DNA from: an uncultured Kordiimonas sp.
GTDB taxonomy: Bacteria; Pseudomonadota; Alphaproteobacteria; Sphingomonadales; Kordiimonadaceae
NCBI GenBank assembly: GCA_947503625.1
Contig: CANNEK010000002.1
Coordinates: 124,001-188,000 of the forward strand
Reading direction: 5' to 3'
DNA: 64,000 nucleotides
Shown here: in pieces, positions 1 through 64,000 of the stretch
Position numbering within the stretch: the first letter of the stretch is position 1
Layout of the letters: every line of letters begins with the position of its first letter
Program-made: the position numbers and the translations under genes
The notes under the pieces: generated by a model
The model's database searches: none
Seen by the model: only the letters and a program-made list of their open reading frames with translations
Told to the model about the DNA's origin: nothing

Positions 1-138
1 GTCGAACTCATGGTATGCGTCACGCCAGCCAGACAATGCAGGTGGCAACTGCTTTTCTGCCGCAGCGGCAGGCCCCACAAAGCCAACGCTGCACAACACA
101 ACCAGGGCCAGTATTTTCTTCACAAACTGATTTGCCAT
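1..138 (-). CDS. Exported protein, N-terminal fragment only
   Basis: Only the first 46 codons are inside the window; the gene runs off the left edge. The ATG is preceded by AGGAAG. The translation starts with a classical Sec signal peptide: Lys-Lys at residues 7-8, a hydrophobic stretch to about residue 22 and an Ala-rich end (PAAAA) suited to signal peptidase I. The mature part visible (about 19 residues) is too short to assign. It is divergent from the nucleotidase-kinase operon on the right and may share its promoter region. Function unknown; that it is a real gene is fairly safe. Confidence 0.6.
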   Translation of the reverse strand, partial: MANQFVKKILALVVLCSVGFVGPAAAAEKQLPPALSGWRDAYHEFD

Positions 139-283
139 CTTCCTGCCTTTTATGTCGCTGAGAACTGGCTCATGCATAACGAATTCACGGCATTCCCTCT
201 AACAAATTGGGACAGACAAACCCAATCAGGTGTTCAAAGAAAACAACAGCAAAGAAACAGCGACATACGCGCGAAAAAATGCA

Positions 284-324
284 ACCCTACAAGGGTGTTT
301 GTTTGCTCAGCATTAAACAATGCT
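284..324. promoter_or_regulatory. Two dyads between divergent genes (candidate operators)
   Basis: The gap between the left-edge exported gene and the nucleotidase-kinase operon holds two perfect inverted repeats: ACCCT-aca-AGGGT at 284-296 and AGCATT-aaac-AATGCT at 309-324. Neither is followed by a T-run, so they are not terminators. Their place 45-85 nt upstream of the ATG at 369 suits an operator or promoter element. That is inference from position and symmetry only. Confidence 0.35.
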
Positions 325-368
325 TAACCCCAAATGCCTAAAAGTTGAGGAGGCAAGCGGAGAAACAA

Positions 369-1931
369 ATGACCGACCGATCATCAAAGTTTTTGGTGAG
401 GATAATGATAGCTACAGCACTTGTTTTGGCCGGTTTTTTTCAAGCTGGCGCTCAGGACAGGACACGACTGCTGTATTTTTCTTCGTTCCCCGAAATTATG
501 CAAAGCGGTACCGAGCCAGGCCTCGCGGAATTGGCAAGCGCAATTCGCAGCGAGAAAGAAAGAAACCCCAACACCTTTTTTATCCATGGCGGCGCCTCCC
601 TCGGTCCATCAGTTTTTGGCGCAATGGATAACGGTGCCCACATGGTTGATATCCTGAACGCAATCAACCCCGATATGATGGCCGTTGGCAAACGGGAATT
701 TTCATACGGTTTCGATAACTTTATCCTGAATGCTCTGTCTGCGACTTTCCCTCTTGTCACAAGCAACCTTGTCGATGCGGCGACCGGATACGGCATTGAA
801 GCAACCTACCCATCCCTTCTGCTTGATAGCGAAGGTCTTGCGATTGGGGTTATTGTTCTGACCTCGTCGAATTCGGTGATTGAGTATGGTGCAGCACAAG
901 CCAGCGTGGTTGAAACAGAGGAAGCTGTGCGCAAGGCGGCCCTGTCTTTGCGCGAAGACGACGCGAACGCCATCATACTTCTTGCAGACACAGACTATGA
1001 CGACCTGAGCAGGTTTCAGGCTGGAGGAGTTGTTGACGCCATCTTCTACACGCACAACTTTGGCAATCCACAAACTCTCGATGCGCAAGGTGAATTGATA
1101 AATGAAGGCCCGCTGGACGGCAAGGTCATCGCTCTCGATATCTGGATGTCAAATTCCGTTTCCGGTGACCCTGAGTTGCTCACTGAAGCCTCTTTATTGA
1201 ATTTGTCTGATTTCCCGGCAGCGCCCGACATCGCGTCCATCGTTAGTGACTATCGTCAGCGCCTCGACTTGCTTTTGGGGCCGGGAATAGCGATATCGAC
1301 AGGCGCGTTCGACACCCTGAGGGACAATATAAGGTCCAGGGAAAATGCTTTTGCCAATCTGGTTACGGACGCCCTTCGCATGCAGGTTGAGGCAGAGGTG
1401 ATGCTCTTGAACGGTGGCTCCATTCGGGGCAACACGACATATCCTGCCAGCCATGAAATCAGCCGGGGCGACATCCAGAAAGAATTGCCCTTCGGGAATA
1501 AAACAGCCTTGCTGAACCTGAAGGGCAGCGACCTTCTGGCCGCATTGGAACACGGCGTGGATTGCGGCTTGCGCGGCGACGGCTGCTTTATCCACTTCAG
1601 CAATCTGTCAGTAGAATATGATCCACGTCTGCCTATGGGCGAACGTGTCTCATCGGTCATGATCGCAGGCGAACCCCTCGACCCCGATCGTTTATACCGC
1701 ACCGCTGTCAGTGATTTCATGGCAATGGGGAACGATGGATACACCATGCTGGCAAATAGTGAACGTCTGTACAGCGCAGGCACCAACAGGCTGCTTTGGA
1801 ATGTGGTGGCAGAGTATGTTGAACGCATAGAAACATTTGAACCCGCAATAGACGGACGGCTTGTTAATATAGCATCATCAAATACTTCTCGGCTCACGCC
1901 CGCTGGCTCACGCGTTTCGGTGGAAAATTGA
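369..1931 (+). CDS. Exported 5'-nucleotidase (UshA)-like protein with degenerate metallophosphatase domain
   Basis: A 520-residue protein with a signal peptide (about residues 1-28, ending QAGAQ). The ATG at 369 has GGAG 6 nt upstream; an in-frame TTG at 345 is less likely. The layout is that of UshA/5'-nucleotidases: an N-terminal calcineurin-like domain and a C-terminal 5_nucleotid_C domain. The C-terminal nucleoside-binding motifs are kept: NGGSIRG near residue 348, LPFGN shortly after, and MGNDGY near 455. In the N-terminal domain the family motifs are lost. The Asp-x-His motif is absent, GD reads HGGAS, GNHEFD reads GKREFS near residue 107, and the later His motifs are not recognisable. 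I infer it binds a nucleoside or nucleotide in the periplasm without hydrolysing it. It ends 4 nt before the sensor kinase gene, so the two are surely co-transcribed. Confidence 0.8.
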   Translation: MTDRSSKFLVRIMIATALVLAGFFQAGAQDRTRLLYFSSFPEIMQSGTEPGLAELASAIRSEKERNPNTFFIHGGASLGPSVFGAMDNGAHMVDILNAINPDMMAVGKREFSYGFDNFILNALSATFPLVTSNLVDAATGYGIEATYPSLLLDSEGLAIGVIVLTSSNSVIEYGAAQASVVETEEAVRKAALSLREDDANAIILLADTDYDDLSRFQAGGVVDAIFYTHNFGNPQTLDAQGELINEGPLDGKVIALDIWMSNSVSGDPELLTEASLLNLSDFPAAPDIASIVSDYRQRLDLLLGPGIAISTGAFDTLRDNIRSRENAFANLVTDALRMQVEAEVMLLNGGSIRGNTTYPASHEISRGDIQKELPFGNKTALLNLKGSDLLAALEHGVDCGLRGDGCFIHFSNLSVEYDPRLPMGERVSSVMIAGEPLDPDRLYRTAVSDFMAMGNDGYTMLANSERLYSAGTNRLLWNVVAEYVERIETFEPAIDGRLVNIASSNTSRLTPAGSRVSVEN

Positions 1932-1935
1932 CCTG

Positions 1936-4596
1936 ATGACCAGTGCAGACCCAGTAGTGCAGAGAACCCGTTTTGGTCTTGGCTTCAAGATCAAAGCCGT
2001 TGTCGCATTTCTTGTGGTCCTGCTTCTGGCTGTTTCCGGCCTTTCGTATCTGGCACTTCAACGCTTCAGTGACCAGATCACGATCTATTCACAAGAAACA
2101 CTTCCAGCACTTGCTGCTTCAATTGACCTGAATACATCGCTGGAACGGGTTGTGCAGAATGCCGAGCAACTCGTTTCCAGCGAGGTGCAGGCTCAGCGGA
2201 GAATTGCCTTTGGTGCAACGCAAGAGTCTATAACCTCCATTGATAACCTGCTCGAAGGACGGACCGTTCTGGGTGATGTGGACGAGATACGCACAGTGCT
2301 GACGATTCTCGGGGAAACCACGGCCGAACTTAATGAATTGATAGAGCGCAAAATCGCCGTGGCCACGCAGCTGGAAAGACTTCGAACCGAGTTGGGACGA
2401 TGGGTCGTAAGCGACCTTGTTGGTGAAAAGTCTCTGGAGCCGGTTGAAGCCGGTTCACCGTATGAGGATTGGCTGCAACGCGAACACCGTCTTGTTCAAC
2501 AGGTGACAGACCTGTCGACAAGCAATAATTTTCGCATGCAGCAAAGGCTACTATCGTCTATCCAGCGATCACTGCGCACGCTCACGGCGAGGGCAGAGGC
2601 ACTGCAGGTAGGTCGCAGAACCGAAGCAACAGGACGGCTGAAAAGCCTTCAAGCCAAGATGGGCGAAGAAACTGGCCTTGTTTCAACGTTAAGGGATTTG
2701 TCACAGGTTGATGTTCGGGCACGCGCACTTGAGCGCCAGATGCGTGTTCTGGTGGCGGAGCTTTTGCGCAAAACCGATAGCCTTGCAATTCAAAAAAATA
2801 CCGAAGCGCAGTCGACGGCGGGTGACCTGGTAAGCCAGAGCGAGCAACAACTTGCCATCCTGTATACTAGCGTTCTGATTGCTTTCATCATTGCGATAGC
2901 AAGCTTCATCTACACTGACCGGCGACTTCTGGTGCGCCTTCTTTCGCTACGTGACGCGGTAACAACACGCGCGTCCGGCGGTAATAAACCGGTGCCAATC
3001 TCCGGTAACGACGAAGTGAGTGAAATTGCCAGGGCAGTTCAGTCCTTTATCGACGAAATCGATACGAGGCAGGCACAGCTGGTTGAGAGTGCAGAACAGA
3101 CAAACGCCATTATTCGCCTGTCACCGCAAGCCATGTGCATCGCAACGCCGGACAAGATTTTGTATCATAACGACGCGTTTGAAGCCTTGTGGTCGGACCC
3201 GGACACACGCGTTGTCCCGGATCAGGATACGCTGCTGCAAACTATTCCACGCAGATTGTTGTCAGATGATGGCCCTGCCGGTGTCAGGTCGGTTGGCCGT
3301 CATGCCATTCCAGGGGAAAAAGGCGTCGCTCACTGGTTCGCCTTCACCAGCAACCCCGTTGAGTGGCATGGTGAGAAAGCGCGACAGCTTATTGCTGTGG
3401 ATACCACGAAACAGGTTCAGGTTGAACATACGCTTGAAGAAGCCCGCCGTAGGGCTGAAGCCGCGGCTCAAGCCAAATCCAACTTCCTCGCCATGATGAG
3501 CCACGAAATCCGTTCACCAATGAATGGCATTATCTCGGTTGGCGAGATGCTCGGGAAAAGTACACTGGATGAGGAACAAACCCAACTCGTCACCGTCATC
3601 AACCAGTCAGCGGAAACATTGTTGACGATCCTTGATGACGTACTTGACCTTTCCAAAATAGAGGCTGGCAAGCTTGACGTAAACAAACACGGCTTCGACC
3701 TGCCCGAACTTCTTCAAGGTGTTGGAAACCTCCTGCGCCAAAGCTTTGCGCAGAAAAAAGTCAACTTCACTCTGGATATCTCGGACACTGTTCCCGGTTA
3801 CGTTATGGGCGATTCGAATCGTATTCGCCAAATCATGTACAATCTGCTTAGCAATGCGCTGAAGTTTACAGAAAATGGCTCGGTTACGGTCACTGCAACG
3901 GCTGAAAATACAGAAAACGGTTGCAAAACAGTGCGCATAGATGTGGCCGACACAGGCATCGGCATCAATCCAAAAATACTGAACCGCCTGTTCCAGCCAT
4001 TTGAACAAGCCGACAGCTCTGTAGCGCGCCAATATGGCGGTACCGGCCTCGGACTTACAATTTGCCGCAGACTGGCAAGCCTGATGGGCGGCGAAATCAT
4101 GGTCGACAGCCTCGAAGGGCAAGGCTCCACATTTACGTTGCAACTGCCTCTGGAAGTCATCGAAAAACCGGCGGTGAAACAGACGAGGAAAAAAGCTGAC
4201 CGATCAAAAACATCGTCGAAAGGCCAGAATTCGAACACCAGAATTCTCGTCGTTGAAGACAACAAGGTAAATCAGCTGGTTATCGGTAAGATATTGAAAT
4301 CACTAGGGTACGAATGGGACACGGCTGATGATGGTAAAGATGCACTTCAGATATTTAACCCTGCCAAGCATGATATCATTCTAACTGACCTGCGCATGCC
4401 GCGTATGGACGGTTTTGCACTTGCCAATGCGATAAGAGAAGCGGAGGACAACTGTGACCGGGTTCCGATTGTCGCAATTTCCGCCGACGCAATGGAAGAA
4501 GCCAAAGACCGCAGCAGACAATCGGGGATTGACCGGTTCCTGACCAAACCAGTCAAGGTTGATGAGGTCCGCAAATGTCTCGAAGAGTTCATTTAA
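1936..4596 (+). CDS. Hybrid sensor histidine kinase, TorS-like layout without Hpt
   Basis: An 886-residue inner-membrane sensor. Segments in order: TM1 about 20-42; a long helical periplasmic region about 43-310; TM2 about 311-330; HAMP about 330-385; a PAS-like segment about 395-500; a coiled-coil linker; HisKA with the phosphoacceptor His523 in the motif MSHEIRSPMNG; HATPase_c with N box (NLLSNALKFTENG), DTGIGI and GGTGLGL; and a C-terminal receiver with Asp818 in DLRMPRMDG and the conserved Lys in KPVK. No Hpt domain or partner response regulator is encoded nearby, so the phosphorelay must continue through proteins elsewhere. A periplasmic binding-like protein directly upstream recalls TorT/TorS, where a binding protein presents the ligand to the kinase. 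By analogy the degenerate nucleotidase may be its co-sensor; this is inference. Confidence 0.93.
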   Translation: MTSADPVVQRTRFGLGFKIKAVVAFLVVLLLAVSGLSYLALQRFSDQITIYSQETLPALAASIDLNTSLERVVQNAEQLVSSEVQAQRRIAFGATQESITSIDNLLEGRTVLGDVDEIRTVLTILGETTAELNELIERKIAVATQLERLRTELGRWVVSDLVGEKSLEPVEAGSPYEDWLQREHRLVQQVTDLSTSNNFRMQQRLLSSIQRSLRTLTARAEALQVGRRTEATGRLKSLQAKMGEETGLVSTLRDLSQVDVRARALERQMRVLVAELLRKTDSLAIQKNTEAQSTAGDLVSQSEQQLAILYTSVLIAFIIAIASFIYTDRRLLVRLLSLRDAVTTRASGGNKPVPISGNDEVSEIARAVQSFIDEIDTRQAQLVESAEQTNAIIRLSPQAMCIATPDKILYHNDAFEALWSDPDTRVVPDQDTLLQTIPRRLLSDDGPAGVRSVGRHAIPGEKGVAHWFAFTSNPVEWHGEKARQLIAVDTTKQVQVEHTLEEARRRAEAAAQAKSNFLAMMSHEIRSPMNGIISVGEMLGKSTLDEEQTQLVTVINQSAETLLTILDDVLDLSKIEAGKLDVNKHGFDLPELLQGVGNLLRQSFAQKKVNFTLDISDTVPGYVMGDSNRIRQIMYNLLSNALKFTENGSVTVTATAENTENGCKTVRIDVADTGIGINPKILNRLFQPFEQADSSVARQYGGTGLGLTICRRLASLMGGEIMVDSLEGQGSTFTLQLPLEVIEKPAVKQTRKKADRSKTSSKGQNSNTRILVVEDNKVNQLVIGKILKSLGYEWDTADDGKDALQIFNPAKHDIILTDLRMPRMDGFALANAIREAEDNCDRVPIVAISADAMEEAKDRSRQSGIDRFLTKPVKVDEVRKCLEEFI

Positions 4597-4882
4597 ACAC
4601 ATTTGGACCGGTTACGACGAATATCTGCCCCCAATTCAACTGTTGCCAGAAAACACAACCTTTCTGAGAAATCGGTAAAAGGGCGCGAATCTTTTTCCAA
4701 TTGTCACAAAAGACTGGTAACAGTCGCCTTACTGCAACGCGCCGGTTCAAGACCGGCACAAACATATGCAGGTTAATGAGCTTGATATCAGGCTCAAAAT
4801 TTTGACCCTGCGACTGATCTGATTTGGCTTTTGCGCGAACACCACCGCACCTCATCTGACATCGCGCGAAAGGAACTAAGAC
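4597..4882 (+). other. Long leader upstream of the cold-shock gene
   Basis: This 286-nt gap holds no convincing ORF. It contains GC-rich dyads, notably GCCGGT-tcaag-ACCGGC near 4741-4757 and a TGAGC/GCTCA stem near 4777-4796. Long structured 5' UTRs are a known feature of cspA-type genes, where they act as RNA thermosensors, so part of this may be a transcribed leader. A Shine-Dalgarno AAGGA lies about 8 nt before the csp ATG. Promoter position not determined. Confidence 0.4.
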
Positions 4883-5092
4883 ATGGCAAACGGTACCGTA
4901 AAATGGTTTAATGCAACCAAAGGCTTCGGCTTCATTCAACCTGAAGAAGGTGGCAACGATGTGTTTGTACACATCTCTGCCGTTGAAGCAGCTGGCCTGC
5001 GTAGCCTGAGCGACAACCAGAAAGTAACCTACGACATCGAACCTGATCGTCGTGGCCGTTCTTCTGCTTCCAACCTGAAGGTTGTTGACTAA
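4883..5092 (+). CDS. Cold-shock protein (CspA family)
   Basis: A 69-residue single cold-shock domain, the usual length of the family. RNP1 is KGFGFI (residues 13-18) and RNP2 is VFVHI (27-31); both carry the aromatic residues that stack on single-stranded RNA or DNA. The N-terminus NGTVKWFNATKG is near consensus. It acts as an RNA chaperone in the cytoplasm. The gene stands alone, with a long leader upstream and a strong intrinsic terminator 38 nt after the stop, so it is probably monocistronic. Whether it is truly cold-induced cannot be told from sequence. Confidence 0.96.
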   Translation: MANGTVKWFNATKGFGFIQPEEGGNDVFVHISAVEAAGLRSLSDNQKVTYDIEPDRRGRSSASNLKVVD

Positions 5093-5129
5093 TTTGCTAA
5101 TCCGGCCTCCGGGCCGTGAATGCGACAAG

Positions 5130-5158
5130 AAAACCCCGGCTTAGGTCGGGGTTTTTTT
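5130..5158 (+). terminator. Intrinsic terminator of the cold-shock gene
   Basis: AAAACCCCG (5130-5138) pairs perfectly with CGGGGTTTT (5147-5155) across an 8-nt loop, and the stem runs into a tract of seven T. The A-rich 5' arm makes it potentially bidirectional, but no minus-strand gene ends here. Confidence 0.92.
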
Positions 5159-5251
5159 ATAACTATCCGCCAGTCTGTCCTTTGAAAGTAAATCTGCTAG
5201 ACTGATCCGGGCGTAGCATTCGTAGTAAACGAGTGATTGAGAGATAGGCTT

Positions 5252-6157
5252 ATGGCGCAACAAAAACCATCAAAAACCTGGTTGCTCACGGGTGGTTCCG
5301 GTTTTATCGGCGCAGCACTTGTGGCTGAACTCAAGAGAAAAGGCGTGCGTCTGATCGTTTTGTCCCGCAATCAAAACAAGACACAAATTAAACTTGGCCG
5401 CCATGTAACCGTGATCACATCTCTGGATATCCTCAAGCCTTCAGACCAGATTGATGTCGTCGTGAACCTGGCAGGCGAGCCCCTGTTTGGGGGCCTGTGG
5501 ACTAAGAAAAGAAAGCAGGCTTTTTTCAGCAGCAGACTGGACACCACGAAAGCACTCGTTCAATTGATCAACCAGCTTGAACACAAGCCAGCCGTCATGA
5601 TTAGCGGCAGCGCCATTGGCTATTATGGAGCCGATCCGGAAAAGACCTTTGTGGAGTCCTCTGAGGCAGGATCAGACGACATGGCACGCCTGTGCACAGA
5701 ATGGGAACAGACAGCCGCGCCGGTTGCCAAGGAAGGCGTGCGGCTGGTGCTGTTGCGAATTGGCCTTGTACTTGATAAGGCAGGCGGCATGCTGGCGCCA
5801 TTGATGTTGGCAAGCAGACTTGGTCTTGGCGCAAGGCTGGGCAGCGGCCGCCAGTGGATGAGCTGGATTACCCGCGACGATCTTGTTCGAATGATTCTAT
5901 TTGCAGCGGACCATCCGGCTGTGAAAGGACCGATCAACGGCACCGCGCCCAATCCGGTTACACAGAAGGTATTTGCAGATACTTTGGCAAAACATGTACG
6001 ACGACCAAGGTTTTTCTGGATACCGGCTTTTGTCCTGCGCTTGTTTCTCGGACAGATGTCAGACCTTCTGCTAAAGGGACAAAAAGTACTGCCACGAAAA
6101 GCAACCGATATGGGTTTTGCTTTTGAGACAGTCGATATTGAAGATACATTTGGATAA
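5252..6157 (+). CDS. TIGR01777 family (SDR39U1/YfcH-like) epimerase
   Basis: A 301-residue protein of the extended/atypical SDR family. The N-terminal Rossmann motif TGGSGFIG (about residues 13-20) binds NAD(P). The family signature NLAGEPL follows near residue 75, then SGSAIGYYG near 118 with Tyr-Gly in the active-site region, and the late NGTAPNPVT stretch typical of YfcH-like proteins. Length matches the family. The start was moved to ATG 5252, since the TTG at 5237 lacks a good ribosome site. The substrate of this family is not established. It is followed 36 nt later by the pseudouridine synthase, so the two may be one transcript. Confidence 0.88.
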   Translation: MAQQKPSKTWLLTGGSGFIGAALVAELKRKGVRLIVLSRNQNKTQIKLGRHVTVITSLDILKPSDQIDVVVNLAGEPLFGGLWTKKRKQAFFSSRLDTTKALVQLINQLEHKPAVMISGSAIGYYGADPEKTFVESSEAGSDDMARLCTEWEQTAAPVAKEGVRLVLLRIGLVLDKAGGMLAPLMLASRLGLGARLGSGRQWMSWITRDDLVRMILFAADHPAVKGPINGTAPNPVTQKVFADTLAKHVRRPRFFWIPAFVLRLFLGQMSDLLLKGQKVLPRKATDMGFAFETVDIEDTFG

Positions 6158-6193
6158 GCTGTTGCCTTATCAAAACTATAGAGATCAGCGTTT

Positions 6194-6871
6194 GTGCCCT
6201 CCGTATTGAAAACCTATAGCCCACCAAGCGACGCACTCGATGTTGTTCACGCGGACGATCATCTTTTGGTGCTGAACAAGCCAAGCGGCCTTTTATCCGT
6301 GCCGGGAAAAGCGCCAGAGCACGCAGATTGTCTGGAAACAAGGGCAAAGCTGCTGTATCCGGATGCGCTTCTGGTGCACCGGCTTGATATGGAAACCTCG
6401 GGTATTTTCATTATGGCGCGTAACCGCGAAACTCAGCGCCACCTAGGCCTTCAATTTGAACGCAGACACGCCAGGAAAGCCTATGTTGCAAGGGTGGCGG
6501 GCGCTCCTTCACAAGATAACGGCACGGTTGACCTTCCTCTTATATGCGATTGGCCAAACCGCCCCAGGCAGATGGTGGATCACAGCAACGGTAAGCAGGC
6601 CATCACCCATTGGACTGTCATGGAAAGAGAAAACGAAAGGGGTACAAAAGGAGCCACCGGAAGACTGGAGCTTAGACCTCAAACCGGGCGCTCGCATCAG
6701 CTGCGGGTTCACATGCTGGCAATCGGCCACCCCATTCTTGGTGATCAGCTATACGGTGAAGCTGACGTGATCAAAGCTGCCAACAGATTGCAGCTTCATG
6801 CCAGAGACCTGTCTATTTTTCATCCCGCGGGAAAACAGATGGTTACTTTCACATCTCCAGTTCCGTTTTAG
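6194..6871 (+). CDS. RluA-family pseudouridine synthase
   Basis: A 225-residue catalytic domain without an S4 domain, close in size to RluA, which isomerises uridines in 23S rRNA and some tRNAs. The catalytic Asp lies in the family motif HRLDMETSG near residue 60. Other signatures are LNKPSGLLSVPG near 28-39, RKAYVARV near 95, and LRPQTGRSHQLRVHM near 165-178. The start codon is GTG with a weak ribosome site, so the exact N-terminus is uncertain. Which RNA site it modifies cannot be decided from sequence; RluA itself is the nearest guess by size. Confidence 0.88.
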   Translation: MPSVLKTYSPPSDALDVVHADDHLLVLNKPSGLLSVPGKAPEHADCLETRAKLLYPDALLVHRLDMETSGIFIMARNRETQRHLGLQFERRHARKAYVARVAGAPSQDNGTVDLPLICDWPNRPRQMVDHSNGKQAITHWTVMERENERGTKGATGRLELRPQTGRSHQLRVHMLAIGHPILGDQLYGEADVIKAANRLQLHARDLSIFHPAGKQMVTFTSPVPF

Positions 6872-6888
6872 TACTGAAGAATTGGTAT

Positions 6889-7839
6889 CTAGGATGATCC
6901 CGGCATACTGAATATATCAAGACTGTATCTGTTTGATTGCAGTCCCGCCTTGATTGGTTGATTGGTGCGTGCTTCATCATCCAGGCCCTGAACCATCTGG
7001 ATAATACGCTTTGGCGAGTCGAGACCGCCGGCAACACTGAGGTTGGAACACCCTCCAAACCTCGGGTTCACCTCAATCAGGTGAATTTGTCCATCAGAGC
7101 CAACAAATGCCTGCACCAGGTTATGTGCCCTTAATCCCAGTTTCTCGCAGATATCCATCACCATCGTTTCGAGCGCCGGATTGGAAACGATCTCGGACCG
7201 CCAGCTTTCACCGTTCACCAGCCGTTGCCGGTGACGAGCGACGGCCTGCAATGGCTTGCCGGCCATATCCATCAACACATCAACGCTGAATTCATTGTCG
7301 GTACAAATCGGCTGACAAATATAATGTGTCCGGTCCAGACCCAGCATTTCCCAGACCTTCAGGTCCGGGACTTCGTAGGCAACCTTGCCGCTAGCGGTAT
7401 TGATGGCACGAACAAACAGCGGAAAACTGTTTTTGTCCTCAGGGTTGAGTGTAGGTAAAACCGGAAAGCCGTTTTTGGTGCAAAACTCATGGAACTGGCG
7501 CTTGTCAAGGCAGGTGGAAAGGCTGTTCCGGTCAGGTAGAGGCAACACGACATCAAGGGCTGTCAGCTCGCGCCGCAAACCTTCCAGTTGCAATAATTCT
7601 CCGTCCCGCGTCGGGATAATCAGGTCGATATGATAGCGGCGGCAGGTCTCAAGAAGCTTGCTGGCAAAAGCATCGGACCCGTCAGGTGGCAGGGTCACAA
7701 ATGCATCAACAAAATGCGAAGCACAGCATTTTTCGTCCATGTCAGTACCAACGATCAAACCGCCAAGCGGGCGTACAGCATCCTTAAATGCCTGCACAAG
7801 CTGCACCTTTGCCGAAATGCTAGTAATTAAAATATTCAC
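6889..7839 (-). CDS. ATP-grasp protein of a nonulosonate-type cluster
   Basis: A 316-residue ATP-grasp enzyme. It has an N-terminal preATP-grasp fold (NILITSISAK start), the ATP-binding core, and the metal-binding end motif LIEVNPRFGGCSN with Glu and Asn. ATP-grasp enzymes ligate a carboxylate to an amine or thiol through an acyl-phosphate. Similar proteins, often labelled carbamoyl-phosphate-synthase-like, occur in glycan and flagellin-glycosylation loci, but I cannot name its substrate. The GTG start overlaps the stop of the NeuB-like gene by 4 nt (7836-7839), so translation is coupled. It is the last gene of the four-gene operon that starts at 10617. Confidence 0.82.
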   Translation of the reverse strand: MNILITSISAKVQLVQAFKDAVRPLGGLIVGTDMDEKCCASHFVDAFVTLPPDGSDAFASKLLETCRRYHIDLIIPTRDGELLQLEGLRRELTALDVVLPLPDRNSLSTCLDKRQFHEFCTKNGFPVLPTLNPEDKNSFPLFVRAINTASGKVAYEVPDLKVWEMLGLDRTHYICQPICTDNEFSVDVLMDMAGKPLQAVARHRQRLVNGESWRSEIVSNPALETMVMDICEKLGLRAHNLVQAFVGSDGQIHLIEVNPRFGGCSNLSVAGGLDSPKRIIQMVQGLDDEARTNQPIKAGLQSNRYSLDIFSMPGSS

Positions 7840-8921
7840 GGTTCACACCCCTGACCTTCTATCATCTCCCAAGCAAGAGGCGTGCCTGCCTTAATATCCT
7901 GTTTGGCTGCCTTGCCGACCACTTTGCGCAGATGACGGGTGTGCATCCCACCAGCAGGCCTGATTGATCGCACATTCTGTGATGTCAGCATTTCCCCGGC
8001 AACAACATCTTCGACTATGTAAAGCGAGCGGCGAAACCTGAGGCTATCAGCCTCTGCGGCAACAGCACCGTCAACGGCTGTTCCAACGCTTCGCTGTGCG
8101 TCTTTGCATGCCTGCACCAATAGTTTGAATTCAGAGGGTACGAGAGAGAAGTCGCTGTCGACAGCGCCGTCGCCCCGCTTCAGACACAAATGTTTTTCGA
8201 CAATGCAGGCTCCCAGCGCAATCGCCGCAACCGGCAAGGTCACTCCAGCCGAATGATCGGACAGGCCAACAGCTACTTCAAATCTTTCGGAAAGTGCCGC
8301 AAGCGATGCCAGATTGGCGTCAGATGCTTCGGACGGGTAGCCACTGATACAGTGCAGCAAAGCGATATCACGCGCGCCTGCTGACCGCGCTGCTAAAAGC
8401 GCTTCTTCAATCTCGGCAAATGACGCCATGCCCGTCGACATAATCATCGGTTTGCCTGTCTTCGCGACAGCTTCGATCAGCCCGATATCCACAAGCTCGC
8501 AGGACGCGATCTTATATAGCGGGCAGTCCAATTCTTCCAGCAACTCCACCGCGGTTAGATCAAACGGTGCGCTAAAGGCGAGCAAACCACATTCTGCGGC
8601 TTTGGCGAACAAATCCGCGTGCCACGAAAAAGGTGTTTGTGCCTGCTGATACAGGTCAAACAAATGCCGCCCCTGCCAAAGCGGTGTATCAACAATGAAA
8701 GCCGGGTCTTTGCTATCGATGGTTATGGTGTGTGCTTCATAAGTCTGAAACTTCACTGCGTCGGCACCTGCTTCCGCCGCAGCTTCAATCAGCTCAAGGG
8801 CTTTTGCAAGCTCACCGCCATGGTTGCCAGAGATTTCAGCAACGACAAAAGGCGGTGCATCTGCGCCGACCTGCCGCCCGCTCACCTTGAAGCCCTCATT
8901 TTTATCTGACTGCTGGTTCAT
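7836..8921 (-). CDS. NeuB/PseI-family nonulosonic acid synthase
   Basis: A 361-residue enzyme that condenses phosphoenolpyruvate with a six-carbon amino sugar to give a sialic-acid-like sugar. Family motifs are seen in order: VAEISGNHGG near the N-terminus, DAVKFQTY, FSAPFD, KIASCELVD, MSTGMA, LLHCISGYPS, GLSDHSAG and EKHLCLKR. A C-terminal antifreeze-like SAF domain follows from about residue 285 (RRSLYIVEDVVAGE). Two ATGs lie 6 nt apart; AAGGA is 7 nt before the second (8921), so that one was chosen. Whether the product is pseudaminic, legionaminic or another acid depends on its substrate; the neighbouring PseG-like gene favours the pseudaminic branch. Confidence 0.92.
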   Translation of the reverse strand: MNQQSDKNEGFKVSGRQVGADAPPFVVAEISGNHGGELAKALELIEAAAEAGADAVKFQTYEAHTITIDSKDPAFIVDTPLWQGRHLFDLYQQAQTPFSWHADLFAKAAECGLLAFSAPFDLTAVELLEELDCPLYKIASCELVDIGLIEAVAKTGKPMIMSTGMASFAEIEEALLAARSAGARDIALLHCISGYPSEASDANLASLAALSERFEVAVGLSDHSAGVTLPVAAIALGACIVEKHLCLKRGDGAVDSDFSLVPSEFKLLVQACKDAQRSVGTAVDGAVAAEADSLRFRRSLYIVEDVVAGEMLTSQNVRSIRPAGGMHTRHLRKVVGKAAKQDIKAGTPLAWEMIEGQGCEP

Positions 8922-8988
8922 ACCCACCCATGTCCTTTATCTCATTAAGGCAATAGATAACCTGAATTACAAACTCATTTTGCTAAGG

Positions 8989-9645
8989 TTATGGGGTCAA
9001 AAACTCGACCAACCGGGAAAAGCACCGGATTTCCGGCCCGTCTGACGAAATACTGCCAAAACGACCGGTGCGCACACGGACGAAATCAATGCCTGCAGCT
9101 TTGGCTGCAGCGCCGTCCGTTTCGGGATTGTCCCCAACCATCAGAGCATGTTCGGCAGCGATGTTCATGCTTTCAAGCGCCTGTGTAAGACCTTCGGTCT
9201 GCGGTTTGGGTTTACCCAGTTCATCACAAAACACGCATGCCGAAAAATATTGCTCGATGCCAAGCGCTTCCAATTTCATGCGCTGCATCAACGGCAGTCC
9301 GTTTGTCACGAGACCCAATCGATACCTGTCAGACAGCAAGTCGAGAGTTTGCAGCACACCGCCATAAAGGTTAATCCCGGGCTTGTGGTTGCGGTATACC
9401 TCAATGCACCGCCGTACCAGCCCTTCCGCCTGACGGACCTCAAAGCGTTCGATGATCCTGTCAAATACACGCCCTCTGCCTTCAAGCTCCAGAAAAGCGA
9501 TCATGGATGGATAACTGTAATCCGCGGGCAACTCGCGCTCGGCTGCCAGAAATTCGGCGACAGCCTTGAAACCACTTTCAACATAGTCTCGCTCTTCAAA
9601 GAGCGTATCGTCCATGTCGATCAACAGTGCTTTAGGGTTGAACAT
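8989..9645 (-). CDS. HAD-superfamily phosphatase in nonulosonate cluster
   Basis: A 218-residue HAD hydrolase with all four motifs: DMDDTLF (motif I, both Asp present), LVTNG (II), KPKP (III, Lys) and GDNPETD (IV). The helical cap is of the C1 type. Size and motifs resemble N-acylneuraminate-9-phosphatase and related sugar phosphatases. Position between the PseG-like and NeuB-like genes suggests it dephosphorylates a nonulosonate-9-phosphate or another pathway intermediate. That role is inference from context. Spacing to neighbours is 39 nt upstream and about 67 nt downstream. Confidence 0.88.
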   Translation of the reverse strand: MFNPKALLIDMDDTLFEERDYVESGFKAVAEFLAAERELPADYSYPSMIAFLELEGRGRVFDRIIERFEVRQAEGLVRRCIEVYRNHKPGINLYGGVLQTLDLLSDRYRLGLVTNGLPLMQRMKLEALGIEQYFSACVFCDELGKPKPQTEGLTQALESMNIAAEHALMVGDNPETDGAAAKAAGIDFVRVRTGRFGSISSDGPEIRCFSRLVEFLTP

Positions 9646-9684
9646 CTGTATTTCCGGCAGGTTATCAGAACCTGTAGCGCACAG

Positions 9685-10617
9685 TTACGCCGCCTGATGG
9701 TAGGCTTGAAGCGCAGTTGCCGCAATGTCCATCGGGGCATCTGCATTGAAAGGCATGGTTGGTTTAGCGGCCAGCATGGTTTGCTCTGCCATAACGGCCA
9801 TTGCGTCTGCATGGTAGGTGCTAAGTGCCGGCACACCGATTGTGGGCAGAAAATCCACGTTGCGTTTTTGATCTTTTTGCGTCGCGGCAACACAGACGGC
9901 GCACCCTGCGGCCAACGCCTCCAGCACTGTTGCGCCTGCTGCACCGACATACAGTCTGGATTTCCCAAGCAGTGTCGCCATTTCAGGGTTCTTCAAAGGC
10001 TTGACGGATGGAACACGTGCCGCAAGCTCCACAAGGGACGCCGCAGGTTCCAGATACGCAGGCACAGGCACATAAATGGGCTCGTCTGTCTTGGTGCTGA
10101 GCGAAGCCGCGACCGCGACGGCCAAAGCGCCATTATCGGTTCCGCCAAAACTGACGACAATGCCTTGCCGGTTATCATCTGACGTCGCCTCGTCGAAAAA
10201 AGCCGCCGCCAGAAGCGAATGAGCAGGGCCATGAAAAATTCGGCGCGCTTCATACGCGCCATAGTCCACACACGCGGCATAAAGGTTGGGGTTGATAATA
10301 TAGTCACAAGCAACCGGTCGCTCACCCAGATCATCAATCACACAGCTTATCCGCGACTGTGTGCATAATTCGGTTATTTTTTCAGCGGTAAGGGTACAGG
10401 TATCAATGATGAGTATATCGTTCGACAAATCACCCGGCATGCCGATTTCAAACGGGTAACCTTGTTCCCGGACCAGTTCTGCACCATCATCGTCACTGAG
10501 GAAAATACGGGCCTCAACACCCTGTGTCCGAAAAGCATCAACAAGAGTGAGCGTGCGACGAACGCGGCCAAGGCCGGAATGTCGTCCACAATCAATAATG
10601 ATTGTTGCTCTTACCAT
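9685..10617 (-). CDS. PseG-like UDP-sugar hydrolase/glycosyltransferase-fold protein with altered catalytic motif
   Basis: A 310-residue GT-B-fold protein matching PseG, the enzyme that removes UDP from the activated trideoxy sugar just before the NeuB/PseI step. C-terminal nucleotide-sugar features are present: VVSFGGTDNG near residue 153 and GAAGATVLEALAAGCAVCV near 225-245. The N-terminal motif is odd. Family members read GxGHxxR with a catalytic His, whereas here it is SGLGRVRR, with Arg18 in the His position. His13, five residues earlier, is the only nearby candidate replacement. It is the first gene of the operon, with AGGAG 9 nt before its ATG. It may be a divergent hydrolase, a transferase, or inactive. 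Confidence 0.78.
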   Translation of the reverse strand: MVRATIIIDCGRHSGLGRVRRTLTLVDAFRTQGVEARIFLSDDDGAELVREQGYPFEIGMPGDLSNDILIIDTCTLTAEKITELCTQSRISCVIDDLGERPVACDYIINPNLYAACVDYGAYEARRIFHGPAHSLLAAAFFDEATSDDNRQGIVVSFGGTDNGALAVAVAASLSTKTDEPIYVPVPAYLEPAASLVELAARVPSVKPLKNPEMATLLGKSRLYVGAAGATVLEALAAGCAVCVAATQKDQKRNVDFLPTIGVPALSTYHADAMAVMAEQTMLAAKPTMPFNADAPMDIAATALQAYHQAA

Positions 10618-10859
10618 CTTTCGCGCTCCTACGTGACGCCGTCTTTGTTACCTCGGCAACGACCTCGCTGCCACCAGGCGTTCACGCCTACCCCACAATA
10701 GCATGCATAGTGTGTGCCAACGCCGAGCGTCAAGGCAAATTACCTCATAAACCACACATCAAATCAGGCTCTTAAGTCTCTGATAATTAAAAACTATGCA
10801 CAAAGCGTTAATTTTCCAAAAGCCAGCGGTGCTTTCCCCCAAGCGACGTGCACCCAAGC

Positions 10860-11135
10860 CTATTTTTCATCACCAAGCGGTATCACTATGTCGGCTTCTC
10901 CCTGTTCAAGGAAATAAACCGTCGCAATGAGGGCAATTTTGCCCATGTCCTCTGTCACAGGCCCCACATCCCGAGCATGCATGTAACCACTCAGCATGGA
11001 TGCTGCCTGAGCACGCGTTATGTCAATTTCACTCAGCAGTCCTTTGACTGCTTCATAGTTTTCCGGCGTCGCCTCGAACGCTCCATCCAGAAATTGTTCG
11101 CCGGCTTTGGTAACAGTGACCTTCAGCGTCTGCAT
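10860..11135 (-). CDS. Small protein of unknown function downstream of Kef antiporter
   Basis: A 91-residue acidic protein without signal peptide or membrane segment. I do not recognise the family. The ATG at 11135 has GGAG 6 nt upstream; a longer in-frame reading back to 11252 would overlap the antiporter gene and is less likely. It starts 28 nt after the antiporter stop, so it is probably the last gene of the Kef operon. The sequence is predicted mostly helical with alternating Glu and Ala. A role in regulating the antiporter is possible but unsupported. Confidence 0.65.
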   Translation of the reverse strand: MQTLKVTVTKAGEQFLDGAFEATPENYEAVKGLLSEIDITRAQAASMLSGYMHARDVGPVTEDMGKIALIATVYFLEQGEADIVIPLGDEK

Positions 11136-11163
11136 GTCTGGCTCCGGTCCCACATCCACATGT

Positions 11164-12954
11164 TCACCATCCTTTATCCTGATTGATCGTGGTCGCCACA
11201 TCGTGCCCCATAAGGTTCTCAAGTTCTTTACGCGAACGCTTGGCAAAATCAATCACGGCGGCTTCATCATCGCGAAACTTGTAAGCTTCCTCAATTGCCA
11301 TCTCGTCATAGCGCCGGAAACGGCCCGCCGTTCGGTGCGCTACGTGAGCCGGGAACCCGAGCTCCCTCAATGCCGCCTCACCGATTTCAAGCGCCGACCC
11401 AAAGGTTTCACGGCGGACATGGGCAACACCCGCGCTTTTCAGGTTCATTACATCTACTCTCGTGCTGGCGCGCGCGAGTTTGGTAAGCTTGGGATAATAT
11501 TTGCTGGCGGTTTCCGCCGCCGCCAGAACCGCCGCCGGATCATCCATCGCCAATACCAGAAGCCGTGCATCTTTTGCACCCGCTGCCTGCAACAAGTCAG
11601 GTCGGGTGATATCACCATAGAAAACCTTGAAACCAAATTTATGCAGCGTATCGATGTGATTTGGATTGTTATCGACGATGATCGCAGGAATTTTCAGGGA
11701 CAACATCAATCGGCCAACGATTTGCCCGAACCGCCCAAAGCCAGCGATAATCACGTGGCCCTGGTCAGATTGCACGTCTGTTTCCCTGGTTTCACCGTCC
11801 ATCATTCGGCGAACGATCAAATCGCGCGCAGATATCGTTAGCGGCGCCAGCAACATTGACATGGATGCTACAACAAGCAGTTTCGCCCCCACAGGCTCCG
11901 GCATCAAAGATGCTGCCGTCAGTATGGAAATGAGGACAAAGGCAAACTCGCCGGCTGGTGCGATCAGCAGTGCAAAAAACACCTGATCAGCTCGAGTAAA
12001 TCCAGCAAAACGGGCCAGAACAAGCAAAACTGCACCTTTGGCAACAAAAAGCGCCAACACGAGAAGCAATATCTCAATCGGGCCGGCCAAAAACAAACCA
12101 ATATTCACCGACATGCCAACAGCGATGAAAAACAGGCCCATCAGCAGGCCTTTGAACGGCTCGATATTCAACTCCAGCTCGTGTCGATATTCAGAGTCCG
12201 CGAGCAACACCCCGGCCATAAAGGTGCCAAGCGCCATCGATACACCGGCAAGCTCGGTCAAAAGGCCACTGCCGACGACCAAAAACAAGGAGAAGCTGGT
12301 AAAAACCTCCCGCAAACCGGTCATGGCGATGTAACGGAACAATGGTCTGAGCAGGAACCGGCTGGACACAATAAAGAAAACGAAAACACCAACAACCTTC
12401 AGCTCGGTAAGCAGTATCGACCCTGTAGCACTGCTTTCCTGGCCCATTAGCGGGACAATCGCCAGAATCGGAATAATCGACAGGTCCTGAAACAGCAGGA
12501 CGGAGAATGATGCCTCGCCAACATCGGTTTTCATTTGCCCGCGCTCTTCCAGAGTTTGCAGAGCAATGGGCGTGGACGAAAGCGCGAGCGCCATCCCAAC
12601 TGCCAGTGACAACAGGGGCGGCACACCCGACCAATAAACAAGCCCGGCGATGACAAGGGTGGAAACGCCAACCTGAATGGTGCCCAGGCCCAAAAGCTGT
12701 CGCCTGAGCTTCCAAAGCGTGGATGGTTTCAGCTCCAGCCCGATCAGGAACATCAGGAGCGCAATTCCAAGTTCTGAAAACTTCAAAATGGAGTCTACAT
12801 CCCGGATCAGCCCGGCGCCCCAGGGACCAATGACCATTCCAGCCATCAGGTAACCAAGAATAGATCCAAGCCCCAACCGCTTGAACAGCGGTACAGCGAC
12901 AACAGCGGCCAGCAGATAGATAAACGCGCTATCGAGAAAATCAGGATCTTCCAT
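11164..12954 (-). CDS. Kef-type K+/H+ antiporter (CPA2 family, KefB/KefC)
   Basis: A 596-residue inner-membrane antiporter. Twelve to thirteen hydrophobic segments fill residues 8-385, including the RLGLGSILGYLMAGMVIGP stretch typical of CPA2. A cytosolic TrkA-N/RCK domain starts near residue 405 with the NAD-binding motif IAGFGRFGQIVG and the acidic end of beta-2, VDNNP. This is the KefB/KefC layout: glutathione adducts relieve inhibition and K+ efflux acidifies the cytoplasm against electrophiles. The ATG at 12954 has AGGAGA upstream; an in-frame start at 13014 would overlap the flavoprotein gene. The ancillary KefF-like gene lies 11 nt upstream, as in known kef operons. Confidence 0.93.
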   Translation of the reverse strand: MEDPDFLDSAFIYLLAAVVAVPLFKRLGLGSILGYLMAGMVIGPWGAGLIRDVDSILKFSELGIALLMFLIGLELKPSTLWKLRRQLLGLGTIQVGVSTLVIAGLVYWSGVPPLLSLAVGMALALSSTPIALQTLEERGQMKTDVGEASFSVLLFQDLSIIPILAIVPLMGQESSATGSILLTELKVVGVFVFFIVSSRFLLRPLFRYIAMTGLREVFTSFSLFLVVGSGLLTELAGVSMALGTFMAGVLLADSEYRHELELNIEPFKGLLMGLFFIAVGMSVNIGLFLAGPIEILLLVLALFVAKGAVLLVLARFAGFTRADQVFFALLIAPAGEFAFVLISILTAASLMPEPVGAKLLVVASMSMLLAPLTISARDLIVRRMMDGETRETDVQSDQGHVIIAGFGRFGQIVGRLMLSLKIPAIIVDNNPNHIDTLHKFGFKVFYGDITRPDLLQAAGAKDARLLVLAMDDPAAVLAAAETASKYYPKLTKLARASTRVDVMNLKSAGVAHVRRETFGSALEIGEAALRELGFPAHVAHRTAGRFRRYDEMAIEEAYKFRDDEAAVIDFAKRSRKELENLMGHDVATTINQDKGW

Positions 12955-12965
12955 GGTCGCTTCTC

Positions 12966-13499
12966 CTAACCATTTGCCAACTGCATCAAATGCTCGGCGA
13001 AGGTACCCGCGCACTCGTTTATCTGCTCATAGTCAAGATTGCGGGCGTTGAAGGTAATGAATGGCTCCGCAGCAACCATGCCACAAAACTCTGCTGTCAT
13101 TCTAAATGGCAACAGAAAAGCGGCAATATCCGCACCATGTTTTTCGCCCGCCCTGTAGGATGCTTCATCGCCCCCAGTGGATACAGCCAGCATCACTTTT
13201 TTGCCGACAAGCGCGTTCCCGCCTTTACCATAGGCAAAACCATCCTGAAGGACCACATCCATCCACTCTTTCATCAATGCCGGTGCACTGAACCAATAGA
13301 TCGGAAATTGCAAAACAATGGCGTCCGCACGACGCAGGGCTTGTTGTTCATCACGCTCGTTCACATGCATCGATGGATAGAGTTCGTATAGATCACGAAT
13401 CTCGACGTTCGGGACCTTACGGGCGACCTCTTGCAGTCGCCTGTTATAGCGGGATTTATGAGGGAATGGGTGACAATATAGCAGCAGGATATTTTTCAT
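12966..13499 (-). CDS. KefF/KefG-like NAD(P)H:quinone oxidoreductase
   Basis: A 177-residue flavodoxin-like-fold protein of the NQO family. It shows the phosphate-binding start YCHPFPHKSRYNRRL and the conserved FPIYWFSAPALMKEWMD region near residues 86-102, which forms part of the FMN/quinone site. Proteins of this type are the ancillary subunits that fully activate KefB/KefC and reduce quinones. It sits 11 nt upstream of the antiporter gene on the same strand, which makes the assignment solid. No signal peptide; cytoplasmic. Confidence 0.92.
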   Translation of the reverse strand: MKNILLLYCHPFPHKSRYNRRLQEVARKVPNVEIRDLYELYPSMHVNERDEQQALRRADAIVLQFPIYWFSAPALMKEWMDVVLQDGFAYGKGGNALVGKKVMLAVSTGGDEASYRAGEKHGADIAAFLLPFRMTAEFCGMVAAEPFITFNARNLDYEQINECAGTFAEHLMQLANG

Positions 13500-13575
13500 A
13501 CCGTACGAACACTACTGCCGCCAATCAGCCATGGCAAACGCAAAGCGTTTTACAAGCGTCCCTGTCTCGAAATTC

Positions 13576-14094
13576 CTATGGCGGGGGAAACTTTGATTTG
13601 ATTTGATTGTGAAGAAAAATCCGGTCAACTGTCTCGCCGTCCGAAGACATGGGAATATAAAGGACTGTTATCTTCAGGAAGTTCTTCGTATCTGACAGCG
13701 CTTCCGCTTTGACAACAAGAGGCCTGCGAAGCTCAACGACCTGCCGGCAGGCCTGAAGGATACGCACCGCCACCTGGGCATGCGGAAAACTGTTTACCCG
13801 CGTGCCGGTTCTCGCACCGTAAAATTCGTCCAGTCTGCTCCCCAACAGAATGATTTCTGCATCGACCATCCTGCCATCACTATTGAACACCGGTTCAAAA
13901 AGGCCAATTTCAGGCAGGATATCCTTGAAATCCATAGGGTTCAGGTCTGATCGACTTGCCATGCGGCAGGCTTGGGTCTTGGCCTCAAAATACTTGAGCG
14001 TGTTGTCGATCAACTCATCGTGCTTGCGCACATCTTCAGCGTCTTCGATCCTGAAGCCTTCAAGTCTAGGGTTGGCGTCTGCCGCCATATTCAT
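13576..14094 (-). CDS. PAS_5-family (PF07310-like) protein
   Basis: A 172-residue protein resembling the single-domain PAS_5 proteins common in Alphaproteobacteria. It has a helical N-terminus (KYFEAKTQACRMASRSDLNP), then a PAS-like alpha/beta core with the typical DFKDILPEIGLFEPV segment and a YGARTGTRVNSF turn. No output domain is fused and no kinase gene is adjacent. A second member of the family is at 42943-43470. Members are usually of unknown ligand and role. Two ATGs lie 6 nt apart, so the start is uncertain by two residues. Confidence 0.78.
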   Translation of the reverse strand: MNMAADANPRLEGFRIEDAEDVRKHDELIDNTLKYFEAKTQACRMASRSDLNPMDFKDILPEIGLFEPVFNSDGRMVDAEIILLGSRLDEFYGARTGTRVNSFPHAQVAVRILQACRQVVELRRPLVVKAEALSDTKNFLKITVLYIPMSSDGETVDRIFLHNQIKSKFPPP

Positions 14095-14212
14095 CTGCTG
14101 CCCCGTCCCTTGTCTACGAAATTACCGGCTTTCCCGAGGGGACACTACAACTCATTCGGCGCCCCTCATTTCACATTTATATCAGATTTTACGACACTAT
14201 GGGTTAATTGGT

Positions 14213-15505
14213 TCAAACTGGTACCGGCCCAACTGTTCCGATCGGCTTTTCGATGCTGTCGGGTGGAACGGTAAACCATGCCGGACCAGAGGCTGTCATA
14301 TACAGGCAGTCTTCAAGGCGCACACCAAATTCTCCGTAGATATATATCCCCGGTTCGTTTGAGAAACACATACCTTCGGCAAGGCTGGTAGCCTCACCGC
14401 GCACGAAATTAATGGGCTCGTGGCCGTCCATTCCTATACCATGGCCTGTGCGATGGCTCAGGCCCGGAGTTTGATAGTCGGGGCCATAACCCAAACTTTC
14501 ATAATAGGCCCGAACAGCATCATCAACCCGCCCGGCAGGCAAGCCGGTCTTTGCTGCGCCAAAAGCAACATCCTGGCCACGTCGTACCGTTTGCCATACG
14601 TCTTTCTGGCGGGCTGTAGCCTCTCCAAACACAAAAGTCCGGGAAATGTCGGACTGATATCCCTGCACACTACAGCCACAGTCCATAAGAACCACATCGC
14701 CTTCTTTCAGTGTTTGCGGCTGATCGGTGCCATGCGGATAAGCGCTTGCTTCCGACAGAAGCGCCATGGTCCATACACCCTGCCCGCCCAGTTGGGCCTG
14801 CGCACTGCGCATCAAGGCGTTGATATCTGCCGGGGTCATGCCGGCTTCAAGCGTATCCCATACATGATTGTAAGCAGCGAGTGTCACGGCATTGGCGCGG
14901 TGCATCAACTGCAACTCACGTACTGTCTTGAACATCCTGCAGCCATAAACAACGGCGTGGCCGTCAGCGACGGCAACGTCATTTGCTTTCAGGCCTTCAA
15001 CGACAAAATACCGCACGGTGGGTTCAAGCCCGATGGGCTTGCCAGCGACGCCGCGATCCGAAAGAACTTGTGCTACCCTTTCAAACGGATCTTCATGCTC
15101 GTGCCAGGTGCGCACATCATCACCGAAGCTCATGCTTTCCCTAACGCTCGGCTCTTCAAAATACGGCGTAACAACCGCAATATCACCTTCTGCCGGAATA
15201 ACAACAGCCGTGAGCCGCTCGCTTCTGCGCCAGCGGATGCCGGTGAAATACATCATTGAGGAACCAGGCTCCAGAAGAAGACCTGAAAGACCCTGCGCCT
15301 TGATAAGTTCCTGGGCCTTGGCAACCCGTTTCCGGCGCTCTTCAACCGTAATGGGCGGGGCATCTTTCACAATGTTCTGAAGACCAGCCTGCCCACTTGG
15401 GGCACGCGCTTGCGCCGGGGCCGACGCCAGCAGGGCCGCGCCCGCCGCGGCACCAGCAGCGCTTTTCAGAAACGCTCTTTTCGAATACACAGAACTCTCC
15501 TGCAA
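14213..15505 (-). CDS. Exported M24-family metallopeptidase (Xaa-Pro peptidase type)
   Basis: A 430-residue protein with a Tat-like signal: SKRAFLK, a Lys-Arg variant of the twin-arginine motif, then an Ala-rich segment ending APAQARA near residue 34. The pita-bread fold follows, with all five metal ligands visible: Asp in LMDCGC, Asp in SDISRTF, His in HRTGHGIG, Glu in SNEPGIY and Glu in VRLEDC. Such enzymes remove an N-terminal residue next to proline or cleave Xaa-Pro dipeptides. It is the downstream partner of the amidohydrolase gene, 23 nt apart, so both probably degrade proline-containing peptides in the periplasm. Confidence 0.9.
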   Translation of the reverse strand: MQESSVYSKRAFLKSAAGAAAGAALLASAPAQARAPSGQAGLQNIVKDAPPITVEERRKRVAKAQELIKAQGLSGLLLEPGSSMMYFTGIRWRRSERLTAVVIPAEGDIAVVTPYFEEPSVRESMSFGDDVRTWHEHEDPFERVAQVLSDRGVAGKPIGLEPTVRYFVVEGLKANDVAVADGHAVVYGCRMFKTVRELQLMHRANAVTLAAYNHVWDTLEAGMTPADINALMRSAQAQLGGQGVWTMALLSEASAYPHGTDQPQTLKEGDVVLMDCGCSVQGYQSDISRTFVFGEATARQKDVWQTVRRGQDVAFGAAKTGLPAGRVDDAVRAYYESLGYGPDYQTPGLSHRTGHGIGMDGHEPINFVRGEATSLAEGMCFSNEPGIYIYGEFGVRLEDCLYMTASGPAWFTVPPDSIEKPIGTVGPVPV

Positions 15506-15528
15506 GGATTTGATGTTTTAGTCAGCAA

Positions 15529-16824
15529 TCAGTTACCTGCTTTGACAATTTCGCCACTTTTCATCACAAAAGCCACATTTTCCGTCACTGTAATGTCGTC
15601 AAGCGGGTTGCCATTCACCGCAACAATATCCGCCATAAACCCTTCCCGCAGGGCACCGATATCATTTTCCATTTTCAACAGGGTCGCGGCATTAATAGTG
15701 GAAGCCTGCAACGCCTGCATCGGAGTCATGCCGAACTGAACCATACGGGAGAATTGTTTGGCGTTATCGCCGTGCGGATAAATCGCCGCATCTGACCCGA
15801 ACACCATTTTCACACCTGCTTCAACAGCGCGGCGAAAACTGTCACGCTGGGCCGCTGAAACCTGCTTTTCCTTGTTGATATTTTCTTCCGGTACGCCGTT
15901 GGCTTCGCCGTAAGCCAGTGTGTATTCCGTGTTGTATATGTCCATGGAGAAATAGGTGCCGAATTCTTTCGCCAGGCTGATCGCCTCGTCGTCGGCAAAG
16001 CTTGCATGTTCTATGCTGTCTACCCCTGCAACGATCGCCGCTTTGATGCCGTCTGTGCCATGCGCATGGGCAGCAATGGTAAGCCCGCGCAGATGCGCTT
16101 CAGCAACCGCTGATTTCAGTTCTTCGAGTGTTAGCTGCTGCACGCCGACTTTCGTGCCTTTCGAGAAAACGCCGCCCGTTGCACACACTTTGATCGCGTT
16201 GGCACCGTATTTGATATTCTCTCGAACCTTTGCGCGCACAGCCCAGGGGCCATCAGCAGCGCCGCCACTGCTGGTTTCCATTTCAGGGGGGAAGAAATTA
16301 TTGTCGCAGTGGCCACCGGTGATGCCAATAGCGTTACCAACGGCGAAAATACGCGGGCCTATAATATCGCCAGCATTGATACCATCGCGAACGGCAATCA
16401 CGCTGTAACCGCCAGCGCCAACATCGCGTACAGTGGTGAAGCCGGCCATCAGGGTCTTGCGGGCATTTTTCACCGCAACAATCGCCTGCCGCGGTGCCGA
16501 ATAACTAAGGCCAGCAAAAAAATTGCCGCCAGCATCACCTGAAAGATGCACATGCATATCCATAAAACCGGGAAGCAGCGTCATGTCGCCGAGATCAACA
16601 ACCTCCGCGCCGTCAGGGACAGCAAGGCTCCCGCGCTCACCCATCGCCGCAATACGCCCGCCGCGGATCACCATGGCCGGGTTATCAACTGCCCGGCCTT
16701 CAACAACATCAACCATAGCACCTGCAGAAAGGTATATATCCCCTTCTTCTGCACCGGCCATGTTACCTGCCGACAGTAAAAGAAAGGCCGTAAAGCCCCC
16801 GAGCAGCCCGATCAATTTGCGCAT
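15529..16824 (-). CDS. Exported metal-dependent amidohydrolase (imidazolonepropionase/Xaa-Pro dipeptidase-like)
   Basis: A 431-residue amidohydrolase with a signal peptide (ending near NMAGA, residue 25). The TIM-barrel metal site is complete: MDMHVHLSG (His-x-His), the Lys likely to be carbamylated in NAIKVCATGG, HAHG, SIEHAS and Asp in FGSDAAIYPHGD. This subfamily includes bacterial prolidase-like enzymes that hydrolyse Xaa-Pro or N-acyl amino acids. Linkage to the M24 peptidase downstream supports a peptide substrate. The exact specificity cannot be read from sequence. Confidence 0.9.
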   Translation of the reverse strand: MRKLIGLLGGFTAFLLLSAGNMAGAEEGDIYLSAGAMVDVVEGRAVDNPAMVIRGGRIAAMGERGSLAVPDGAEVVDLGDMTLLPGFMDMHVHLSGDAGGNFFAGLSYSAPRQAIVAVKNARKTLMAGFTTVRDVGAGGYSVIAVRDGINAGDIIGPRIFAVGNAIGITGGHCDNNFFPPEMETSSGGAADGPWAVRAKVRENIKYGANAIKVCATGGVFSKGTKVGVQQLTLEELKSAVAEAHLRGLTIAAHAHGTDGIKAAIVAGVDSIEHASFADDEAISLAKEFGTYFSMDIYNTEYTLAYGEANGVPEENINKEKQVSAAQRDSFRRAVEAGVKMVFGSDAAIYPHGDNAKQFSRMVQFGMTPMQALQASTINAATLLKMENDIGALREGFMADIVAVNGNPLDDITVTENVAFVMKSGEIVKAGN

Positions 16825-16948
16825 GAAACACTCCCTTTAGCCATTTGCGGACATGACCCTAGGCGGATTTGTGATTGCTGTCCATGCTTAGACGCGACTG
16901 CAGAGAGGCGCGCCAAATGTTCCCCGGAAAATTGCTGCGCCTGCCCCT

Positions 16949-19027
16949 CTATTCGTACTTTTTGAACCAGGCGAGGATATTTTCAACCTTGCCGATCAGT
17001 CTTGAAGGGCGGCCAGCAATACCATGCGGACTGCCCGGCACGCGCACCATGACAGTGTCGACTTTCCTCAGTTTCAGCGCCTGATAAAATTGCTCCGTTT
17101 CCGAGATGGGGGTGCGTTTGTCCTCTTCTCCGGTAATCAGCAACGTGGGAGTTGTAACATTACCGACAAGCGATAGCGGCGAGCGCTGCCAATAGTGCTC
17201 TAGGTTTTCCCAGGGCACACCCGGAAACTGGTTGGGTATCTGGCCAAGACCGCTGTCTGCCGTCAGCACTTTGGAAAGCCAGTTGATAACCGGCTTTGCG
17301 ACAGCCGCGGCACGGAACCGGTCGGTCAGGCCAATTGCATAGGCGCTTGCAATACCACCTGCTGATCCACCCGTGATGTACAGCTGCTGAGGGTCCACAA
17401 ACCCCTTTTCGATGACTGCATCAATGCCGGACATATGGTCAGCAAAATCATACTTGGAAGAATATTTGCCCTGCAGCAAAAGAGCAAAACGCTCGCCGTA
17501 TCCGGTGCTCCCCCGGTGATTATCGTAGAACACCACATATCCGGCCGCAGCCATGCGCTGCATTTCAGCCGAGAAATGCGGGCCATAGGAAAGGTGCGGC
17601 CCCCCATGAATTTCCAGAATAAGCGGATATGTCTTGCCCGGATCAAAGTCCGGCGGTGTCAGATACCATCCCTGAATTTCCTCGCCGTCAATAGATGAGG
17701 TGTAAATGATCTCATGTATATCACCGAGTGTCTTGTGACCGAGAAGGTCTTCATTGAGTGTCGTAAGTTGTCGCTCGTTCCGGCCGTTCATCACATATAG
17801 GTCGGCAGGGCGATCATGCCGCCCTTTCGTGAAGGCAATCTTGCCGCCGGCTGCGTCATATGCACCGCTCGCATAGGGTCGCCCGAGCGACACACTTCCA
17901 AGACCGCCAACCACCTGCCGGTGCCTGCCTGAAAGCGTTACGTGTCCAACCTCGGTCACGCCGCGAACCGTCTGCTGATAATAAATTGCCCTGTTGCCAT
18001 CCCAAACCGGGTTGGTGAGCGAATTATCGATGTCCGCAGACAGGTTCGTGTCATTGCTGGCACTGCCATTATCCGCAACATCCATCACATGCAGGTACCG
18101 GTTCCTGTAGGCAAGCTTCTGGTCGTCGGACTTGATATAGGCAACATGCTCACCGTTCGGTGAAACGGTCGGCGACCCTTCCATGCCCGGAGCGTTCGTC
18201 ACTTGTGTGATTGCACCGGCCAAATCGACGGTGAATATATCGCCTTCCCGGCTCTCGTATTCCCAGTTGTCGCTGCGATTGGCGGAAAAATAGACTTTGT
18301 TACTGTCCGGCGCCCAGCTCAGCGACCCCCGATGATGATAGTTGCCGGATGTCAGTTGCCGGGCTATCCCGCCGTCCGCGGACACGACAAATATGTGCGT
18401 ATAGGCCGGGTCAAGGATACCGCGACCATCCGCCTGATACCGCGCTTTGGTAATATATTTGAACTCGGGTGACCATTTTGCCCCTTTGGGTTTTTTGGGC
18501 AGCTTGACGCTGAAGGGTTTTTCCTTCGAAGGCACACTCATGGTGAACGCAATGAACAAGCCATCAGGCGACCAGGAAATATTGGATGCTCCTGACTGAA
18601 TATTGGTCAGCAGTGCCGTCTGGCCGGTGTCCAGCCAGCGCACATAGATTTGCGGTGTGCCGCCTTCAGCGTTGGAGATATAGGCTATGCGATCACCATC
18701 AGGTGACCAGCGCGGAGAGGTAAAATTCTTCTTTCCGGACAGTAATGGGCGATGGTTGCCTCCGTCCGCGTCCGCAATCCAGATATTGGACCGGGTACGA
18801 TCCGTCATGATGTCGTTTGAGCGACGCACATAGACGATCTGTTCACCGTCCGGAGACACCTGCGGATCAGTGGCCACTTCAAGCCCAAACACATCCGTAG
18901 ACTGGAAGTGCCGCGTGTTTGTCTGATCGTCCGTACCGTGGTCGTCAGCACCAACCGCCATGCCTGAAAATGCCAATGCCGAAATGCCGATTGCGCAAAT
19001 CGCTTTGCCAAGCGCGCTGTTCTTCAT
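16949..19027 (-). CDS. Exported S9-family prolyl oligopeptidase/dipeptidyl-peptidase
   Basis: A 692-residue serine peptidase with a signal peptide (residues 1-25). A seven-bladed beta-propeller built of WSPDG/SPDGEQ-type repeats spans about 35-420, and the alpha/beta-hydrolase domain follows from about 430. The catalytic triad is visible: Ser in YITGGSAGG, Asp in TGEEDKRTP and His in GSPHG. Length and layout match the acylaminoacyl-peptidase/DPP-like branch. It is the first of several S9 peptidases in this window. The gap of about 120 nt before the amidohydrolase suggests its own transcript or a loose operon. Confidence 0.92.
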   Translation of the reverse strand: MKNSALGKAICAIGISALAFSGMAVGADDHGTDDQTNTRHFQSTDVFGLEVATDPQVSPDGEQIVYVRRSNDIMTDRTRSNIWIADADGGNHRPLLSGKKNFTSPRWSPDGDRIAYISNAEGGTPQIYVRWLDTGQTALLTNIQSGASNISWSPDGLFIAFTMSVPSKEKPFSVKLPKKPKGAKWSPEFKYITKARYQADGRGILDPAYTHIFVVSADGGIARQLTSGNYHHRGSLSWAPDSNKVYFSANRSDNWEYESREGDIFTVDLAGAITQVTNAPGMEGSPTVSPNGEHVAYIKSDDQKLAYRNRYLHVMDVADNGSASNDTNLSADIDNSLTNPVWDGNRAIYYQQTVRGVTEVGHVTLSGRHRQVVGGLGSVSLGRPYASGAYDAAGGKIAFTKGRHDRPADLYVMNGRNERQLTTLNEDLLGHKTLGDIHEIIYTSSIDGEEIQGWYLTPPDFDPGKTYPLILEIHGGPHLSYGPHFSAEMQRMAAAGYVVFYDNHRGSTGYGERFALLLQGKYSSKYDFADHMSGIDAVIEKGFVDPQQLYITGGSAGGIASAYAIGLTDRFRAAAVAKPVINWLSKVLTADSGLGQIPNQFPGVPWENLEHYWQRSPLSLVGNVTTPTLLITGEEDKRTPISETEQFYQALKLRKVDTVMVRVPGSPHGIAGRPSRLIGKVENILAWFKKYE

Positions 19028-19121
19028 GATTTACCCTTCCCAATGTCCCATCTGTAAAGAAGAACCGAGAATATGGAGGGGCCGATAAGGGGTCAAGCAA
19101 GCTTATGTTTATTCAGCCCCA

Positions 19122-19583
19122 TCATTTGACGTGGGCGATCACCTTGATTTCGACAATGCCGGCTGGTACGGCCAGCTCACTGATCCCGATTCCGGTCCAG
19201 GACGGGTACGGGGCTTTGATAAATTCGTCTTTCACTTCACCAAACCTCTGCAGGTGCTCACTCAGATTGGTATGAAATGTGGTCATCTCCACGATATCAT
19301 CCAGAGACGCACCTGCCTTCACCAACATCTGCTCAATCGTGCGCCATGCCCTGCGGTAGCCTTCCTTCAGGTCACCGTCCTGCGGTGCCGCCACAACACC
19401 GGATACGTAAATTCTGCCGTCGATCTTGATCGCCGGAGCATACTTCCAGTTCTCATATGTTTCTTCCCAGCCATCAGGGATGATGATGTCGGCGCGCTCA
19501 CGCGCCTGATGGCCGTCGCCATAAGCCGCACCGGACATTCCAAATATGATGGCAACGATAGAAAATGCTTTCAGCAGTTTCAT
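19122..19583 (-). CDS. Exported RidA-family (YjgF/YER057c) protein
   Basis: A 153-residue protein with a clear signal peptide (hydrophobic 5-21, cleavage near AAYG-DG). The rest is a RidA domain: YVSGVVAAPQDGDL near 58-71, EQMLVKAGASLDDIVEMTTFHT near 87-108 and a C-terminal VEIKVIAHVK. Cytoplasmic RidA deaminates reactive enamines and imines. The terminal motif usually holds an Arg and Glu for catalysis; here I see Glu in IVEIKV but no clear equivalent of the Arg105 motif, so activity is uncertain. A periplasmic RidA is less common. Confidence 0.85.
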   Translation of the reverse strand: MKLLKAFSIVAIIFGMSGAAYGDGHQARERADIIIPDGWEETYENWKYAPAIKIDGRIYVSGVVAAPQDGDLKEGYRRAWRTIEQMLVKAGASLDDIVEMTTFHTNLSEHLQRFGEVKDEFIKAPYPSWTGIGISELAVPAGIVEIKVIAHVK

Positions 19584-19661
19584 ATTGGCTCTCCCCTATT
19601 GATCTCTTTTATCCACTAGAGCACGCCGAACGACGCACTTAAACCCGGATGCGATCAGCCG

Positions 19662-19695
19662 GTGGCAGCATGCCACAAGTGTCAGACACTGGCAC
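19662..19695. promoter_or_regulatory. Dyad cluster between divergent RidA and membrane-protein genes
   Basis: The 198-nt divergent gap holds consecutive inverted repeats: GTGGCA-gca-TGCCAC at 19662-19676, then GTGTC-a-GACAC at 19679-19689, followed by GGCAC, which can pair with the first arm. No T-run follows. Location midway between two divergent starts suits a regulator-binding site. No regulator gene is adjacent, so the partner is unknown. Confidence 0.35.
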
Positions 19696-19781
19696 ACACC
19701 GGAAATAACGTGTACCTTTGAGTGCTTATGATTGCATTCGATAAGGTTGCGCCAAAATAGCGGTAATAAACTGCGAAGCTG

Positions 19782-20357
19782 ATGAATTGGACTTTGCGCC
19801 ACCATCCAACGCACAGGGAAACAGCCCTGAAGTTTTTGGCGCTCGCCGGTTTCCTGGCGGCCTATTTCTTTTACATGAGCTGGAAGTATGACGCGGCCAC
19901 TGGAGCCAGTGTTGCTATTCTGACATGGAGCTTTTTTGTTCTGTGCACCCCAATCGCAGATGGCGGCTTTATCCTGGCGTTTCCCATTCGTGCGCTGTTT
20001 GGCGTGCGCATGGTCATAACGCAGGTGGCCGTCTGGTTTCTGGCAATAGCAGTTAACCTTTATATGCTTTTTGAAAATCGGGCAGCCTATGACATAACCT
20101 TTTTAACCGGGCTGCTGGAACGCATCCTGACCGAACCCTATCCCTATTGGAGCATCCTGTTGATCAGCGCGATGGGAACCTTTCTGTCAATTTTCTTTGG
20201 TGACGAAATGATAGATGTGACAACCCACAAGGATCGGGAAAAACATCATAAGCACGGCTTTAAGCACCGGACACTTCTGGTGATGGGCCTCGGCCTCCTG
20301 ACCGTTTTTGCCTATTATCATCTACTTGCAGAGCTCGGCATTGACGTATCGGCATGA
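19782..20357 (+). CDS. Five-TM membrane protein of unknown function
   Basis: A 191-residue polytopic protein. Hydrophobic segments lie at about 16-34, 42-66, 75-97, 118-138 and 160-182. Between the last two is a conserved-looking acidic/histidine-rich cytosolic stretch, FFGDEMIDVTTHKDREKHHKHG, which could bind metal. I do not recognise the family. It is divergent from the exported RidA gene and followed by the candidate small RNA. Codon use matches the neighbours, so it looks like a native gene. Confidence 0.75.
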   Translation: MNWTLRHHPTHRETALKFLALAGFLAAYFFYMSWKYDAATGASVAILTWSFFVLCTPIADGGFILAFPIRALFGVRMVITQVAVWFLAIAVNLYMLFENRAAYDITFLTGLLERILTEPYPYWSILLISAMGTFLSIFFGDEMIDVTTHKDREKHHKHGFKHRTLLVMGLGLLTVFAYYHLLAELGIDVSA

Positions 20358-20682
20358 GCTTGAGGCACGGTTTTTCTACATACGCGTTTCCGAATTCAAC
20401 TTTCGGCTCATTGTATACTTTTCTGCACGCGATAATCGCCTCATCGGATGACGGAAACGGTTTGGCGCGTTTCTGAATAAATATTCATTTGAAGGCCGCA
20501 ATCCACCATAATTTTTCAAGAATTTGCCTCTATTTCAGGAGCTTTTGGTCACAGTTTATTGGCATCTATGTCTCGAAGCAGGGCCAACAATTGCAAGGCA
20601 CGAACGCCTGCTTCCGGCATCTTGGTGCTTAATGAGCTAATCGCTCACTATGGCATTGTTTTGAGTAAATGCATCAAGGTGG
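20358..20682. other. Non-coding gap with an AT-rich dyad
   Basis: These 325 nt between the membrane-protein stop and the structured RNA contain no ORF I would trust. An AT-rich palindrome TGAATA-aa-TATTCA is at 20474-20487, and short hairpins such as TGAGC-taatc-GCTCA lie near 20632-20646. They may belong to the promoter or 5' part of the RNA gene that ends at 20838. Confidence 0.35.
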
Positions 20683-20838
20683 GGGGCAGTCTGTGTCTAT
20701 CAGACTGCCCCGTGGGAGAGTGGATAACTTCGAAAAGAGCCACAGATTGTTGCCCGGTCAAAGGCTGGTTCGAGTTCGGCCAGGCCAAAGACACATAATT
20801 CGGGGATTCAGCCTGGCCATTATACTGGCCGGGTTTTT
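20683..20838 (+). ncRNA. Candidate structured small RNA ending at an intrinsic terminator
   Basis: The segment opens with a perfect 11-bp hairpin, GGGGCAGTCTG (20683-20693) with CAGACTGCCCC (20701-20711), loop of 7. In the middle GGCTGG and TCGGCC enclose a 7-nt loop TTCGAGT that looks like a tRNA T-arm (about 20763-20781). The 3' end is a terminator. GGCCAGGC (about 20778-20785) can also pair with GCCTGGCC inside the terminator's 5' arm, so two exclusive folds are possible. The next gene is on the opposite strand, so this cannot be its leader. It is either a free-standing sRNA or the 3' UTR of the membrane-protein gene. The true 5' end is unknown. Confidence 0.45.
20812..20838 (+). terminator. 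Intrinsic terminator of the candidate small RNA
   Basis: CCTGGCCA (20812-20819) pairs with TGGCCGGG (20826-20833), 8 bp with one T-G wobble and a 6-nt loop, directly followed by five T. On the other strand no T-run follows, so it serves rightward transcription although no protein gene ends within 450 nt. Confidence 0.75.
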
Positions 20839-20851
20839 GTAATTGCAGGAA

Positions 20852-21406
20852 TCAGGCTGGTGCCGATGCCTCATTCTCCGACACCGCCTTGTCGAACTCT
20901 TCCTTGGCATGTTCAAACTGGGACAGCGATTTTTCGACATAGGTCAACACTTCGTCCACATAGCCATCAGTGGACGCAGACCACACCCTGTTTATATAGC
21001 GCTCGCCTGCTGCAAAGCTGGACATAATGTCCGCGAAGGCCTGAAGGCCGAATATGTGTTTCATGCTGTCGCGCGCATCGGCAAAGGCATTCAGGTCATC
21101 CCTGAACAATTTGTCGATCTCGAACCGCATGTCGTAGGTCGGTACATTTTCCTTGCGCCCATTCAGTGCTTCAAGGTTGCGGACAATGTTGTCCAGGCTT
21201 TCACCCAGAACACGCCGGTTGTTCGCAAGCCGGTCGCTGGAGCGCGCGTGCGCCGCCTCTTCGCGCTTGATCAGGAATACCCCGATAATACCCGCGACAA
21301 TAACCGGCACGAACGTCACCCAGTCCACGTGGGTCTGGTCAAGCGAGGTTAAAAAGGCTCCACCAAGGAAAGCTGCCATGACAATAAGATAGGATATCGT
21401 TTTCAT
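20852..21406 (-). CDS. Small membrane-anchored helical protein linked to OPT transporter
   Basis: A 184-residue protein with two N-terminal hydrophobic segments (about 4-20 and 30-47). A long, highly charged helical region follows, with heptad-like spacing (REEAAHARSSDRLANNRR onward), suggesting a coiled coil in the cytoplasm or periplasm. I do not recognise the family. It begins 11 nt after the OPT transporter stop on the same strand, so it is its operon partner and may be an accessory subunit. A terminator in the opposite sense lies just beyond its 3' end. Confidence 0.72.
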   Translation of the reverse strand: MKTISYLIVMAAFLGGAFLTSLDQTHVDWVTFVPVIVAGIIGVFLIKREEAAHARSSDRLANNRRVLGESLDNIVRNLEALNGRKENVPTYDMRFEIDKLFRDDLNAFADARDSMKHIFGLQAFADIMSSFAAGERYINRVWSASTDGYVDEVLTYVEKSLSQFEHAKEEFDKAVSENEASAPA

Positions 21407-21417
21407 CTGTTCTCTCC

Positions 21418-23157
21418 CTAGTTAGCGTTCATGATAATATTGACAGCGTTACCGACACCCATCAGCGCTTCACCGACAATAAGCCCGGCCGCGATTGGAA
21501 TGCCTTTGTTGTCGGACCAATGCGTGCCCAGCTTCCGGTCCGTGATTTCGCGGACCAGCGTGCCTAACGAATAGGTCAGCACAATATTGAATGGCAGGTA
21601 AAACCCGAGACCAACCGTGATGCCAAGCCCACCCTGAACTGCAGACAGAAGAGCTCCAAGCGCCGCGCCCGCGAGATACTTCTCGATTGGCACATCGCCG
21701 CCGGTGATGCCCTGCACCATGGAAGCAAGCGCCTGCCCTTGAGGCGCTGGCAACTTGTCAGACCCAAGGCCGTAGGCTTCATGAAGCGCAAAGATCAGGA
21801 CGATGATGACAATCGGCCCCAGCCATGCGCCGAAGAACTGACCCATTTGCTGCATGCGCGGTGTTGCCCCCACCAGGTATCCGGTTTTCAGGTCCAGCAT
21901 CAGGTCGGTTGCCTGGCTCATCGCGACGCAGGTTGCCGCCCCGACAGTGACAGACGCAACGATCGCCTGCCCGGTGTCCATGCCCCCAAAGGTCTGAGTG
22001 ATCATGATCAGGATGGTGACCGCCACAAGTGTCATGCCGGAAAGCGGTGACCAGTTCGTTCGGCCAATGGCTTCCGAAAGGATAATCCCTGCCATCCATA
22101 TCCACAGCGTGCCCAGCACCGCCATCATCAGGCCGCGCACAAGGCCGACCTGCTCCGCAGAAGTCACAGCCATCACACCAAGCAGGATCGCCGCACCAAC
22201 AATGGAGAAATACAAGAGCTTGATTGGCATCTCGTCGCGGCTCATCGCGCTTTCAACCTTGGAGGACGACTGCATCGACTTGACGGCGGAGCGAATAAGA
22301 GGGAAGGCGAAAATAACGCCGATAACAGCGCCGCCAATCAGCATGCCGATACCCGTGGGGCGGAAAAGAAGCGTGCGCAAACTGCCCGGATCATTCATCA
22401 CGACACCATCAATCACCGGGAACATACTGGTCAGGTCCAGAAGGGGCGCAAGCACCCAGTAACAGACATAACCACCAATGATGAAGGCAAGACCCCCGCG
22501 CCCCGCGATAAACGCGACACCCGCTGTCATCAGGGACAGATACCAGGTGCCGTTCATATAGTCAGGCAGTCCCAACATCGAAAACAGCGGAAAATTATCA
22601 TACTCGAAATAGATGGTAATGACATGCACGGCAGCAGATACAACCATCGCGCCAATAAGCAATTTGGCTTTTTCTATGCCCGCACCGGGGGATTTGAGGA
22701 TAGATGCCACGGCGACACCGCCAGGGTAGGTCAGTCGCTCGAAATCGATCATCTGTTTGCGCAGCGGAATAATAAAGGCAATTCCGAGGAAAGAGCCTGC
22801 GATCGCTCCAAATGTCAGAATATAGGGGTCGAAATCGTTGCCGTAGCCCAAAATGAATATTGCAGGCACCGAGAACATCATGCCCGAAGATGCGCCGTTC
22901 ACAGCACTTGCCACTGTTTGCGTAACGTTGTTTTCAACAATGGAACGGCGGCGCAGAATGCCCCGCAGGATCCCGAAACCCAAAATGGCGGCCAGTTCGG
23001 ATCCCTCAATCGAAAAGCCCAGCGTCAGCGAGGCATAGCCAATTGAAAGCGCAATCAATACACCGAGAAAATAACCGACAATAACCGCGTGCGGCGATAG
23101 TTCAGGATAAGCGCCGCGCGTTAACGGCCCGTTTGTGGTGGCAGCTTGATCTGTCAC
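21418..23157 (-). CDS. OPT-family oligopeptide transporter
   Basis: A 579-residue inner-membrane protein with about fourteen hydrophobic segments across its length. OPT-family hallmarks are visible: GASSGMMFSVPAIFILG near 90-106, ERLTYPGGVAVASILKS near 139-156, and the late GLGITVGLGFYLPF near 523-536. The family imports oligopeptides or metal-chelate complexes by proton symport. Surrounding secreted and cytosolic peptidases make peptide uptake the likelier role. The start ATG follows a gap of about 180 nt shared with the divergent MATE gene. Only the small membrane protein follows it. Confidence 0.92.
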   Translation of the reverse strand: MTDQAATTNGPLTRGAYPELSPHAVIVGYFLGVLIALSIGYASLTLGFSIEGSELAAILGFGILRGILRRRSIVENNVTQTVASAVNGASSGMMFSVPAIFILGYGNDFDPYILTFGAIAGSFLGIAFIIPLRKQMIDFERLTYPGGVAVASILKSPGAGIEKAKLLIGAMVVSAAVHVITIYFEYDNFPLFSMLGLPDYMNGTWYLSLMTAGVAFIAGRGGLAFIIGGYVCYWVLAPLLDLTSMFPVIDGVVMNDPGSLRTLLFRPTGIGMLIGGAVIGVIFAFPLIRSAVKSMQSSSKVESAMSRDEMPIKLLYFSIVGAAILLGVMAVTSAEQVGLVRGLMMAVLGTLWIWMAGIILSEAIGRTNWSPLSGMTLVAVTILIMITQTFGGMDTGQAIVASVTVGAATCVAMSQATDLMLDLKTGYLVGATPRMQQMGQFFGAWLGPIVIIVLIFALHEAYGLGSDKLPAPQGQALASMVQGITGGDVPIEKYLAGAALGALLSAVQGGLGITVGLGFYLPFNIVLTYSLGTLVREITDRKLGTHWSDNKGIPIAAGLIVGEALMGVGNAVNIIMNAN

Positions 23158-23337
23158 AGAAAACCCTCCCCAAGGTTAGATGCCTCTTGATCTTAGTCGC
23201 TGGCAAAAATATACAATCGACTTGCCAGTTCTTATAATTCAGGCATAGCACTATCACATCCGATAGGGTTGCTCCAATCCCCAAAAACGTGGGGCGACAG
23301 AACCAGGCCTCAACCCCCGCGTGAAGGACAATCGCAG

Positions 23338-24732
23338 ATGAACAGCGCGTCATCAATATTTGACCCTGCCTGGCTGAAAAGCCGACTGCGACGTCACGTG
23401 CGCGAACTGGTGCGGCTTGCTGTACCGGCGGTGATGATGCGTATCGGGCTCATGGGGCTGGCCATGGTCGACACAGCGATGGTTGGTCATTATGCCACCC
23501 AGCATCTGGCATGGCTCAATCTCGCCAACCAGTCGATTATCATGACCGCCCTGGTCACGGGACTGGGTCTTCTTTCCGGCATCATCATCTATACTGCAAA
23601 CGCATACGGGGCTGCAGATTTCCGCGGGGCGGGCAAAGTCTGGCGTCGTTCCCTACCCTTCTCGGCAGGTATCGGACTGCTGCTCGTGGCCGTTTGCTGG
23701 CCTGCAGAAACCTGGTTGACCCTGCTGGGGCAAACCCCTGAAAACGCCCGCACAGGCGGCGAACTTGTGCGCATTCTGGCGCTGGGCCTGCCGGGGCAGG
23801 CGTTGTTCGTGAATTGCACCATGTTCCTTGAGGGCATCAAACGCGGCCATATCGGCTTCTATCTGATGGTTGGCGCAAACATTGTTAACCTCATCCTGAA
23901 CTACATGCTGATCTTCGGCCACTGGGGCGCACCGGAACTAGGGGCAACAGGCTCTGCGTGGGCGTCCACAGGCGTGCGCTGGTTCATGGCGGCCAGTGCC
24001 ATGCTGTATGTCTGGAACGCGGCATCCCTGCGCAAATTTCGCGTGCGTGAACCCCACGGTCAGAAACTCTCTGAATGGCGAGACCAGCGCCAGATGGGCT
24101 ATGCTTCCGGCGTTTCCCTTGCCGCTGAGGTTCTTGCCTTCTCTGCCCTCAGCATTTTTTGTGGCTGGCTCGGAACGATACCGCTTGCCTCCTTTGGTGT
24201 GGTTTATCAGGTACTCGGCATCCCGCTCATGATCTCGATCGGGGTCGGCGTTGCCTCAAGTGTGCGTGTCGGAATCGCCCTTTCCCGCGGCGATGGACGG
24301 GACGCGGCTCTCGCCTCCCTGACAGGTATCGGCATGACCTTTGTTCTGGTGGGTCTGATGGCCGTCGGCATCTATCTGTTTATCAGCACACTCGTCGGTA
24401 TCTTCACCACAGATGCGCGTATTATTGACCTTCTGGTACCCATGGCGGCGATTTATGTTATGGGGATGCTGTTCGATGCTGTCCAGATGGTCGCGTCGAT
24501 GATTCTGCGGGGCTATAAGGAAACCTGGTGGCCAACCTATTTGCAGGCCACGGCATTCATATTTGTGATGCTTCCTGCAAGCTATACACTGGGCATTTAT
24601 CTCGAACGCGGCTTCCAGGGCCTTATGGAGGGTATGCTTGCAGGGGTGATGGTCTCCTTCCTGCTTCAGTTCCTTCGTTTCTTCCATCTCGCAAAACGCG
24701 AGATAGCCAAGGAAGCTGGTCTCGCCCGGTAA
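23338..24732 (+). CDS. MATE-family multidrug/metabolite efflux transporter
   Basis: A 464-residue inner-membrane protein with twelve hydrophobic segments. MATE signatures occur early: RLAVPAVMMRIGLMGLAMVDTAMVGHY, and the second-half repeat near GVVYQVLGIPLMISIGVGVASSVRVG. The N-terminal Asp in VDTAMVG is the conserved position linked to cation coupling. AAGGA lies 9 nt before ATG 23338; an in-frame TTG at 23269 is less likely. It is divergent from the OPT operon. Substrate unknown; family members export drugs or metabolites in exchange for Na+ or H+. Confidence 0.93.
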   Translation: MNSASSIFDPAWLKSRLRRHVRELVRLAVPAVMMRIGLMGLAMVDTAMVGHYATQHLAWLNLANQSIIMTALVTGLGLLSGIIIYTANAYGAADFRGAGKVWRRSLPFSAGIGLLLVAVCWPAETWLTLLGQTPENARTGGELVRILALGLPGQALFVNCTMFLEGIKRGHIGFYLMVGANIVNLILNYMLIFGHWGAPELGATGSAWASTGVRWFMAASAMLYVWNAASLRKFRVREPHGQKLSEWRDQRQMGYASGVSLAAEVLAFSALSIFCGWLGTIPLASFGVVYQVLGIPLMISIGVGVASSVRVGIALSRGDGRDAALASLTGIGMTFVLVGLMAVGIYLFISTLVGIFTTDARIIDLLVPMAAIYVMGMLFDAVQMVASMILRGYKETWWPTYLQATAFIFVMLPASYTLGIYLERGFQGLMEGMLAGVMVSFLLQFLRFFHLAKREIAKEAGLAR

Positions 24733-24843
24733 AGGCACTGCGCGTACCTCCCTTATTTGAACGTGTATTTTAGACAAGCTTTGCCTTGCTTTTACCATTT
24801 TGTGATTCAAAATGGAGGGACAAGGAGAAGGGACTTCAACGGT

Positions 24844-25719
24844 ATGAAGACACGTAGCAGACAATTCATGATTGTTGCCAAACTTGCACTCACGGGCTTT
24901 GCCAGCTTATGGCTGTCCCAGCCTGCGGCTTCACAATCTGCATTTGGGCAAGGGTTCGCAGACATTATCCAGTCCATGCACAATGGTCTGGACAGCCTGT
25001 GGCCGGATGCACTTGAGGTAGACGGCCTGACGTTGCGCGCTGGTGTCGGAATGGGTCTTCTACCAGATTACATCGGGTCCGATGAATATGGACTGCGTGT
25101 CGTACCGCTTCTGGAAGCCCGGTATGGTCAAAGACTACGCATTGATGGTGGCCTCGTGACGTATGCGGTGGTTAAAAAAGGCAATTTCGAAGCTGGGCCG
25201 CTGCTGAATTTAGCCTTTGGTCGCAGTGAGTCGCGCAGCCCTGTCCTCAGGGGCATCCGCGACATCGATACTGTTTTTGAAACCGGCGCATTCGTTCGCT
25301 ACAGAAGCAAGGTTGGCATGGTATCGATTGACTTCCGCCAGGCGCTCGGCGACGAGCTTGGACAGTCAATTCGACTGACGGCAGGTCACGGCATATACCA
25401 AAGCGGCAAATTCTCTGCAATTGCTGCGGTGCGGGCCCGATGGCTATCTGACAGAGGCATGCAACGCCACTTCGGCGTAACCCCTGCTGATTCGGCAACC
25501 TCTGAATTCGGCTTGCCTGCTTTTGCAGCCAGCAGCGGCGTATCCGACGTGAACTTGAATCTGGTCGGGTCATATCACGTCACCGACAGGACACGCTTTG
25601 TAGGTTTGATTTCTGCCGGGCATCTTGTAGGGGACGCCGCCGACAGTCCGCTTGTGACAGGTTCGAACGGTTCAGCCTTTCAGACGACTGTCGGGCTGGG
25701 CTTCATGACCCAGTTCTAG
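24844..25719 (+). CDS. MipA/OmpV-family outer-membrane protein
   Basis: A 291-residue protein with a signal peptide (hydrophobic 13-29, ending PAASQ). The mature part opens with the family pattern GLTLRAGVGMGLLPDYIGSDEYG and continues with alternating hydrophobic/polar strands typical of a beta-barrel (VRYRSKVGMVSIDFRQALG; SYHVTDRTRFVGLISAGHLVGDAADSP). It ends in the aromatic C-terminal residue Phe, as many outer-membrane barrels do. The ATG at 24844 was chosen over an in-frame ATG at 24757 because the signal peptide starts there. Members act as murein-synthesis scaffolds or porin-like barrels; the role here is unknown. Confidence 0.85.
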   Translation: MKTRSRQFMIVAKLALTGFASLWLSQPAASQSAFGQGFADIIQSMHNGLDSLWPDALEVDGLTLRAGVGMGLLPDYIGSDEYGLRVVPLLEARYGQRLRIDGGLVTYAVVKKGNFEAGPLLNLAFGRSESRSPVLRGIRDIDTVFETGAFVRYRSKVGMVSIDFRQALGDELGQSIRLTAGHGIYQSGKFSAIAAVRARWLSDRGMQRHFGVTPADSATSEFGLPAFAASSGVSDVNLNLVGSYHVTDRTRFVGLISAGHLVGDAADSPLVTGSNGSAFQTTVGLGFMTQF

Positions 25720-25728
25720 ACGTTACCG

Positions 25729-26406
25729 TCAAAGCCAGGTTGAAAAGTCCTTCAATGGCTTTTTGTCAATATCCGGCACTTTTACCTCGTCTGCAGGGTA
25801 CCCGGCCACAACCAGCATGGTTGCATGCTCGTTTTTGGGGCGGCCGCACAGTTCGTTTAAAAAACCCATGGGGGACGGCGTGTGCGTTAGCGTCGCCAGG
25901 CCGGCGTTATGCAACGCTGCGATCAGGAAACCGGACGCAAGGCCGGCGCTTTCATGCACATAATAGTTTTTGGTGCGCTCTCCCGTTGCTTCATCAAGGC
26001 CATACGACTGGCGGAAAACCGCAATCAACCAGGGCGCTGTTTCAAGGAAAGGCTTGTGTTCGTCTGTGCCAAAGGGCACGAGATCTTCCAGCCATTCTTC
26101 TGACGCACGGCCTCCATAAAAATCGCGCTCTTCCTGCTCTGCAGCTTCTCTGAATTTTGCTTTCATGGCCGGGTCAGAGATCGCAGCAAAATGCCATGGC
26201 TGTTTGTTGGCACCTGAGGGGGCCCTGCCAGCCGTCAGTATGGCGTTTTCAATAACCTCGCGCGGCACATCCCTGTCAGAGAAATCGCGCACGGTCCTGC
26301 GGCGCTTCATCAGGTCGAGGAAATCGGCGGACCGTTTCAGCATTTCGTCCGGTTCGCGGTGAATGAAGGTGGTGTGGTCAACAAACTTGGCCTCTGACAT
26401 GGGCAA
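25729..26406 (-). CDS. Nitroreductase-family FMN enzyme (iodotyrosine-deiodinase-like)
   Basis: A 225-residue flavoprotein. FMN-binding motifs are in place: KRRRTVRDFSDRDVP near 34-48, APSGANKQPWHF near 62-73, and a late LTHTPSPMGFL segment typical of the iodotyrosine-deiodinase branch. The lid helix region RDFYGGRASEEWLEDL also fits this branch. Bacterial members reductively dehalogenate halotyrosines or reduce other aromatics using NAD(P)H. The stop lies 9 nt from the convergent MipA/OmpV stop. A strong dyad just upstream of its start suggests regulation. Confidence 0.88.
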   Translation of the reverse strand: MPMSEAKFVDHTTFIHREPDEMLKRSADFLDLMKRRRTVRDFSDRDVPREVIENAILTAGRAPSGANKQPWHFAAISDPAMKAKFREAAEQEERDFYGGRASEEWLEDLVPFGTDEHKPFLETAPWLIAVFRQSYGLDEATGERTKNYYVHESAGLASGFLIAALHNAGLATLTHTPSPMGFLNELCGRPKNEHATMLVVAGYPADEVKVPDIDKKPLKDFSTWL

Positions 26407-26422
26407 TGCTCTCGATCTGCGT

Positions 26423-26443
26423 AGGTTAATTTACCTGTGGTAA
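26423..26443. promoter_or_regulatory. Overlapping dyads in divergent nitroreductase/serine-hydrolase promoter
   Basis: AGGT-taattt-ACCT (26423-26436) overlaps TTACC-tgt-GGTAA (26431-26443). The sites begin 16 nt upstream of the nitroreductase start and about 75 nt upstream of the divergent GTG at 26520. This looks like an operator for a TetR/MarR-type repressor; no such gene is in the neighbourhood. Basis is symmetry and position only. Confidence 0.45.
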
Positions 26444-26519
26444 GTTTTTTGGTGTTAAGGCTTAATAGGCGAGCACGCATGCGCAAGGCAATGATGAAAA
26501 GGGTTTAGCGATAAAAGCC

Positions 26520-28277
26520 GTGGCCAAACAGTTTCTTACAAGTGGACAGGATGCACTGGAACGCCTGCTGGTTTGCGCAGTATTGGTTTTTTCTTTCACT
26601 GTCCCGCTGCTTGCGCAGGGAATAGTCCTGAAGCCCGCAGATGTTCTTGGTCCTCTGAACGAAGAGGCAGGCAATGTGCAGGTTTTTTATTTGAACGGGC
26701 TGGACACTCACGGGCTGGAAATCTTCGGGGACAGACCCGTCGAAACTGGAAGTTTCAGCAAGACACTTTTGGCCTTGCTGACCCTAAGACTGGTAGATCA
26801 GGGAACCATCTCGCTCGACACGACGGTTTCCGACCTTCTGCCGGATGTCGTGCCTGAAGATGCTTTTCAGGCGGCGATCACCATCCGACATCTGCTGCAA
26901 GAGATTGCAGGCTTTGCGACACCTCCACTCTCACTTGAGCATCGACAACTTCGCGCGCCCTATACGGATGATCAGTTGCGGCGATTTGCTATTCGCCAAC
27001 GAAGCCCGGCACAGCTCAGTACACACGACCCGGTAGGCTGGGCGGTTCTGATCAGGGCGCTCGAATCTGCGAGCGGGCGAACACTCGCTGATCTGCTGAT
27101 TGACGAAATCCAGACACCGCTTGCCATAAACGACCAGGCGCTGGTGGTCCGACAATGGTCTTTCGCCGCAACCTCCATGCCTGTTAAAGCAACCCTGACA
27201 ACAGGGGCGCTTGCAACAGTTGCGCGGCTGCTGATCCGTAACCGCGACAGGGCAAATCAGCTTTTTTTGTCTCGCGCGTCCTATCAGGCGATGATTTCCG
27301 GCGCAGCGGCTTTCAGATTGCATCCGGATGCCAATCCTGCCTCGTTGGGGTTGCGGTTAAAAGGTGGGGGAAAACAACGCTGGATGGAACCGCTGAACGC
27401 TCAGTGTGACGAGCCGTTTGGGTTGACCGCCTTTCCCAGAGAAGGCGTTGTGTTTATCGGCATTGGACCGGGGCCATGTACACCAGTCAGCGTAAGGGCC
27501 GTCAGCCTTGAGCAGGCATCCGCCTTTTTCCCGGGGCGCCCATTGCCGCAAACGGATGGACCGCCGCTGGCACGCCCCAGCAAGCTGGAAGGGCGTTATA
27601 TCACTGCCGAACAATCCCCTGCTGCACTTGCAGACCGATTGACTGTTATGGAATCAGAGGCCATCAACATATTTGGCTACAACGGAGATGAGGTTCGCTT
27701 TCGCCGCACTGGCGGTATGGTGGAAATCTACACACAGGCACAAGCGTACCAGTTCAGCGGCCAGCGCGCAGGCACAGCGCCTCTTCTGTTCAGTCCATTC
27801 AAACTTGGCGGATATCTGAAGGTTGGCGATCAAACCTATCGCCGGGCCGATATTCTTGGGGCAACAGCACCACTGAAAAGCATGATCCCGTGGGCGCTTC
27901 TGGTCCTCGCAACAGCGGGCTGTTACGCTGCCAGCACACGACCAAAGCCATGGCGGCGCATGGGGCAGTTTGCTCTGGCCGGCAGCCTCCTTGTTGCCAC
28001 GGGGCTATACGCAGAAATGCATTTCTGGCCTGCAGTCCTGTATGAAATGGGCCAGCCATGGCTGATCACTCTGTGGCGGTTTGGCTTAAACATCGGGCTT
28101 ATGCTCGTGCTTTCACTCCCTATGTTTGTTCTATCGTTTGCGCGCAAGAAAACCATCCCGACCCAAGGGGCCGCCATACTCATAGCGCCTCATCTGGTTG
28201 CTGTCGCCGTTTCCGCACTGGTAGTGTTTTTCACCCTGGTGCTTTGGGGCGTCGCCGGCACCTTTTCGCCCTATTGA
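26520..28277 (+). CDS. Membrane-anchored beta-lactamase-fold protein with altered active site
   Basis: A 585-residue protein. An N-terminal hydrophobic signal or anchor lies near 16-33. A beta-lactamase/class-C penicillin-binding fold spans about 50-300 and four hydrophobic segments lie near 455-580. The SxxK motif is intact in TGSFSKTLL (about residues 79-87), preceded by a typical substrate pocket. The second motif, Tyr-x-Asn in the family, aligns to His-Asp-Pro (STHDPVGWAVL near 162-172), so the catalytic Tyr is missing. Secreted serine hydrolases with this C-terminal four-helix membrane domain occur widely in bacteria but their substrates are unknown. The GTG start has a weak ribosome site, so the start is uncertain. 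Confidence 0.78.
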   Translation: MAKQFLTSGQDALERLLVCAVLVFSFTVPLLAQGIVLKPADVLGPLNEEAGNVQVFYLNGLDTHGLEIFGDRPVETGSFSKTLLALLTLRLVDQGTISLDTTVSDLLPDVVPEDAFQAAITIRHLLQEIAGFATPPLSLEHRQLRAPYTDDQLRRFAIRQRSPAQLSTHDPVGWAVLIRALESASGRTLADLLIDEIQTPLAINDQALVVRQWSFAATSMPVKATLTTGALATVARLLIRNRDRANQLFLSRASYQAMISGAAAFRLHPDANPASLGLRLKGGGKQRWMEPLNAQCDEPFGLTAFPREGVVFIGIGPGPCTPVSVRAVSLEQASAFFPGRPLPQTDGPPLARPSKLEGRYITAEQSPAALADRLTVMESEAINIFGYNGDEVRFRRTGGMVEIYTQAQAYQFSGQRAGTAPLLFSPFKLGGYLKVGDQTYRRADILGATAPLKSMIPWALLVLATAGCYAASTRPKPWRRMGQFALAGSLLVATGLYAEMHFWPAVLYEMGQPWLITLWRFGLNIGLMLVLSLPMFVLSFARKKTIPTQGAAILIAPHLVAVAVSALVVFFTLVLWGVAGTFSPY

Positions 28278-28390
28278 AGCCCCGATTGCTCTCCATCTTA
28301 TTGATGCTTGATTTTGCGCACTCGCCTGACTAGGGTCGCTGCCATGATTTTTGCGCCACTCCATAAGCGAATGTGCTGTCGAATGAGCCG

Positions 28391-28413
28391 CCCGGTTTCC
28401 ATTGGAGACCGGG
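28391..28413 (+). promoter_or_regulatory. Hairpin in the leader of the ACT-like/AlkA gene pair
   Basis: CCCGGT pairs with ACCGGG, extended by a T-G wobble and TCC/GGA around a 3-nt loop: 10 bp in all. It lies about 50 nt before the ATG at 28462 and no T-run follows. It may structure the 5' UTR or be chance; no attenuator logic is evident. Confidence 0.3.
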
Positions 28414-28461
28414 ACCTTGCCGTTCGACCACACCGCCATTCGCTTTTTGGAGTTGCCCCTC

Positions 28462-28713
28462 ATGGATGCATCCTTTCATAGATTTGATCTTTTGATCACC
28501 CGCTCACCGTCGGCTTTATTGACAATTCTCTCTGCTTTTGCCGATCTGTCCGTTGTGCCTGTCAGCGTCAAAACCCGCCAGCATATGAACTCGCTGCAAT
28601 CGGTCACGATTGTATTGAAGCAATTGGCGGACACTGACGCTCGTGGTATCGAGAAACAACTCAGGCACGATGCCGTCGTGCAAGCCATTAGCCTCGAACA
28701 TGTGATTACCTAG
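28462..28713 (+). CDS. Small ACT-like domain protein coupled to AlkA
   Basis: An 83-residue protein with the beta-alpha-beta-beta-alpha-beta rhythm of an ACT domain: HRFDLLITRSPSALLTILSAF, then VVPVSVKTR, then LQSVTIVLKQL, then LEHVIT. It recalls IlvM-type small subunits of acetolactate synthase, but no ilv gene is near and the match is by pattern only. Its TAG stop is immediately followed by the ATG of the glycosylase gene with no spacer, so translation is coupled. An upstream in-frame ATG at 28402 exists but would run through the leader hairpin. Function unknown. Confidence 0.6.
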   Translation: MDASFHRFDLLITRSPSALLTILSAFADLSVVPVSVKTRQHMNSLQSVTIVLKQLADTDARGIEKQLRHDAVVQAISLEHVIT

Positions 28714-29343
28714 ATGAACAACTTCCAGTTAACCAACACACACATCCGCGATCAGCTTTCTGAACTGGCAACAAAAGACCACCAGGTGGAAGCAGCGCTG
28801 GATCTGGTGGGTTTTCCGCCCGAGCGCGTGCGTGACCAGTCCTTCGGTATTTTCCTGCGGGTTATTGTAGGCCAGCAGCTCTCGGTGAAAGCCGCAGCCA
28901 CCATCTTTGGCCGAGTGGAAATGCTGGTGGGCGAAAATTCGGGCCCGGCGGACTTCTCGGAAATTCCTGATGATGCCTTGCGTACCGCGGGGCTATCCAA
29001 ACAGAAGATTGCCTACGTGCGCTCGCTGTGTGCCACAGTTAGTGACGGCACGCTCGACATCGCGGCGCTGCCCGGGCTGACGGATGAAGAGATTGTAGCG
29101 TCCATCACCGCCGTCAAGGGCCTGGGGGTCTGGAGCGCGCATATGTATATGCTCTCGTCGCTTGGTCGCCCGGATGTCTGGCCCGTAGGAGACCTTGCCG
29201 TGCGGGTCGGGGTTGGACGTATCATTGGGCTTGAGGAACGCCCGACTGAAAAAGAAACCCAGGAAATCGGTGAGCGCTGGAGACCCTATCGCAGCGCAAT
29301 TGCATTACTGGCTTGGCACTTCTATTCAAACGCGCCATTCTAG
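28714..29343 (+). CDS. DNA-3-methyladenine glycosylase, AlkA-type (HhH-GPD)
   Basis: A 209-residue base-excision-repair enzyme. The helix-hairpin-helix motif is VKGLGVWSAHM near 130-140, followed by the catalytic Asp in PVGDLAVRVG near 154-163. The N-terminal IVGQQLSVKAA pattern near 51-61 is typical of the AlkA/MAG branch. It lacks the extra N-terminal domain of E. coli AlkA, like many short bacterial homologues. It removes alkylated purines from DNA. It follows the ACT-like gene with no gap. Confidence 0.92.
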   Translation: MNNFQLTNTHIRDQLSELATKDHQVEAALDLVGFPPERVRDQSFGIFLRVIVGQQLSVKAAATIFGRVEMLVGENSGPADFSEIPDDALRTAGLSKQKIAYVRSLCATVSDGTLDIAALPGLTDEEIVASITAVKGLGVWSAHMYMLSSLGRPDVWPVGDLAVRVGVGRIIGLEERPTEKETQEIGERWRPYRSAIALLAWHFYSNAPF

Positions 29344-29379
29344 GGCTCTCAGAGCAACACCAATTCCCCGGAGAATGCC

Positions 29380-29850
29380 ATGACCGACTTCCTGAAGCTG
29401 ACCGATACACTTTCTGTTGCCCCGCAAATTTTCGAAGATGACATTACAAAAGCGGCCAGCGAAGGTTTTGGCATGATCATCAACAACCGCCCAGACGGCG
29501 AGGAAGCGGGCCAGCCGACCAATGCCGAACTTGCAGAGGTTGCGGCAAACCAGGGTATCAAGTGGGCCCATATCCCGGTTGTTGGCGGTCAACTGACCAT
29601 GGAAGGCATTGAACAGATGGCGTTTGCGCTCCGCGATGGTACAGGCGATAGCAGTGACGGCAGGGTTCTGGCCTACTGTCGTTCGGGCACGCGCTCGTGC
29701 ACGCTTTGGGGCCTTTCAGAAGCTTATACCGGCGGCATGGAAACAGACCGGATTTTGCACCTTGCCAGTAGCGCAGGTTATGACCTTTCCGGCATGGCAC
29801 CCACACTCGAGCACCTGCGCCAAAGCGCAGGCAGCCAGACACAGAGCTAG
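29380..29850 (+). CDS. TIGR01244/DUF442 phosphatase-like protein
   Basis: A 156-residue protein of the family often called beta-lactamase-hydrolase-like or TIGR01244 sulfur transferase. It is built like a dual-specificity phosphatase, with the P-loop CRSGTRS near residues 104-110 carrying the nucleophilic Cys and Arg. FGMIINNRPDGEEAGQP near 30-46 is the other family signature. GGAG lies 7 nt before the ATG. In other bacteria the domain is often next to or fused with sulfide dioxygenase-like proteins; none is here. Its stop overlaps the convergent oligopeptidase stop by 4 nt (CTAG). Confidence 0.88.
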   Translation: MTDFLKLTDTLSVAPQIFEDDITKAASEGFGMIINNRPDGEEAGQPTNAELAEVAANQGIKWAHIPVVGGQLTMEGIEQMAFALRDGTGDSSDGRVLAYCRSGTRSCTLWGLSEAYTGGMETDRILHLASSAGYDLSGMAPTLEHLRQSAGSQTQS

Positions 29851-31979
29851 GGCTTTACGCCAAAGCAGTTCATCAGGAACATATATTCCTCGGCGACTTC
29901 ATAGTAACGCTCGAACCGGCCGGACTTTCCACCGTGACCCGCGCCCATGTTGATTTTCATCAACAGCAGGTTGTCATCGGTCTTGAGGTTGCGCAATCTG
30001 GCCGTCCATTTCGCGGGCTCCCAATAGGTAACACGCGGGTCGTTTAGGCCACCGGTTACCAGCATCGGCGGATAATCTTTGCTGGCTAAATTACTGTAAG
30101 GACAGTAATTTTTGATGGTTTGATAGGCTTTTTCGTCTTCAATAGGGTTGCCCCATTCGGGCCATTCGATGGGCGTGAGCGGCAGATCAGCATCCAGCAT
30201 GGTGTTCAGCACGTCGACAAACGGCACGTGCAATACGGCGCCTTTAAACAGCTCCGGTGCCTGATTAAGCACAGCGCCCATCAGTTCACCGCCAGCGCTG
30301 CCGCCTGAAATACTGATGCCGCCGGGCACGGCGTAACCTTGTGCTGTCAGGGCTCTCGCGACATCGACGAAGTCATTGAAAGTATTGGTCCTTTTCTCGA
30401 GTTTACCGGCATTGTACCAACCCTTGCCAAGTTCATCGCCGCCGCGGATATGCGCAATGGCGTAAATAAAACCACGATCAAGAAGCGATAGTCGAGGTGC
30501 CGAAAAAGACGGACTCATGCCAAGGCCGTAGGCACCGTACCCATATAAGTGCATGGGAGCATTGGTGTTTTTCTGCCAGTCAGCCTTGTAGATCAGGCTG
30601 ACGGGAACGCGGGCACCGTCGCGAGCGGTGACCATCAAACGCTCGGACCGATATTGGCTGCGGTCATAGCCTGAAGGGATCTCCTGCACCTTGCGCACAA
30701 TGGCCTCGCCCGGCTGCAAAGCCTTGCTGACCGGGATATCAAGCACGGTTGGTGGTGTCAGAAGACTGGAAAACGAAAGGCGGACAAAACCCTGATCGGG
30801 TTCATCGTTGTTGTCTAGCCCAACTTCATAAACCGCTTCCTGCATGGGGATCTGTGTGGCGCTTCCATCCCACGACAGCAGCGTTATCTGATCCAGTCCA
30901 TCAATGCGGTCCTCTACTACAATGAAGCCGTCGAATGCCTGACAACCATGGATATAACGCGTGTTTGTGCCTGAAAGTTGTTCAAGCCAACTATCTTCAC
31001 CCGGCATTTCGCCAGTGGTGAAGATGCCATAGTTTTCATGGTTTTTATTGGAACGAACCACAAAGCGGCCCCCGGCATGATCCACGCTATAATCATGGTT
31101 TTCCCGGCGTTCACTGATCAAAAAAGGAGTAAAACTTGCCAAAAAAGCGGTCGAACCCGTCGTTTCCGTAGCCAAACTCGCCTTTTTCAGACCCAGAACC
31201 CGGTTTTCCGCGGTCACATGGTCGGCGGTGCGAATGACCAGATAGTCATTTGATGAGCTGGCATGAATATGCACAAAAAAGCTCGATGCGGTTTCTTCAT
31301 ACACAACCGGGTCGTTGTTGCCGCCAAGGTGGTGCGCCCGCACCTGGTAGGGTCGCCATTCCCTTGATACCCGGACGTAGAAAAATGTCTGGCTGTCGCT
31401 GGCCCATACCAGTTCGCCAGACGTTTCTTCAATGCTGTCGGAAAGTCGTTCTCCGGTCTTCAGGTCCCTGACTGCAACGGTGAAACGCTCGGACCCGTTG
31501 GTGTCTGCACTGGTTGCCAGATAGCGCCCGTCGGGGCTGACAACAAGCGCGCCGAGCTTGAAATATTCCAGGCCGTCTGCAGCGGTGTTTTCATCATAGA
31601 GAATATCCCACGCGGCCCCTGAAAACGGGTCATCGGTTCGTGGGCGGAAATACCAGGTACGATATTGCTTGCCCGGCGTGAAAGCCCAGCGGAAATCGTA
31701 AGGCCCCCGCTGCCAGGGCACACTTTCGTCGTCCTCGCGCACCCTGCCCTTGATCTCGTTGAACAACGCATCAATAGCGGGCTTGTCTTCTTTTGTTACG
31801 GATTCGTAATAGTCATTTTCTGCCGATAGATATGACAGAACTTCCTGATCGGTTACGTCAGGATAGCCGGGGTCCTTTAGCCAGAAGTACGGATCTTCCA
31901 TGGTGTCGCCGTGATGGCTGAAACTGTGCGGTTTGGTGGCCGCAACGGGAGCGGCAAGGGATTTGGGCGCTTTGAGCAT
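29847..31979 (-). CDS. ptrB: Oligopeptidase B (S9A family)
   Basis: A 710-residue cytosolic serine peptidase cleaving after Arg or Lys in short peptides. The N-terminus carries the family opener HHGDTMEDPYFWLKD, followed by the beta-propeller. The catalytic domain starts near 430. The triad is visible as Ser in SISGGSAGGE, Asp in GGLNDPRV and His in GAGHGGKSGR. YGYGAYGLGMSPSFS is typical of PtrB. The start was set at ATG 31979; ATGs at 32018/32015 after GGTGAGG are alternatives adding about 13 residues. No signal peptide is seen. It lies divergent from the aminopeptidase P gene. Confidence 0.92.
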   Translation of the reverse strand: MLKAPKSLAAPVAATKPHSFSHHGDTMEDPYFWLKDPGYPDVTDQEVLSYLSAENDYYESVTKEDKPAIDALFNEIKGRVREDDESVPWQRGPYDFRWAFTPGKQYRTWYFRPRTDDPFSGAAWDILYDENTAADGLEYFKLGALVVSPDGRYLATSADTNGSERFTVAVRDLKTGERLSDSIEETSGELVWASDSQTFFYVRVSREWRPYQVRAHHLGGNNDPVVYEETASSFFVHIHASSSNDYLVIRTADHVTAENRVLGLKKASLATETTGSTAFLASFTPFLISERRENHDYSVDHAGGRFVVRSNKNHENYGIFTTGEMPGEDSWLEQLSGTNTRYIHGCQAFDGFIVVEDRIDGLDQITLLSWDGSATQIPMQEAVYEVGLDNNDEPDQGFVRLSFSSLLTPPTVLDIPVSKALQPGEAIVRKVQEIPSGYDRSQYRSERLMVTARDGARVPVSLIYKADWQKNTNAPMHLYGYGAYGLGMSPSFSAPRLSLLDRGFIYAIAHIRGGDELGKGWYNAGKLEKRTNTFNDFVDVARALTAQGYAVPGGISISGGSAGGELMGAVLNQAPELFKGAVLHVPFVDVLNTMLDADLPLTPIEWPEWGNPIEDEKAYQTIKNYCPYSNLASKDYPPMLVTGGLNDPRVTYWEPAKWTARLRNLKTDDNLLLMKINMGAGHGGKSGRFERYYEVAEEYMFLMNCFGVKP

Positions 31980-32153
31980 ACTATCTTCTTCTGGTCTTGA
32001 AGGACATACGGGCATCATGAACCTCACCCCTAGAAGAACCATCCGGTCCTGTAAAGCAAAAGTCCGCTTGCAATCCTGTGGGGGCACAGGCACAAACATT
32101 GCCGAACACGGGCGCGGTGGGCACCGCACAAATCAAGGCTGGACAGGACCGAC

Positions 32154-33959
32154 ATGACAACAAACCCTGAAAATATGAGCGCATTGCGCGCCGAGCTGAA
32201 ATCACGCGGCCTGAACGGCTTTATCGTGCCCCTGACGGACGAGCATATGAGCGAATATGTCGGTGCCTATGCGGGCAGGCTTGGCTGGCTTACCGGGTTT
32301 GGTGGCAGTGCAGGCAATGCTGCAGTGCTGACAGACAGCGCAGCCATTTTTGTTGATGGCCGCTACACCCTGCAAGTACGCGAGCAGGTCAATGCCGATA
32401 TTTTCGCCCCCCTGCATTTTCAGGAATATCCCCTGCTGAAGTGGGTCGCAGACCATGCCGGTGAAGGCGCGAAAGTAGGATACGACCCCGAACTTGCCAC
32501 CATCGGCTGGGTAGAGGACGCGGCCGCACAGCTTGCCAAAGCAGGCATTGAGCTGGTGGCGGTTGACCGCAACCCCATCGATGCCGTGTGGACCGCCCGG
32601 CCCGCGGAACCGCTGAACCCTGTTGCTGCCCACGATGACAGATATGCAGGCCGGACGGCGGCTGAAAAACGCGCTGATGTTGCGGACGTGCTTGCAGCCG
32701 AAGGCGCAGACGCCGCCGTTATCACCATGCTGGACAGTGTGGCCTGGGCCTTCAACATCCGATCGAAAGACGTGGAAAACACACCGGTTGCGCATGCCTT
32801 TGCTGTTTTGCGCGCCGACGAAAGCGCCACGCTGTTCGTCAACCCGGAAAAAATGAATGAGGCCGTGCGCACCGCCCTTGGCAACCGGGTTTCTATAGAA
32901 CCGCGCAGTGCTTTTTACACGCATCTGGCAGAGCTGGGCGCCGAGGGCAAAACCGTGCTGGTGGACCGGGTGACCAACAACGCCAAAATCTTCAAAACGC
33001 TGGTTGATGCCGGCGCGGCTCTGGTGGAAGGCGAAGACCCCTGCATCCTGCCGAAGGCCGTGAAAAACACCACAGAGCAGCAAGGCGCGCGCGACGCACA
33101 CATCCGTGACGGTGCCGCCATCACAGAATTTCTTCACTGGCTTTCTGTGGAGGCCCCAACCGGCACCGTCGATGAACTGAAAGCGGTTGCCAAGCTTTGG
33201 TCGTTCCGCCAGAAGCGTGACCTGATCACAGACAACAGCTTCGACACCATCTCGGCTGCCGGGCCGAACGGCGCGCACTGTCACTATCGGGTGGACGAAA
33301 ACAGCAACCTGCCGCTTGAGATGAACAGCCTGTATCTTGTTGACAGCGGCGGCCAGTATCTGGACGGCACCACCGACATCACCCGCACCATCGCGGTGGG
33401 CAAGCCCACCGATGAAATGCGCGAGAATTTCACCCGCGTGCTCAAAGGGCATATTGCGCTCGCCACCGCAAAGTTCCCGAAAGGCACACCGGGCATGGCG
33501 CTCGATGCGCTGGCGCGCCGTCCCTTGTGGGACATCGGCCTTGATTATGACCATGGCACCGGCCACGGCGTTGGCTCTTTCCTTGCGGTGCACGAAGGCC
33601 CGCAGCGTATTGCCAAAGGCAGTTCCGATGTGGCGCTGGAGCCGGGCATGATCCTTTCGAACGAGCCGGGCTACTATAAAGCGCACGAGTATGGCATTCG
33701 CATTGAAAACCTGGTGCTGGTAACAGCAGCCTCCACAGACCCGGAAGACCGGGGCATGATGCAGTTTGAAACGCTGACGCACGCGCCCATTGACCGCAAT
33801 CTGGTGAATACCAGCCTGCTGACTAAGGGCGAACTGGCGTGGCTGAACGCCTATCATGCTGATGTGTTCAGGAAGATCAGCCCGCTTGTAGACGGCGACG
33901 CACTGGCGTGGCTGGAGGCTGCGACAGAGGCGATAAAGACTGACTTTCGGCTCACCTGA
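32154..33959 (+). CDS. Aminopeptidase P (Xaa-Pro aminopeptidase, M24B, long form)
   Basis: A 601-residue three-domain enzyme of the cytosolic eukaryote-like APP1 type. Two creatinase-like N-terminal domains are followed by the catalytic pita-bread fold from about residue 310. Metal ligands are visible: Asp in YLVDSGGQYLDG and TTDITRT, His in HGTGHGVG, Glu in LSNEPGYY and GIRIENL. It releases the N-terminal residue next to proline. AGGA sits 5 nt before the ATG; no signal peptide. With PtrB on the other strand it forms a cytosolic peptide-degradation pair. The GC-rich codon use leaves long open frames on the opposite strand, which are artefacts. Confidence 0.94.
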   Translation: MTTNPENMSALRAELKSRGLNGFIVPLTDEHMSEYVGAYAGRLGWLTGFGGSAGNAAVLTDSAAIFVDGRYTLQVREQVNADIFAPLHFQEYPLLKWVADHAGEGAKVGYDPELATIGWVEDAAAQLAKAGIELVAVDRNPIDAVWTARPAEPLNPVAAHDDRYAGRTAAEKRADVADVLAAEGADAAVITMLDSVAWAFNIRSKDVENTPVAHAFAVLRADESATLFVNPEKMNEAVRTALGNRVSIEPRSAFYTHLAELGAEGKTVLVDRVTNNAKIFKTLVDAGAALVEGEDPCILPKAVKNTTEQQGARDAHIRDGAAITEFLHWLSVEAPTGTVDELKAVAKLWSFRQKRDLITDNSFDTISAAGPNGAHCHYRVDENSNLPLEMNSLYLVDSGGQYLDGTTDITRTIAVGKPTDEMRENFTRVLKGHIALATAKFPKGTPGMALDALARRPLWDIGLDYDHGTGHGVGSFLAVHEGPQRIAKGSSDVALEPGMILSNEPGYYKAHEYGIRIENLVLVTAASTDPEDRGMMQFETLTHAPIDRNLVNTSLLTKGELAWLNAYHADVFRKISPLVDGDALAWLEAATEAIKTDFRLT

Positions 33960-33972
33960 GTTCGACAGCCAG

Positions 33973-34017
33973 TGAGTCACCTTGACTCATACTGCAAGGA
34001 ACTCTTAGTGTACTAAG
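33973..34017. promoter_or_regulatory. Two dyads upstream of the SIR2-NTPase gene
   Basis: TGAGTCA-cct-TGACTCA (33973-33989) and CTTAGT-gt-ACTAAG (34004-34017) are perfect inverted repeats in the AT-rich promoter region of the defence-like gene. The first begins 14 nt after the aminopeptidase stop. No T-run follows, so neither is a standard terminator. A regulator site is possible; the first could also be a weak transcription-blocking hairpin. Confidence 0.4.
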
Positions 34018-34102
34018 TATATTAAGGTCGGTAGGGTCGATGATTATAGTAAGCCAAGAGTATGCATTATAGTTTGACAAACTAGCTTGTAAGGAACACA
34101 TC

Positions 34103-36556
34103 ATGGATGACACTCTTGAGGAAGCTATAAACTCAATTGCCGCTCGTGGAACAATATGTTTCCTCGGAGCAGGCTTTTCCATAGATGGACGTGACGCCTA
34201 CGGGCAAAACCTTCCGACATCAAATGAGCTGGCGGCGGAGATATGCGCAGTAATAGGCATTCCTGCCGACAGCAATCAATCACTCTCCAGCCTTGCGGAG
34301 TATTGTCAAACGGATCCACTGTTAGCGCCAAAACTCAACGAATTATTGCTCAAACGACTTACCGTCTGCGACCCTTCGCCTAGCCAGAAGCTGTTACTTG
34401 GCGCCCCATGGCGGTCCATATTTACAACTAATTTTGACGACTTGGTGGAAAGAGCGCTTCCATCAGAGCAATGCCAGATCATTGGGCCGACCATAGATGT
34501 ACATCGCGTAAACCCCAGCAAGCTCCCCATATATTACTTACATGGTAGAATTTTAGATTTAACAGAAGCCGCCACATCCCCAAACCTAGTCTTGGCAGAA
34601 AGCAATTATTTAGGGCTGCATCAACGAAACAAAAACTTATACTCAATGCTTCTCAATGAGGTGCATTGTGCGCGCAAGATATTCTTCATCGGCTGGTCCG
34701 CGCAGGACTTAAAAATAGCAGAGGCATTGCTAGCGGCAAGTGAGCATATACGACACAAATCGGTTGTAATTTGCGGCCCCAACGAAGACATAATTACAGT
34801 TAAGAACCTTGAGAAATACGGTGCCGTCTATCCTATCGGCTTAAGTGGGTTAACAGATCTATTCCCGACTGATTTTAGCGCAAAGGATATGGAAGAAAAC
34901 CTATCATTTGTTAAAAAAGTCGAGAGAAGCAATGCCGCAAATCAGATCGAAAGCGATGATCTGGACCATCTAATACTAACGGGAGAATTTGACCTTTCCA
35001 AGTATCGCAAACAAAAGAGCTCTGATGGTGACGACAGACGCTATTGCATCGAGCGCTCAAAAAACCTGGAAGAAATATTTAAAACTTCCAGCGAACATAT
35101 TCAAAGGTTTCTTGTTACAGCAGATATAGGAAATGGAAAGACTACTTTTCTCGAACAAGTAGCATACAGCGGGCTCGAACGTGGATATGACGTTTTCATC
35201 GCCGATAACAAGCTTCAAGAAACATTTGATGAACTCGAGTTGTTACTTAAAAAACCGTCTCGGCAAATATTTATTGTGGATGACATCGTTCGAAACAAAG
35301 CCTTGGCTTCGTTCATAGGTAAACGATTACCCGATCTAAGCATGCTCATCTGCTCCAGCAGAGGAGAGTTCGATGGCGGACAGTTTGAGAACGTTTCAAA
35401 TATTTTGGGCGGCGCGACGAAAGAAGTAGATATAAATGAATTGACTGACCAAGAGTTAATACAATGGGATTCCCTGCTAGAAAATTGGGGTTACTGGGAA
35501 GATAAAATAGCCCTGCCAGACGAAGGCCGTCTGCATTTCTTGAAACAAGACTGTGGTGCAGAAAACAGGTCCGTCATTTTATCAATTTTTAGATCATCAA
35601 GCGTTTCTAAGAAAATCGATTCTCTAGTGAACTTGTTTATTAACTCCAAACCGCAGCATCTGAATTCATTTATTGCCATTTTAATCAGCTCTCTGTGTCA
35701 AAATCACGTGGAGTGGTCCAACATCGTTCAGTGGCTAGGGATTGATGAAAGTGGGTTCAAGAAGGATATTCTCGACAGCGATGTATTAGATTTCATGTCG
35801 GACAGAAGGCAATGGCACAGATTCACTTCAACTCAGTTGGCAAGCTATATATTCCGGAGTTACAGCTTCGACGAAGAAGTAATCGTTAGAATTTATACTG
35901 AAATCGTAAAAAATACTGCTCAAAGTGCAAACGATCCAAGGTCCGGTGACGAATTCAAAGAGAATATGAAGGAATTGTTAAAGTATCGGTTTCTAACTGG
36001 ATTGTTCGGTGACGATGCTTCAGCATTGTTATCAATTGAAGCCGTATACCGGAAGCTTCGAGACGTTCCACGCATAAGACAAAACGACCAATTTTGGTTA
36101 CAATTTTCGATGTCTAAGCTGGCAATCAACAATCTGGAAGATGCTGAAAAGTACATCAACACAGCGTTGGGAATTGCAAAAGGGTACGGTCTTGACTACT
36201 CGCCGCATCAAATTTTGGATCAGAGGGTTCGCCTTTACCTTCAAAAAAACAGCCAGAAAAAAGGAGTCTTCAACACCATAGAACTCAATCAAGCGTTAGC
36301 AGACCTGACTGATTCGCTGCATCACAAAGACTCTGACTTAATTTATCCGATGCGGTCAGCTACATATTTAGATACTCTAATAGATATGCAGGTTGAGGAA
36401 TTTGACGAACGCCTGAAACAAAAAATGCTATCAACACTCGAAGAAATGCGAAGCGAAATAAGAGACATAAGCAGGTTACCGCGTTCTCGTCGAGGAGAGA
36501 CTAAAAAAATCAAAGATGCAGTTAACAATGCAATTATGAATCTTAAATATTCCTGA
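34103..36556 (+). CDS. SIR2-domain plus P-loop NTPase plus helical-repeat protein (candidate antiphage defence)
   Basis: An 817-residue soluble protein in three parts. Residues 1-280 are a SIR2_2-type NAD-hydrolase domain: CFLGAGFS (19-26) for NAD binding, TTNFDDL with the catalytic-site Asn near 110, LHG with the likely catalytic His near 147, and FIGWSAQDL near 195. Residues 330-560 hold a P-loop NTPase with Walker A ADIGNGKTT (340-348) and Walker B IFIVDD near 390. The remainder is helical with TPR-like spacing near 665-720. This is the layout of SIR2-STAND defence proteins (Avs5-like): a sensor triggers NAD depletion in infected cells. Codon use is AT-rich compared with both flanking genes, suggesting transfer. 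AAGGA precedes the ATG. It stands alone between two convergent housekeeping genes. Confidence 0.85.
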   Translation: MDDTLEEAINSIAARGTICFLGAGFSIDGRDAYGQNLPTSNELAAEICAVIGIPADSNQSLSSLAEYCQTDPLLAPKLNELLLKRLTVCDPSPSQKLLLGAPWRSIFTTNFDDLVERALPSEQCQIIGPTIDVHRVNPSKLPIYYLHGRILDLTEAATSPNLVLAESNYLGLHQRNKNLYSMLLNEVHCARKIFFIGWSAQDLKIAEALLAASEHIRHKSVVICGPNEDIITVKNLEKYGAVYPIGLSGLTDLFPTDFSAKDMEENLSFVKKVERSNAANQIESDDLDHLILTGEFDLSKYRKQKSSDGDDRRYCIERSKNLEEIFKTSSEHIQRFLVTADIGNGKTTFLEQVAYSGLERGYDVFIADNKLQETFDELELLLKKPSRQIFIVDDIVRNKALASFIGKRLPDLSMLICSSRGEFDGGQFENVSNILGGATKEVDINELTDQELIQWDSLLENWGYWEDKIALPDEGRLHFLKQDCGAENRSVILSIFRSSSVSKKIDSLVNLFINSKPQHLNSFIAILISSLCQNHVEWSNIVQWLGIDESGFKKDILDSDVLDFMSDRRQWHRFTSTQLASYIFRSYSFDEEVIVRIYTEIVKNTAQSANDPRSGDEFKENMKELLKYRFLTGLFGDDASALLSIEAVYRKLRDVPRIRQNDQFWLQFSMSKLAINNLEDAEKYINTALGIAKGYGLDYSPHQILDQRVRLYLQKNSQKKGVFNTIELNQALADLTDSLHHKDSDLIYPMRSATYLDTLIDMQVEEFDERLKQKMLSTLEEMRSEIRDISRLPRSRRGETKKIKDAVNNAIMNLKYS

Positions 36557-36557
36557 G

Positions 36558-36992
36558 CTACCCCTCTATCACCTCAAATTCAGTGGTGATTTCCGCCAGC
36601 GCAGCCATCTGGGCGGAGGCAGAGCAGTATTTTTCCATCGATAGCTGGATCGCACGTTCCACATGCTTGGGGTCGATATTGCTGCCCTTCACGAAAAACC
36701 TGGCGTGGATTTTATTGAAATAACGCGGGTGCTCGTCCACGCGCTCGCCTTCCAGTTCAACCCAGCAATCGGCAACATCCTGCCGGGCCTTTTTCAGGAT
36801 CATCACCACATCAATGCTGGCGCAGCCGCCCATGCCGAGCAGCAACATTTCCATTGGGCGGATGCCCTTGTCGTTGCCGCCGCTCTCGATGCCGGCATCC
36901 ATCACCACAGAATGGCCTGTGGGGCTTTCACCGATGAAGGTCATGTCGCCCGCCCATTTGATCACGGCTTTTTTGCTTGCTGCTTCTGTCAT
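36558..36992 (-). CDS. OsmC-family peroxide-reductase-like protein
   Basis: A 144-residue OsmC/YhfA-type protein. The two redox-active Cys are in GCASIDVV near residue 51 and EKYCSASAQM near 120, the spacing expected for thiol-dependent peroxidases of this family. The N-terminus shows the short AVIKWAGDMTFIGESPTGH pattern of the YhfA branch. The start was moved to ATG 36992, since the in-frame start at 37106 adds a low-complexity tail not seen in the family. Its stop lies 1 nt from the SIR2-NTPase stop, convergent. Confidence 0.88.
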   Translation of the reverse strand: MTEAASKKAVIKWAGDMTFIGESPTGHSVVMDAGIESGGNDKGIRPMEMLLLGMGGCASIDVVMILKKARQDVADCWVELEGERVDEHPRYFNKIHARFFVKGSNIDPKHVERAIQLSMEKYCSASAQMAALAEITTEFEVIEG

Positions 36993-37306
36993 GTCTGATC
37001 TCTTTTCTGTGTTTGCGCCCGTAAATTCGGCGTTTTCATGCCTTGCCTGCTCTTTTGGTCGCGGGGTCTGCACGGGTTGCCGCATGGCGGTTCGTTTCAC
37101 CAGCATTAGCGATTAGCAGGAAGATACGCAAGGCTTGGTAATGGCCCGGCACGACAGCAGCAAAAACGCGATAGCGATACACTCCCCAAAAGATAAAAAA
37201 ATTGCCCGCGCCCGACCAGACGGGACGGCGCGGCGCAAGCTAATTCCGGGTTCTGCCCGGATCCGCATAGCCCTGTTGAAAAAAGGCTATGCAAGGAAAG
37301 GCACGC
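36993..37306. other. Gap without recognisable gene
   Basis: These 314 nt between the OsmC start and the GST stop contain short open frames on both strands but none with a ribosome site, family motif or sensible composition. I see no strong hairpin or repeat. It presumably holds the OsmC promoter. Confidence 0.5.
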
Positions 37307-37975
37307 TTACTCGAGGAAAGGCACGCCGGCGTCGCCCGATTTCCATTGCGGATACTTCTGCATGATGCTGGAAAAAATCGGTGAGGCCACATGCCCGCCA
37401 AGCCAGCGGTTGAGCGCAGCAAAGCGCGGTGATTGCATCCAGTCTGCGTTGCGCTCGTTCGCGGCGCTCACAAACTGTCGCACAAACGGGAAGATAGCAA
37501 TATCAGCGAGCGTTCGGCTATCCCCCATCAGATGCGGGCTTTCGCTCAGGCGCTCGTTCAGCGCCAGCAGATAAGGCTCTATCGCGGTGCGGTGCTCTTC
37601 AGGGTCGGCGCCTTCGTAGCGGGTCGCGTATTTGAAGCGGTCCAGATGGTGTTTGAACGGGCCGTCATTGTCTTCAATCAGCCTGCCTATCTCTACGCGC
37701 TGCTCCGGCCGGTCCGGCAGGAGCCAGCCTTCCGGGTCTGACTGCGCCAGCGCCCAGTGCATCACATCGATGCTTTCGTCAATTACCATGCCATCATCCA
37801 GAACCAGAACAGGCACGGTGCCTTTGGGGCTGGCTGCCAGCATTTGCCCGGGTTTATCCCTGAGCACTACTTCCCGCAGCGAAACCCGCACGCCCGAAAT
37901 CACAATTGCCATGCGCGCCCGCATGGCATAGGGGCAGCGGCGGAAGCTGTATAGGATGGGCGTGGATTCGGTCAT
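37307..37975 (-). CDS. Glutathione S-transferase family protein
   Basis: A 222-residue two-domain GST. The thioredoxin-like N-terminal domain has an active-site Cys in RRCPYAMRAR near residue 14, so it belongs to the Cys-type (omega/beta/GRX2-like) classes. The cis-Pro motif follows in GTVPVLVLDDG near 52-62 and the Glu-Ser pair for glutathione gamma-glutamate in VIDESIDVM. The all-helical C-terminal domain holds LADIAIFPFVRQF near 160-172. It could reduce mixed disulfides or conjugate electrophiles; substrate unknown. The trhO gene lies 61 nt upstream on the same strand. Confidence 0.88.
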   Translation of the reverse strand: MTESTPILYSFRRCPYAMRARMAIVISGVRVSLREVVLRDKPGQMLAASPKGTVPVLVLDDGMVIDESIDVMHWALAQSDPEGWLLPDRPEQRVEIGRLIEDNDGPFKHHLDRFKYATRYEGADPEEHRTAIEPYLLALNERLSESPHLMGDSRTLADIAIFPFVRQFVSAANERNADWMQSPRFAALNRWLGGHVASPIFSSIMQKYPQWKSGDAGVPFLE

Positions 37976-38036
37976 GTCGGTTTATCTTGTCTGTCCCTCA
38001 TTGGCCTGTCCCTGCCGGCATTGCGGGCGGGTTGGT

Positions 38037-38999
38037 CTATTCCCCCTCCACCGGCTGATCGGACCGGGGCGGAGCCGAAACCCCAATATGCAGTTCGCCG
38101 CGCGCTTTCGCCAGTGCAATCTGCTTTTGCCGCTCGGCAAATCGAGCTTTTTGCGTTTCGCTGGTTTCGTCATAACAGTGCGGGCAGGCGATACCATGGG
38201 TGTAGTGCGGGCTTTGCTTGTCTTCGTCGCTGATGGGGCGGCGGCAGGCATGGCACATGTCATAAGGGCCGGGGGTGAGGCCATGCCCAACCGAGACCCG
38301 GTCATCAAATACAAAGCATTCACCCTGCCACAGGCTTTCGTCTTCGGGCATTTCTTCCAGATACTTCAGGATGCCGCCTTCCAGATGGAATACCTCGTCG
38401 TAGCCCTGCTGTTTCATGAAAGCGGTCGATTTCTCGCAGCGGATGCCGCCAGTGCAGAACATGGCAACTTTTTTCGGCTTTTTCAGCTCTGCTTCATGGT
38501 CTTCTGCCCACTTCGGGAACTCCCGGAAAGACTTGGTTTGCGGATCCACCGCCCCTTTGAAGGTGCCAATGGCGACCTCATAATCATTGCGCGTATCCAC
38601 AACCATCACATCCGGGTCGGAAATGAGGGCATTCCAGTCTGCGGGCTTCACATAGGTGCCAACGATGGCGTTAGGGTCTATGCCCTCGACACCCATGGTG
38701 ACAATCTCCTTCTTCAGGCGCACCTTCATGCGCGGAAAGGGCGGCTCCTGTGCCCAGCTTTCCTTGTGCACGAGCCCCGAGAACTCAGGCCTTGCATTCA
38801 GATAGGCAAGCACGGCGCGCAGACCCGTCTCCGGCCCGGCGATGGTGCCATTGATGCCCTCTTCGGCCAGAAGGATCGTGCCCCTGACCTCATGGTCGAG
38901 ACAAACAGCCTGCAGCGGTGCCTGCAGATCCTTGAAATGCGGCAGCGCAACAAACTTGTAAAGCGCCGCAACAAGATAGGGTTGGGATTGGTCGGTCAT
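38037..38999 (-). CDS. trhO: tRNA uridine(34) hydroxylase TrhO (YceA-type rhodanese)
   Basis: A 320-residue protein with the TrhO layout: an acylphosphatase-like N-terminal region, a rhodanese domain with the active-site Cys in [10 protein letters not shown] near residue 182, and a C-terminal Cys-rich segment (CHACRRP and ACPHC) that may bind zinc. Family marks also include [12 protein letters not shown] near 44-55. TrhO catalyses oxygen-dependent hydroxylation of U34 in certain tRNAs towards 5-methoxy- or 5-carboxymethoxyuridine. It is the first gene of a possible two-gene unit with the GST. Confidence 0.92.
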
Positions 39000-39284
39000 T
39001 GGTATTTCACTAGCAAACGATTTTCATTCGGCTGGGGTTATAGCCCCGCGCAGGCGGCTTGTAAAATACTGTGGAAACCCTGCGACGACGCGCCTCATGG
39101 CAAGGCATGCACGACGTGAAGACACCATGCAGTTGCAACGCACTCTCAATCGCAACAAAAGTTCTTTTTTTATGATATATTACATATAGTTAGCAGATAT
39201 TATGCCTTGCCAAATATACCTGCCGATGCTATGGTCTGCGGCGAATATCACCTCTCCCCCCTGTGCACAAAAGGAGTTCCCCCC

Positions 39285-39764
39285 GTGAAAGGCGATAAGA
39301 AAGTTATCCAGCATCTGAACGTGATTCTGAAAAACGAACTCACGGCCATCAACCAGTATTTCCTGCATTCCCGGATGCTCAAGGACTGGGGCATGACCAA
39401 GCTGGGCGACAAGGAATATGAAGAGTCTATCGACGAGATGAAGCACGCCGATCAACTGATCGAGCGCATCCTGTTCTTGGAAGGCCTGCCCAACCTGCAA
39501 GACCTTGGCAAGCTGATGATCGGCGAGAATGTAGAAGAAATTCTCAAATGCGATCTGAAGATGGAATATAATGGCCACAGCGACCTGAAGGACGCGATTG
39601 AGCACTGCGAAAGCGTGCGCGATTATGTTTCACGAGACCTGCTGGCGCACATCCTCGAATCGGAAGAAGAGCATGTGGACTGGCTTGAGACACAACTGTC
39701 CCTGCTGGATAGCATGGGCTTGCCGAACTATGTGCAGTTCCAGTCTTCCCCCGAGGAAGGCTAG
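39285..39764 (+). CDS. bfr: Bacterioferritin
   Basis: A 159-residue four-helix-bundle iron-storage protein. Ferroxidase ligands are visible: Glu in [10 protein letters not shown] (near 18), Glu and His in [13 protein letters not shown] (near 51 and 54) and the second-half pair [11 protein letters not shown] (near 127-130). Met52 in DEMKH is the haem axial ligand, so the subunit should bind haem at the dimer interface. Start: GTG 39285 with AGGAG 7 nt upstream gives the canonical N-terminus [11 protein letters not shown]; the longer in-frame reading from 39207 does not fit the family. The convergent Bfd gene downstream encodes its likely partner. Confidence 0.95.
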
Positions 39765-39823
39765 GCTGACCGGATATAAGGCGGGGCGCCAAACCGGCGT
39801 CAGCCTGCATAATTCAGACAAAC

Positions 39824-39851
39824 AAAAAGCCGCCTCATTTTGGGGCGGCTT
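39824..39851 (-). terminator. Intrinsic terminator of bfd (leftward)
   Basis: AAGCCGCC (39827-39834) pairs with GGCGGCTT (39844-39851) over a 9-nt loop. Read leftward the stem is followed by a T-run (A-tract at 39824-39828 on the given strand). It lies 27 nt past the bfd stop. It could also slow read-through from bfr, though the rightward T-run is poor. Confidence 0.8.
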
Positions 39852-39877
39852 ACTTTATGCACAAGCTGTGATCTTCG

Positions 39878-40069
39878 CTATTCCGCAGCGAGCACTTTCT
39901 GATGCGGCAGCTCTGACGCCACAATGTCGTTGGCGCAATCCGAACATGTTCCACAGCAAAAACCGTTACCGAGGGAAAGATACGCTTCCTCTGCGGTTTT
40001 CACGCCGTTCTCGCGAACTGCGGTCTTGATCTCTTTGTCTGTGTATCCGTTGCACAAGCATACGTACAT
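39878..40069 (-). CDS. bfd: Bacterioferritin-associated ferredoxin
   Basis: A 63-residue [2Fe-2S] protein of the BFD type. Cysteines occur as Cys-Leu-Cys in YVCLCNGYTDKEI at the N-terminus and in FCCGTCSDC near 39-46, matching the four-Cys cluster of Bfd. It reduces the haem of bacterioferritin to mobilise stored iron. The ATG at 40069 gives the family N-terminus; longer in-frame starts do not. Convergent with bfr, separated by a terminator. A Fur-box-like sequence about 70-85 nt upstream suggests induction by iron limitation. Confidence 0.93.
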   Translation of the reverse strand: MYVCLCNGYTDKEIKTAVRENGVKTAEEAYLSLGNGFCCGTCSDCANDIVASELPHQKVLAAE

Positions 40070-40131
40070 GGTGTGTCGTCCGTCCGTTCCGCAAGCCACC
40101 ATAAGGTAGCGACCATTTGTCTCAACAAAGC

Positions 40132-40164
40132 TACTAATACTGAGAACCGTTATCACTATTAGTA
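40132..40164 (-). promoter_or_regulatory. Fur-box-like site inside an inverted repeat upstream of bfd
   Basis: TACTAATA (40132-40139) and TATTAGTA (40157-40164) form a perfect 8-bp inverted repeat. Inside it, read on the minus strand from 40154 to 40136, GATAACGGTTCTCAGTATT matches the 19-bp E. coli Fur consensus at 13 positions by my count. Location 70-95 nt upstream of bfd fits a repressor site. Alphaproteobacteria may use Fur, Mur or Irr, so the binding protein is uncertain. Confidence 0.45.
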
Positions 40165-40537
40165 ACTATCCCTTACCCGATAATCAAGACAGAAAATGCG
40201 ACTTAGTCGCAATAAACCGATAAAATGCACCTTATGGGTGTTTATTGCATTCTGTTAGTGTATTATTGCTAACATAAAGGCTGCCTGCCTTGCGCAGAAC
40301 AGCGTGGATACAAACATAAAGGAATAACAACAGCCGCCAGCAACGGCGATTCGGCCCAACCGGGTAAGGTGCAAAAAAGGTGCTGCCATGAAAATGTCAA
40401 AAACCGGGCTTATCTGGTGATTGTAATATTTGCAGGATACTTTATCTGCTGTAAAAAATCAGAAACAGCTCTTACGGGCTGACGACAATGAACACCCACT
40501 GACGCGAGGTGTTGCGGGACGACAACAGGAGAGGGTT
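40165..40537. other. Structured leader/promoter region before the glycosyltransferase gene
   Basis: This 373-nt gap has no trusted ORF; a 10-codon frame (40388-40420) is the only short candidate. It contains GCGACT-t-AGTCGC at 40198-40210 and, overlapping it, GCAATAAAC (40209-40217) with GTTTATTGC (40240-40248), nested around CACC/GGTG. Further right are GCCGCC- and CCGGG-rich short stems. I recognise no riboswitch class. Regulator sites for the bfd or glycosyltransferase promoters are the simplest reading. Confidence 0.4.
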
Positions 40538-41758
40538 ATGCCCTTCGATATCACACGGTTTGAACCAAAGCGTGTCGCTTTGTTTTCAGGCAATTATAAT
40601 TATGTGATGGACGGACCGGTCCGTGCCCTCAACAAGCTTGTCGCTTATCTGGAAGCACGCGGCACCGAAGTTCTGGTGTTCGCGCCAACAGCGAAGAAAG
40701 CAGCGTTTGATCATTGCGGCACGCTGGTTTCCGTGCCTTCCCTGCCTCTTCCCGGCCGCGGAGAGTATCGTGTTGCGCTGGGGATGCCCAAATCTGTTCG
40801 CGAGCAGCTGGAGGCTTTCAACCCTGACCTCGTACATCTGGCGGCACCAGACTGGCTTGGCCATGCTGCCCTGGCGTGGGCCGAGAGCAAAAAGGTGCCC
40901 GCAGTTTCATCGTTCCACACCCGGTTTGACACCTATCCGCGCTATTATCATATGCGCTGGCTTGAAAAACATGTCACAGCCTTCATGCGGCGGTTTTATC
41001 ATCGCTGCGAACAGATTTATGTGCCCTCGCCCTGCATGGCACAGGTTCTGGCAGAACAGAATATGTCGGACAACATCGGCATCTGGAGCCGGGGCGTTGA
41101 TGCAACGCTTTTCAATCCAGACCGGCGGGACATGCGGTGGCGGCAGGAAAATGGTATTGCGGACGACGATATCGTCATCGCATTTGTGGGTCGGCTGGTG
41201 CTGGAAAAAGGCCTCGGCATTTTTGCCGACACCCTTGATTTGTTGGCACAGCGCGGTCACCGCGTGAAGGCCCTGATCGTTGGCGCCGGGCCCGAGCGCG
41301 AGCGTTTCGAGGCCCGCCTGCCGGACGCCGTTTTCACCGGCTACCTGAACGGCAACAAACTGGCGCGTGCCTATGCGTCATCCGATATCTTTTTTAACGC
41401 CAGCGTCACCGAAACATTTGGCAATGTTACGCTGGAGGCCATGGCTTCGGGGCTGCCGCTGGTGTGCGCGGACGCAACCGGAAGCCGCAGCCTTGTTCAA
41501 CATGGCAGCAATGGCCTTCTTGCCAAATCCGTGACACCGGACGCGTTTGCAGACGCCCTTGGCCTCATCATCAGTGACCCGGCCTTGCAGCAGAGCATGC
41601 AAGCTGCCAGCATGGCCGAAAGCACTGCTTACACCTGGGACGCGGTTCTCGGTCGACTTTACGACCAGTACCGGGATGTGCTAGCTGGCTACGCGTCGGA
41701 TACGACGCGAAAAAACCGCAACAGGCATTCACAGCCAACCGTAAGTGCCGCGGAATAA
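40538..41758 (+). CDS. GT4-family glycosyltransferase
   Basis: A 406-residue GT-B-fold glycosyltransferase. N-terminal acceptor-domain signatures: ALFSGNYNYVMDGPVRALNKL and the later SSFHTRFDTYPRYYH segment seen in sulfolipid/mannosyl-lipid transferases of the SqdX/MgtA type. The donor-domain motif Glu-x7-Glu is intact in ETFGNVTLEAMASGLPLV near 305-320, with FVGRLVLEKG near 210 for phosphate contacts. The ATG at 40538 has AGGAGAGG just upstream. It probably glycosylates a diacylglycerol-type lipid or other envelope acceptor. Sugar and acceptor are unknown. The next gene encodes a flippase-like membrane protein. Confidence 0.88.
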   Translation: MPFDITRFEPKRVALFSGNYNYVMDGPVRALNKLVAYLEARGTEVLVFAPTAKKAAFDHCGTLVSVPSLPLPGRGEYRVALGMPKSVREQLEAFNPDLVHLAAPDWLGHAALAWAESKKVPAVSSFHTRFDTYPRYYHMRWLEKHVTAFMRRFYHRCEQIYVPSPCMAQVLAEQNMSDNIGIWSRGVDATLFNPDRRDMRWRQENGIADDDIVIAFVGRLVLEKGLGIFADTLDLLAQRGHRVKALIVGAGPERERFEARLPDAVFTGYLNGNKLARAYASSDIFFNASVTETFGNVTLEAMASGLPLVCADATGSRSLVQHGSNGLLAKSVTPDAFADALGLIISDPALQQSMQAASMAESTAYTWDAVLGRLYDQYRDVLAGYASDTTRKNRNRHSQPTVSAAE

Positions 41759-41828
41759 GAGGCATCCGACCAACACAGCTGCCAGCTTGCAGCCAGAATG
41801 GATCGCCCGTCAGGAAGCTCTGCTCACC

Positions 41829-42809
41829 ATGGATTTAGCCCAGATAAAATCACTGATAGATACAGCGCGCGAGAAAACCCTTTTCAGGCGCTTGATCAAA
41901 CTGGTGCAGGTGTCTGTCATCGCCGGGGTGAGCTATTACCTGACCCGGAAAGTTGCCGCCATAGGCTGGCAGGATGTGATGAGCGCGCTGCCCACAACGC
42001 CGTGGTTCTACCTCTGTCTTCTGGGCATGTATTTTGCTCATCCAATTGGCGAATGGCTTGTTTACCGTACCTTGTGGGGGGCACCTGTCGCCCGGCGCCT
42101 GGATGTTTTCCTACGCATGCGAGTTTATAACGCGGCTGTCATGAGCTATTCCGGCGAGGCTTACCTGGGTCTTTGGGCCAATAAAAACCTCGACCTTCGC
42201 AAACGCAGCATCCTTGCCAAAATTAAAGACAGCCAGATCCTTTCCGCCCTTTCCTCAAACAGCCTGACCATTGCTCTGGTGGTCCTGTTGTTCATGTCCG
42301 GCAAGTTGGGCATCTTCACGGGTGCCGACCCGTCCTACCCTACCTATGTTGCTGTCGCTCTGGGGTTAGGCCTGGTGCTGATCCCTCTCGTCATCTGGTT
42401 CCGCAAGCAGATATTGTCGCTTGAACCCGCTGTCGCCCGGCGCGTGTTCATGATCCATTTTTCCCGGCTGGCGATTGTTGTGGGATTACAGGTTGCAAGC
42501 TGGTCTGTCGTTTTGCCAGATGTGCCGATGAACATATGGCTTGTCTTCCTGACAGGCCAATATGTGCTGACACGCATCCCGTTCCTGCCAAACAGTGATT
42601 TACTAGTGGCCGGCCTTGGCTTGACCCTGCTCTCGTTTGTTGATGCGCCCCCGGCGGCGCTTGCCGGCATTTTCGTTGCCAGCGGTGCTCTCGCTCAAGT
42701 CGCGCACCTTGCGGTTTTCGCCGGCTTGACGGTGCGCGATATCCTGCGCAAAACACCCCCGGCGATCATGGCTGAAACCAAAGTTTCTGCGGTTGAAACC
42801 AGAAGCTGA
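41829..42809 (+). CDS. Lysylphosphatidylglycerol-synthase-TM-like (flippase-like) membrane protein
   Basis: A 326-residue polytopic inner-membrane protein of the PF03706-like type, with about eight hydrophobic segments and no soluble aminoacyl-transferase domain. Recognisable is RVYNAAVMSYSGEAYLGLWA in the middle and the PFLPNSDLLVAGLGLTLLSF stretch near the C-terminal half, a conserved region in such lipid flippase-like proteins. The ATG at 41829 was chosen; a GTG at 41745 would overlap the glycosyltransferase by 14 nt without a ribosome site. Linkage to the GT4 gene suggests handling of a glycolipid. Confidence 0.78.
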   Translation: MDLAQIKSLIDTAREKTLFRRLIKLVQVSVIAGVSYYLTRKVAAIGWQDVMSALPTTPWFYLCLLGMYFAHPIGEWLVYRTLWGAPVARRLDVFLRMRVYNAAVMSYSGEAYLGLWANKNLDLRKRSILAKIKDSQILSALSSNSLTIALVVLLFMSGKLGIFTGADPSYPTYVAVALGLGLVLIPLVIWFRKQILSLEPAVARRVFMIHFSRLAIVVGLQVASWSVVLPDVPMNIWLVFLTGQYVLTRIPFLPNSDLLVAGLGLTLLSFVDAPPAALAGIFVASGALAQVAHLAVFAGLTVRDILRKTPPAIMAETKVSAVETRS

Positions 42810-42942
42810 GCCAGCGTCTGACGAAAAACCGGAAAGACAAACCACGCCTGATAGTTGCATATGTGCCAACACTGTCGTTTCAGTGGCACCGCATATATTA
42901 TTGCGCTAGACTTGCAGGCCAATAGTGGGAAAGAACAGGACA

Positions 42943-43470
42943 ATGCCTGTGCTGGCAAACAGCAATGAGACCACATCGAAGGACGCCGTTTTTGGTGACT
43001 TCACCATTTATGACTATGCGGAAATCGACAGTCCGCTGGAAATGGTGAAATTTTTCCTCGACTTTTGGCGCGCCAAAGGCGGGGAAGACAAGACAATCAC
43101 CCGCGCCGACATCAGCCCCATGGAGCTCAAGCAATATATTTCCCAGGTCGTTTTGATGGACGTTGTCCGCGAAGGTAACGGCTGGAAACTGATTGTCCGG
43201 CTTATCGGTGGTCACGTTTCAGGGTTTTACGGCGAGATCACCGGCAAGGATGTACGGGAGATGGATAACACTAAAGCGATTGAACGTATCTATTCGGTAT
43301 GCAGCCGGATGCTGGAAACCGAGAAACCGATCTATACCGTTGCACCCGCTTTGTCACCGGACCGATCCTATATGGAAGCGCTGGCGCTATACCTGCCTTT
43401 GTTCGACGACGAGGGCAAAATCAATAAGATAATGGTTGCGGTCCACGTATCAGCACCGACCCGTCCATGA
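42943..43470 (+). CDS. PAS_5-family (PF07310-like) protein
   Basis: A 175-residue single-domain protein related to the PAS_5 group. It shows the N-terminal FLDFWRAKGGE helix, MELKQYISQVVLMDVV, the LIVRLIGGHVSGFYGEITGKDVRE core and the closing LALYLPLFDDEG segment. The start at ATG 42943 follows GGA; GTG 42925 is an alternative. Members are widespread in Alphaproteobacteria with unknown ligands. It stands between the flippase-like gene and slyX on the same strand. The paralogue at 13576-14094 is only distantly similar. Confidence 0.82.
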   Translation: MPVLANSNETTSKDAVFGDFTIYDYAEIDSPLEMVKFFLDFWRAKGGEDKTITRADISPMELKQYISQVVLMDVVREGNGWKLIVRLIGGHVSGFYGEITGKDVREMDNTKAIERIYSVCSRMLETEKPIYTVAPALSPDRSYMEALALYLPLFDDEGKINKIMVAVHVSAPTRP

Positions 43471-43507
43471 AACAATCTTGATACAAAACAAAACCGAACA
43501 GAAAAAC

Positions 43508-43732
43508 ATGACCGAAAAACACACAGCGACAGACGCCAACCGGCTGGATGACCTGGAGATAAAATTCTCCTATCAACAGGAAACCATCGACAGCCTGAAC
43601 GAGACGATAACCTCCCAGTGGCGTGAAATTGAAGCGCTGCGGCTGCAGCTGCAAAGGCTCGAGGGCAGACTGGTGGAGATGGCCGAATGGCAAGGTGATG
43701 CGGGCTCGGAACCACCGCCACCACACTATTGA
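43508..43732 (+). CDS. slyX: SlyX family protein
   Basis: A 74-residue coiled-coil protein. Heptad-like LDDLEIKFSYQQETIDSLNE and IEALRLQLQRLEGRL segments fill residues 12-55, and the C-terminus ends in the proline-rich PPPPHY typical of SlyX. The function of SlyX is unknown. The ATG at 43508 gives the family length; an earlier in-frame start at 43436 overlaps the PAS_5 gene. Confidence 0.9.
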   Translation: MTEKHTATDANRLDDLEIKFSYQQETIDSLNETITSQWREIEALRLQLQRLEGRLVEMAEWQGDAGSEPPPPHY

Positions 43733-43754
43733 AATCAGCAGGAAAGGTTTTCCC

Positions 43755-44618
43755 TTGCACCGTTCAATCGTTCGATTTGCCTTTACGGCAATGGCCTGTA
43801 TGGCACCATTGTCCGTGTCTCACAGCCAGGACAACAGCCCGCTGACAGACGAAGCCTGCGCCGAACATACTTCCGATGTCGGAAAAGGTTTGTACCGTGT
43901 GTGCTTTACATACACCGGGGAAAACTGGACCCATGCCGATGTCGCAGCGATAGCGCTCGACACCGAAAAACCTGTTGCGGTAATACCGGTTCAATATACC
44001 CAAAATTCTGCACAGCCCGGTGCCGAAGTGAACGGACAAAACATCGGGTTTGAATGGAACAGCATCACGCAGCAGGAACTCGCACGGCGGTTGTCAGCCG
44101 CAGGCTTTTTTGTCCTGACACCGACAATACAGATGTACGGCGAAAACTGGGACGGCTTTCAGGGACTGGAACACTTCATTGCTGGTGTACACAAAGGCAA
44201 CAAACATGTTCAGACTGTTCTTTTGACAGCAGATGCGCACATTGCCGTTGAACAAAACCCTTTCCCCGGCGCGCAGATGCTGGTGACCGGTGTTCATGAG
44301 CGGGATCTGGCCTGGGAGGCACGCATCCAGAAAAATATTGCGCCGTTTTATGAGGCTGTCGGGCTTTCCAATATTGGTGCGCGTATCCGAGGTGGTCTGT
44401 CTGATAAGGAAGGCTCGTCAAAAGCCTGGCACCCCCTGATCGAGCGTGCCGCCGAATATGGTGCCACTGTCACCATCATCGAGGCGGCGCAGGCCGTTCA
44501 GATCAATGATCTTGCGGGATCAATCGCAGAAGGCCGCACATGGGCTGCGCCTTTGTTCGATGGCATTGTTGCCGGCATGATCGAACATGCCCGTAAAACC
44601 GGCTCAGCCCCTAACTAG
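43755..44618 (+). CDS. Exported protein of unknown function
   Basis: A 287-residue protein starting at TTG 43755, with GGAAAGG 8 nt upstream. A signal peptide spans residues 1-22 (FAFTAMACMAPLSVSHSQ). Two Cys are found near 32 and 46 (DEACAEH, YRVCFTY) and could form a disulfide. The middle has an alternating alpha/beta pattern (VAVIPVQYTQ; RRLSAAGFFVLTPT; VQTVLLTADAHIAV; QMLVTGVHE), suggesting a Rossmann-like or hydrolase-like fold. I find no nucleophile elbow and do not recognise the family. It converges with the YjiH gene, 7 nt apart. Confidence 0.72.
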   Translation: MHRSIVRFAFTAMACMAPLSVSHSQDNSPLTDEACAEHTSDVGKGLYRVCFTYTGENWTHADVAAIALDTEKPVAVIPVQYTQNSAQPGAEVNGQNIGFEWNSITQQELARRLSAAGFFVLTPTIQMYGENWDGFQGLEHFIAGVHKGNKHVQTVLLTADAHIAVEQNPFPGAQMLVTGVHERDLAWEARIQKNIAPFYEAVGLSNIGARIRGGLSDKEGSSKAWHPLIERAAEYGATVTIIEAAQAVQINDLAGSIAEGRTWAAPLFDGIVAGMIEHARKTGSAPN

Positions 44619-44625
44619 ATATGAA

Positions 44626-45996
44626 CTAGAATAACCACATCGCCGCAAGAACCAGCACCGGCACGCAAATGATGGTGCGAATGACAAAAACCATAAAGAG
44701 CTGCCAGGCATTGATGGGCAAACCGACCCTGAGCATCACAAGACCGGTTTCGGACATATAGATCAACTGGCAAAGACTGAGGCCCGCCAGAATAAAGCGC
44801 ATGGCATCACTCGACAGATCTCCTGCAATCACGGCCGGGATAAACTGATCGATAAACCCGAACACAAAACCAATGCCCACACGCGGCGCTTCTGCGACAT
44901 CAAACAATGACAGCACCCAGGCAATGGGCGCCCCGATCCATTCACCAAGGACCGAATGAAACGCCAGTACAGCTGCCATGGTTGCCAGCGCCATCATGGG
45001 ACCTGTCACACCGAAAAGCTGCTCTACAAACATCAGGCTGCCGGAACGCGCCAGCTCAGGCGGGTTGGGTGCTTTAGCAGCCGAAATGATCGCTGTATCA
45101 TAGCTGCGCCTTAGCAGCGGTTCGTCTGCAGGCGCATCATGTTCATGGCTGCGATCAATACCGTCCTTGTAAGTGTCCGGAATTGCCGACAGCGGGCGCA
45201 CGCGCGGTGTAATGATTGCACATAGAATGCACGCTACGATCGCTGTCAGATACCAGGGGAAAAACATATGGCTGATTTTACTGACATCCGCGATCACCAG
45301 AGCAAATGGCAGCGACACAACAGAAAAATTGGTAGCAATCACCGCCGCTTCCTTGCCGGTATAGAAGCCGCGCCTATATTGCTGGCCGGTGACAAGCACC
45401 CCGATGTTCGACGACGAAATAAAGGAAGCGGTCGCATCCACCGCTGAGCGGCCCGGCAAAAGAAAAAGCTTGCGGAACGCGGGCGCCACAAAGGTACCGA
45501 AAAATTCCATCGAACCGAATTCGGTCAATAAAGGCATCAGAAAACAGGCGGGGAACAACACGATAGTATAGCCGATACCCACATCGTTGAACATGGCGAT
45601 CCCTGTGTCTTCCATGCGAACAATCTCGGGCCCTACTTCATAAAGCACCATAAACCCTACAAGGGCGCCAGCGGTGCGCAGCAAAAGCCAGCCCGGTGTG
45701 CATTCGGCTACCGCATATAAAAACGGGTGGGATGTTTCCCAGTCGGGTTTGGCTATCACATAATACGCGCCGGCGAACGCGCCAATAATGGTCACCCAAA
45801 CTACGATATCGAGCAGAATGAAGCCAAATGTCTGCTGCATCCAGCTTGAATAGATCCCGAACAGGATGGTTACGCCGTCTTCTGTGGGAAAAGGCACCAA
45901 AAACAGAATGATGCCGATGACCGACGGAATTAGAAACCGCAGGAACGGTTTGAGGCCTCTGGTTTCAATCGCCTCGCCAGCCGCTGCATCATTCAT
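44626..45996 (-). CDS. YjiH-family membrane protein (nucleoside-recognition Gate domains)
   Basis: A 456-residue polytopic inner-membrane protein with about ten to eleven hydrophobic segments. The Gate (nucleoside recognition) motif appears in GRSAVDATASFISSSNIGVLVTGQQYRRG near 188-216 and again near the C-terminus (MRFILAGLSLCQLIYMSETGLVML). YjiH proteins are related to concentrative transporter gates and spore-maturation proteins, but their cargo is unknown. GGGGAAAC precedes ATG 45996. It is the last gene of a unit with the DUF2834 protein and the M20 peptidase, which hints at amino-acid or peptide export or import. Confidence 0.88.
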   Translation of the reverse strand: MNDAAAGEAIETRGLKPFLRFLIPSVIGIILFLVPFPTEDGVTILFGIYSSWMQQTFGFILLDIVVWVTIIGAFAGAYYVIAKPDWETSHPFLYAVAECTPGWLLLRTAGALVGFMVLYEVGPEIVRMEDTGIAMFNDVGIGYTIVLFPACFLMPLLTEFGSMEFFGTFVAPAFRKLFLLPGRSAVDATASFISSSNIGVLVTGQQYRRGFYTGKEAAVIATNFSVVSLPFALVIADVSKISHMFFPWYLTAIVACILCAIITPRVRPLSAIPDTYKDGIDRSHEHDAPADEPLLRRSYDTAIISAAKAPNPPELARSGSLMFVEQLFGVTGPMMALATMAAVLAFHSVLGEWIGAPIAWVLSLFDVAEAPRVGIGFVFGFIDQFIPAVIAGDLSSDAMRFILAGLSLCQLIYMSETGLVMLRVGLPINAWQLFMVFVIRTIICVPVLVLAAMWLF

Positions 45997-46063
45997 GGTG
46001 TTTCCCCTAGCCATTCAGTTCACCCCGTCAGGCGCGACTGTTGTGTCCCCGAACCTCGAGACG

Positions 46064-46417
46064 TTAAATCGTTTCATCCCGGTTGTCTAACCGGCGCGCG
46101 TTTTCCCTCCTGAGACGGAGGACCAGATAATAGGCGAAGGCGGTCGCAACACCGGGGACAAAACACAGAACAATAGCGACCCATCCGTGACGTATTGCAA
46201 ACACATGCCGCTCATACAAAACCCAGGCAATCAGGATGAAACCGGTGACGATGGCATCAAACGAGTATCCGCTGGAATATGGATTGACGAAGCCGGCAGC
46301 AAACGCGCCGACAATATCGCCGCTTTCAATCAGGGGCGGCACGACAACAACGGCAAAGAAAGCCATGAAAACAAGGCCGAGCAGAGCGATCAGTTTTTCA
46401 AACACAGATCTGGTCAT
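46064..46417 (-). CDS. DUF2834-like small membrane protein
   Basis: A 117-residue protein with three hydrophobic segments (about 7-27, 55-73 and 80-100) and a basic C-terminus. The central GFVNPYSSGYSFDAIVTGF and WVLYERHVFAIRHGW match the DUF2834 pattern, in which a conserved Asp begins the second helix. Function unknown. It starts 19 nt after the M20 peptidase stop and precedes the YjiH gene by 67 nt. An SD-like AGGA sits too close to the ATG, so expression may be weak or coupled. Confidence 0.78.
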   Translation of the reverse strand: MTRSVFEKLIALLGLVFMAFFAVVVVPPLIESGDIVGAFAAGFVNPYSSGYSFDAIVTGFILIAWVLYERHVFAIRHGWVAIVLCFVPGVATAFAYYLVLRLRRENARRLDNRDETI

Positions 46418-46436
46418 TTCCTGATTATCGCCTTTT

Positions 46437-47897
46437 CTATTGCCCTGATACCCTGCGGATCATGCGCTCGTAAAACGCAACAGACCGCCCGAGGCTTTCA
46501 ATCGCCACACGCTCGTTCGTTCCGTGAAAGCCGGAAAACTGCTCAAGAGACATCACGACAGGGGTGAAACGGAATGTTTCATTGGTGATGTCTGCATAAA
46601 AGCGCGAATCTGTTGCACCTACCACAAGGCTGGGTGCAACTGCAATCGGACCAAACGCGTCGCCAAGCGATTTCGAGATCAAATCATAGGCCGCCCCGTT
46701 GATATCGGAAGGTGCGGGCGGGTTATTGGGTTTCGCGTAAATGGAAACCTCAACCTCATCACCGGCAAGGTCTTGCGTGCGCTTCAGGATTTCATCAATA
46801 GTGTTGCGCGGATGAATGCGAAAGTTAATCAGGGCCCTGGCTTCCTGCGGCAGGATGTTTTCTTTGGAGCCGCCATTGAAAACCGTTGCGGCAGTTGTGG
46901 TCCGGTACTGGGCTGCCGTGTAGGGCACCTTTGCCATGTCGGCTTTTACCAGCGGACCGAACAGCCAGAGATTTGACGCAGCAAGCCGCTGCATGAAGGG
47001 CATTTCACCCGCAATGGCGTGGAGGTTGGCGGCGTCTGCTTCATCAATTTCGATAGGAAACGGGTTTGATTGAACCCGCTCGACCGCACGCGCCAGCTTG
47101 CTGACCGCCGTGTCTGCGCGCGGCGTGGACGAATGCCCGCCGGCGTCACGCGCCAACAGTTCCAATGTGAGGAAGCCTTTTTCCGCGAGGCCAACAACCG
47201 CAAGCGGGCCATCAATAAAATCGAGAAATCCGGTCAGGATGGTCAGGCCTTCATCGAGAATCCAGTCAAACTGCACACCCTGGCTTTTAAGTCGTTCGAC
47301 AATTTTCACAGCACCGCGTTGTCCGGCAATTTCTTCGTCGTGTCCAAAAGCCAGATAGATATCCTGCGCAGGCTGGAACCCTTCTTCTGTCAGTTGCTCA
47401 ACAGCCTCCATCACAAGGATCACCGTTGATTTGTCATCCAGCGAACCGCGTCCCCAGACAAACCCGTCAGCAATTGCCCCGGAAAAGGGCGGGTATGTCC
47501 ATGTATCTTCAGTGCCGGGCTCTATCGGCACCACATCCATGTGGCCAAGGAAGCCGACGGGCGCTTTATTGGCGTCACGCCCTTCCCACCGGTACAGTAA
47601 TGAATAGTCGTTCACCACTTCACGGGAGAGAACCCTGTGCGCATTCGGATACGTGGCTTCAAGCCACGCGTGAAACGCCAGAAACGCGTCCGCCTCCGTT
47701 TCAGCCGTGGGCGACCAGGAGATGGTCTTCATCTTTACGGCTTCGCTGAGATGCGCGGCAATTACACCGCTATCATACGCCGGCTCAGGAGCAGGCGGCA
47801 CATCCAGATACGGCGATGGCAAGTCGTCAGACCGCCATACCGCAACGCCCAACACCAAAACAACCGCCAGCCCTATAGCGACGATAAATTTACCCAT
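46437..47897 (-). CDS. M20-family metallopeptidase (PM20D1/carboxypeptidase S-like)
   Basis: A 486-residue di-zinc peptidase with an N-terminal hydrophobic anchor (about 5-20) that may be an uncleaved signal. Metal ligands and catalytic residues are all visible: LGHMDVVP (His, Asp), GRGSLDDKS (bridging Asp), FGHDEEIAG (catalytic Glu plus ligand Glu), VGATDSRFYA (Asp) and FHGTNERV (His). The larger size than cytosolic M20 enzymes fits the PM20D1/CPS1 branch, which hydrolyses C-terminal residues or N-acyl amino acids. It heads the three-gene unit ending with YjiH. Confidence 0.92.
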   Translation of the reverse strand: MGKFIVAIGLAVVLVLGVAVWRSDDLPSPYLDVPPAPEPAYDSGVIAAHLSEAVKMKTISWSPTAETEADAFLAFHAWLEATYPNAHRVLSREVVNDYSLLYRWEGRDANKAPVGFLGHMDVVPIEPGTEDTWTYPPFSGAIADGFVWGRGSLDDKSTVILVMEAVEQLTEEGFQPAQDIYLAFGHDEEIAGQRGAVKIVERLKSQGVQFDWILDEGLTILTGFLDFIDGPLAVVGLAEKGFLTLELLARDAGGHSSTPRADTAVSKLARAVERVQSNPFPIEIDEADAANLHAIAGEMPFMQRLAASNLWLFGPLVKADMAKVPYTAAQYRTTTAATVFNGGSKENILPQEARALINFRIHPRNTIDEILKRTQDLAGDEVEVSIYAKPNNPPAPSDINGAAYDLISKSLGDAFGPIAVAPSLVVGATDSRFYADITNETFRFTPVVMSLEQFSGFHGTNERVAIESLGRSVAFYERMIRRVSGQ

Positions 47898-47951
47898 GTT
47901 TTACTCTCCCCCGAAAGCGTTCCGACCGACATAACCAACTGGTAGCAAAAA

Positions 47952-49985
47952 CTAATCCTTGCTGCTGTTTTCTTTCATGGTGCCTCCATGCCTGATGGGA
48001 AACACGAAATCGGCCTCGCCCGCATCAAACAGGTGCTCGCGGAACCAATCGAGCGCATGCTCGGTGATCGCACGGCGTGTTTTCGGTTTTGAAGGGCCAT
48101 GTCCCATGTCCGAATAAACGATCATGTGCGCCTCCACACCCTTATCAAGCAGCAATTGGCGAAACTGGTACCCGTTGGCTATCGGCACCCGCGCATCATT
48201 CTCACCGTGCTGGATCAGTACCGGTGTTTTTGCGTTGTCGATGTAGGTCACCGGTGAGGTTTTGGCATAAACGTCGTCGTCCGCGAACGGCGTTGCCTCA
48301 AAATATTCGGTGGTGAACTGGGTGATATCGGTGTTGTAATAATAGGTGCGCCAGTCACTGATGCCTGCGCCCATAATCGCTGCGGTACAGATATCCGAGT
48401 ATGTCGCGAGCATCGCGGAGATGTGCCCGCCCTGGCTCCAGCCCAGACACGCAACCTTTTCCGGGTCTACCAGTCCTTCCGCAATCAGCATCTCGACACC
48501 GGCAATGATGTCTTTGGCCGGACCAATCCCCAGGTTTTTGAGATTACTGCGCTGGAAGGCATCACCGTAACTTGCGCTACCGCGGTAGTTGGTTTGCAAC
48601 ACCAGCGCACCGCCGCCTTCTGCCGCCAGCACGTCCGGCGCATAAATCGAGCGTGGAGGGTTGCCGAGGATCGGCCGGTCCGTGCCGGTTGGGCCGCCGT
48701 GCGTGCGCACAAACAGAGGATAGCGTTTACCTGCCACGAAACCAACAGGTTTGGTAAGCACACCTTCAATTTCCTGACCAACATCATTGCGCCACGTCAC
48801 CAGTTCCTTGCTGGCAATGGCGGTATCTTTCAACTGATCAGCATAGTTGGTGAGTGTACGGATGTTTCCACCCTGCCTGACCGCAATTTCACCCAATTTG
48901 GTGGCAGTTGTGGAGATAAAGGCCATTGCACTGCCATCTTGTGAGTAATTCGGATCAAAGGCATAAACGCCTTCAGCGCTCAAACGCTCGATGTCGCCAG
49001 ACCCGGTGTCGAACTGAAAAAGCCCATAATCAGTCCGAACGCCAGCGCTGAACTGAAGCCCGTCATCATCGTACCACCGGATACCCGCATCGTGATCAGG
49101 GGTTTTGATGGTCTCGATCTCACCATCCAGATCATTAAGCACAATGTCCGAGTAGTTCGGGAAACCGGTCGCATTGGTATAGGCAATGCCATCACCGTCT
49201 GCATGCCAGACCGGCGTCGACTTGGCACCGTAGCTTTCGTCTACCGACTTTGGCTCGTCCCCTTCGGAAGCCATCAGATAAATGCGCCCGTCAAGCAGAT
49301 CAGCCAGGTGCGGGCTTGGCCAGGTGGCAAAAACAATCTGCTCACTATCGGGCGAGACGGCATATCCCGTGACCGAATAATTGCGCCCCTGCGTAAGCTG
49401 TTCCGGGTCACCCATCGTCATGGGCCCTGTTAAATCTGCCCGCCAGATATGGCGGTAGCTGCCGTCGCTGCGCACCACGGTATAGTCACCATAGTGCTTT
49501 TTGCGTGCTTTGATTTTGCGTTCGTTTTGTGGTGGGGCGGTAAAAAACAGGGCGCTGCCATTCGGCGCGAACTGCAAGCCTCGCGCGCCTTTTATGCCCA
49601 GGTCCTGCTCTTGGGGTTCCCCGCCTTTTACGCTGATGAAATAGAGCTTGTTGTCGCGGCGAAACGCCAGAAAGCTGCTGTCCGCAGACCATTCGAATTC
49701 GCTGACCGAATCTTCACCGTGTGTAAGCTGAAGCGGCTCGGCCGAACCGTCGCTTGGCACAAGCCAAAGCTGCGCCATGTCTTTGTTAAGATCAAAGTCA
49801 TTTTCGAAGGTGCGATAGGCAACAAGTTTGCCATCCGGCGAAATCTCAGGATCCCGAACGGTTTTCACCGCCAGAAACTGATCAAGCAACGTTTGTTCCT
49901 GACCGTCATCCGCGCTCAGCGGTTGAGCAACAGATACTGCAGCTACCAGTGCGGATATCACGAGCCCGCAAACAGCCTTTTTCAT
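47952..49985 (-). CDS. Exported S9-family peptidase
   Basis: A 677-residue serine peptidase with a signal peptide (residues 1-25). A beta-propeller of SPDG-type repeats (SPDGKLVAYRTF; SPDSEQIVFATW) fills about 35-400. The catalytic domain has Ser in LGWSQGGHIS near 522, Asp in HGENDARVP and His in MGHGPSKP. GGAG lies upstream of ATG 49985; the longer in-frame start at 50021 is less likely. Probably a dipeptidyl or acylaminoacyl peptidase working in the periplasm. It lies 53 nt downstream of the redoxin-PHM fusion gene, on the same strand. Confidence 0.92.
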   Translation of the reverse strand: MKKAVCGLVISALVAAVSVAQPLSADDGQEQTLLDQFLAVKTVRDPEISPDGKLVAYRTFENDFDLNKDMAQLWLVPSDGSAEPLQLTHGEDSVSEFEWSADSSFLAFRRDNKLYFISVKGGEPQEQDLGIKGARGLQFAPNGSALFFTAPPQNERKIKARKKHYGDYTVVRSDGSYRHIWRADLTGPMTMGDPEQLTQGRNYSVTGYAVSPDSEQIVFATWPSPHLADLLDGRIYLMASEGDEPKSVDESYGAKSTPVWHADGDGIAYTNATGFPNYSDIVLNDLDGEIETIKTPDHDAGIRWYDDDGLQFSAGVRTDYGLFQFDTGSGDIERLSAEGVYAFDPNYSQDGSAMAFISTTATKLGEIAVRQGGNIRTLTNYADQLKDTAIASKELVTWRNDVGQEIEGVLTKPVGFVAGKRYPLFVRTHGGPTGTDRPILGNPPRSIYAPDVLAAEGGGALVLQTNYRGSASYGDAFQRSNLKNLGIGPAKDIIAGVEMLIAEGLVDPEKVACLGWSQGGHISAMLATYSDICTAAIMGAGISDWRTYYYNTDITQFTTEYFEATPFADDDVYAKTSPVTYIDNAKTPVLIQHGENDARVPIANGYQFRQLLLDKGVEAHMIVYSDMGHGPSKPKTRRAITEHALDWFREHLFDAGEADFVFPIRHGGTMKENSSKD

Positions 49986-50038
49986 ATGACGTCTCCCCCA
50001 TGGAAAGACGTCACGGTACAATGCTATCGGCTGCCGGT

Positions 50039-52084
50039 CTAGCGAGAGTTTTGCCTTCTCGCCTTCATCTGGGCAAGCTGCATATTATAATATTCCTGGA
50101 ACGAAAGGGCATCATCGCCGTCCACGTCGGCAGCCATTAAAGACCCATTATCCCACGCGCGGGCCAGACCACCCCATACTTCGGCGCGCACCAGTTTTCC
50201 GTCCATATCCTTGTCGGCAAACCCGTAGAACTGCCGAATATTAAACTGCAGCGGGTCATGCACCGTATTTTCAGCGGTTTCTTCCGTCCAGCGGAACATG
50301 AAACTGCCATACAGCATCTCGTCATGAGACTGCAGGCCCCAAGGCACGGTCCTGTCTGGATTCGGATTGGCAAGGTTACGCGCTGTGTTGTCATAGAGCG
50401 TGCGGTGGATCAGCCTTGCACCCTTTGGCACATCGATCGGTTCTGCCAGGCTGTATGTGTGCTGCCAGTTGAAATCATAGTCCGGCACCGACAAAATGGT
50501 CTCTTCGCGGCCATCCGGATAAACAAGGTCAAATACACTTGATTTGCCGCGATAGTGCGAATGCGGGAACAACATGTATATCGTTGCAGGGTTATCGAAC
50601 TCGAAATAGGCCTGCTCTTTATGGTCAACGCTGTTAGGCGGAATGCCAAGCGCAACATTCAGGGCTACCTGCTGGCGCAGCGGATAGTTGGGCGGCGTAT
50701 CATGAAAATAGAGCCCGAGCAGGGTTTTGTCGGTGGTGGCCCGGCCGGACGTTGTATAGTGCATCTGGAAGCGGAATTCGCCGCCTGCCCTCACCTGTAC
50801 GCCTGTCCCTTCCGGGTAAATATAGCTTTCAGCCCCCGGCACAAAGCCGATCAGATAATTGTCAAAAACATCCTGATAGTCACCCTCACCCGGTTTGGTG
50901 ACCTGCTCGCTGGAACCAACCAGCGCGTGATGCACAACAGTTTTGTCACCCGGCACAACAGTAACGGCGCGCACCCAGACATCCCTGTCCATCGGGTTCA
51001 GCACTGTCGGGAACTGATAGTCCACAATCCCGGAGGCCGGCACATCAAATGCCGGGGCCTCGATAATCAGATCAGGTTCCCCGAGCGGCCATTTGGTTGC
51101 GTTGGCAACGCGGGTTTCCAACGGGTCAGGCCCGTCACCGCGCGGCGCACCGGCTTCGATCCAGTGCACCAGTGTCTTTTTTTCCTCAATCGTAAGGCCG
51201 CGGGCGTTGGTAAAAGTGCCAATGTGCGGGTCAGCGGACCACGGTGGCATGCGCTTGGTACGCACCACTTCCCGGATCATCGGGGCAAAGCCTTCGATCA
51301 TCGAATAGTCCGTCATCGCCCACGGCGCAATACCACCTTCCTCGTGGCAGCTTGCGCAATTTTTCTCCAGCATCGGCGCGATCGTTTCGCTGTAACTGAT
51401 AGCAGCATGGTCGGCACGCTTGGCCGTTTCAGGCAAATTGACAATACAGCCTTTTGAACGGCGCAAGCGTTCCTGCGGCTGTTCGCCTGCCAGCACGGCC
51501 GTAAGCGCATCGGCAAGATAATGCTCGCCCGCCTCGGCCTTTTGCTGTCCATAGTCCAGACGGTCATTGACCGGGCCCCGGTAAACAACGCTCCAGTCCT
51601 CAGGCGAGATCACCAGCACTTCTGCGGTACGCTTGACACCCAGGCTCTCGGCAACCAGCTGTGTCTCGTCGATCAGGACAGGGATATCATAAGCAAACTC
51701 TTCCGCTTCTGCGTTCACGGTATCCCGCGTGTCCTGTTTGTTGGCGTTCAACATGTAGAAGGGAATACCTTTGTCGGCAAAACTGTCTTTCACAGCCTTG
51801 AAGTCAGACCAGGCATTTCGAACGATCGGGCAACCGTTCCCCTGAATCATCACCACAATTGCAGGCGCATCCTGATAATAATACAGCTCATGCGCGCGCC
51901 CCTTGTGGTCAAGCAGCGAGAAATTGTCGACATACTCGTTGGGGTCAACCTGATAGGAAGCTTCAACAACAGTAGACTGGCGGGCGCTATCCTGCGCATC
52001 GGTTGCGCCGTCGGTCGACACCGTTTCCGTTTCAGCGCTGCAAGCCGCGAGCGCGAGCGCCGCAAAAATTCCAACCAACCGCAT
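50039..52084 (-). CDS. Lipoprotein fusing redoxin, haem-c motif, PHM-like copper monooxygenase region and EF-hands
   Basis: A 681-residue lipoprotein (lipobox LAACS, Cys15). Order: a thioredoxin-fold redoxin region about 50-200 with GNGCPIVRN in place of the usual CxxC; one c-type haem site CASCH near 242-246; a segment with copper-ligand candidates of the peptidylglycine/dopamine monooxygenase type: His385-His386 in VVHHALVG, FQMHYTTSG near 450, PHSHYRG near 508 and Met in SHDEMLYGSFMF near 587; and two EF-hand-like loops, DKDMDGKLVRAE near 628 and DVDGDDALSFQE near 658. The His-His, His-x-His and Met set matches the CuH/CuM sites of PHM. I infer an envelope copper monooxygenase fed by its own haem. 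Its substrate is unknown. Confidence 0.85.
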   Translation of the reverse strand: MRLVGIFAALALAACSAETETVSTDGATDAQDSARQSTVVEASYQVDPNEYVDNFSLLDHKGRAHELYYYQDAPAIVVMIQGNGCPIVRNAWSDFKAVKDSFADKGIPFYMLNANKQDTRDTVNAEAEEFAYDIPVLIDETQLVAESLGVKRTAEVLVISPEDWSVVYRGPVNDRLDYGQQKAEAGEHYLADALTAVLAGEQPQERLRRSKGCIVNLPETAKRADHAAISYSETIAPMLEKNCASCHEEGGIAPWAMTDYSMIEGFAPMIREVVRTKRMPPWSADPHIGTFTNARGLTIEEKKTLVHWIEAGAPRGDGPDPLETRVANATKWPLGEPDLIIEAPAFDVPASGIVDYQFPTVLNPMDRDVWVRAVTVVPGDKTVVHHALVGSSEQVTKPGEGDYQDVFDNYLIGFVPGAESYIYPEGTGVQVRAGGEFRFQMHYTTSGRATTDKTLLGLYFHDTPPNYPLRQQVALNVALGIPPNSVDHKEQAYFEFDNPATIYMLFPHSHYRGKSSVFDLVYPDGREETILSVPDYDFNWQHTYSLAEPIDVPKGARLIHRTLYDNTARNLANPNPDRTVPWGLQSHDEMLYGSFMFRWTEETAENTVHDPLQFNIRQFYGFADKDMDGKLVRAEVWGGLARAWDNGSLMAADVDGDDALSFQEYYNMQLAQMKARRQNSR

Positions 52085-52263
52085 CAGGGCACCTCATGTA
52101 TTTCTAAACGAAAGCTGAGACTAGATTTGATGGCATCCATTAACAAGTGACAAATTTATCAAAAGCGCCCAAACACCATAATTAGCGCGCTTCAGACGAC
52201 CAGTTTAAGGTTTCTTCACGAATTTCAGGCATTGTTTGAACCGAAATCGATTGAGTTTAATAC

Positions 52264-53040
52264 ATGATATCATTTTCACCGAGTTTCAGAATTGCCCTGT
52301 GGAAACAACCATTCCTGTTTGTACGACTGGGCATTTTGTTGGTGTCGACCAGCGCATTGGCTTCAGCTTTCCTTGCTGCACGCGCGCAAACGACCGACCC
52401 CGCCGTGTTCGAGATATATACCGCGCACATTCCACCCTATGTTGCGCCGATTGACGGGTTTTCTTTGACCAGCAACAAAGTGACGGGCAGCCTTACGCTG
52501 ATCGTTACCGAGTATTTTTCGTCTCGCGGCCTGCAGTATAATCTGGTGATGTTGCCTTGGTCGGCAACATACAAGCGGGTACAAGCGAGCCCCAATGGCC
52601 TGATATTCCCGCTGGATCGCACGGAAGAAAGAGAAGACCTTTTTCACTGGATTGTACCTCTGCATACCAACGAATATTATGTATACGGCCTTAAAGGAAA
52701 AGCGCCCCAAGGCTTGTCCCTGCAAAAGGTTGCCCAAGACGGAGCTCAGGTAAGCTGCACCAAACACTCAGTTCAGTGCACATTGCTGGCGCAAGGTGGC
52801 TTGCCTGAAGAAAACATCTTACGCGTTGAGGGTTCAAAGATCCCTGACTGCTTTCAAATGATTATGCGCGGGCGCAATCTTTATTCGGTGTTCGACCCGC
52901 TCGTGTTCGAGACTCTGGCGAAAGAACGCCAATCCGACAGCAACAAACTGGTGAGACTGTTTAAAGTTGGCGAGCGTACGTCGTATCTTGCAGCCAACAA
53001 AAACATCAGCGAAGCCGGGCGAAACCAGCTTCGCCAATAG
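52264..53040 (+). CDS. Solitary periplasmic solute-binding-like protein (SBP_bac_3 type)
   Basis: A 258-residue protein with a long N-terminal signal segment (hydrophobic about 18-38, ending AARAQ). The mature part opens with FEIYTAHIPPYVAP, like the HxxYPPY-type openings of type-3 solute-binding proteins. LPWSATYKRVQASPNGLIFPLDRTEERE then follows, the pattern where such proteins test residues of a periplasmic lobe. Two Cys (about 163 and 170) may form a disulfide. No ABC permease genes are nearby, so it may be a sensor partner or orphan. It lies divergent from the redoxin-PHM gene. Its last codon is 9 nt from the convergent paralogue gene. Confidence 0.78.
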   Translation: MISFSPSFRIALWKQPFLFVRLGILLVSTSALASAFLAARAQTTDPAVFEIYTAHIPPYVAPIDGFSLTSNKVTGSLTLIVTEYFSSRGLQYNLVMLPWSATYKRVQASPNGLIFPLDRTEEREDLFHWIVPLHTNEYYVYGLKGKAPQGLSLQKVAQDGAQVSCTKHSVQCTLLAQGGLPEENILRVEGSKIPDCFQMIMRGRNLYSVFDPLVFETLAKERQSDSNKLVRLFKVGERTSYLAANKNISEAGRNQLRQ

Positions 53041-53049
53041 TGATCCCGC

Positions 53050-53631
53050 CTACTGCCTGGGCGTTGCCTTGATCTTGTAGACTGGCGTCCAGGTCTCCCC
53101 GGCATCAAACGACATTTCCATCACCCAGTTCCAGCCTTCATCGGTTGGGGTGAAAAAGATGATGCGCCGCGGCGGCGTTTGCTCTGGCGTTACCCAGTGC
53201 ATTACAATATCGCCTGCATCGTTTTGTTTTGCCCGAATATGCGTGTAGCCGGGCTGTGCTGTTGCGGTCCAGGTGATTTCCCACTGCTCCGAAGCCGGGT
53301 CATAGACCCGCAAATTGGTGCCAACACCGGGCGGAGGTGCACCTGCCGCACCGTTCGGCATCCAGAAGTCCTGTACGGCGATGCCATCACCGACACAGGT
53401 GAAATTCCACCGTGCCCCATTACCGGATTGCCAGGTCACACCATCCTGCTGCAGGCCTTCATCTTCAATGGTCCAGTCACCTACGTAGCGACCAAATTGT
53501 GCCACCGGGCCTTCCATGCAGCCATTTTCCGCATCCATCAGCACGCTGGAAAGACTGGTATCCTGAGCCTGACTTTGAACAGAAAGCAAAAGCGCTGCTG
53601 CAACAACACCCGAAATGCGGTTTTTGATCAT
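53050..53631 (-). CDS. Secreted DUF1579-like protein, copy 1
   Basis: A 193-residue protein with a signal peptide (about 1-22, ending SQAQ). The mature part resembles lipocalin-like DUF1579 proteins: QFGRYVGDWTIEDEG, NGARWNFTCVGDGIAVQDFWMP, LRVYDPASEQWEITW and GWNWVMEMSFDAGETW. Two Cys, near 39 and 82, may pair. It is a close paralogue of the next gene at 53786-54451, about 150 nt upstream on the same strand. The role is unknown; the fold suggests binding of a small hydrophobic ligand. Confidence 0.78.
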   Translation of the reverse strand: MIKNRISGVVAAALLLSVQSQAQDTSLSSVLMDAENGCMEGPVAQFGRYVGDWTIEDEGLQQDGVTWQSGNGARWNFTCVGDGIAVQDFWMPNGAAGAPPPGVGTNLRVYDPASEQWEITWTATAQPGYTHIRAKQNDAGDIVMHWVTPEQTPPRRIIFFTPTDEGWNWVMEMSFDAGETWTPVYKIKATPRQ

Positions 53632-53785
53632 GAACCCCTCCTTGATCCGGTTGCCCCGATATTCAGACTATCGCCGGGCAAGCGCAGAGAAACCGGAAAT
53701 AGACCAAACGAGCGGGCCATGCGCCGTACCGAAAAGCGTCGGTTCGCAGGAAAACCGGCTTGCAAAAGGATTGCAGTTGAATTTT

Positions 53786-54451
53786 TTACCGGCGCAGGCT
53801 TGCCCGGATTTTATAGACTTCCTGCCATGTCTCCCCGGCATCAAACGACATTTCAAGCAGCCAGTCCCAGCCTTCCTTCGTTGGCGCAAAAAAGGTGATA
53901 CGACGGGGTGGCTCCTGCACCGGCGAAACCCAGTGCATCACGATGTCACCTCTGTCTTTCTTCGAACCGCGAATATGAGTGAAGCTCGGCCCGTCTCTTC
54001 CGGCCCAAACAACGTTCCAGATGTTTGCCACCGGGTCGTATGTCCGGAAATTCGTACTGAATCCACTCAGAAAAGGCTCGCCGTCGGGCCCGTTTGGCAC
54101 CCAGAAATCCTGTATCGCAAGGCCGCCGCCGACACACGTGAATTTCCAGCGCGCGCCGTACCCCGCAGACCACGTTTTACCGTCTGCCGACGCAGTCTGG
54201 TCCGCCACGTCCCAGTCACCAATGTAGCGACCAAATTGCTTGAGAGGGCCGCTTTGGCAGGCTTCAGGATTGTCAAGCAGAAGGTCTTCCAAAACGTCTG
54301 TGGCTACCAGCCCGTCTGCGGGTTGCCGCTCCTCATTTGCCATTGAGCCTTGCGTGTTTTCTTGTGCAAACACGATATTGGCAAAAACCAGCAGCACGGA
54401 AAGCGTTGTCGCTTTGGCCACACCGTCAAAAAGGCGCCAAGGCAGGTTCAC
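53786..54451 (-). CDS. Secreted DUF1579-like protein, copy 2
   Basis: A 221-residue paralogue of copy 1 with a longer N-terminus (signal segment about 13-30, ending VFAQ). It keeps the same landmarks: QFGRYIGDWDVADQT, YGARWKFTCVGGGLAIQDFWVPNG, FRTYDPVANIWNVVW, IVMHWVSPVQEPPRRITFF and LEMSFDAGETW. The Cys positions match copy 1. The pair looks like an old tandem duplication, with similarity along the whole mature protein. It lies 38 nt downstream of the P450 gene on the same strand and may be co-transcribed with it. Confidence 0.78.
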   Translation of the reverse strand: MNLPWRLFDGVAKATTLSVLLVFANIVFAQENTQGSMANEERQPADGLVATDVLEDLLLDNPEACQSGPLKQFGRYIGDWDVADQTASADGKTWSAGYGARWKFTCVGGGLAIQDFWVPNGPDGEPFLSGFSTNFRTYDPVANIWNVVWAGRDGPSFTHIRGSKKDRGDIVMHWVSPVQEPPRRITFFAPTKEGWDWLLEMSFDAGETWQEVYKIRASLRR

Positions 54452-54489
54452 TGTATCACCTTTCTGCGTTTTACGGCACCAACCAATGC

Positions 54490-57400
54490 CTATCCGGCCC
54501 AGACATCCAGAAGATAACGGCCTTCTCTGACCATGGTATCAATCCATGCGTCCGCGATCTCCAGAGTGACTTGCTTTTCTTCGGCGTATAAAGCCGCCAG
54601 CGCCCGTTTGACATCCGGTTCCATCGCCGAGCCATCACCGCAAATATAAATGATCGCGCCGTTCTCTATCAGCTCCCAGACCTTGCTACCTTGCTTGCGC
54701 ACCAGATCCTGCACATATACCCGCTCGGGCCCACTGCGGGAAAAGGCCGTGTGCAATTCCATGATGCCGTCCGCCGCCGCAGCTTCCAGCTCGTCCCGGT
54801 ACAGATAGTCTTGCTCTGCGTCCCGGCAGCCAAAAAACAAAATGGCAGGCCCAAGCGTTTCACCGCCCGCTTTTAGTGCCTGCCGTTCCTGAACAAAGGC
54901 GCGGAACGGTGCCACGCCAGTACCGGGACCAATCATGATCACAGGCGTTTTGGTGTCATCCGGCAGGCGGAAGCTGGACGATGGTTCGCGCACAACGGCC
55001 TGTATTTCGTCGCCGGGCTTCGCATCGCTCAAATGCGTGGAGCAAACCCCGCGGTATACTCCGTTGCCCGAGAGGGCAGGGCCTTCCACCACCCCAACCG
55101 TGATCGAGACTTTGCCGGGCGTGGCTTTGGGGGAAGAGGAGATCGAATAGTAACGCGGCGAAAGCCACGGCACCATCTCAAGGAACACCTCAAACGGCAA
55201 TTCACAGGCCGGAAATTCTTCCAGCAGGTCCAGGATGGACTTACGCTTGAGGAAAACTTCAGCGCGGTACAAATCATCGTCCCCTTTGGCAGGTGCCGCC
55301 AGCGCCTGAAGCTTCGGCTTGGTTTTAGGGCAATGTGTATGCGCCGCCAATACGCCCACATCCTTGCGGCTGATAACCGCCTGCAGTTCGCCGCATACCT
55401 GAGCAAGGCGCTTCACCGAAAAGGTGCTGCCATTGGGGAACGGGCTGCGGCGACCACCGGTGACATCGACCCGAATGTAGGCGTCGTCATCAAAACCAAA
55501 CCGCTTGAGCGCACGCGCCACGGCTTTTTCACCATTGATCGGCACCACGCACAAATGATCACCGGGTGCATATGTCACCCCTTCCGGCAATTCGATCTCG
55601 ATATGCCGGGTTGATCGCTCGGAGGGGTTCGGACCGTCGTGGTTCTGCAACTCGTGGTTTGACACAATCTTCATCGGCATGGTGCCTGCCTGCATGGCAA
55701 TCGGGTTCGCTGTTACGCTGTCGGTGATTTCCACTTTATATAAGGGCTGAGCGTTTACAGGTTTGGAGAAGTCGATGCCCAGATCAAACGCTGCGCCAAA
55801 GGCCGGAAACAGTTCATCGAACCAGCTGTGGAACTGGCCGTCCATGTCTTCCCGGGCGTCGGCTTCGCCGCGGTCCACCAGACGCCTGCCACCCAGCTCT
55901 GCCAGCTTTTCATCAATCATACGGGGCACGGTCTGAAACGTGGAAGCCCAGTCGCGGCTGCCACAACCAAATACCGTATAGGACACATCGCCAACCGAAC
56001 CGGCTTCTGCTGTTTCCAGCCAATCGCAAAACTGTGCTGCATTGTCTGGCGGCGCGCCGTTGTAGGACGCGCAAACGATCACAACCGCCCCTTCGGTTGG
56101 CAGTGCACCGGCATATGTATCAAGCGGCGCCAGTTTGGTTTCAAACCCGTTGATATCCCCTGCCTGCGCGATATCACGCGCAAAACCTTCAGCTGTGCCA
56201 AGGTTGGAACCATAAAGCACAGTCAGTTTGCTGCCATGTTTCGGGCGCCGTGCCTCCTGCGCCTGTTCGGCACTGTTTTCATCAGATGCGCCAGCAACCG
56301 GCGTGCGCACAATGCCGTCGCGCAATTTTGCCTTGATGGTAAAACCGTCCGGCTTCAGCGACAGGGTTTCCTTGATTTTCAGCTGGTAGTTCTTGTGATC
56401 AAACAACTGAAAACGCTGCAGGATCATGCCCAGCACAAGCACGGCTTCCTGAATGGCAAACTGGCGGCCTATGCAGGCGCGCTTGCCGTTGCCAAAGGGC
56501 TTGTAGGCATAATCAGGGCGCGCGGCCTCGGCTTCGGGCAGGAAATTGTCAGGGTTAAAAGTCTCGGCATCCTCGCCCCAATAAGCCGGGTCCCGGTGCA
56601 GGCTCGGGATCAAAACGGTGATGAAAGTCCCTTTTTTGAGCGGATACTTTCCGCCGATCATTTCATCCTCGTAAGGCGCAAGGCTGAAGGCCGGCGCTGT
56701 TGGCCACAGGCGCAGGGCTTCCATCAAAATCGCGCGGGTATAGTCCAGTTGCCCAATCTGGGTGATGGTGGGTGCCGCACCGATGTTGTTGCCCAGCACT
56801 TCGTCTACTTCCGCATAGGCTTTCGCCAGCACATCGGGGTTGTTCAGCAGATAATAGAGCGTGAACGACAACAGCCCCGATGTTGTCTCGTGGCCGGCAA
56901 TCAGGAAGGTATTGATCTGGTAACGGATATTTTCATCGGAAAGGCTTTCGCCTGTCACCTTGTCAACACCCGCCAGCATGAAATTCAGCAGGTCTTTCTG
57001 CGCGCTGTCCCCGCCCCGGCGGCGTTCGCGCACAATATCGTCGACCAGCTTGTTCATGAAGCCAACATCACTGCCGAGCTCGTCAAGCCGCTTCCTGAGC
57101 GCCAGTTTTTCAAACGGCAGGCCGCGCTGCAGCATGCAGGTTTCCAACGTGCGGGCCAGCGCGTCGATAAACGGGTGAAAATCCTCGCGGTAAAAGGAAT
57201 TGAAGCGATAATCGAACCCGCACAGGCCGATGGTATCCAGCGTCAGGCCGGTCATGTCGCGCACGACATCAATTTCCTCGTCGGCGTTCAGGCGCTCCCA
57301 CTTCAGCATCAGCTGATCCGCGATATCCACCATCATCGGCAGATAATCGACCATGGCTTTCTGCGAGAAAGTCGGCATCAGGATATTGTGCGCTTTTGCC

Positions 57401-57702
57401 CATGTGGGGTCTTCGCTGTCGCCCGTGAACAAACCATCACCGCCAACAGCGCGCACGCGCTTCAACGGCCCGCGCACCACTTTGCCAAAACGGCTTTCGT
57501 CGCACAGTTCCTTCACCAGTTCCGCGCCCGAAACGATCACCATCTCGGAGCCCATCATATCCAGCCAGAAAATCGGCCCCTGTTCTTCGGCATGCCGCAT
57601 CAGGTTTTGCAGCGGCGCGTCCGGGTCCACCGACAGAACGTTGCCAACAAGGGGTTTTCCGGCAGGCTTCGGGATGGGGTGCAATCGGTTATTATCAGCC
57701 AC
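54490..57702 (-). CDS. Self-sufficient cytochrome P450-reductase fusion (CYP102/BM3 type)
   Basis: A 1070-residue soluble fusion. The N-terminal P450 domain has I-helix AGHETTSGLLSF near 260, ExxR in MEALRLWP near 320, and the haem loop FGNGKRACIG with Cys near 409. A Phe occurs in GDGLFTG, where BM3 has Phe87. The FMN flavodoxin domain begins VLYGSNLGTAEG near 495. The FAD/NADPH reductase domain shows RYYSISSSPK, GPGTGVAPFR and FFGCR. CYP102 enzymes hydroxylate or epoxidise fatty acids using NADPH alone. GTG 57702 has GGAGAAG upstream; an in-frame GTG at 57741 is the alternative. No regulator of BM3R1 type is adjacent. Confidence 0.95.
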   Translation of the reverse strand: MADNNRLHPIPKPAGKPLVGNVLSVDPDAPLQNLMRHAEEQGPIFWLDMMGSEMVIVSGAELVKELCDESRFGKVVRGPLKRVRAVGGDGLFTGDSEDPTWAKAHNILMPTFSQKAMVDYLPMMVDIADQLMLKWERLNADEEIDVVRDMTGLTLDTIGLCGFDYRFNSFYREDFHPFIDALARTLETCMLQRGLPFEKLALRKRLDELGSDVGFMNKLVDDIVRERRRGGDSAQKDLLNFMLAGVDKVTGESLSDENIRYQINTFLIAGHETTSGLLSFTLYYLLNNPDVLAKAYAEVDEVLGNNIGAAPTITQIGQLDYTRAILMEALRLWPTAPAFSLAPYEDEMIGGKYPLKKGTFITVLIPSLHRDPAYWGEDAETFNPDNFLPEAEAARPDYAYKPFGNGKRACIGRQFAIQEAVLVLGMILQRFQLFDHKNYQLKIKETLSLKPDGFTIKAKLRDGIVRTPVAGASDENSAEQAQEARRPKHGSKLTVLYGSNLGTAEGFARDIAQAGDINGFETKLAPLDTYAGALPTEGAVVIVCASYNGAPPDNAAQFCDWLETAEAGSVGDVSYTVFGCGSRDWASTFQTVPRMIDEKLAELGGRRLVDRGEADAREDMDGQFHSWFDELFPAFGAAFDLGIDFSKPVNAQPLYKVEITDSVTANPIAMQAGTMPMKIVSNHELQNHDGPNPSERSTRHIEIELPEGVTYAPGDHLCVVPINGEKAVARALKRFGFDDDAYIRVDVTGGRRSPFPNGSTFSVKRLAQVCGELQAVISRKDVGVLAAHTHCPKTKPKLQALAAPAKGDDDLYRAEVFLKRKSILDLLEEFPACELPFEVFLEMVPWLSPRYYSISSSPKATPGKVSITVGVVEGPALSGNGVYRGVCSTHLSDAKPGDEIQAVVREPSSSFRLPDDTKTPVIMIGPGTGVAPFRAFVQERQALKAGGETLGPAILFFGCRDAEQDYLYRDELEAAAADGIMELHTAFSRSGPERVYVQDLVRKQGSKVWELIENGAIIYICGDGSAMEPDVKRALAALYAEEKQVTLEIADAWIDTMVREGRYLLDVWAG

Positions 57703-57841
57703 GCGTTCTTCTCCGGTAGATGTTAATGGTCGAAATCGCACTCTGAACTATCGCGAACGTTACCATTTGGCAAAATGCCTGTACAGATCAGCCCCGACAC
57801 AGACCAGCCCAGCGCGGGCGGCAGGGCAATCAGCCTTCTTG

Positions 57842-58924
57842 CTACTCCGTTACGGACGGCGGGGTATCCTTGAAGGTATCCCAGTTTTCAAGCAGCCGGT
57901 TCATCACCACGCTGCCCACCTGATAGGCGGATTCAAGCGAGGGGATGAAGCCTGCATCCGCCACCTCCGGCGGCAGGTTCTTGCCGTTCAGGCTTTCTTC
58001 CGCCGTTGCGCCCGGATACTGCATGGAATAATTGCTGGCGGTTCTCAGCACCATCACCCGGTTTGTGTCCACCTTGCCCACGTTGGCGAGCATGGCCAGC
58101 GAATAAAGCGAGCCGGTTTCTTCCATCGCGGACGTCACGAAATTGGCCTTGCCTTCGGTCCAGTAGGTCAGCCAGTCGTTGGCCCAGTCGTTCATTTTCT
58201 CGCCGTGCCAATAGGTCATCGCAGCCATATGATCCCCTTTCAGGACAAACGGCGGGCGCTGCGCATTGGGGTAGCCTGTGTATAGCGCGCGCAGTTTCTG
58301 CATGTTTTCAGTGTCTTCAATGACAACATCTTTGGTCAGCTGATAGGCCCATTCCGTCAGGCCCGGGTTCAGGCGAAACACATAGCCTTCGTCGTGCGGC
58401 GGGGTCGGCGCTTCATGGGGCGTGTCCCGGCGCAGCGGCACATAGCCGGTTGTCCAGTCTTCGGGCATTTCGCGCGCGTCAATATGATGCGCCAGATCAC
58501 CGTCCACGATCCATTCCGCCCACGCGGCAGAGCCCACAGAGCCATCCGCCGGGTCAATGCCCGAAATGCCCGCGATGATCCAGTAAGCCTTGCTGAGGTC
58601 AAAGCGCTCGTCCAGCCCCAGCGCCATGATGGTTGACGTTGCCTTGATGGTGCCAATGCCGGTAACCACACCCAGAACACCCTTCTCGCGGTTGATCCTG
58701 AGTTCCTGCCCTGTCAGCTTGAAATCCAGTTTTTCATCAAGCGGCGTGCGCGCCACCCAGCGGTTAAATTCGCCCGCGCCGGAAGCCGTAGCCGCCCCGC
58801 TGTCGAACATGGCAACAATCACCACTTTCACCGGGATTTTGCCCGCGTGGCCATCGGCCAGCGCCGTGATTGACAACAAGCCGAAAGCCAGCAGCAGTTT
58901 CAGGAACAGTTTGGATATTTTCAC
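57842..58924 (-). CDS. Purine nucleoside permease (NUP/PF06516 family), exported
   Basis: A 360-residue protein with a signal peptide (about 1-23). It carries NUP-family marks: VVIVAMFDSGAA near 34, GVVTGIGTIKATSTIMALGLDERFDL near 83-108, IAGISGIDPADGSVGSAAWAEW near 117-138, and the late VMVLRTASNYSMQYPGA near 290. The fold resembles a nucleoside phosphorylase more than a channel. NUP-type proteins are linked to nucleoside uptake or processing. It lies 26 nt after the NCS2 permease gene, so the pair forms a nucleoside/nucleobase utilisation operon. Confidence 0.9.
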   Translation of the reverse strand: MKISKLFLKLLLAFGLLSITALADGHAGKIPVKVVIVAMFDSGAATASGAGEFNRWVARTPLDEKLDFKLTGQELRINREKGVLGVVTGIGTIKATSTIMALGLDERFDLSKAYWIIAGISGIDPADGSVGSAAWAEWIVDGDLAHHIDAREMPEDWTTGYVPLRRDTPHEAPTPPHDEGYVFRLNPGLTEWAYQLTKDVVIEDTENMQKLRALYTGYPNAQRPPFVLKGDHMAAMTYWHGEKMNDWANDWLTYWTEGKANFVTSAMEETGSLYSLAMLANVGKVDTNRVMVLRTASNYSMQYPGATAEESLNGKNLPPEVADAGFIPSLESAYQVGSVVMNRLLENWDTFKDTPPSVTE

Positions 58925-58950
58925 GATGGAACCTCTATGGTTTTTTGTCT

Positions 58951-60345
58951 TTAAAGAACAGTGTAGCGGGCAACAAACAGCGCCGCGATCAGGGCTGTTA
59001 CAGGGTGCAGCGCGCGGGCTTCCCCCTTGGTTATTTTGATCAGGACATAGGCAATGATGCCCACACCAATGCCATTGGCAATGCTATAGGTGAAAGGCAT
59101 CAAAACGATGACCATGAAGGCAGGCACGGTGACTTCAAGCTCGGTAAAGTCAATTTTACTGACCGACCCGATCATCAGAATGCCCACCATCACCAGCGCG
59201 GCTGACGTTGCAGATACCGGGATCAGGCCCACCAGCGGGCTGAGGAAAATGCACGCCAGAAACAACAGGCCAACCACAAGGGCCGTCAGGCCGGTTTTGC
59301 CGCCTGCCGCGATGCCGCTGCCGCTTTCGATATAGGTTGTGGTGGTGGAGGTGCCCAGAAGCGCACCCGCCGTTGTCGCCACCGCGTCGGCCATCAGCGC
59401 CCGGTTTACGCGCGGCAGCTTGCCGTCTTTGGTTAGGAAACCGCCCTTGTCTGCCGTGCCATACAGCGTGCCAACCGTATCCAGCAGGTCAACCATGGTG
59501 AAGGCGAGGATGATGAACAGCACATCGATCAGCGCGCCCGCACCAAAACCGCCCACACCCCAGATATCGTTGAAATCAAGTTGCAGGAACGTGGCGCTCA
59601 GGTCATAGGAGGCAGTCGATATCTGCCCCGGAAACGCGGTGTGGCCCATCAGCAGGCTGATGATAGTTACCGCAATGATCCCGGCAAGGATCGCGCCGCC
59701 CACGCGCCACACACTAAGCACCAGCATGATCGCAAGCCCGAGAAGCGTCAGGTACACGCTCGGGTCCGAGAAGCTGCCAAATTCCAGAATTTGCGGCGGT
59801 GCACCCAGAATTTCGCCGATCAGCGCGCCGGTTCCCGCGCCTTCATTGGCTACAACAATATCCAAAACCGGCCCCTGGTTCACATCCACAACACCGGCAT
59901 TGTTCAGGCCGATCAGCGCGATAAAAAGCCCGATGCCCGCAGGGATGGCATGGCGCACCCCGGGCGGGATCGCGTCAAGTATCGCGGCGCGCGCGCCGGT
60001 GGCCGTAAGAAGGATGAAAATAAGGCCGGAGATGAACACAATGGCCAGCCCGCCCTGCCATGTGTAACCGCCCTGCAGCACCACACCGTAAACGAAAAAC
60101 GCGCTAAGCCCGATGCCCGGCGCCTGCGCAAACGGATAGTTGGCAAGCAGCGCCGACAGCAAACAGCCAATGGCGGCAGCAATGCAGGTGGCGATGGTGA
60201 CAGCCTGAAAATCCATGCCGGTCTGCGCCAGCAGGGTGGGGCTGACAATCACGATATAGGCCATGGTTGAAAAGGTGGTCAGCCCCGCAATCAGTTCGCG
60301 GCTGACCGTTGTTTGATTGCCGTCAAGATCGAAAAAATTCCGCAT
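58951..60345 (-). CDS. NCS2-family purine/pyrimidine permease (AzgA-like)
   Basis: A 464-residue inner-membrane transporter with about thirteen hydrophobic segments. AzgA/NCS2 marks: the N-terminal FFDLDGNQTTVSRELIAGLTTFSTMAYI, the middle GLSAFFVYGVVL, and TTYIESGSGIAAGGKTGLTALVVGLLF near 335-361, where the substrate-site Glu-Ser-Gly lies. It imports nucleobases such as adenine, guanine or hypoxanthine with protons. Upstream, about 135 nt away, lies a small HTH gene on the same strand. It is followed by the NUP gene. Confidence 0.92.
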   Translation of the reverse strand: MRNFFDLDGNQTTVSRELIAGLTTFSTMAYIVIVSPTLLAQTGMDFQAVTIATCIAAAIGCLLSALLANYPFAQAPGIGLSAFFVYGVVLQGGYTWQGGLAIVFISGLIFILLTATGARAAILDAIPPGVRHAIPAGIGLFIALIGLNNAGVVDVNQGPVLDIVVANEGAGTGALIGEILGAPPQILEFGSFSDPSVYLTLLGLAIMLVLSVWRVGGAILAGIIAVTIISLLMGHTAFPGQISTASYDLSATFLQLDFNDIWGVGGFGAGALIDVLFIILAFTMVDLLDTVGTLYGTADKGGFLTKDGKLPRVNRALMADAVATTAGALLGTSTTTTYIESGSGIAAGGKTGLTALVVGLLFLACIFLSPLVGLIPVSATSAALVMVGILMIGSVSKIDFTELEVTVPAFMVIVLMPFTYSIANGIGVGIIAYVLIKITKGEARALHPVTALIAALFVARYTVL

Positions 60346-60480
60346 TATACCCCGTCCCTGTTACCCGAAACGGATAGTGACGAAAGACGCGGGTTGATAC
60401 AAGCCTCAAACGATCAGGGAAGCGCCAGCGCTGTTCTGCCCGCAGCTTCCGGCTTCAGCTTCCAGGCCGCAGGGCCGGCC

Positions 60481-60771
60481 TCAGGGTCTGTCTGGCCCCG
60501 GCACGCCCAGCAACATCTCCTGCGGCACCTTCAGCGCGCGGGCAATACGGATGATGGCAACCAGATCAATGTTCTGGCGGCCCATCTCCCAGTAATCGAG
60601 CCGGGCGGCACTGAAACCGGTACGTTTGGACAGAATGGCAAGCGGCATGTTCTGCGATTTGCGCAGGCGCACAATGTTGCCGCCGATGGTTTTTTTGAAC
60701 GCCTTCAACTGCGTGCGGAAATCCCTGCCTTCAGCAGAGGACCGGCGCGGGGTGCCTGTATGCCCGGTCAT
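60481..60771 (-). CDS. XRE-family HTH regulator
   Basis: A 96-residue protein with a helix-turn-helix of the Cro/CI type: IGGNIVRLRKSQNMPLAILSKRTGFSAARLDYWEMGRQNIDL near 29-70, then a regular C-terminal helix. It has no ligand domain. It overlaps the upstream Tat-signal gene by 4 nt (ATGA), so the two are translated together. It might control the NCS2 operon downstream, or act on its own operon. The N-terminal 20 residues are Ser/Arg-rich and may be a longer-than-needed start. Confidence 0.82.
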   Translation of the reverse strand: MTGHTGTPRRSSAEGRDFRTQLKAFKKTIGGNIVRLRKSQNMPLAILSKRTGFSAARLDYWEMGRQNIDLVAIIRIARALKVPQEMLLGVPGPDRP

Positions 60772-61256
60772 GGCCTACCCCCGATAGATGACCCGTGCCC
60801 GGTCATGCGTTCAAGGTCCCTGAGTACCGAGCGGCTCAGGATGGTGTCGAGGCATGGGTCGTCCTCGCCCCCGCACATGTTGACAATAAGCCGCGTGATT
60901 TTGCCGTAAAGGCCATGAAGGCTCAAAGACGGGGTGGCCGCAAGCGTCCGCTCGGCGGCGATATGGATATCGTTCAGGCTTTCGTAATAGTCATCTTCCG
61001 GGCCGCTGTAGATTTTGACTGTATGTTCGGTTGCCGCAGCTTCCAGAAAGGCTCGATAGGCAGGATCGTGCCGTGCTGCAACAGATACCGGCATGCCGCC
61101 TGCCAGTGCACGAAGCGGACTTGCCAGCACGGCGCTTGTGGCCAGTGCTGCGGCGCTGGTGCCAAACAGCAGGTGCCGCCTGTTGGTTATGGGGGTGGTT
61201 GTGGGGTTGGTGGTATGATTTGGATGTGAGTTTGTGCTAGACGTGTGATCAGCCAT
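60768..61256 (-). CDS. Tat-exported small protein coupled to an HTH regulator
   Basis: A 162-residue protein with a Thr/Asn/His-rich leader and then a Tat signal: NRRHLLFG followed by an Ala-rich stretch ending ALAGG near residue 53. The mature part (about 110 residues) is mainly helical, with two Cys (CGGEDDPC) that may pair or bind metal. I do not recognise the family. Its 3' end overlaps the XRE gene by 4 nt. Pairing an exported protein with a cytosolic regulator in one transcript is unusual. An operator-like palindrome lies in the divergent gap upstream. Confidence 0.65.
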   Translation of the reverse strand: MADHTSSTNSHPNHTTNPTTTPITNRRHLLFGTSAAALATSAVLASPLRALAGGMPVSVAARHDPAYRAFLEAAATEHTVKIYSGPEDDYYESLNDIHIAAERTLAATPSLSLHGLYGKITRLIVNMCGGEDDPCLDTILSRSVLRDLERMTGHGSSIGGRP

Positions 61257-61328
61257 GCCGACCTCCTAAACAGGTTGGTTGTGGTCAGGTCCGGCAAGAT
61301 GTTGTAGCATCTCGTCGGGCCGCTTTTT

Positions 61329-61378
61329 CTACATTAGAAATGTAGCATACAGTTATTATTAAAACAACATTAGAAATG
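61329..61378. promoter_or_regulatory. Operator-like palindrome and half copy in divergent HTH promoter
   Basis: CTACATTAGAAATGTAG (61329-61345) is a perfect palindrome with 7-bp arms around AGA. Its core ACATTAGAAATG recurs at 61367-61378, overlapping the first ATG of the small HTH gene. The pair sits between the Tat-protein operon and the HTH gene, transcribed apart. This is the classic arrangement of an autorepressor site; which of the two HTH proteins binds is unknown. Confidence 0.6.
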
Positions 61379-61627
61379 AAGTTTTATAAAAAAATGACAA
61401 AAATTACTCCAGCTCAATGTCGCGCAGCCCGCTCTCTACTTGGTTGGCGACAGGACGAACTAGAGGCAGCATCTAGCGTTACGAAAAAGACCATCGCTGA
61501 CTTCGAGCGTGGAGCAAGCAAACCAAGAGAAGCGACGATTTCAACAATTAAGTCTACGCTTGAAGAAGCAGGTATCATCTTCATTCAGGAGAATGGGGAA
61601 GGCCCCGGCGTGCGCCTGAAGAAATAA
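61376..61627 (+). CDS. Small XRE-family HTH protein
   Basis: An 83-residue protein whose helix-turn-helix starts ITPAQCRAARSLLGWRQDELEAASSVTKKTIADFERG, the usual opener of phage-type and orphan XRE regulators in Alphaproteobacteria. The C-terminal half ends in EEAGIIFIQENGEGPGVRLKK, a common tail in this group. Two ATGs (61376 and 61394) are possible and neither has a Shine-Dalgarno; the second gives the usual family start. The gene is AT-richer than the chromosome. It probably represses itself through the palindromes upstream. Confidence 0.85.
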   Translation: MKFYKKMTKITPAQCRAARSLLGWRQDELEAASSVTKKTIADFERGASKPREATISTIKSTLEEAGIIFIQENGEGPGVRLKK

Positions 61628-61721
61628 CCCAGCCCCCTAATTCCGTGCCGTACGTCAGGTGTGAACCAATCTCGCAGCAATCCGCAAAGCTAAATTCTCA
61701 GACTGAGATAAACAAGAATAC

Positions 61722-61758
61722 ATAAATAAATGGCCTTTGGATGAACACCAAAGGCCAT
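61722..61758 (-). terminator. Leftward intrinsic terminator after the candidate immunity gene
   Basis: ATGGCCTTTGG (61730-61740) pairs perfectly with CCAAAGGCCAT (61748-61758), 11 bp over a 7-nt loop. Read leftward, the stem runs into TTTATTTAT. It lies about 60 nt past the stop of the minus-strand gene at 61820. Rightward no T-run follows, so it mainly serves leftward transcription. Confidence 0.75.
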
Positions 61759-61819
61759 GCGGCGAAGGAGCTGAGGTAAAGTTAAAATCGCATAGAATTG
61801 ATATACAAAATAACTAAAA

Positions 61820-62209
61820 CTATGGGGCTAACATATCTCGAGTATAGCGAATTTCATACAACCTGTCATCTTTGAAGGATAAGTGTACCGTCTCCTTATG
61901 AATACTTGGATATGATAGAATCCACTTATCCGAATCCCATAGGCGATATGACTGATCCCTATCAAATACTAGGAAAGTGTCACCGTTTATTCCGCGATAA
62001 CCGACAATCTTTAATTTAGTTCGGTAAACCGGATTAGTAGTCTTACGAATTACGTCTCGTTTACTGTCTCCAATTTCCAGGCCTCTATATTCACCTTTGT
62101 TAATCACTCCATTGGAGTCAAAGATTGGCAGTATGTTTTCCCAAAAAAAGAAAAACGTACTAATCAAAGCGATAAAAACCGATATCCTTATTAAGATTTT
62201 TTTTAACAT
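61820..62209 (-). CDS. Membrane-anchored small protein next to Rhs tip (candidate immunity protein)
   Basis: A 129-residue protein with one N-terminal hydrophobic segment (about 5-25) and a soluble remainder rich in Lys, Asp and aromatic residues, probably periplasmic. I do not recognise the family. Its start overlaps the end of the Rhs C-terminal frame by 7 nt. Small genes placed directly after an Rhs C-terminal toxin usually encode its immunity protein, and a membrane anchor would suit a toxin acting in the envelope. Composition is clearly AT-rich. Role is inference from place and size. Confidence 0.6.
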   Translation of the reverse strand: MLKKILIRISVFIALISTFFFFWENILPIFDSNGVINKGEYRGLEIGDSKRDVIRKTTNPVYRTKLKIVGYRGINGDTFLVFDRDQSYRLWDSDKWILSYPSIHKETVHLSFKDDRLYEIRYTRDMLAP

Positions 62210-62784
62210 GACCCGTCTGCTCTACACGCTTCAACGTCATTAACCAACTGTTCTCGGTTAATCTGTAAGTTACTCACAGCTTCTGCTCCCGGCAAAACGG
62301 AGTTGCTGGGTGGAGAAAAAGTATTACCTGCTAATCCTGCAGCTATTCGAGCAAGTCCTACAGCTGCTGAATTACTATTCGCACCTCTACCAGGTTGCAG
62401 TCCCGGGACAGTTTCGTAGTCAGGATTACCTATTACTGCATTACCAACAGCTCTTGTGAGGGCGTCCGGAGCATTGATTTGTGAAGAAGTCAGTCTTTCA
62501 GGGGACCCACTATCTCCATTTAGAAAAGATACAAAATCACCTGCATAACCAGCATCTGCCCTATCTGTATCGTCACCCGTACGAGTCACGTTTATCAATG
62601 GAGCATCTATTGAATCGCCGGCTGGCCCAAAACTAAATCTATCTGTAATTTGATGTCGCCCATCTTCCCCAACAGACGTAACAATAACGAAGCCATGCTG
62701 TGGGTTTTTCAAGTTGCTTGGCACTTGACTAAGTGGCCTTCCTATAAAGAATGAATCTAATCCCGTTGGATCTGTATTATTCAC
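62203..62784 (-). CDS. Rhs C-terminal tip (candidate toxin domain), detached from its core
   Basis: A 193-residue open frame starting within the end of an Rhs core motif: NNTDPTGLD, the usual boundary between the conserved core and the variable C-terminal toxin. The tip of about 185 residues contains QHGFVIVTSVGEDGRH, RFSFGPAG and GRGANSNSAAVGLA, a His...SFGP...NSNS pattern. That faintly recalls papain-like or NlpC-type folds; I do not recognise a named toxin. The GTG at 62784 has no good ribosome site, so it may be a silent remnant or part of a frameshifted gene. The downstream overlapping gene may encode immunity. Confidence 0.5.
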   Translation of the reverse strand: MNNTDPTGLDSFFIGRPLSQVPSNLKNPQHGFVIVTSVGEDGRHQITDRFSFGPAGDSIDAPLINVTRTGDDTDRADAGYAGDFVSFLNGDSGSPERLTSSQINAPDALTRAVGNAVIGNPDYETVPGLQPGRGANSNSAAVGLARIAAGLAGNTFSPPSNSVLPGAEAVSNLQINREQLVNDVEACRADGSC

Positions 62785-62913
62785 CGGATCATTTCCTGTA
62801 TATCCATACAGGTTTGGCCTACGGCCTCCTCCGCTACGCTTCGGGTATTATTGTCTTCATAGCCGATCGGGTCGACCTGCATGAAGCAACCTATACCCAG
62901 TTTTTAACTTCAA
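62785..62913 (-). pseudogene. Broken end of an Rhs core with frameshift and GC-rich insert
   Basis: Upstream of the tip frame lies more Rhs core in two frames. NLYGYTGNDPV (62785-62814) is in frame with the tip, while FMQVDPIGYED (near 62853-62885) is in another frame. Between them, 38 nt replace the two or three residues normally found there, and about 28 nt of that are a GC-rich stretch in AT-rich surroundings. The tip frame then meets a stop near 62845. Beyond that the sulfatase gene ends at 62914, so the rest of the Rhs gene is missing. Confidence 0.65.
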
Positions 62914-64000
62914 TCATTGCCCAGCCTGCTCCAAATCCCGTTTCATCCGGGCGTTGGCGGGTGGCTGTGCCCAGATGGTGCGGCCACTGTGCGCGGGTGT
63001 TTCATAGGTTTCAAAAAACGCTTCCAGCTTGCGGATCAGGGCTTCCTGCGCCGCCGGGCGCGGGGGCAGGCTGGCGTGTCGTTCACCAAGGGGGTGCGCC
63101 AGATCAAACCATGTGTCTGCGGGCGCAGTGGCGGCATCCGGGCTGTAGCGGCGCACCAGCTTCCAGCGGCCATCGGTGGCCATGCGGCTGTTGCCGCGTT
63201 CGGCAAACTGGGTGGTGCGCCAGCCGGTTGAACGCTCGCCCGCAAGCAGGGGCCGCAGCGATGTGCCGGGGCCATAAGCCGTGCCCGGATTTTCACCGCC
63301 CGCAATATCCAGAATGGTGGCATGCAGGTCGATCAGGTCGATAAATTCGCCCCGGTCCTGCCGGGGGCGCATGAGTGCCTTGGGGCCATAGGCAACCAGC
63401 GGAATGCGAATGGTTTCCTGATAAAAGTTAGGCGGATTGGTGGCGTTGGTTTTGCCGTACAGGCCGTACTGGCCAATGAGCATGCCGTGATCGGACGTGT
63501 AGACAAGCAGCGTGTTCCCGAGCAGGCCGCGCCCTTCCAGCGCATCAATCATGCGGCCAACCTGCTCGTCGATCAGGGAAACGGCGGCCAGATACTGCGC
63601 CAGCTGCTCGATATGGTCTGCCGGGGTGCGGGTGCCTGCGCCCCTGTCCGGCAGGTCAGACGCGCCGCCCGCGCGCACGATGCTTTCAGCCCGGCCCCGG
63701 TAATTGGCGACCAGCCGTTCGGGCAGGCCTTCAAACGGGGCATGGGGCTCGACAAAATTCAGGCTGATGAAAAAGGGCTTTTCAGATGGTTCGTCGATAA
63801 ACCCGATCGCGCTTTCGGTCAGGAAACGGGCCTGCACGCCGGTGTGGGCACGCTCTTGCCCGTCGTCGGAAAAATGCACCGTTCCCCGGTGCTGGTACTG
63901 GTTCTGCCAGCCTGCCTTGCGCGCATCATAGCTCAGCCAGCGGTCAAACCCGCGCTGCGGCACCGCGCTGTCAGTGGTGGCGTGCCATTTGCCAAACAGG
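62914..64000 (-). CDS. Sulfatase, C-terminal 362 residues (5' end beyond the window)
   Basis: The frame is open to the right edge, so the N-terminal part with the formylglycine Cys/Ser motif is not visible. What is seen begins with LFGKWHATT, the sulfatase GKWH motif whose Lys and His contact the active site. It continues with FDRWLSYDA, FISLNFVEPHAPFEGLPE, and VYTSDHGMLIGQYGLYGKTN, the metal-ligand Asp-His pair followed by Lys. The layout fits the choline-sulfatase/arylsulfatase family that removes sulfate esters from organic or polysaccharide substrates. Its stop is next to the Rhs remnant. Location (periplasm or cytoplasm) cannot be told without the N-terminus. Confidence 0.9.
   Translation of the reverse strand, partial: LFGKWHATTDSAVPQRGFDRWLSYDARKAGWQNQYQHRGTVHFSDDGQERAHTGVQARFLTESAIGFIDEPSEKPFFISLNFVEPHAPFEGLPERLVANYRGRAESIVRAGGASDLPDRGAGTRTPADHIEQLAQYLAAVSLIDEQVGRMIDALEGRGLLGNTLLVYTSDHGMLIGQYGLYGKTNATNPPNFYQETIRIPLVAYGPKALMRPRQDRGEFIDLIDLHATILDIAGGENPGTAYGPGTSLRPLLAGERSTGWRTTQFAERGNSRMATDGRWKLVRRYSPDAATAPADTWFDLAHPLGERHASLPPRPAAQEALIRKLEAFFETYETPAHSGRTIWAQPPANARMKRDLEQAGQ

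Follow-up and report, generated by a model that had tools for sequence, protein, structure and literature searches.

The gene at 34103-36556 (+ strand) of the window, the 64,000-nucleotide stretch of DNA from an uncultured Kordiimonas sp. analysed here, very probably encodes a divergent protein of AVAST type 5 (Avs5), which would act on its own as an alarm against phages. The bases for this reading are the domain order of the protein, its intact catalytic residues, its full-length kinship to EfAvs5 of Escherichia fergusonii, its position in a genomic slot that congeners have either empty or occupied by other ORFs, and the location of many relatives on mobile elements or near defence genes. It is probably a functional and, despite its divergence, ordinary Avs5 that belongs to a new branch within a type of system already described. 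A phage trigger, NADase activity, assembly or filament formation, and protection by the window protein are predicted by analogy with studied members of the group.

Domain organization and composition of the gene

The open reading frame (ORF) comprises 817 codons with an ATG start and no internal stops, and an AAGGA motif lies 7 bases 5' of the ATG. Pfam matches together with sequence and fold matches in the PDB describe an 817-aa protein composed of a SIR2 domain, an nSTAND NTPase, and helical repeats. The SIR2 domain, a predicted NADase (residues 1-260; 34103-34882, +), was delimited with Pfam SIR2_2 and the ThsA structure 8bto and contains GAGFS (22-26), TTNFDD (108-113), LHG (146-148, its HG pair at 147-148), and D202, in agreement with the intact NAD-site motifs noted previously. 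The P-loop nSTAND NTPase core (residues 318-450; 35054-35452, +), placed by Pfam nSTAND scores, carries ADIGNGKT at 340-347 (GNGKT at 343-347), IFIVDD at 389-394, and R420. A helical base with TPR-like repeats (residues 451-720; 35453-36262, +), defined by the helices of an AF2 model, includes the putative pivot residues Y649, W665, and Q667, and the final helices (residues 721-817; 36263-36553, +) are variable, with a mean identity of 27% to six close homologues versus 48-49% for residues 451-720. The AF2 model, built from a 37-row alignment (pLDDT 85.6, pTM 0.70), has the order SIR2, NTPase, helices. Its C-terminal half is all-helical except for short turns, with helices spanning 473-816, which agrees with the helical C-terminus anticipated from the sequence. 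A Pfam search of the protein gave no TPR or other repeat match in this half.

The gene has a GC content of 0.426 versus a mean of 0.538 (sd 0.044) over the 53 window ORFs, the gene included, as called by a simple longest-ORF rule. Its GC3 of 0.434 is the third-lowest of these (mean 0.596, sd 0.080), in line with the AT-rich, foreign-looking codon use described in the original prediction. The two lowest GC3 values among the 53 ORFs (0.377 and 0.278) belong to a pair of overlapping small ORFs of 129 and 193 aa at 61820-62784 (-), which have no Pfam match at E 0.001 and are perhaps another AT-rich insert.

Sequence and fold matches

Profile searches against SIR2_2 and STAND models, which had been proposed as a check, gave a clear match for the SIR2 part and borderline ones for the NTPase. 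Pfam SIR2_2 (PF13289) matches at E 3.9e-15 (56.6 bits versus a cut-off of 24.5), and the two nSTAND models score at their cut-offs (nSTAND3, PF20720, 27.2 bits with a cut-off of 27.2 as printed; nSTAND_NTPase5, 33.9 bits with a cut-off of 34). Six relatives score around the same limits, and three of the six pass nSTAND3, including L009, an EfAvs5-like Escherichia coli plasmid protein. The suggestion that the NTPase might be a distinct subfamily outside STAND is therefore not borne out, and the doubt about its motif spacing reflects divergence seen across the family.

Seven PDB sequences match the protein at E 1 or better, and the best of them, 9jap_A (residues 2-721, E 4.3e-27), is the only one to match beyond the SIR2 domain. 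This entry is identified as EfAvs5 by its title, "Helical structure of EfAvs5(SIR2-STAND)". It also ranks first by fold in VIA-align (789 residues, Z 27.2, rmsd 21.7 Å), where the high rmsd is presumably caused by domain arrangement. ThsA and DSR2 chains, aligned mostly over the SIR2 domain alone, occupy ranks 2-10 (Z 22.7 to 24.0), and rank 11 is a second Avs5, 9nc9 (Z 22.6, 681 aligned, rmsd 29.2). Foldseek likewise places 9jap first (E 4.9e-33), followed by 9nc9, 'AVAST5 filament' (E 9.6e-18), SAMD9 (E 3.4e-11), and then DSR2. The closest match by sequence and by fold is thus a defence protein and not a member of a non-defence NTPase family, which supports the earlier assignment to Avs5-type SIR2-STAND proteins, with the function of this particular gene drawn by analogy.

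L009 aligns with 9jap along its whole length (1846 bits) and served as a stand-in for EfAvs5 in identity comparisons. The window protein shares 18% identity with it overall, 15% over residues 451-640, and 11% over residues 721-817. These low identities count against the Avs5 reading, as do the high rmsd on 9jap and the nSTAND scores at the Pfam limit. PADLOC-DB 2.0.0 contains no Avs5-named match for the window protein. The same is true of the EfAvs5-like L009 (L009:5944-8493), indicating that this Avs5 lineage is not named in that database.

Catalytic, Walker, and pivot residues

The available text of PMC12931631 describes Avs5 as SIR2 plus nSTAND3 plus C-terminal repeats, with GAGxS, TTNxD, and HG/NG as its motifs; the window protein has GAGFS, TTNFD, and HG. 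According to that text, N110, D112, the P-loop GK, a conserved Arg, and a Tyr / Trp-x-Gln pivot (published as Tyr661, Trp675, and Gln677) are needed or conserved in PaAvs5-1. With this published description as a guide, all of these residues have counterparts in the window protein. N110, D112, D202, G345, K346, R420, Y649, W665, and Q667 are invariant in 7/7 rows of an alignment of the window protein with six plasmid proteins that were gathered by whole-protein tblastn with no pivot motif. In a larger, 83-row alignment N110, D112, D202, and K346 are present in 83/83 and R420 in 77/83. Since columns ~103-111 and 662-671 were the search patterns behind the 83 rows, invariance in these columns is partly circular, and conclusions rest on the seven-row set.

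The original description of Walker A and B as intact holds for GNGKT and IFIVDD, T347 included, but not for the first Gly of Gx4GK[ST], which is Ala in the ADIGNGKT of the window protein. A residue other than Gly is usual at this position in the 83-row alignment (Ser 56, Gly 23, Ala 4), and L009 has Ser. Of the six closest homologues, L029, L030, and L031 lack R420, and L029 and L030 also have Gly in place of the second Walker B acid; judged from these substitutions, the NTPase of the closest branch is itself loose.

Site 147 is His in 23 of the 83 rows, Asn in 58, and Tyr in 2. These labels cluster on the tree, with 5 changes for all three versus a shuffled mean of 22.1. Active sites of the HG and NG types are reported for Avs5 in about equal numbers (PMC12931631, available part).

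Relatives and phylogeny

A scan of one genome per species with the seven-row profile identified 141 loci encoding relatives, spread over several phyla, of which 80 were kept. The short rows L072, L085, L099, L102, and L104 were left out of the 83 rows, as were the fragment L002, the partial minus-strand loci L003 and L013, and a broken Zymomonas plasmid copy (L010); the other partial loci, L014-L025, were likewise unused. In a tree of the quick type of the program, with branch support from SH-aLRT alone, the window protein groups with six rows (SH-aLRT 100; 34-43% identity), all with an HG active site. Five of the six are alphaproteobacterial (Devosia, Brevundimonas, Sphingomonas, Agrobacterium, and a Rhodobacteraceae bacterium) and the sixth is from a Flavobacteriaceae MAG. 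An alphaproteobacterial host was assumed for the window itself as well, its best full-length 16S matches among plasmid records being to Roseibium (89.2%) and Ensifer (89.0%).

Homologues are distributed sporadically. The seven-row profile matches 14 of 385 genomes drawn across the class, the window's own included, and apart from that one only G164 has a near full-length match. Scanning genome contigs and viral contigs with the single protein gave no close relatives, which were found by the seven-row profile, and tblastn of 50,697 phage records gave no relatives. Relatives are present in 26 plasmid records (15 covering at least 80% of the query in one place) and in 11 viral contigs, of which 8 have a match covering most of the length. 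Seven plasmid regions that were read have no recurring annotated partner gene, and an IS transposase lies within 2 kb in four of them. Within the same family, the nearest sequence is an N-terminal fragment in genome G022 (L002; 53% identity over residues 3-88) flanked on both sides by transposase-like ORFs, which were named by eye. A short HATPase-like ORF (L002:1035-1782) lies directly 5' of this fragment.

Within the closest branch, residues 451-720 are better conserved than the SIR2 domain, with mean identities of 48% (bootstrap 45-52) versus 40% (36-44), whereas the helical half is not the better conserved in the six other branches compared. When each branch is realigned alone, residues 451-640 give the same order, with bootstrap ranges that overlap for this segment by itself (43-53 versus 36-44). 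The contrast is post hoc, from one of seven branches and with domain limits chosen by us, and the effect is modest, a hint of a shared ligand and no more. Better conservation of residues 451-720 suggests a ligand common to hosts from Devosia to Sphingomonas and the Bacteroidota MAG, possibly something other than the phage protein JADA. That this HG-type, mainly alphaproteobacterial branch reads one conserved phage feature is, however, a speculative proposal that we consider improbable. The last 97 residues (721-817) are variable in the branch as well (29% mean identity), and loss of C-terminal helices is reported to abolish immunity by PaAvs5-1 (available part of PMC12931631), both of which argue against it.

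Genomic slot and neighbourhoods of homologues

The gene lies between an upstream M24 aminopeptidase P-like gene (32154-33959, +; Pfam Peptidase_M24 and Creatinase_N_2) and a convergent, downstream OsmC-like gene (36558-37106, -; Pfam OsmC, E 1.2e-18), the convergent housekeeping flanks noted previously. The stops of the gene and of OsmC are one base apart. Outside this slot (33960-36557), only 1 of the 52 other window ORFs has a PADLOC match at E 1e-5, a weak one to PD-T4-6 (1.4e-7), so the gene is solitary as described, as far as the window extends. No inverted repeats marking an insertion element were found when the locus was searched for repeats, and promoter-like and terminator-like sites at the locus are no more numerous than in shuffled sequence.

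None of 18 congeners, 4 of which are represented by genomes less than 90% complete, has the gene. Long DNA matches to the aminopeptidase flank are present in 17/18 (G010 has a 30-base match only), and the OsmC flank has a DNA match in 17/18. The interval between the two flanks was read in 17 congeners (loci L144-L160). The flanking genes are convergent, as in the window, at 15 of these loci; at the remaining 2 they share one orientation and are separated by 10-12 kb. The slot is empty in 3 of the 15 convergent loci, where 20, 44, and 138 bases separate the aligned ends, and the other 12 hold one to four other ORFs of at least 90 aa. On the simplest view, the gene has moved into a position whose content differs among members of the genus. 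This absence from congeners, together with the sporadic distribution, the varied neighbours, and the presence of homologues on plasmids and viral contigs, is not the pattern of a core gene inherited only vertically.

Genes adjoining homologues match 231 PADLOC models at 1e-10, versus 25 models, including CBASS-type effectors and Qat, for genes more than 5.5 kb away; each set has 138 genes (of 266 near and 150 far ORFs, the far set, which is the sole comparison, coming from long contigs only), and the contrast counts PADLOC models, not genes, with ORFs from a crude longest-ORF caller. Among the matches listed for the near genes are type IIG, II, and IV restriction enzymes, GajB, DpdF, AbiEii, PsyrT, and a type I specificity subunit. 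These counts suggest the expected association with defence islands for homologues at large. At five of the six loci of the closest branch (L029 left out) the neighbours are mostly housekeeping or family-less genes, such as DNA polymerase I, a UvrB-like helicase, a TonB receptor, NAPRTase, and one HSDR_N protein, and these neighbourhoods are less telling than those of homologues at large. A gene for nicotinate phosphoribosyltransferase, an enzyme of NAD salvage, adjoins the Rhodobacteraceae homologue (L031:6663-7952), which is probably chance.

Proposed mechanism and alternative explanations

By analogy with studied Avs5 proteins, the window protein would at rest be closed, with its C-terminal helical sensor folded onto the nucleotide-bound NTPase. 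Binding of a phage protein to this sensor would allow the nucleotide-bound NTPase to open or rearrange and the protein to assemble, as EfAvs5 does into filaments. The clustered SIR2 domains would then hydrolyse NAD+ to ADP-ribose and nicotinamide, after which infection would abort. Avs5 filaments are reported to stack from homodimers and are apparently required for activity (PMC12700824, available part), and NAD+ drops threefold by 10 min after infection in cells with PaAvs5-1 (PMC12931631, as far as its text is available).

The same NAD-depletion effector could instead serve a SIR2-STAND alarm that answers to a cue other than a phage protein, such as plasmid entry or a stress metabolite. Segment by segment, identity to the EfAvs5-like L009 over residues 451-817 is only 11-28%, and other SIR2 systems respond to different signals (gRNA-ssDNA for SPARSA and gcADPR for ThsA, from the titles of PDB entries), consistent with such a cue. 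However, the three Avs5 clades tested in PMC12931631 are described in its available text as acting against phages and responding to the phage protein JADA, and we regard a non-phage cue as fairly unlikely.

Less likely again is that the gene, once acquired, has decayed or fallen silent and now serves no function, an explanation compatible with kinship to Avs5. In addition to the foreign composition, no consensus promoter was found upstream on the gene's strand, and the closest same-family sequence is the transposase-flanked fragment L002. Set against decay are the 817 open codons, the retained catalytic and pivot residues, and the AAGGA motif 5' of the start.

Comparison with known systems

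That the protein is a DSR2- or ThsA-type defence sirtuin and not an Avs5 is highly improbable, although its SIR2 domain resembles both and their structures follow 9jap directly in the fold ranking. The domain aligns with ThsA of Thoeris (8bto) at Z 24.0, with 245 residues aligned within residues 1-260, and matches the PADLOC ThsA model at E 2.2e-12; that match covers only positions 11-201 of 478 in the model and ends at residue 205 of the protein (residues 6-205/817), and the matches to most structures end at about residue 260. DSR2 has the SIR2 fold in common (best chain, Z 23.6), but its chains align at most about 360 residues versus 789 for EfAvs5, and the NCBIfam Dsr2 equivalog NF041819 scores 20.4 bits versus a cut-off of 1400. 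DSR2, ThsA, SPARSA, and SIR2-HerA were all rejected as homes for the protein because their matches stop at or close to residue 260 or because less than half the number of residues aligns. Human SAMD9 (9zjr) aligns over 649 residues (Z 15.2, rmsd 9.5) at 11% identity, a resemblance of fold only, and the available part of PMC12931631 reports that PaAvs5 was likewise matched to SAMD9.

Avs5 proteins are the closest in architecture. Compared by the description in the available text of PMC12931631, PaAvs5-1/2/3 of Pseudomonas aeruginosa share with the window protein the order SIR2 (PF13289), nSTAND3 (PF20720, at its cut-off in the window protein), and repeats (putative in the window protein), Asn110, Asp112, the Tyr/Trp/Gln pivot, and a poorly conserved C-end. 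The same description gives PaAvs5-1 an NG site and GPAGSGKT, a canonical Walker A, where the window protein has HG and ADIGNGKT. The branch thus extends Avs5 with a classical His active site at the position where PaAvs5-1 and L009 carry Asn, and it would offer a way to compare HG with NG enzymes and to learn if the branch senses the same jumbo-phage protein; apart from this branch and the naming gap in PADLOC-DB 2.0.0, the gene represents expected biology. EfAvs5 (9jap) is the best match in both sequence and fold and has the full-length SIR2-STAND-helical architecture in common with the window protein. Its relative L009 belongs to another branch, with NG in place of HG, and shares the catalytic Asn and Asp, the Walker lysine, the Arg, and the W-x-Q pivot.
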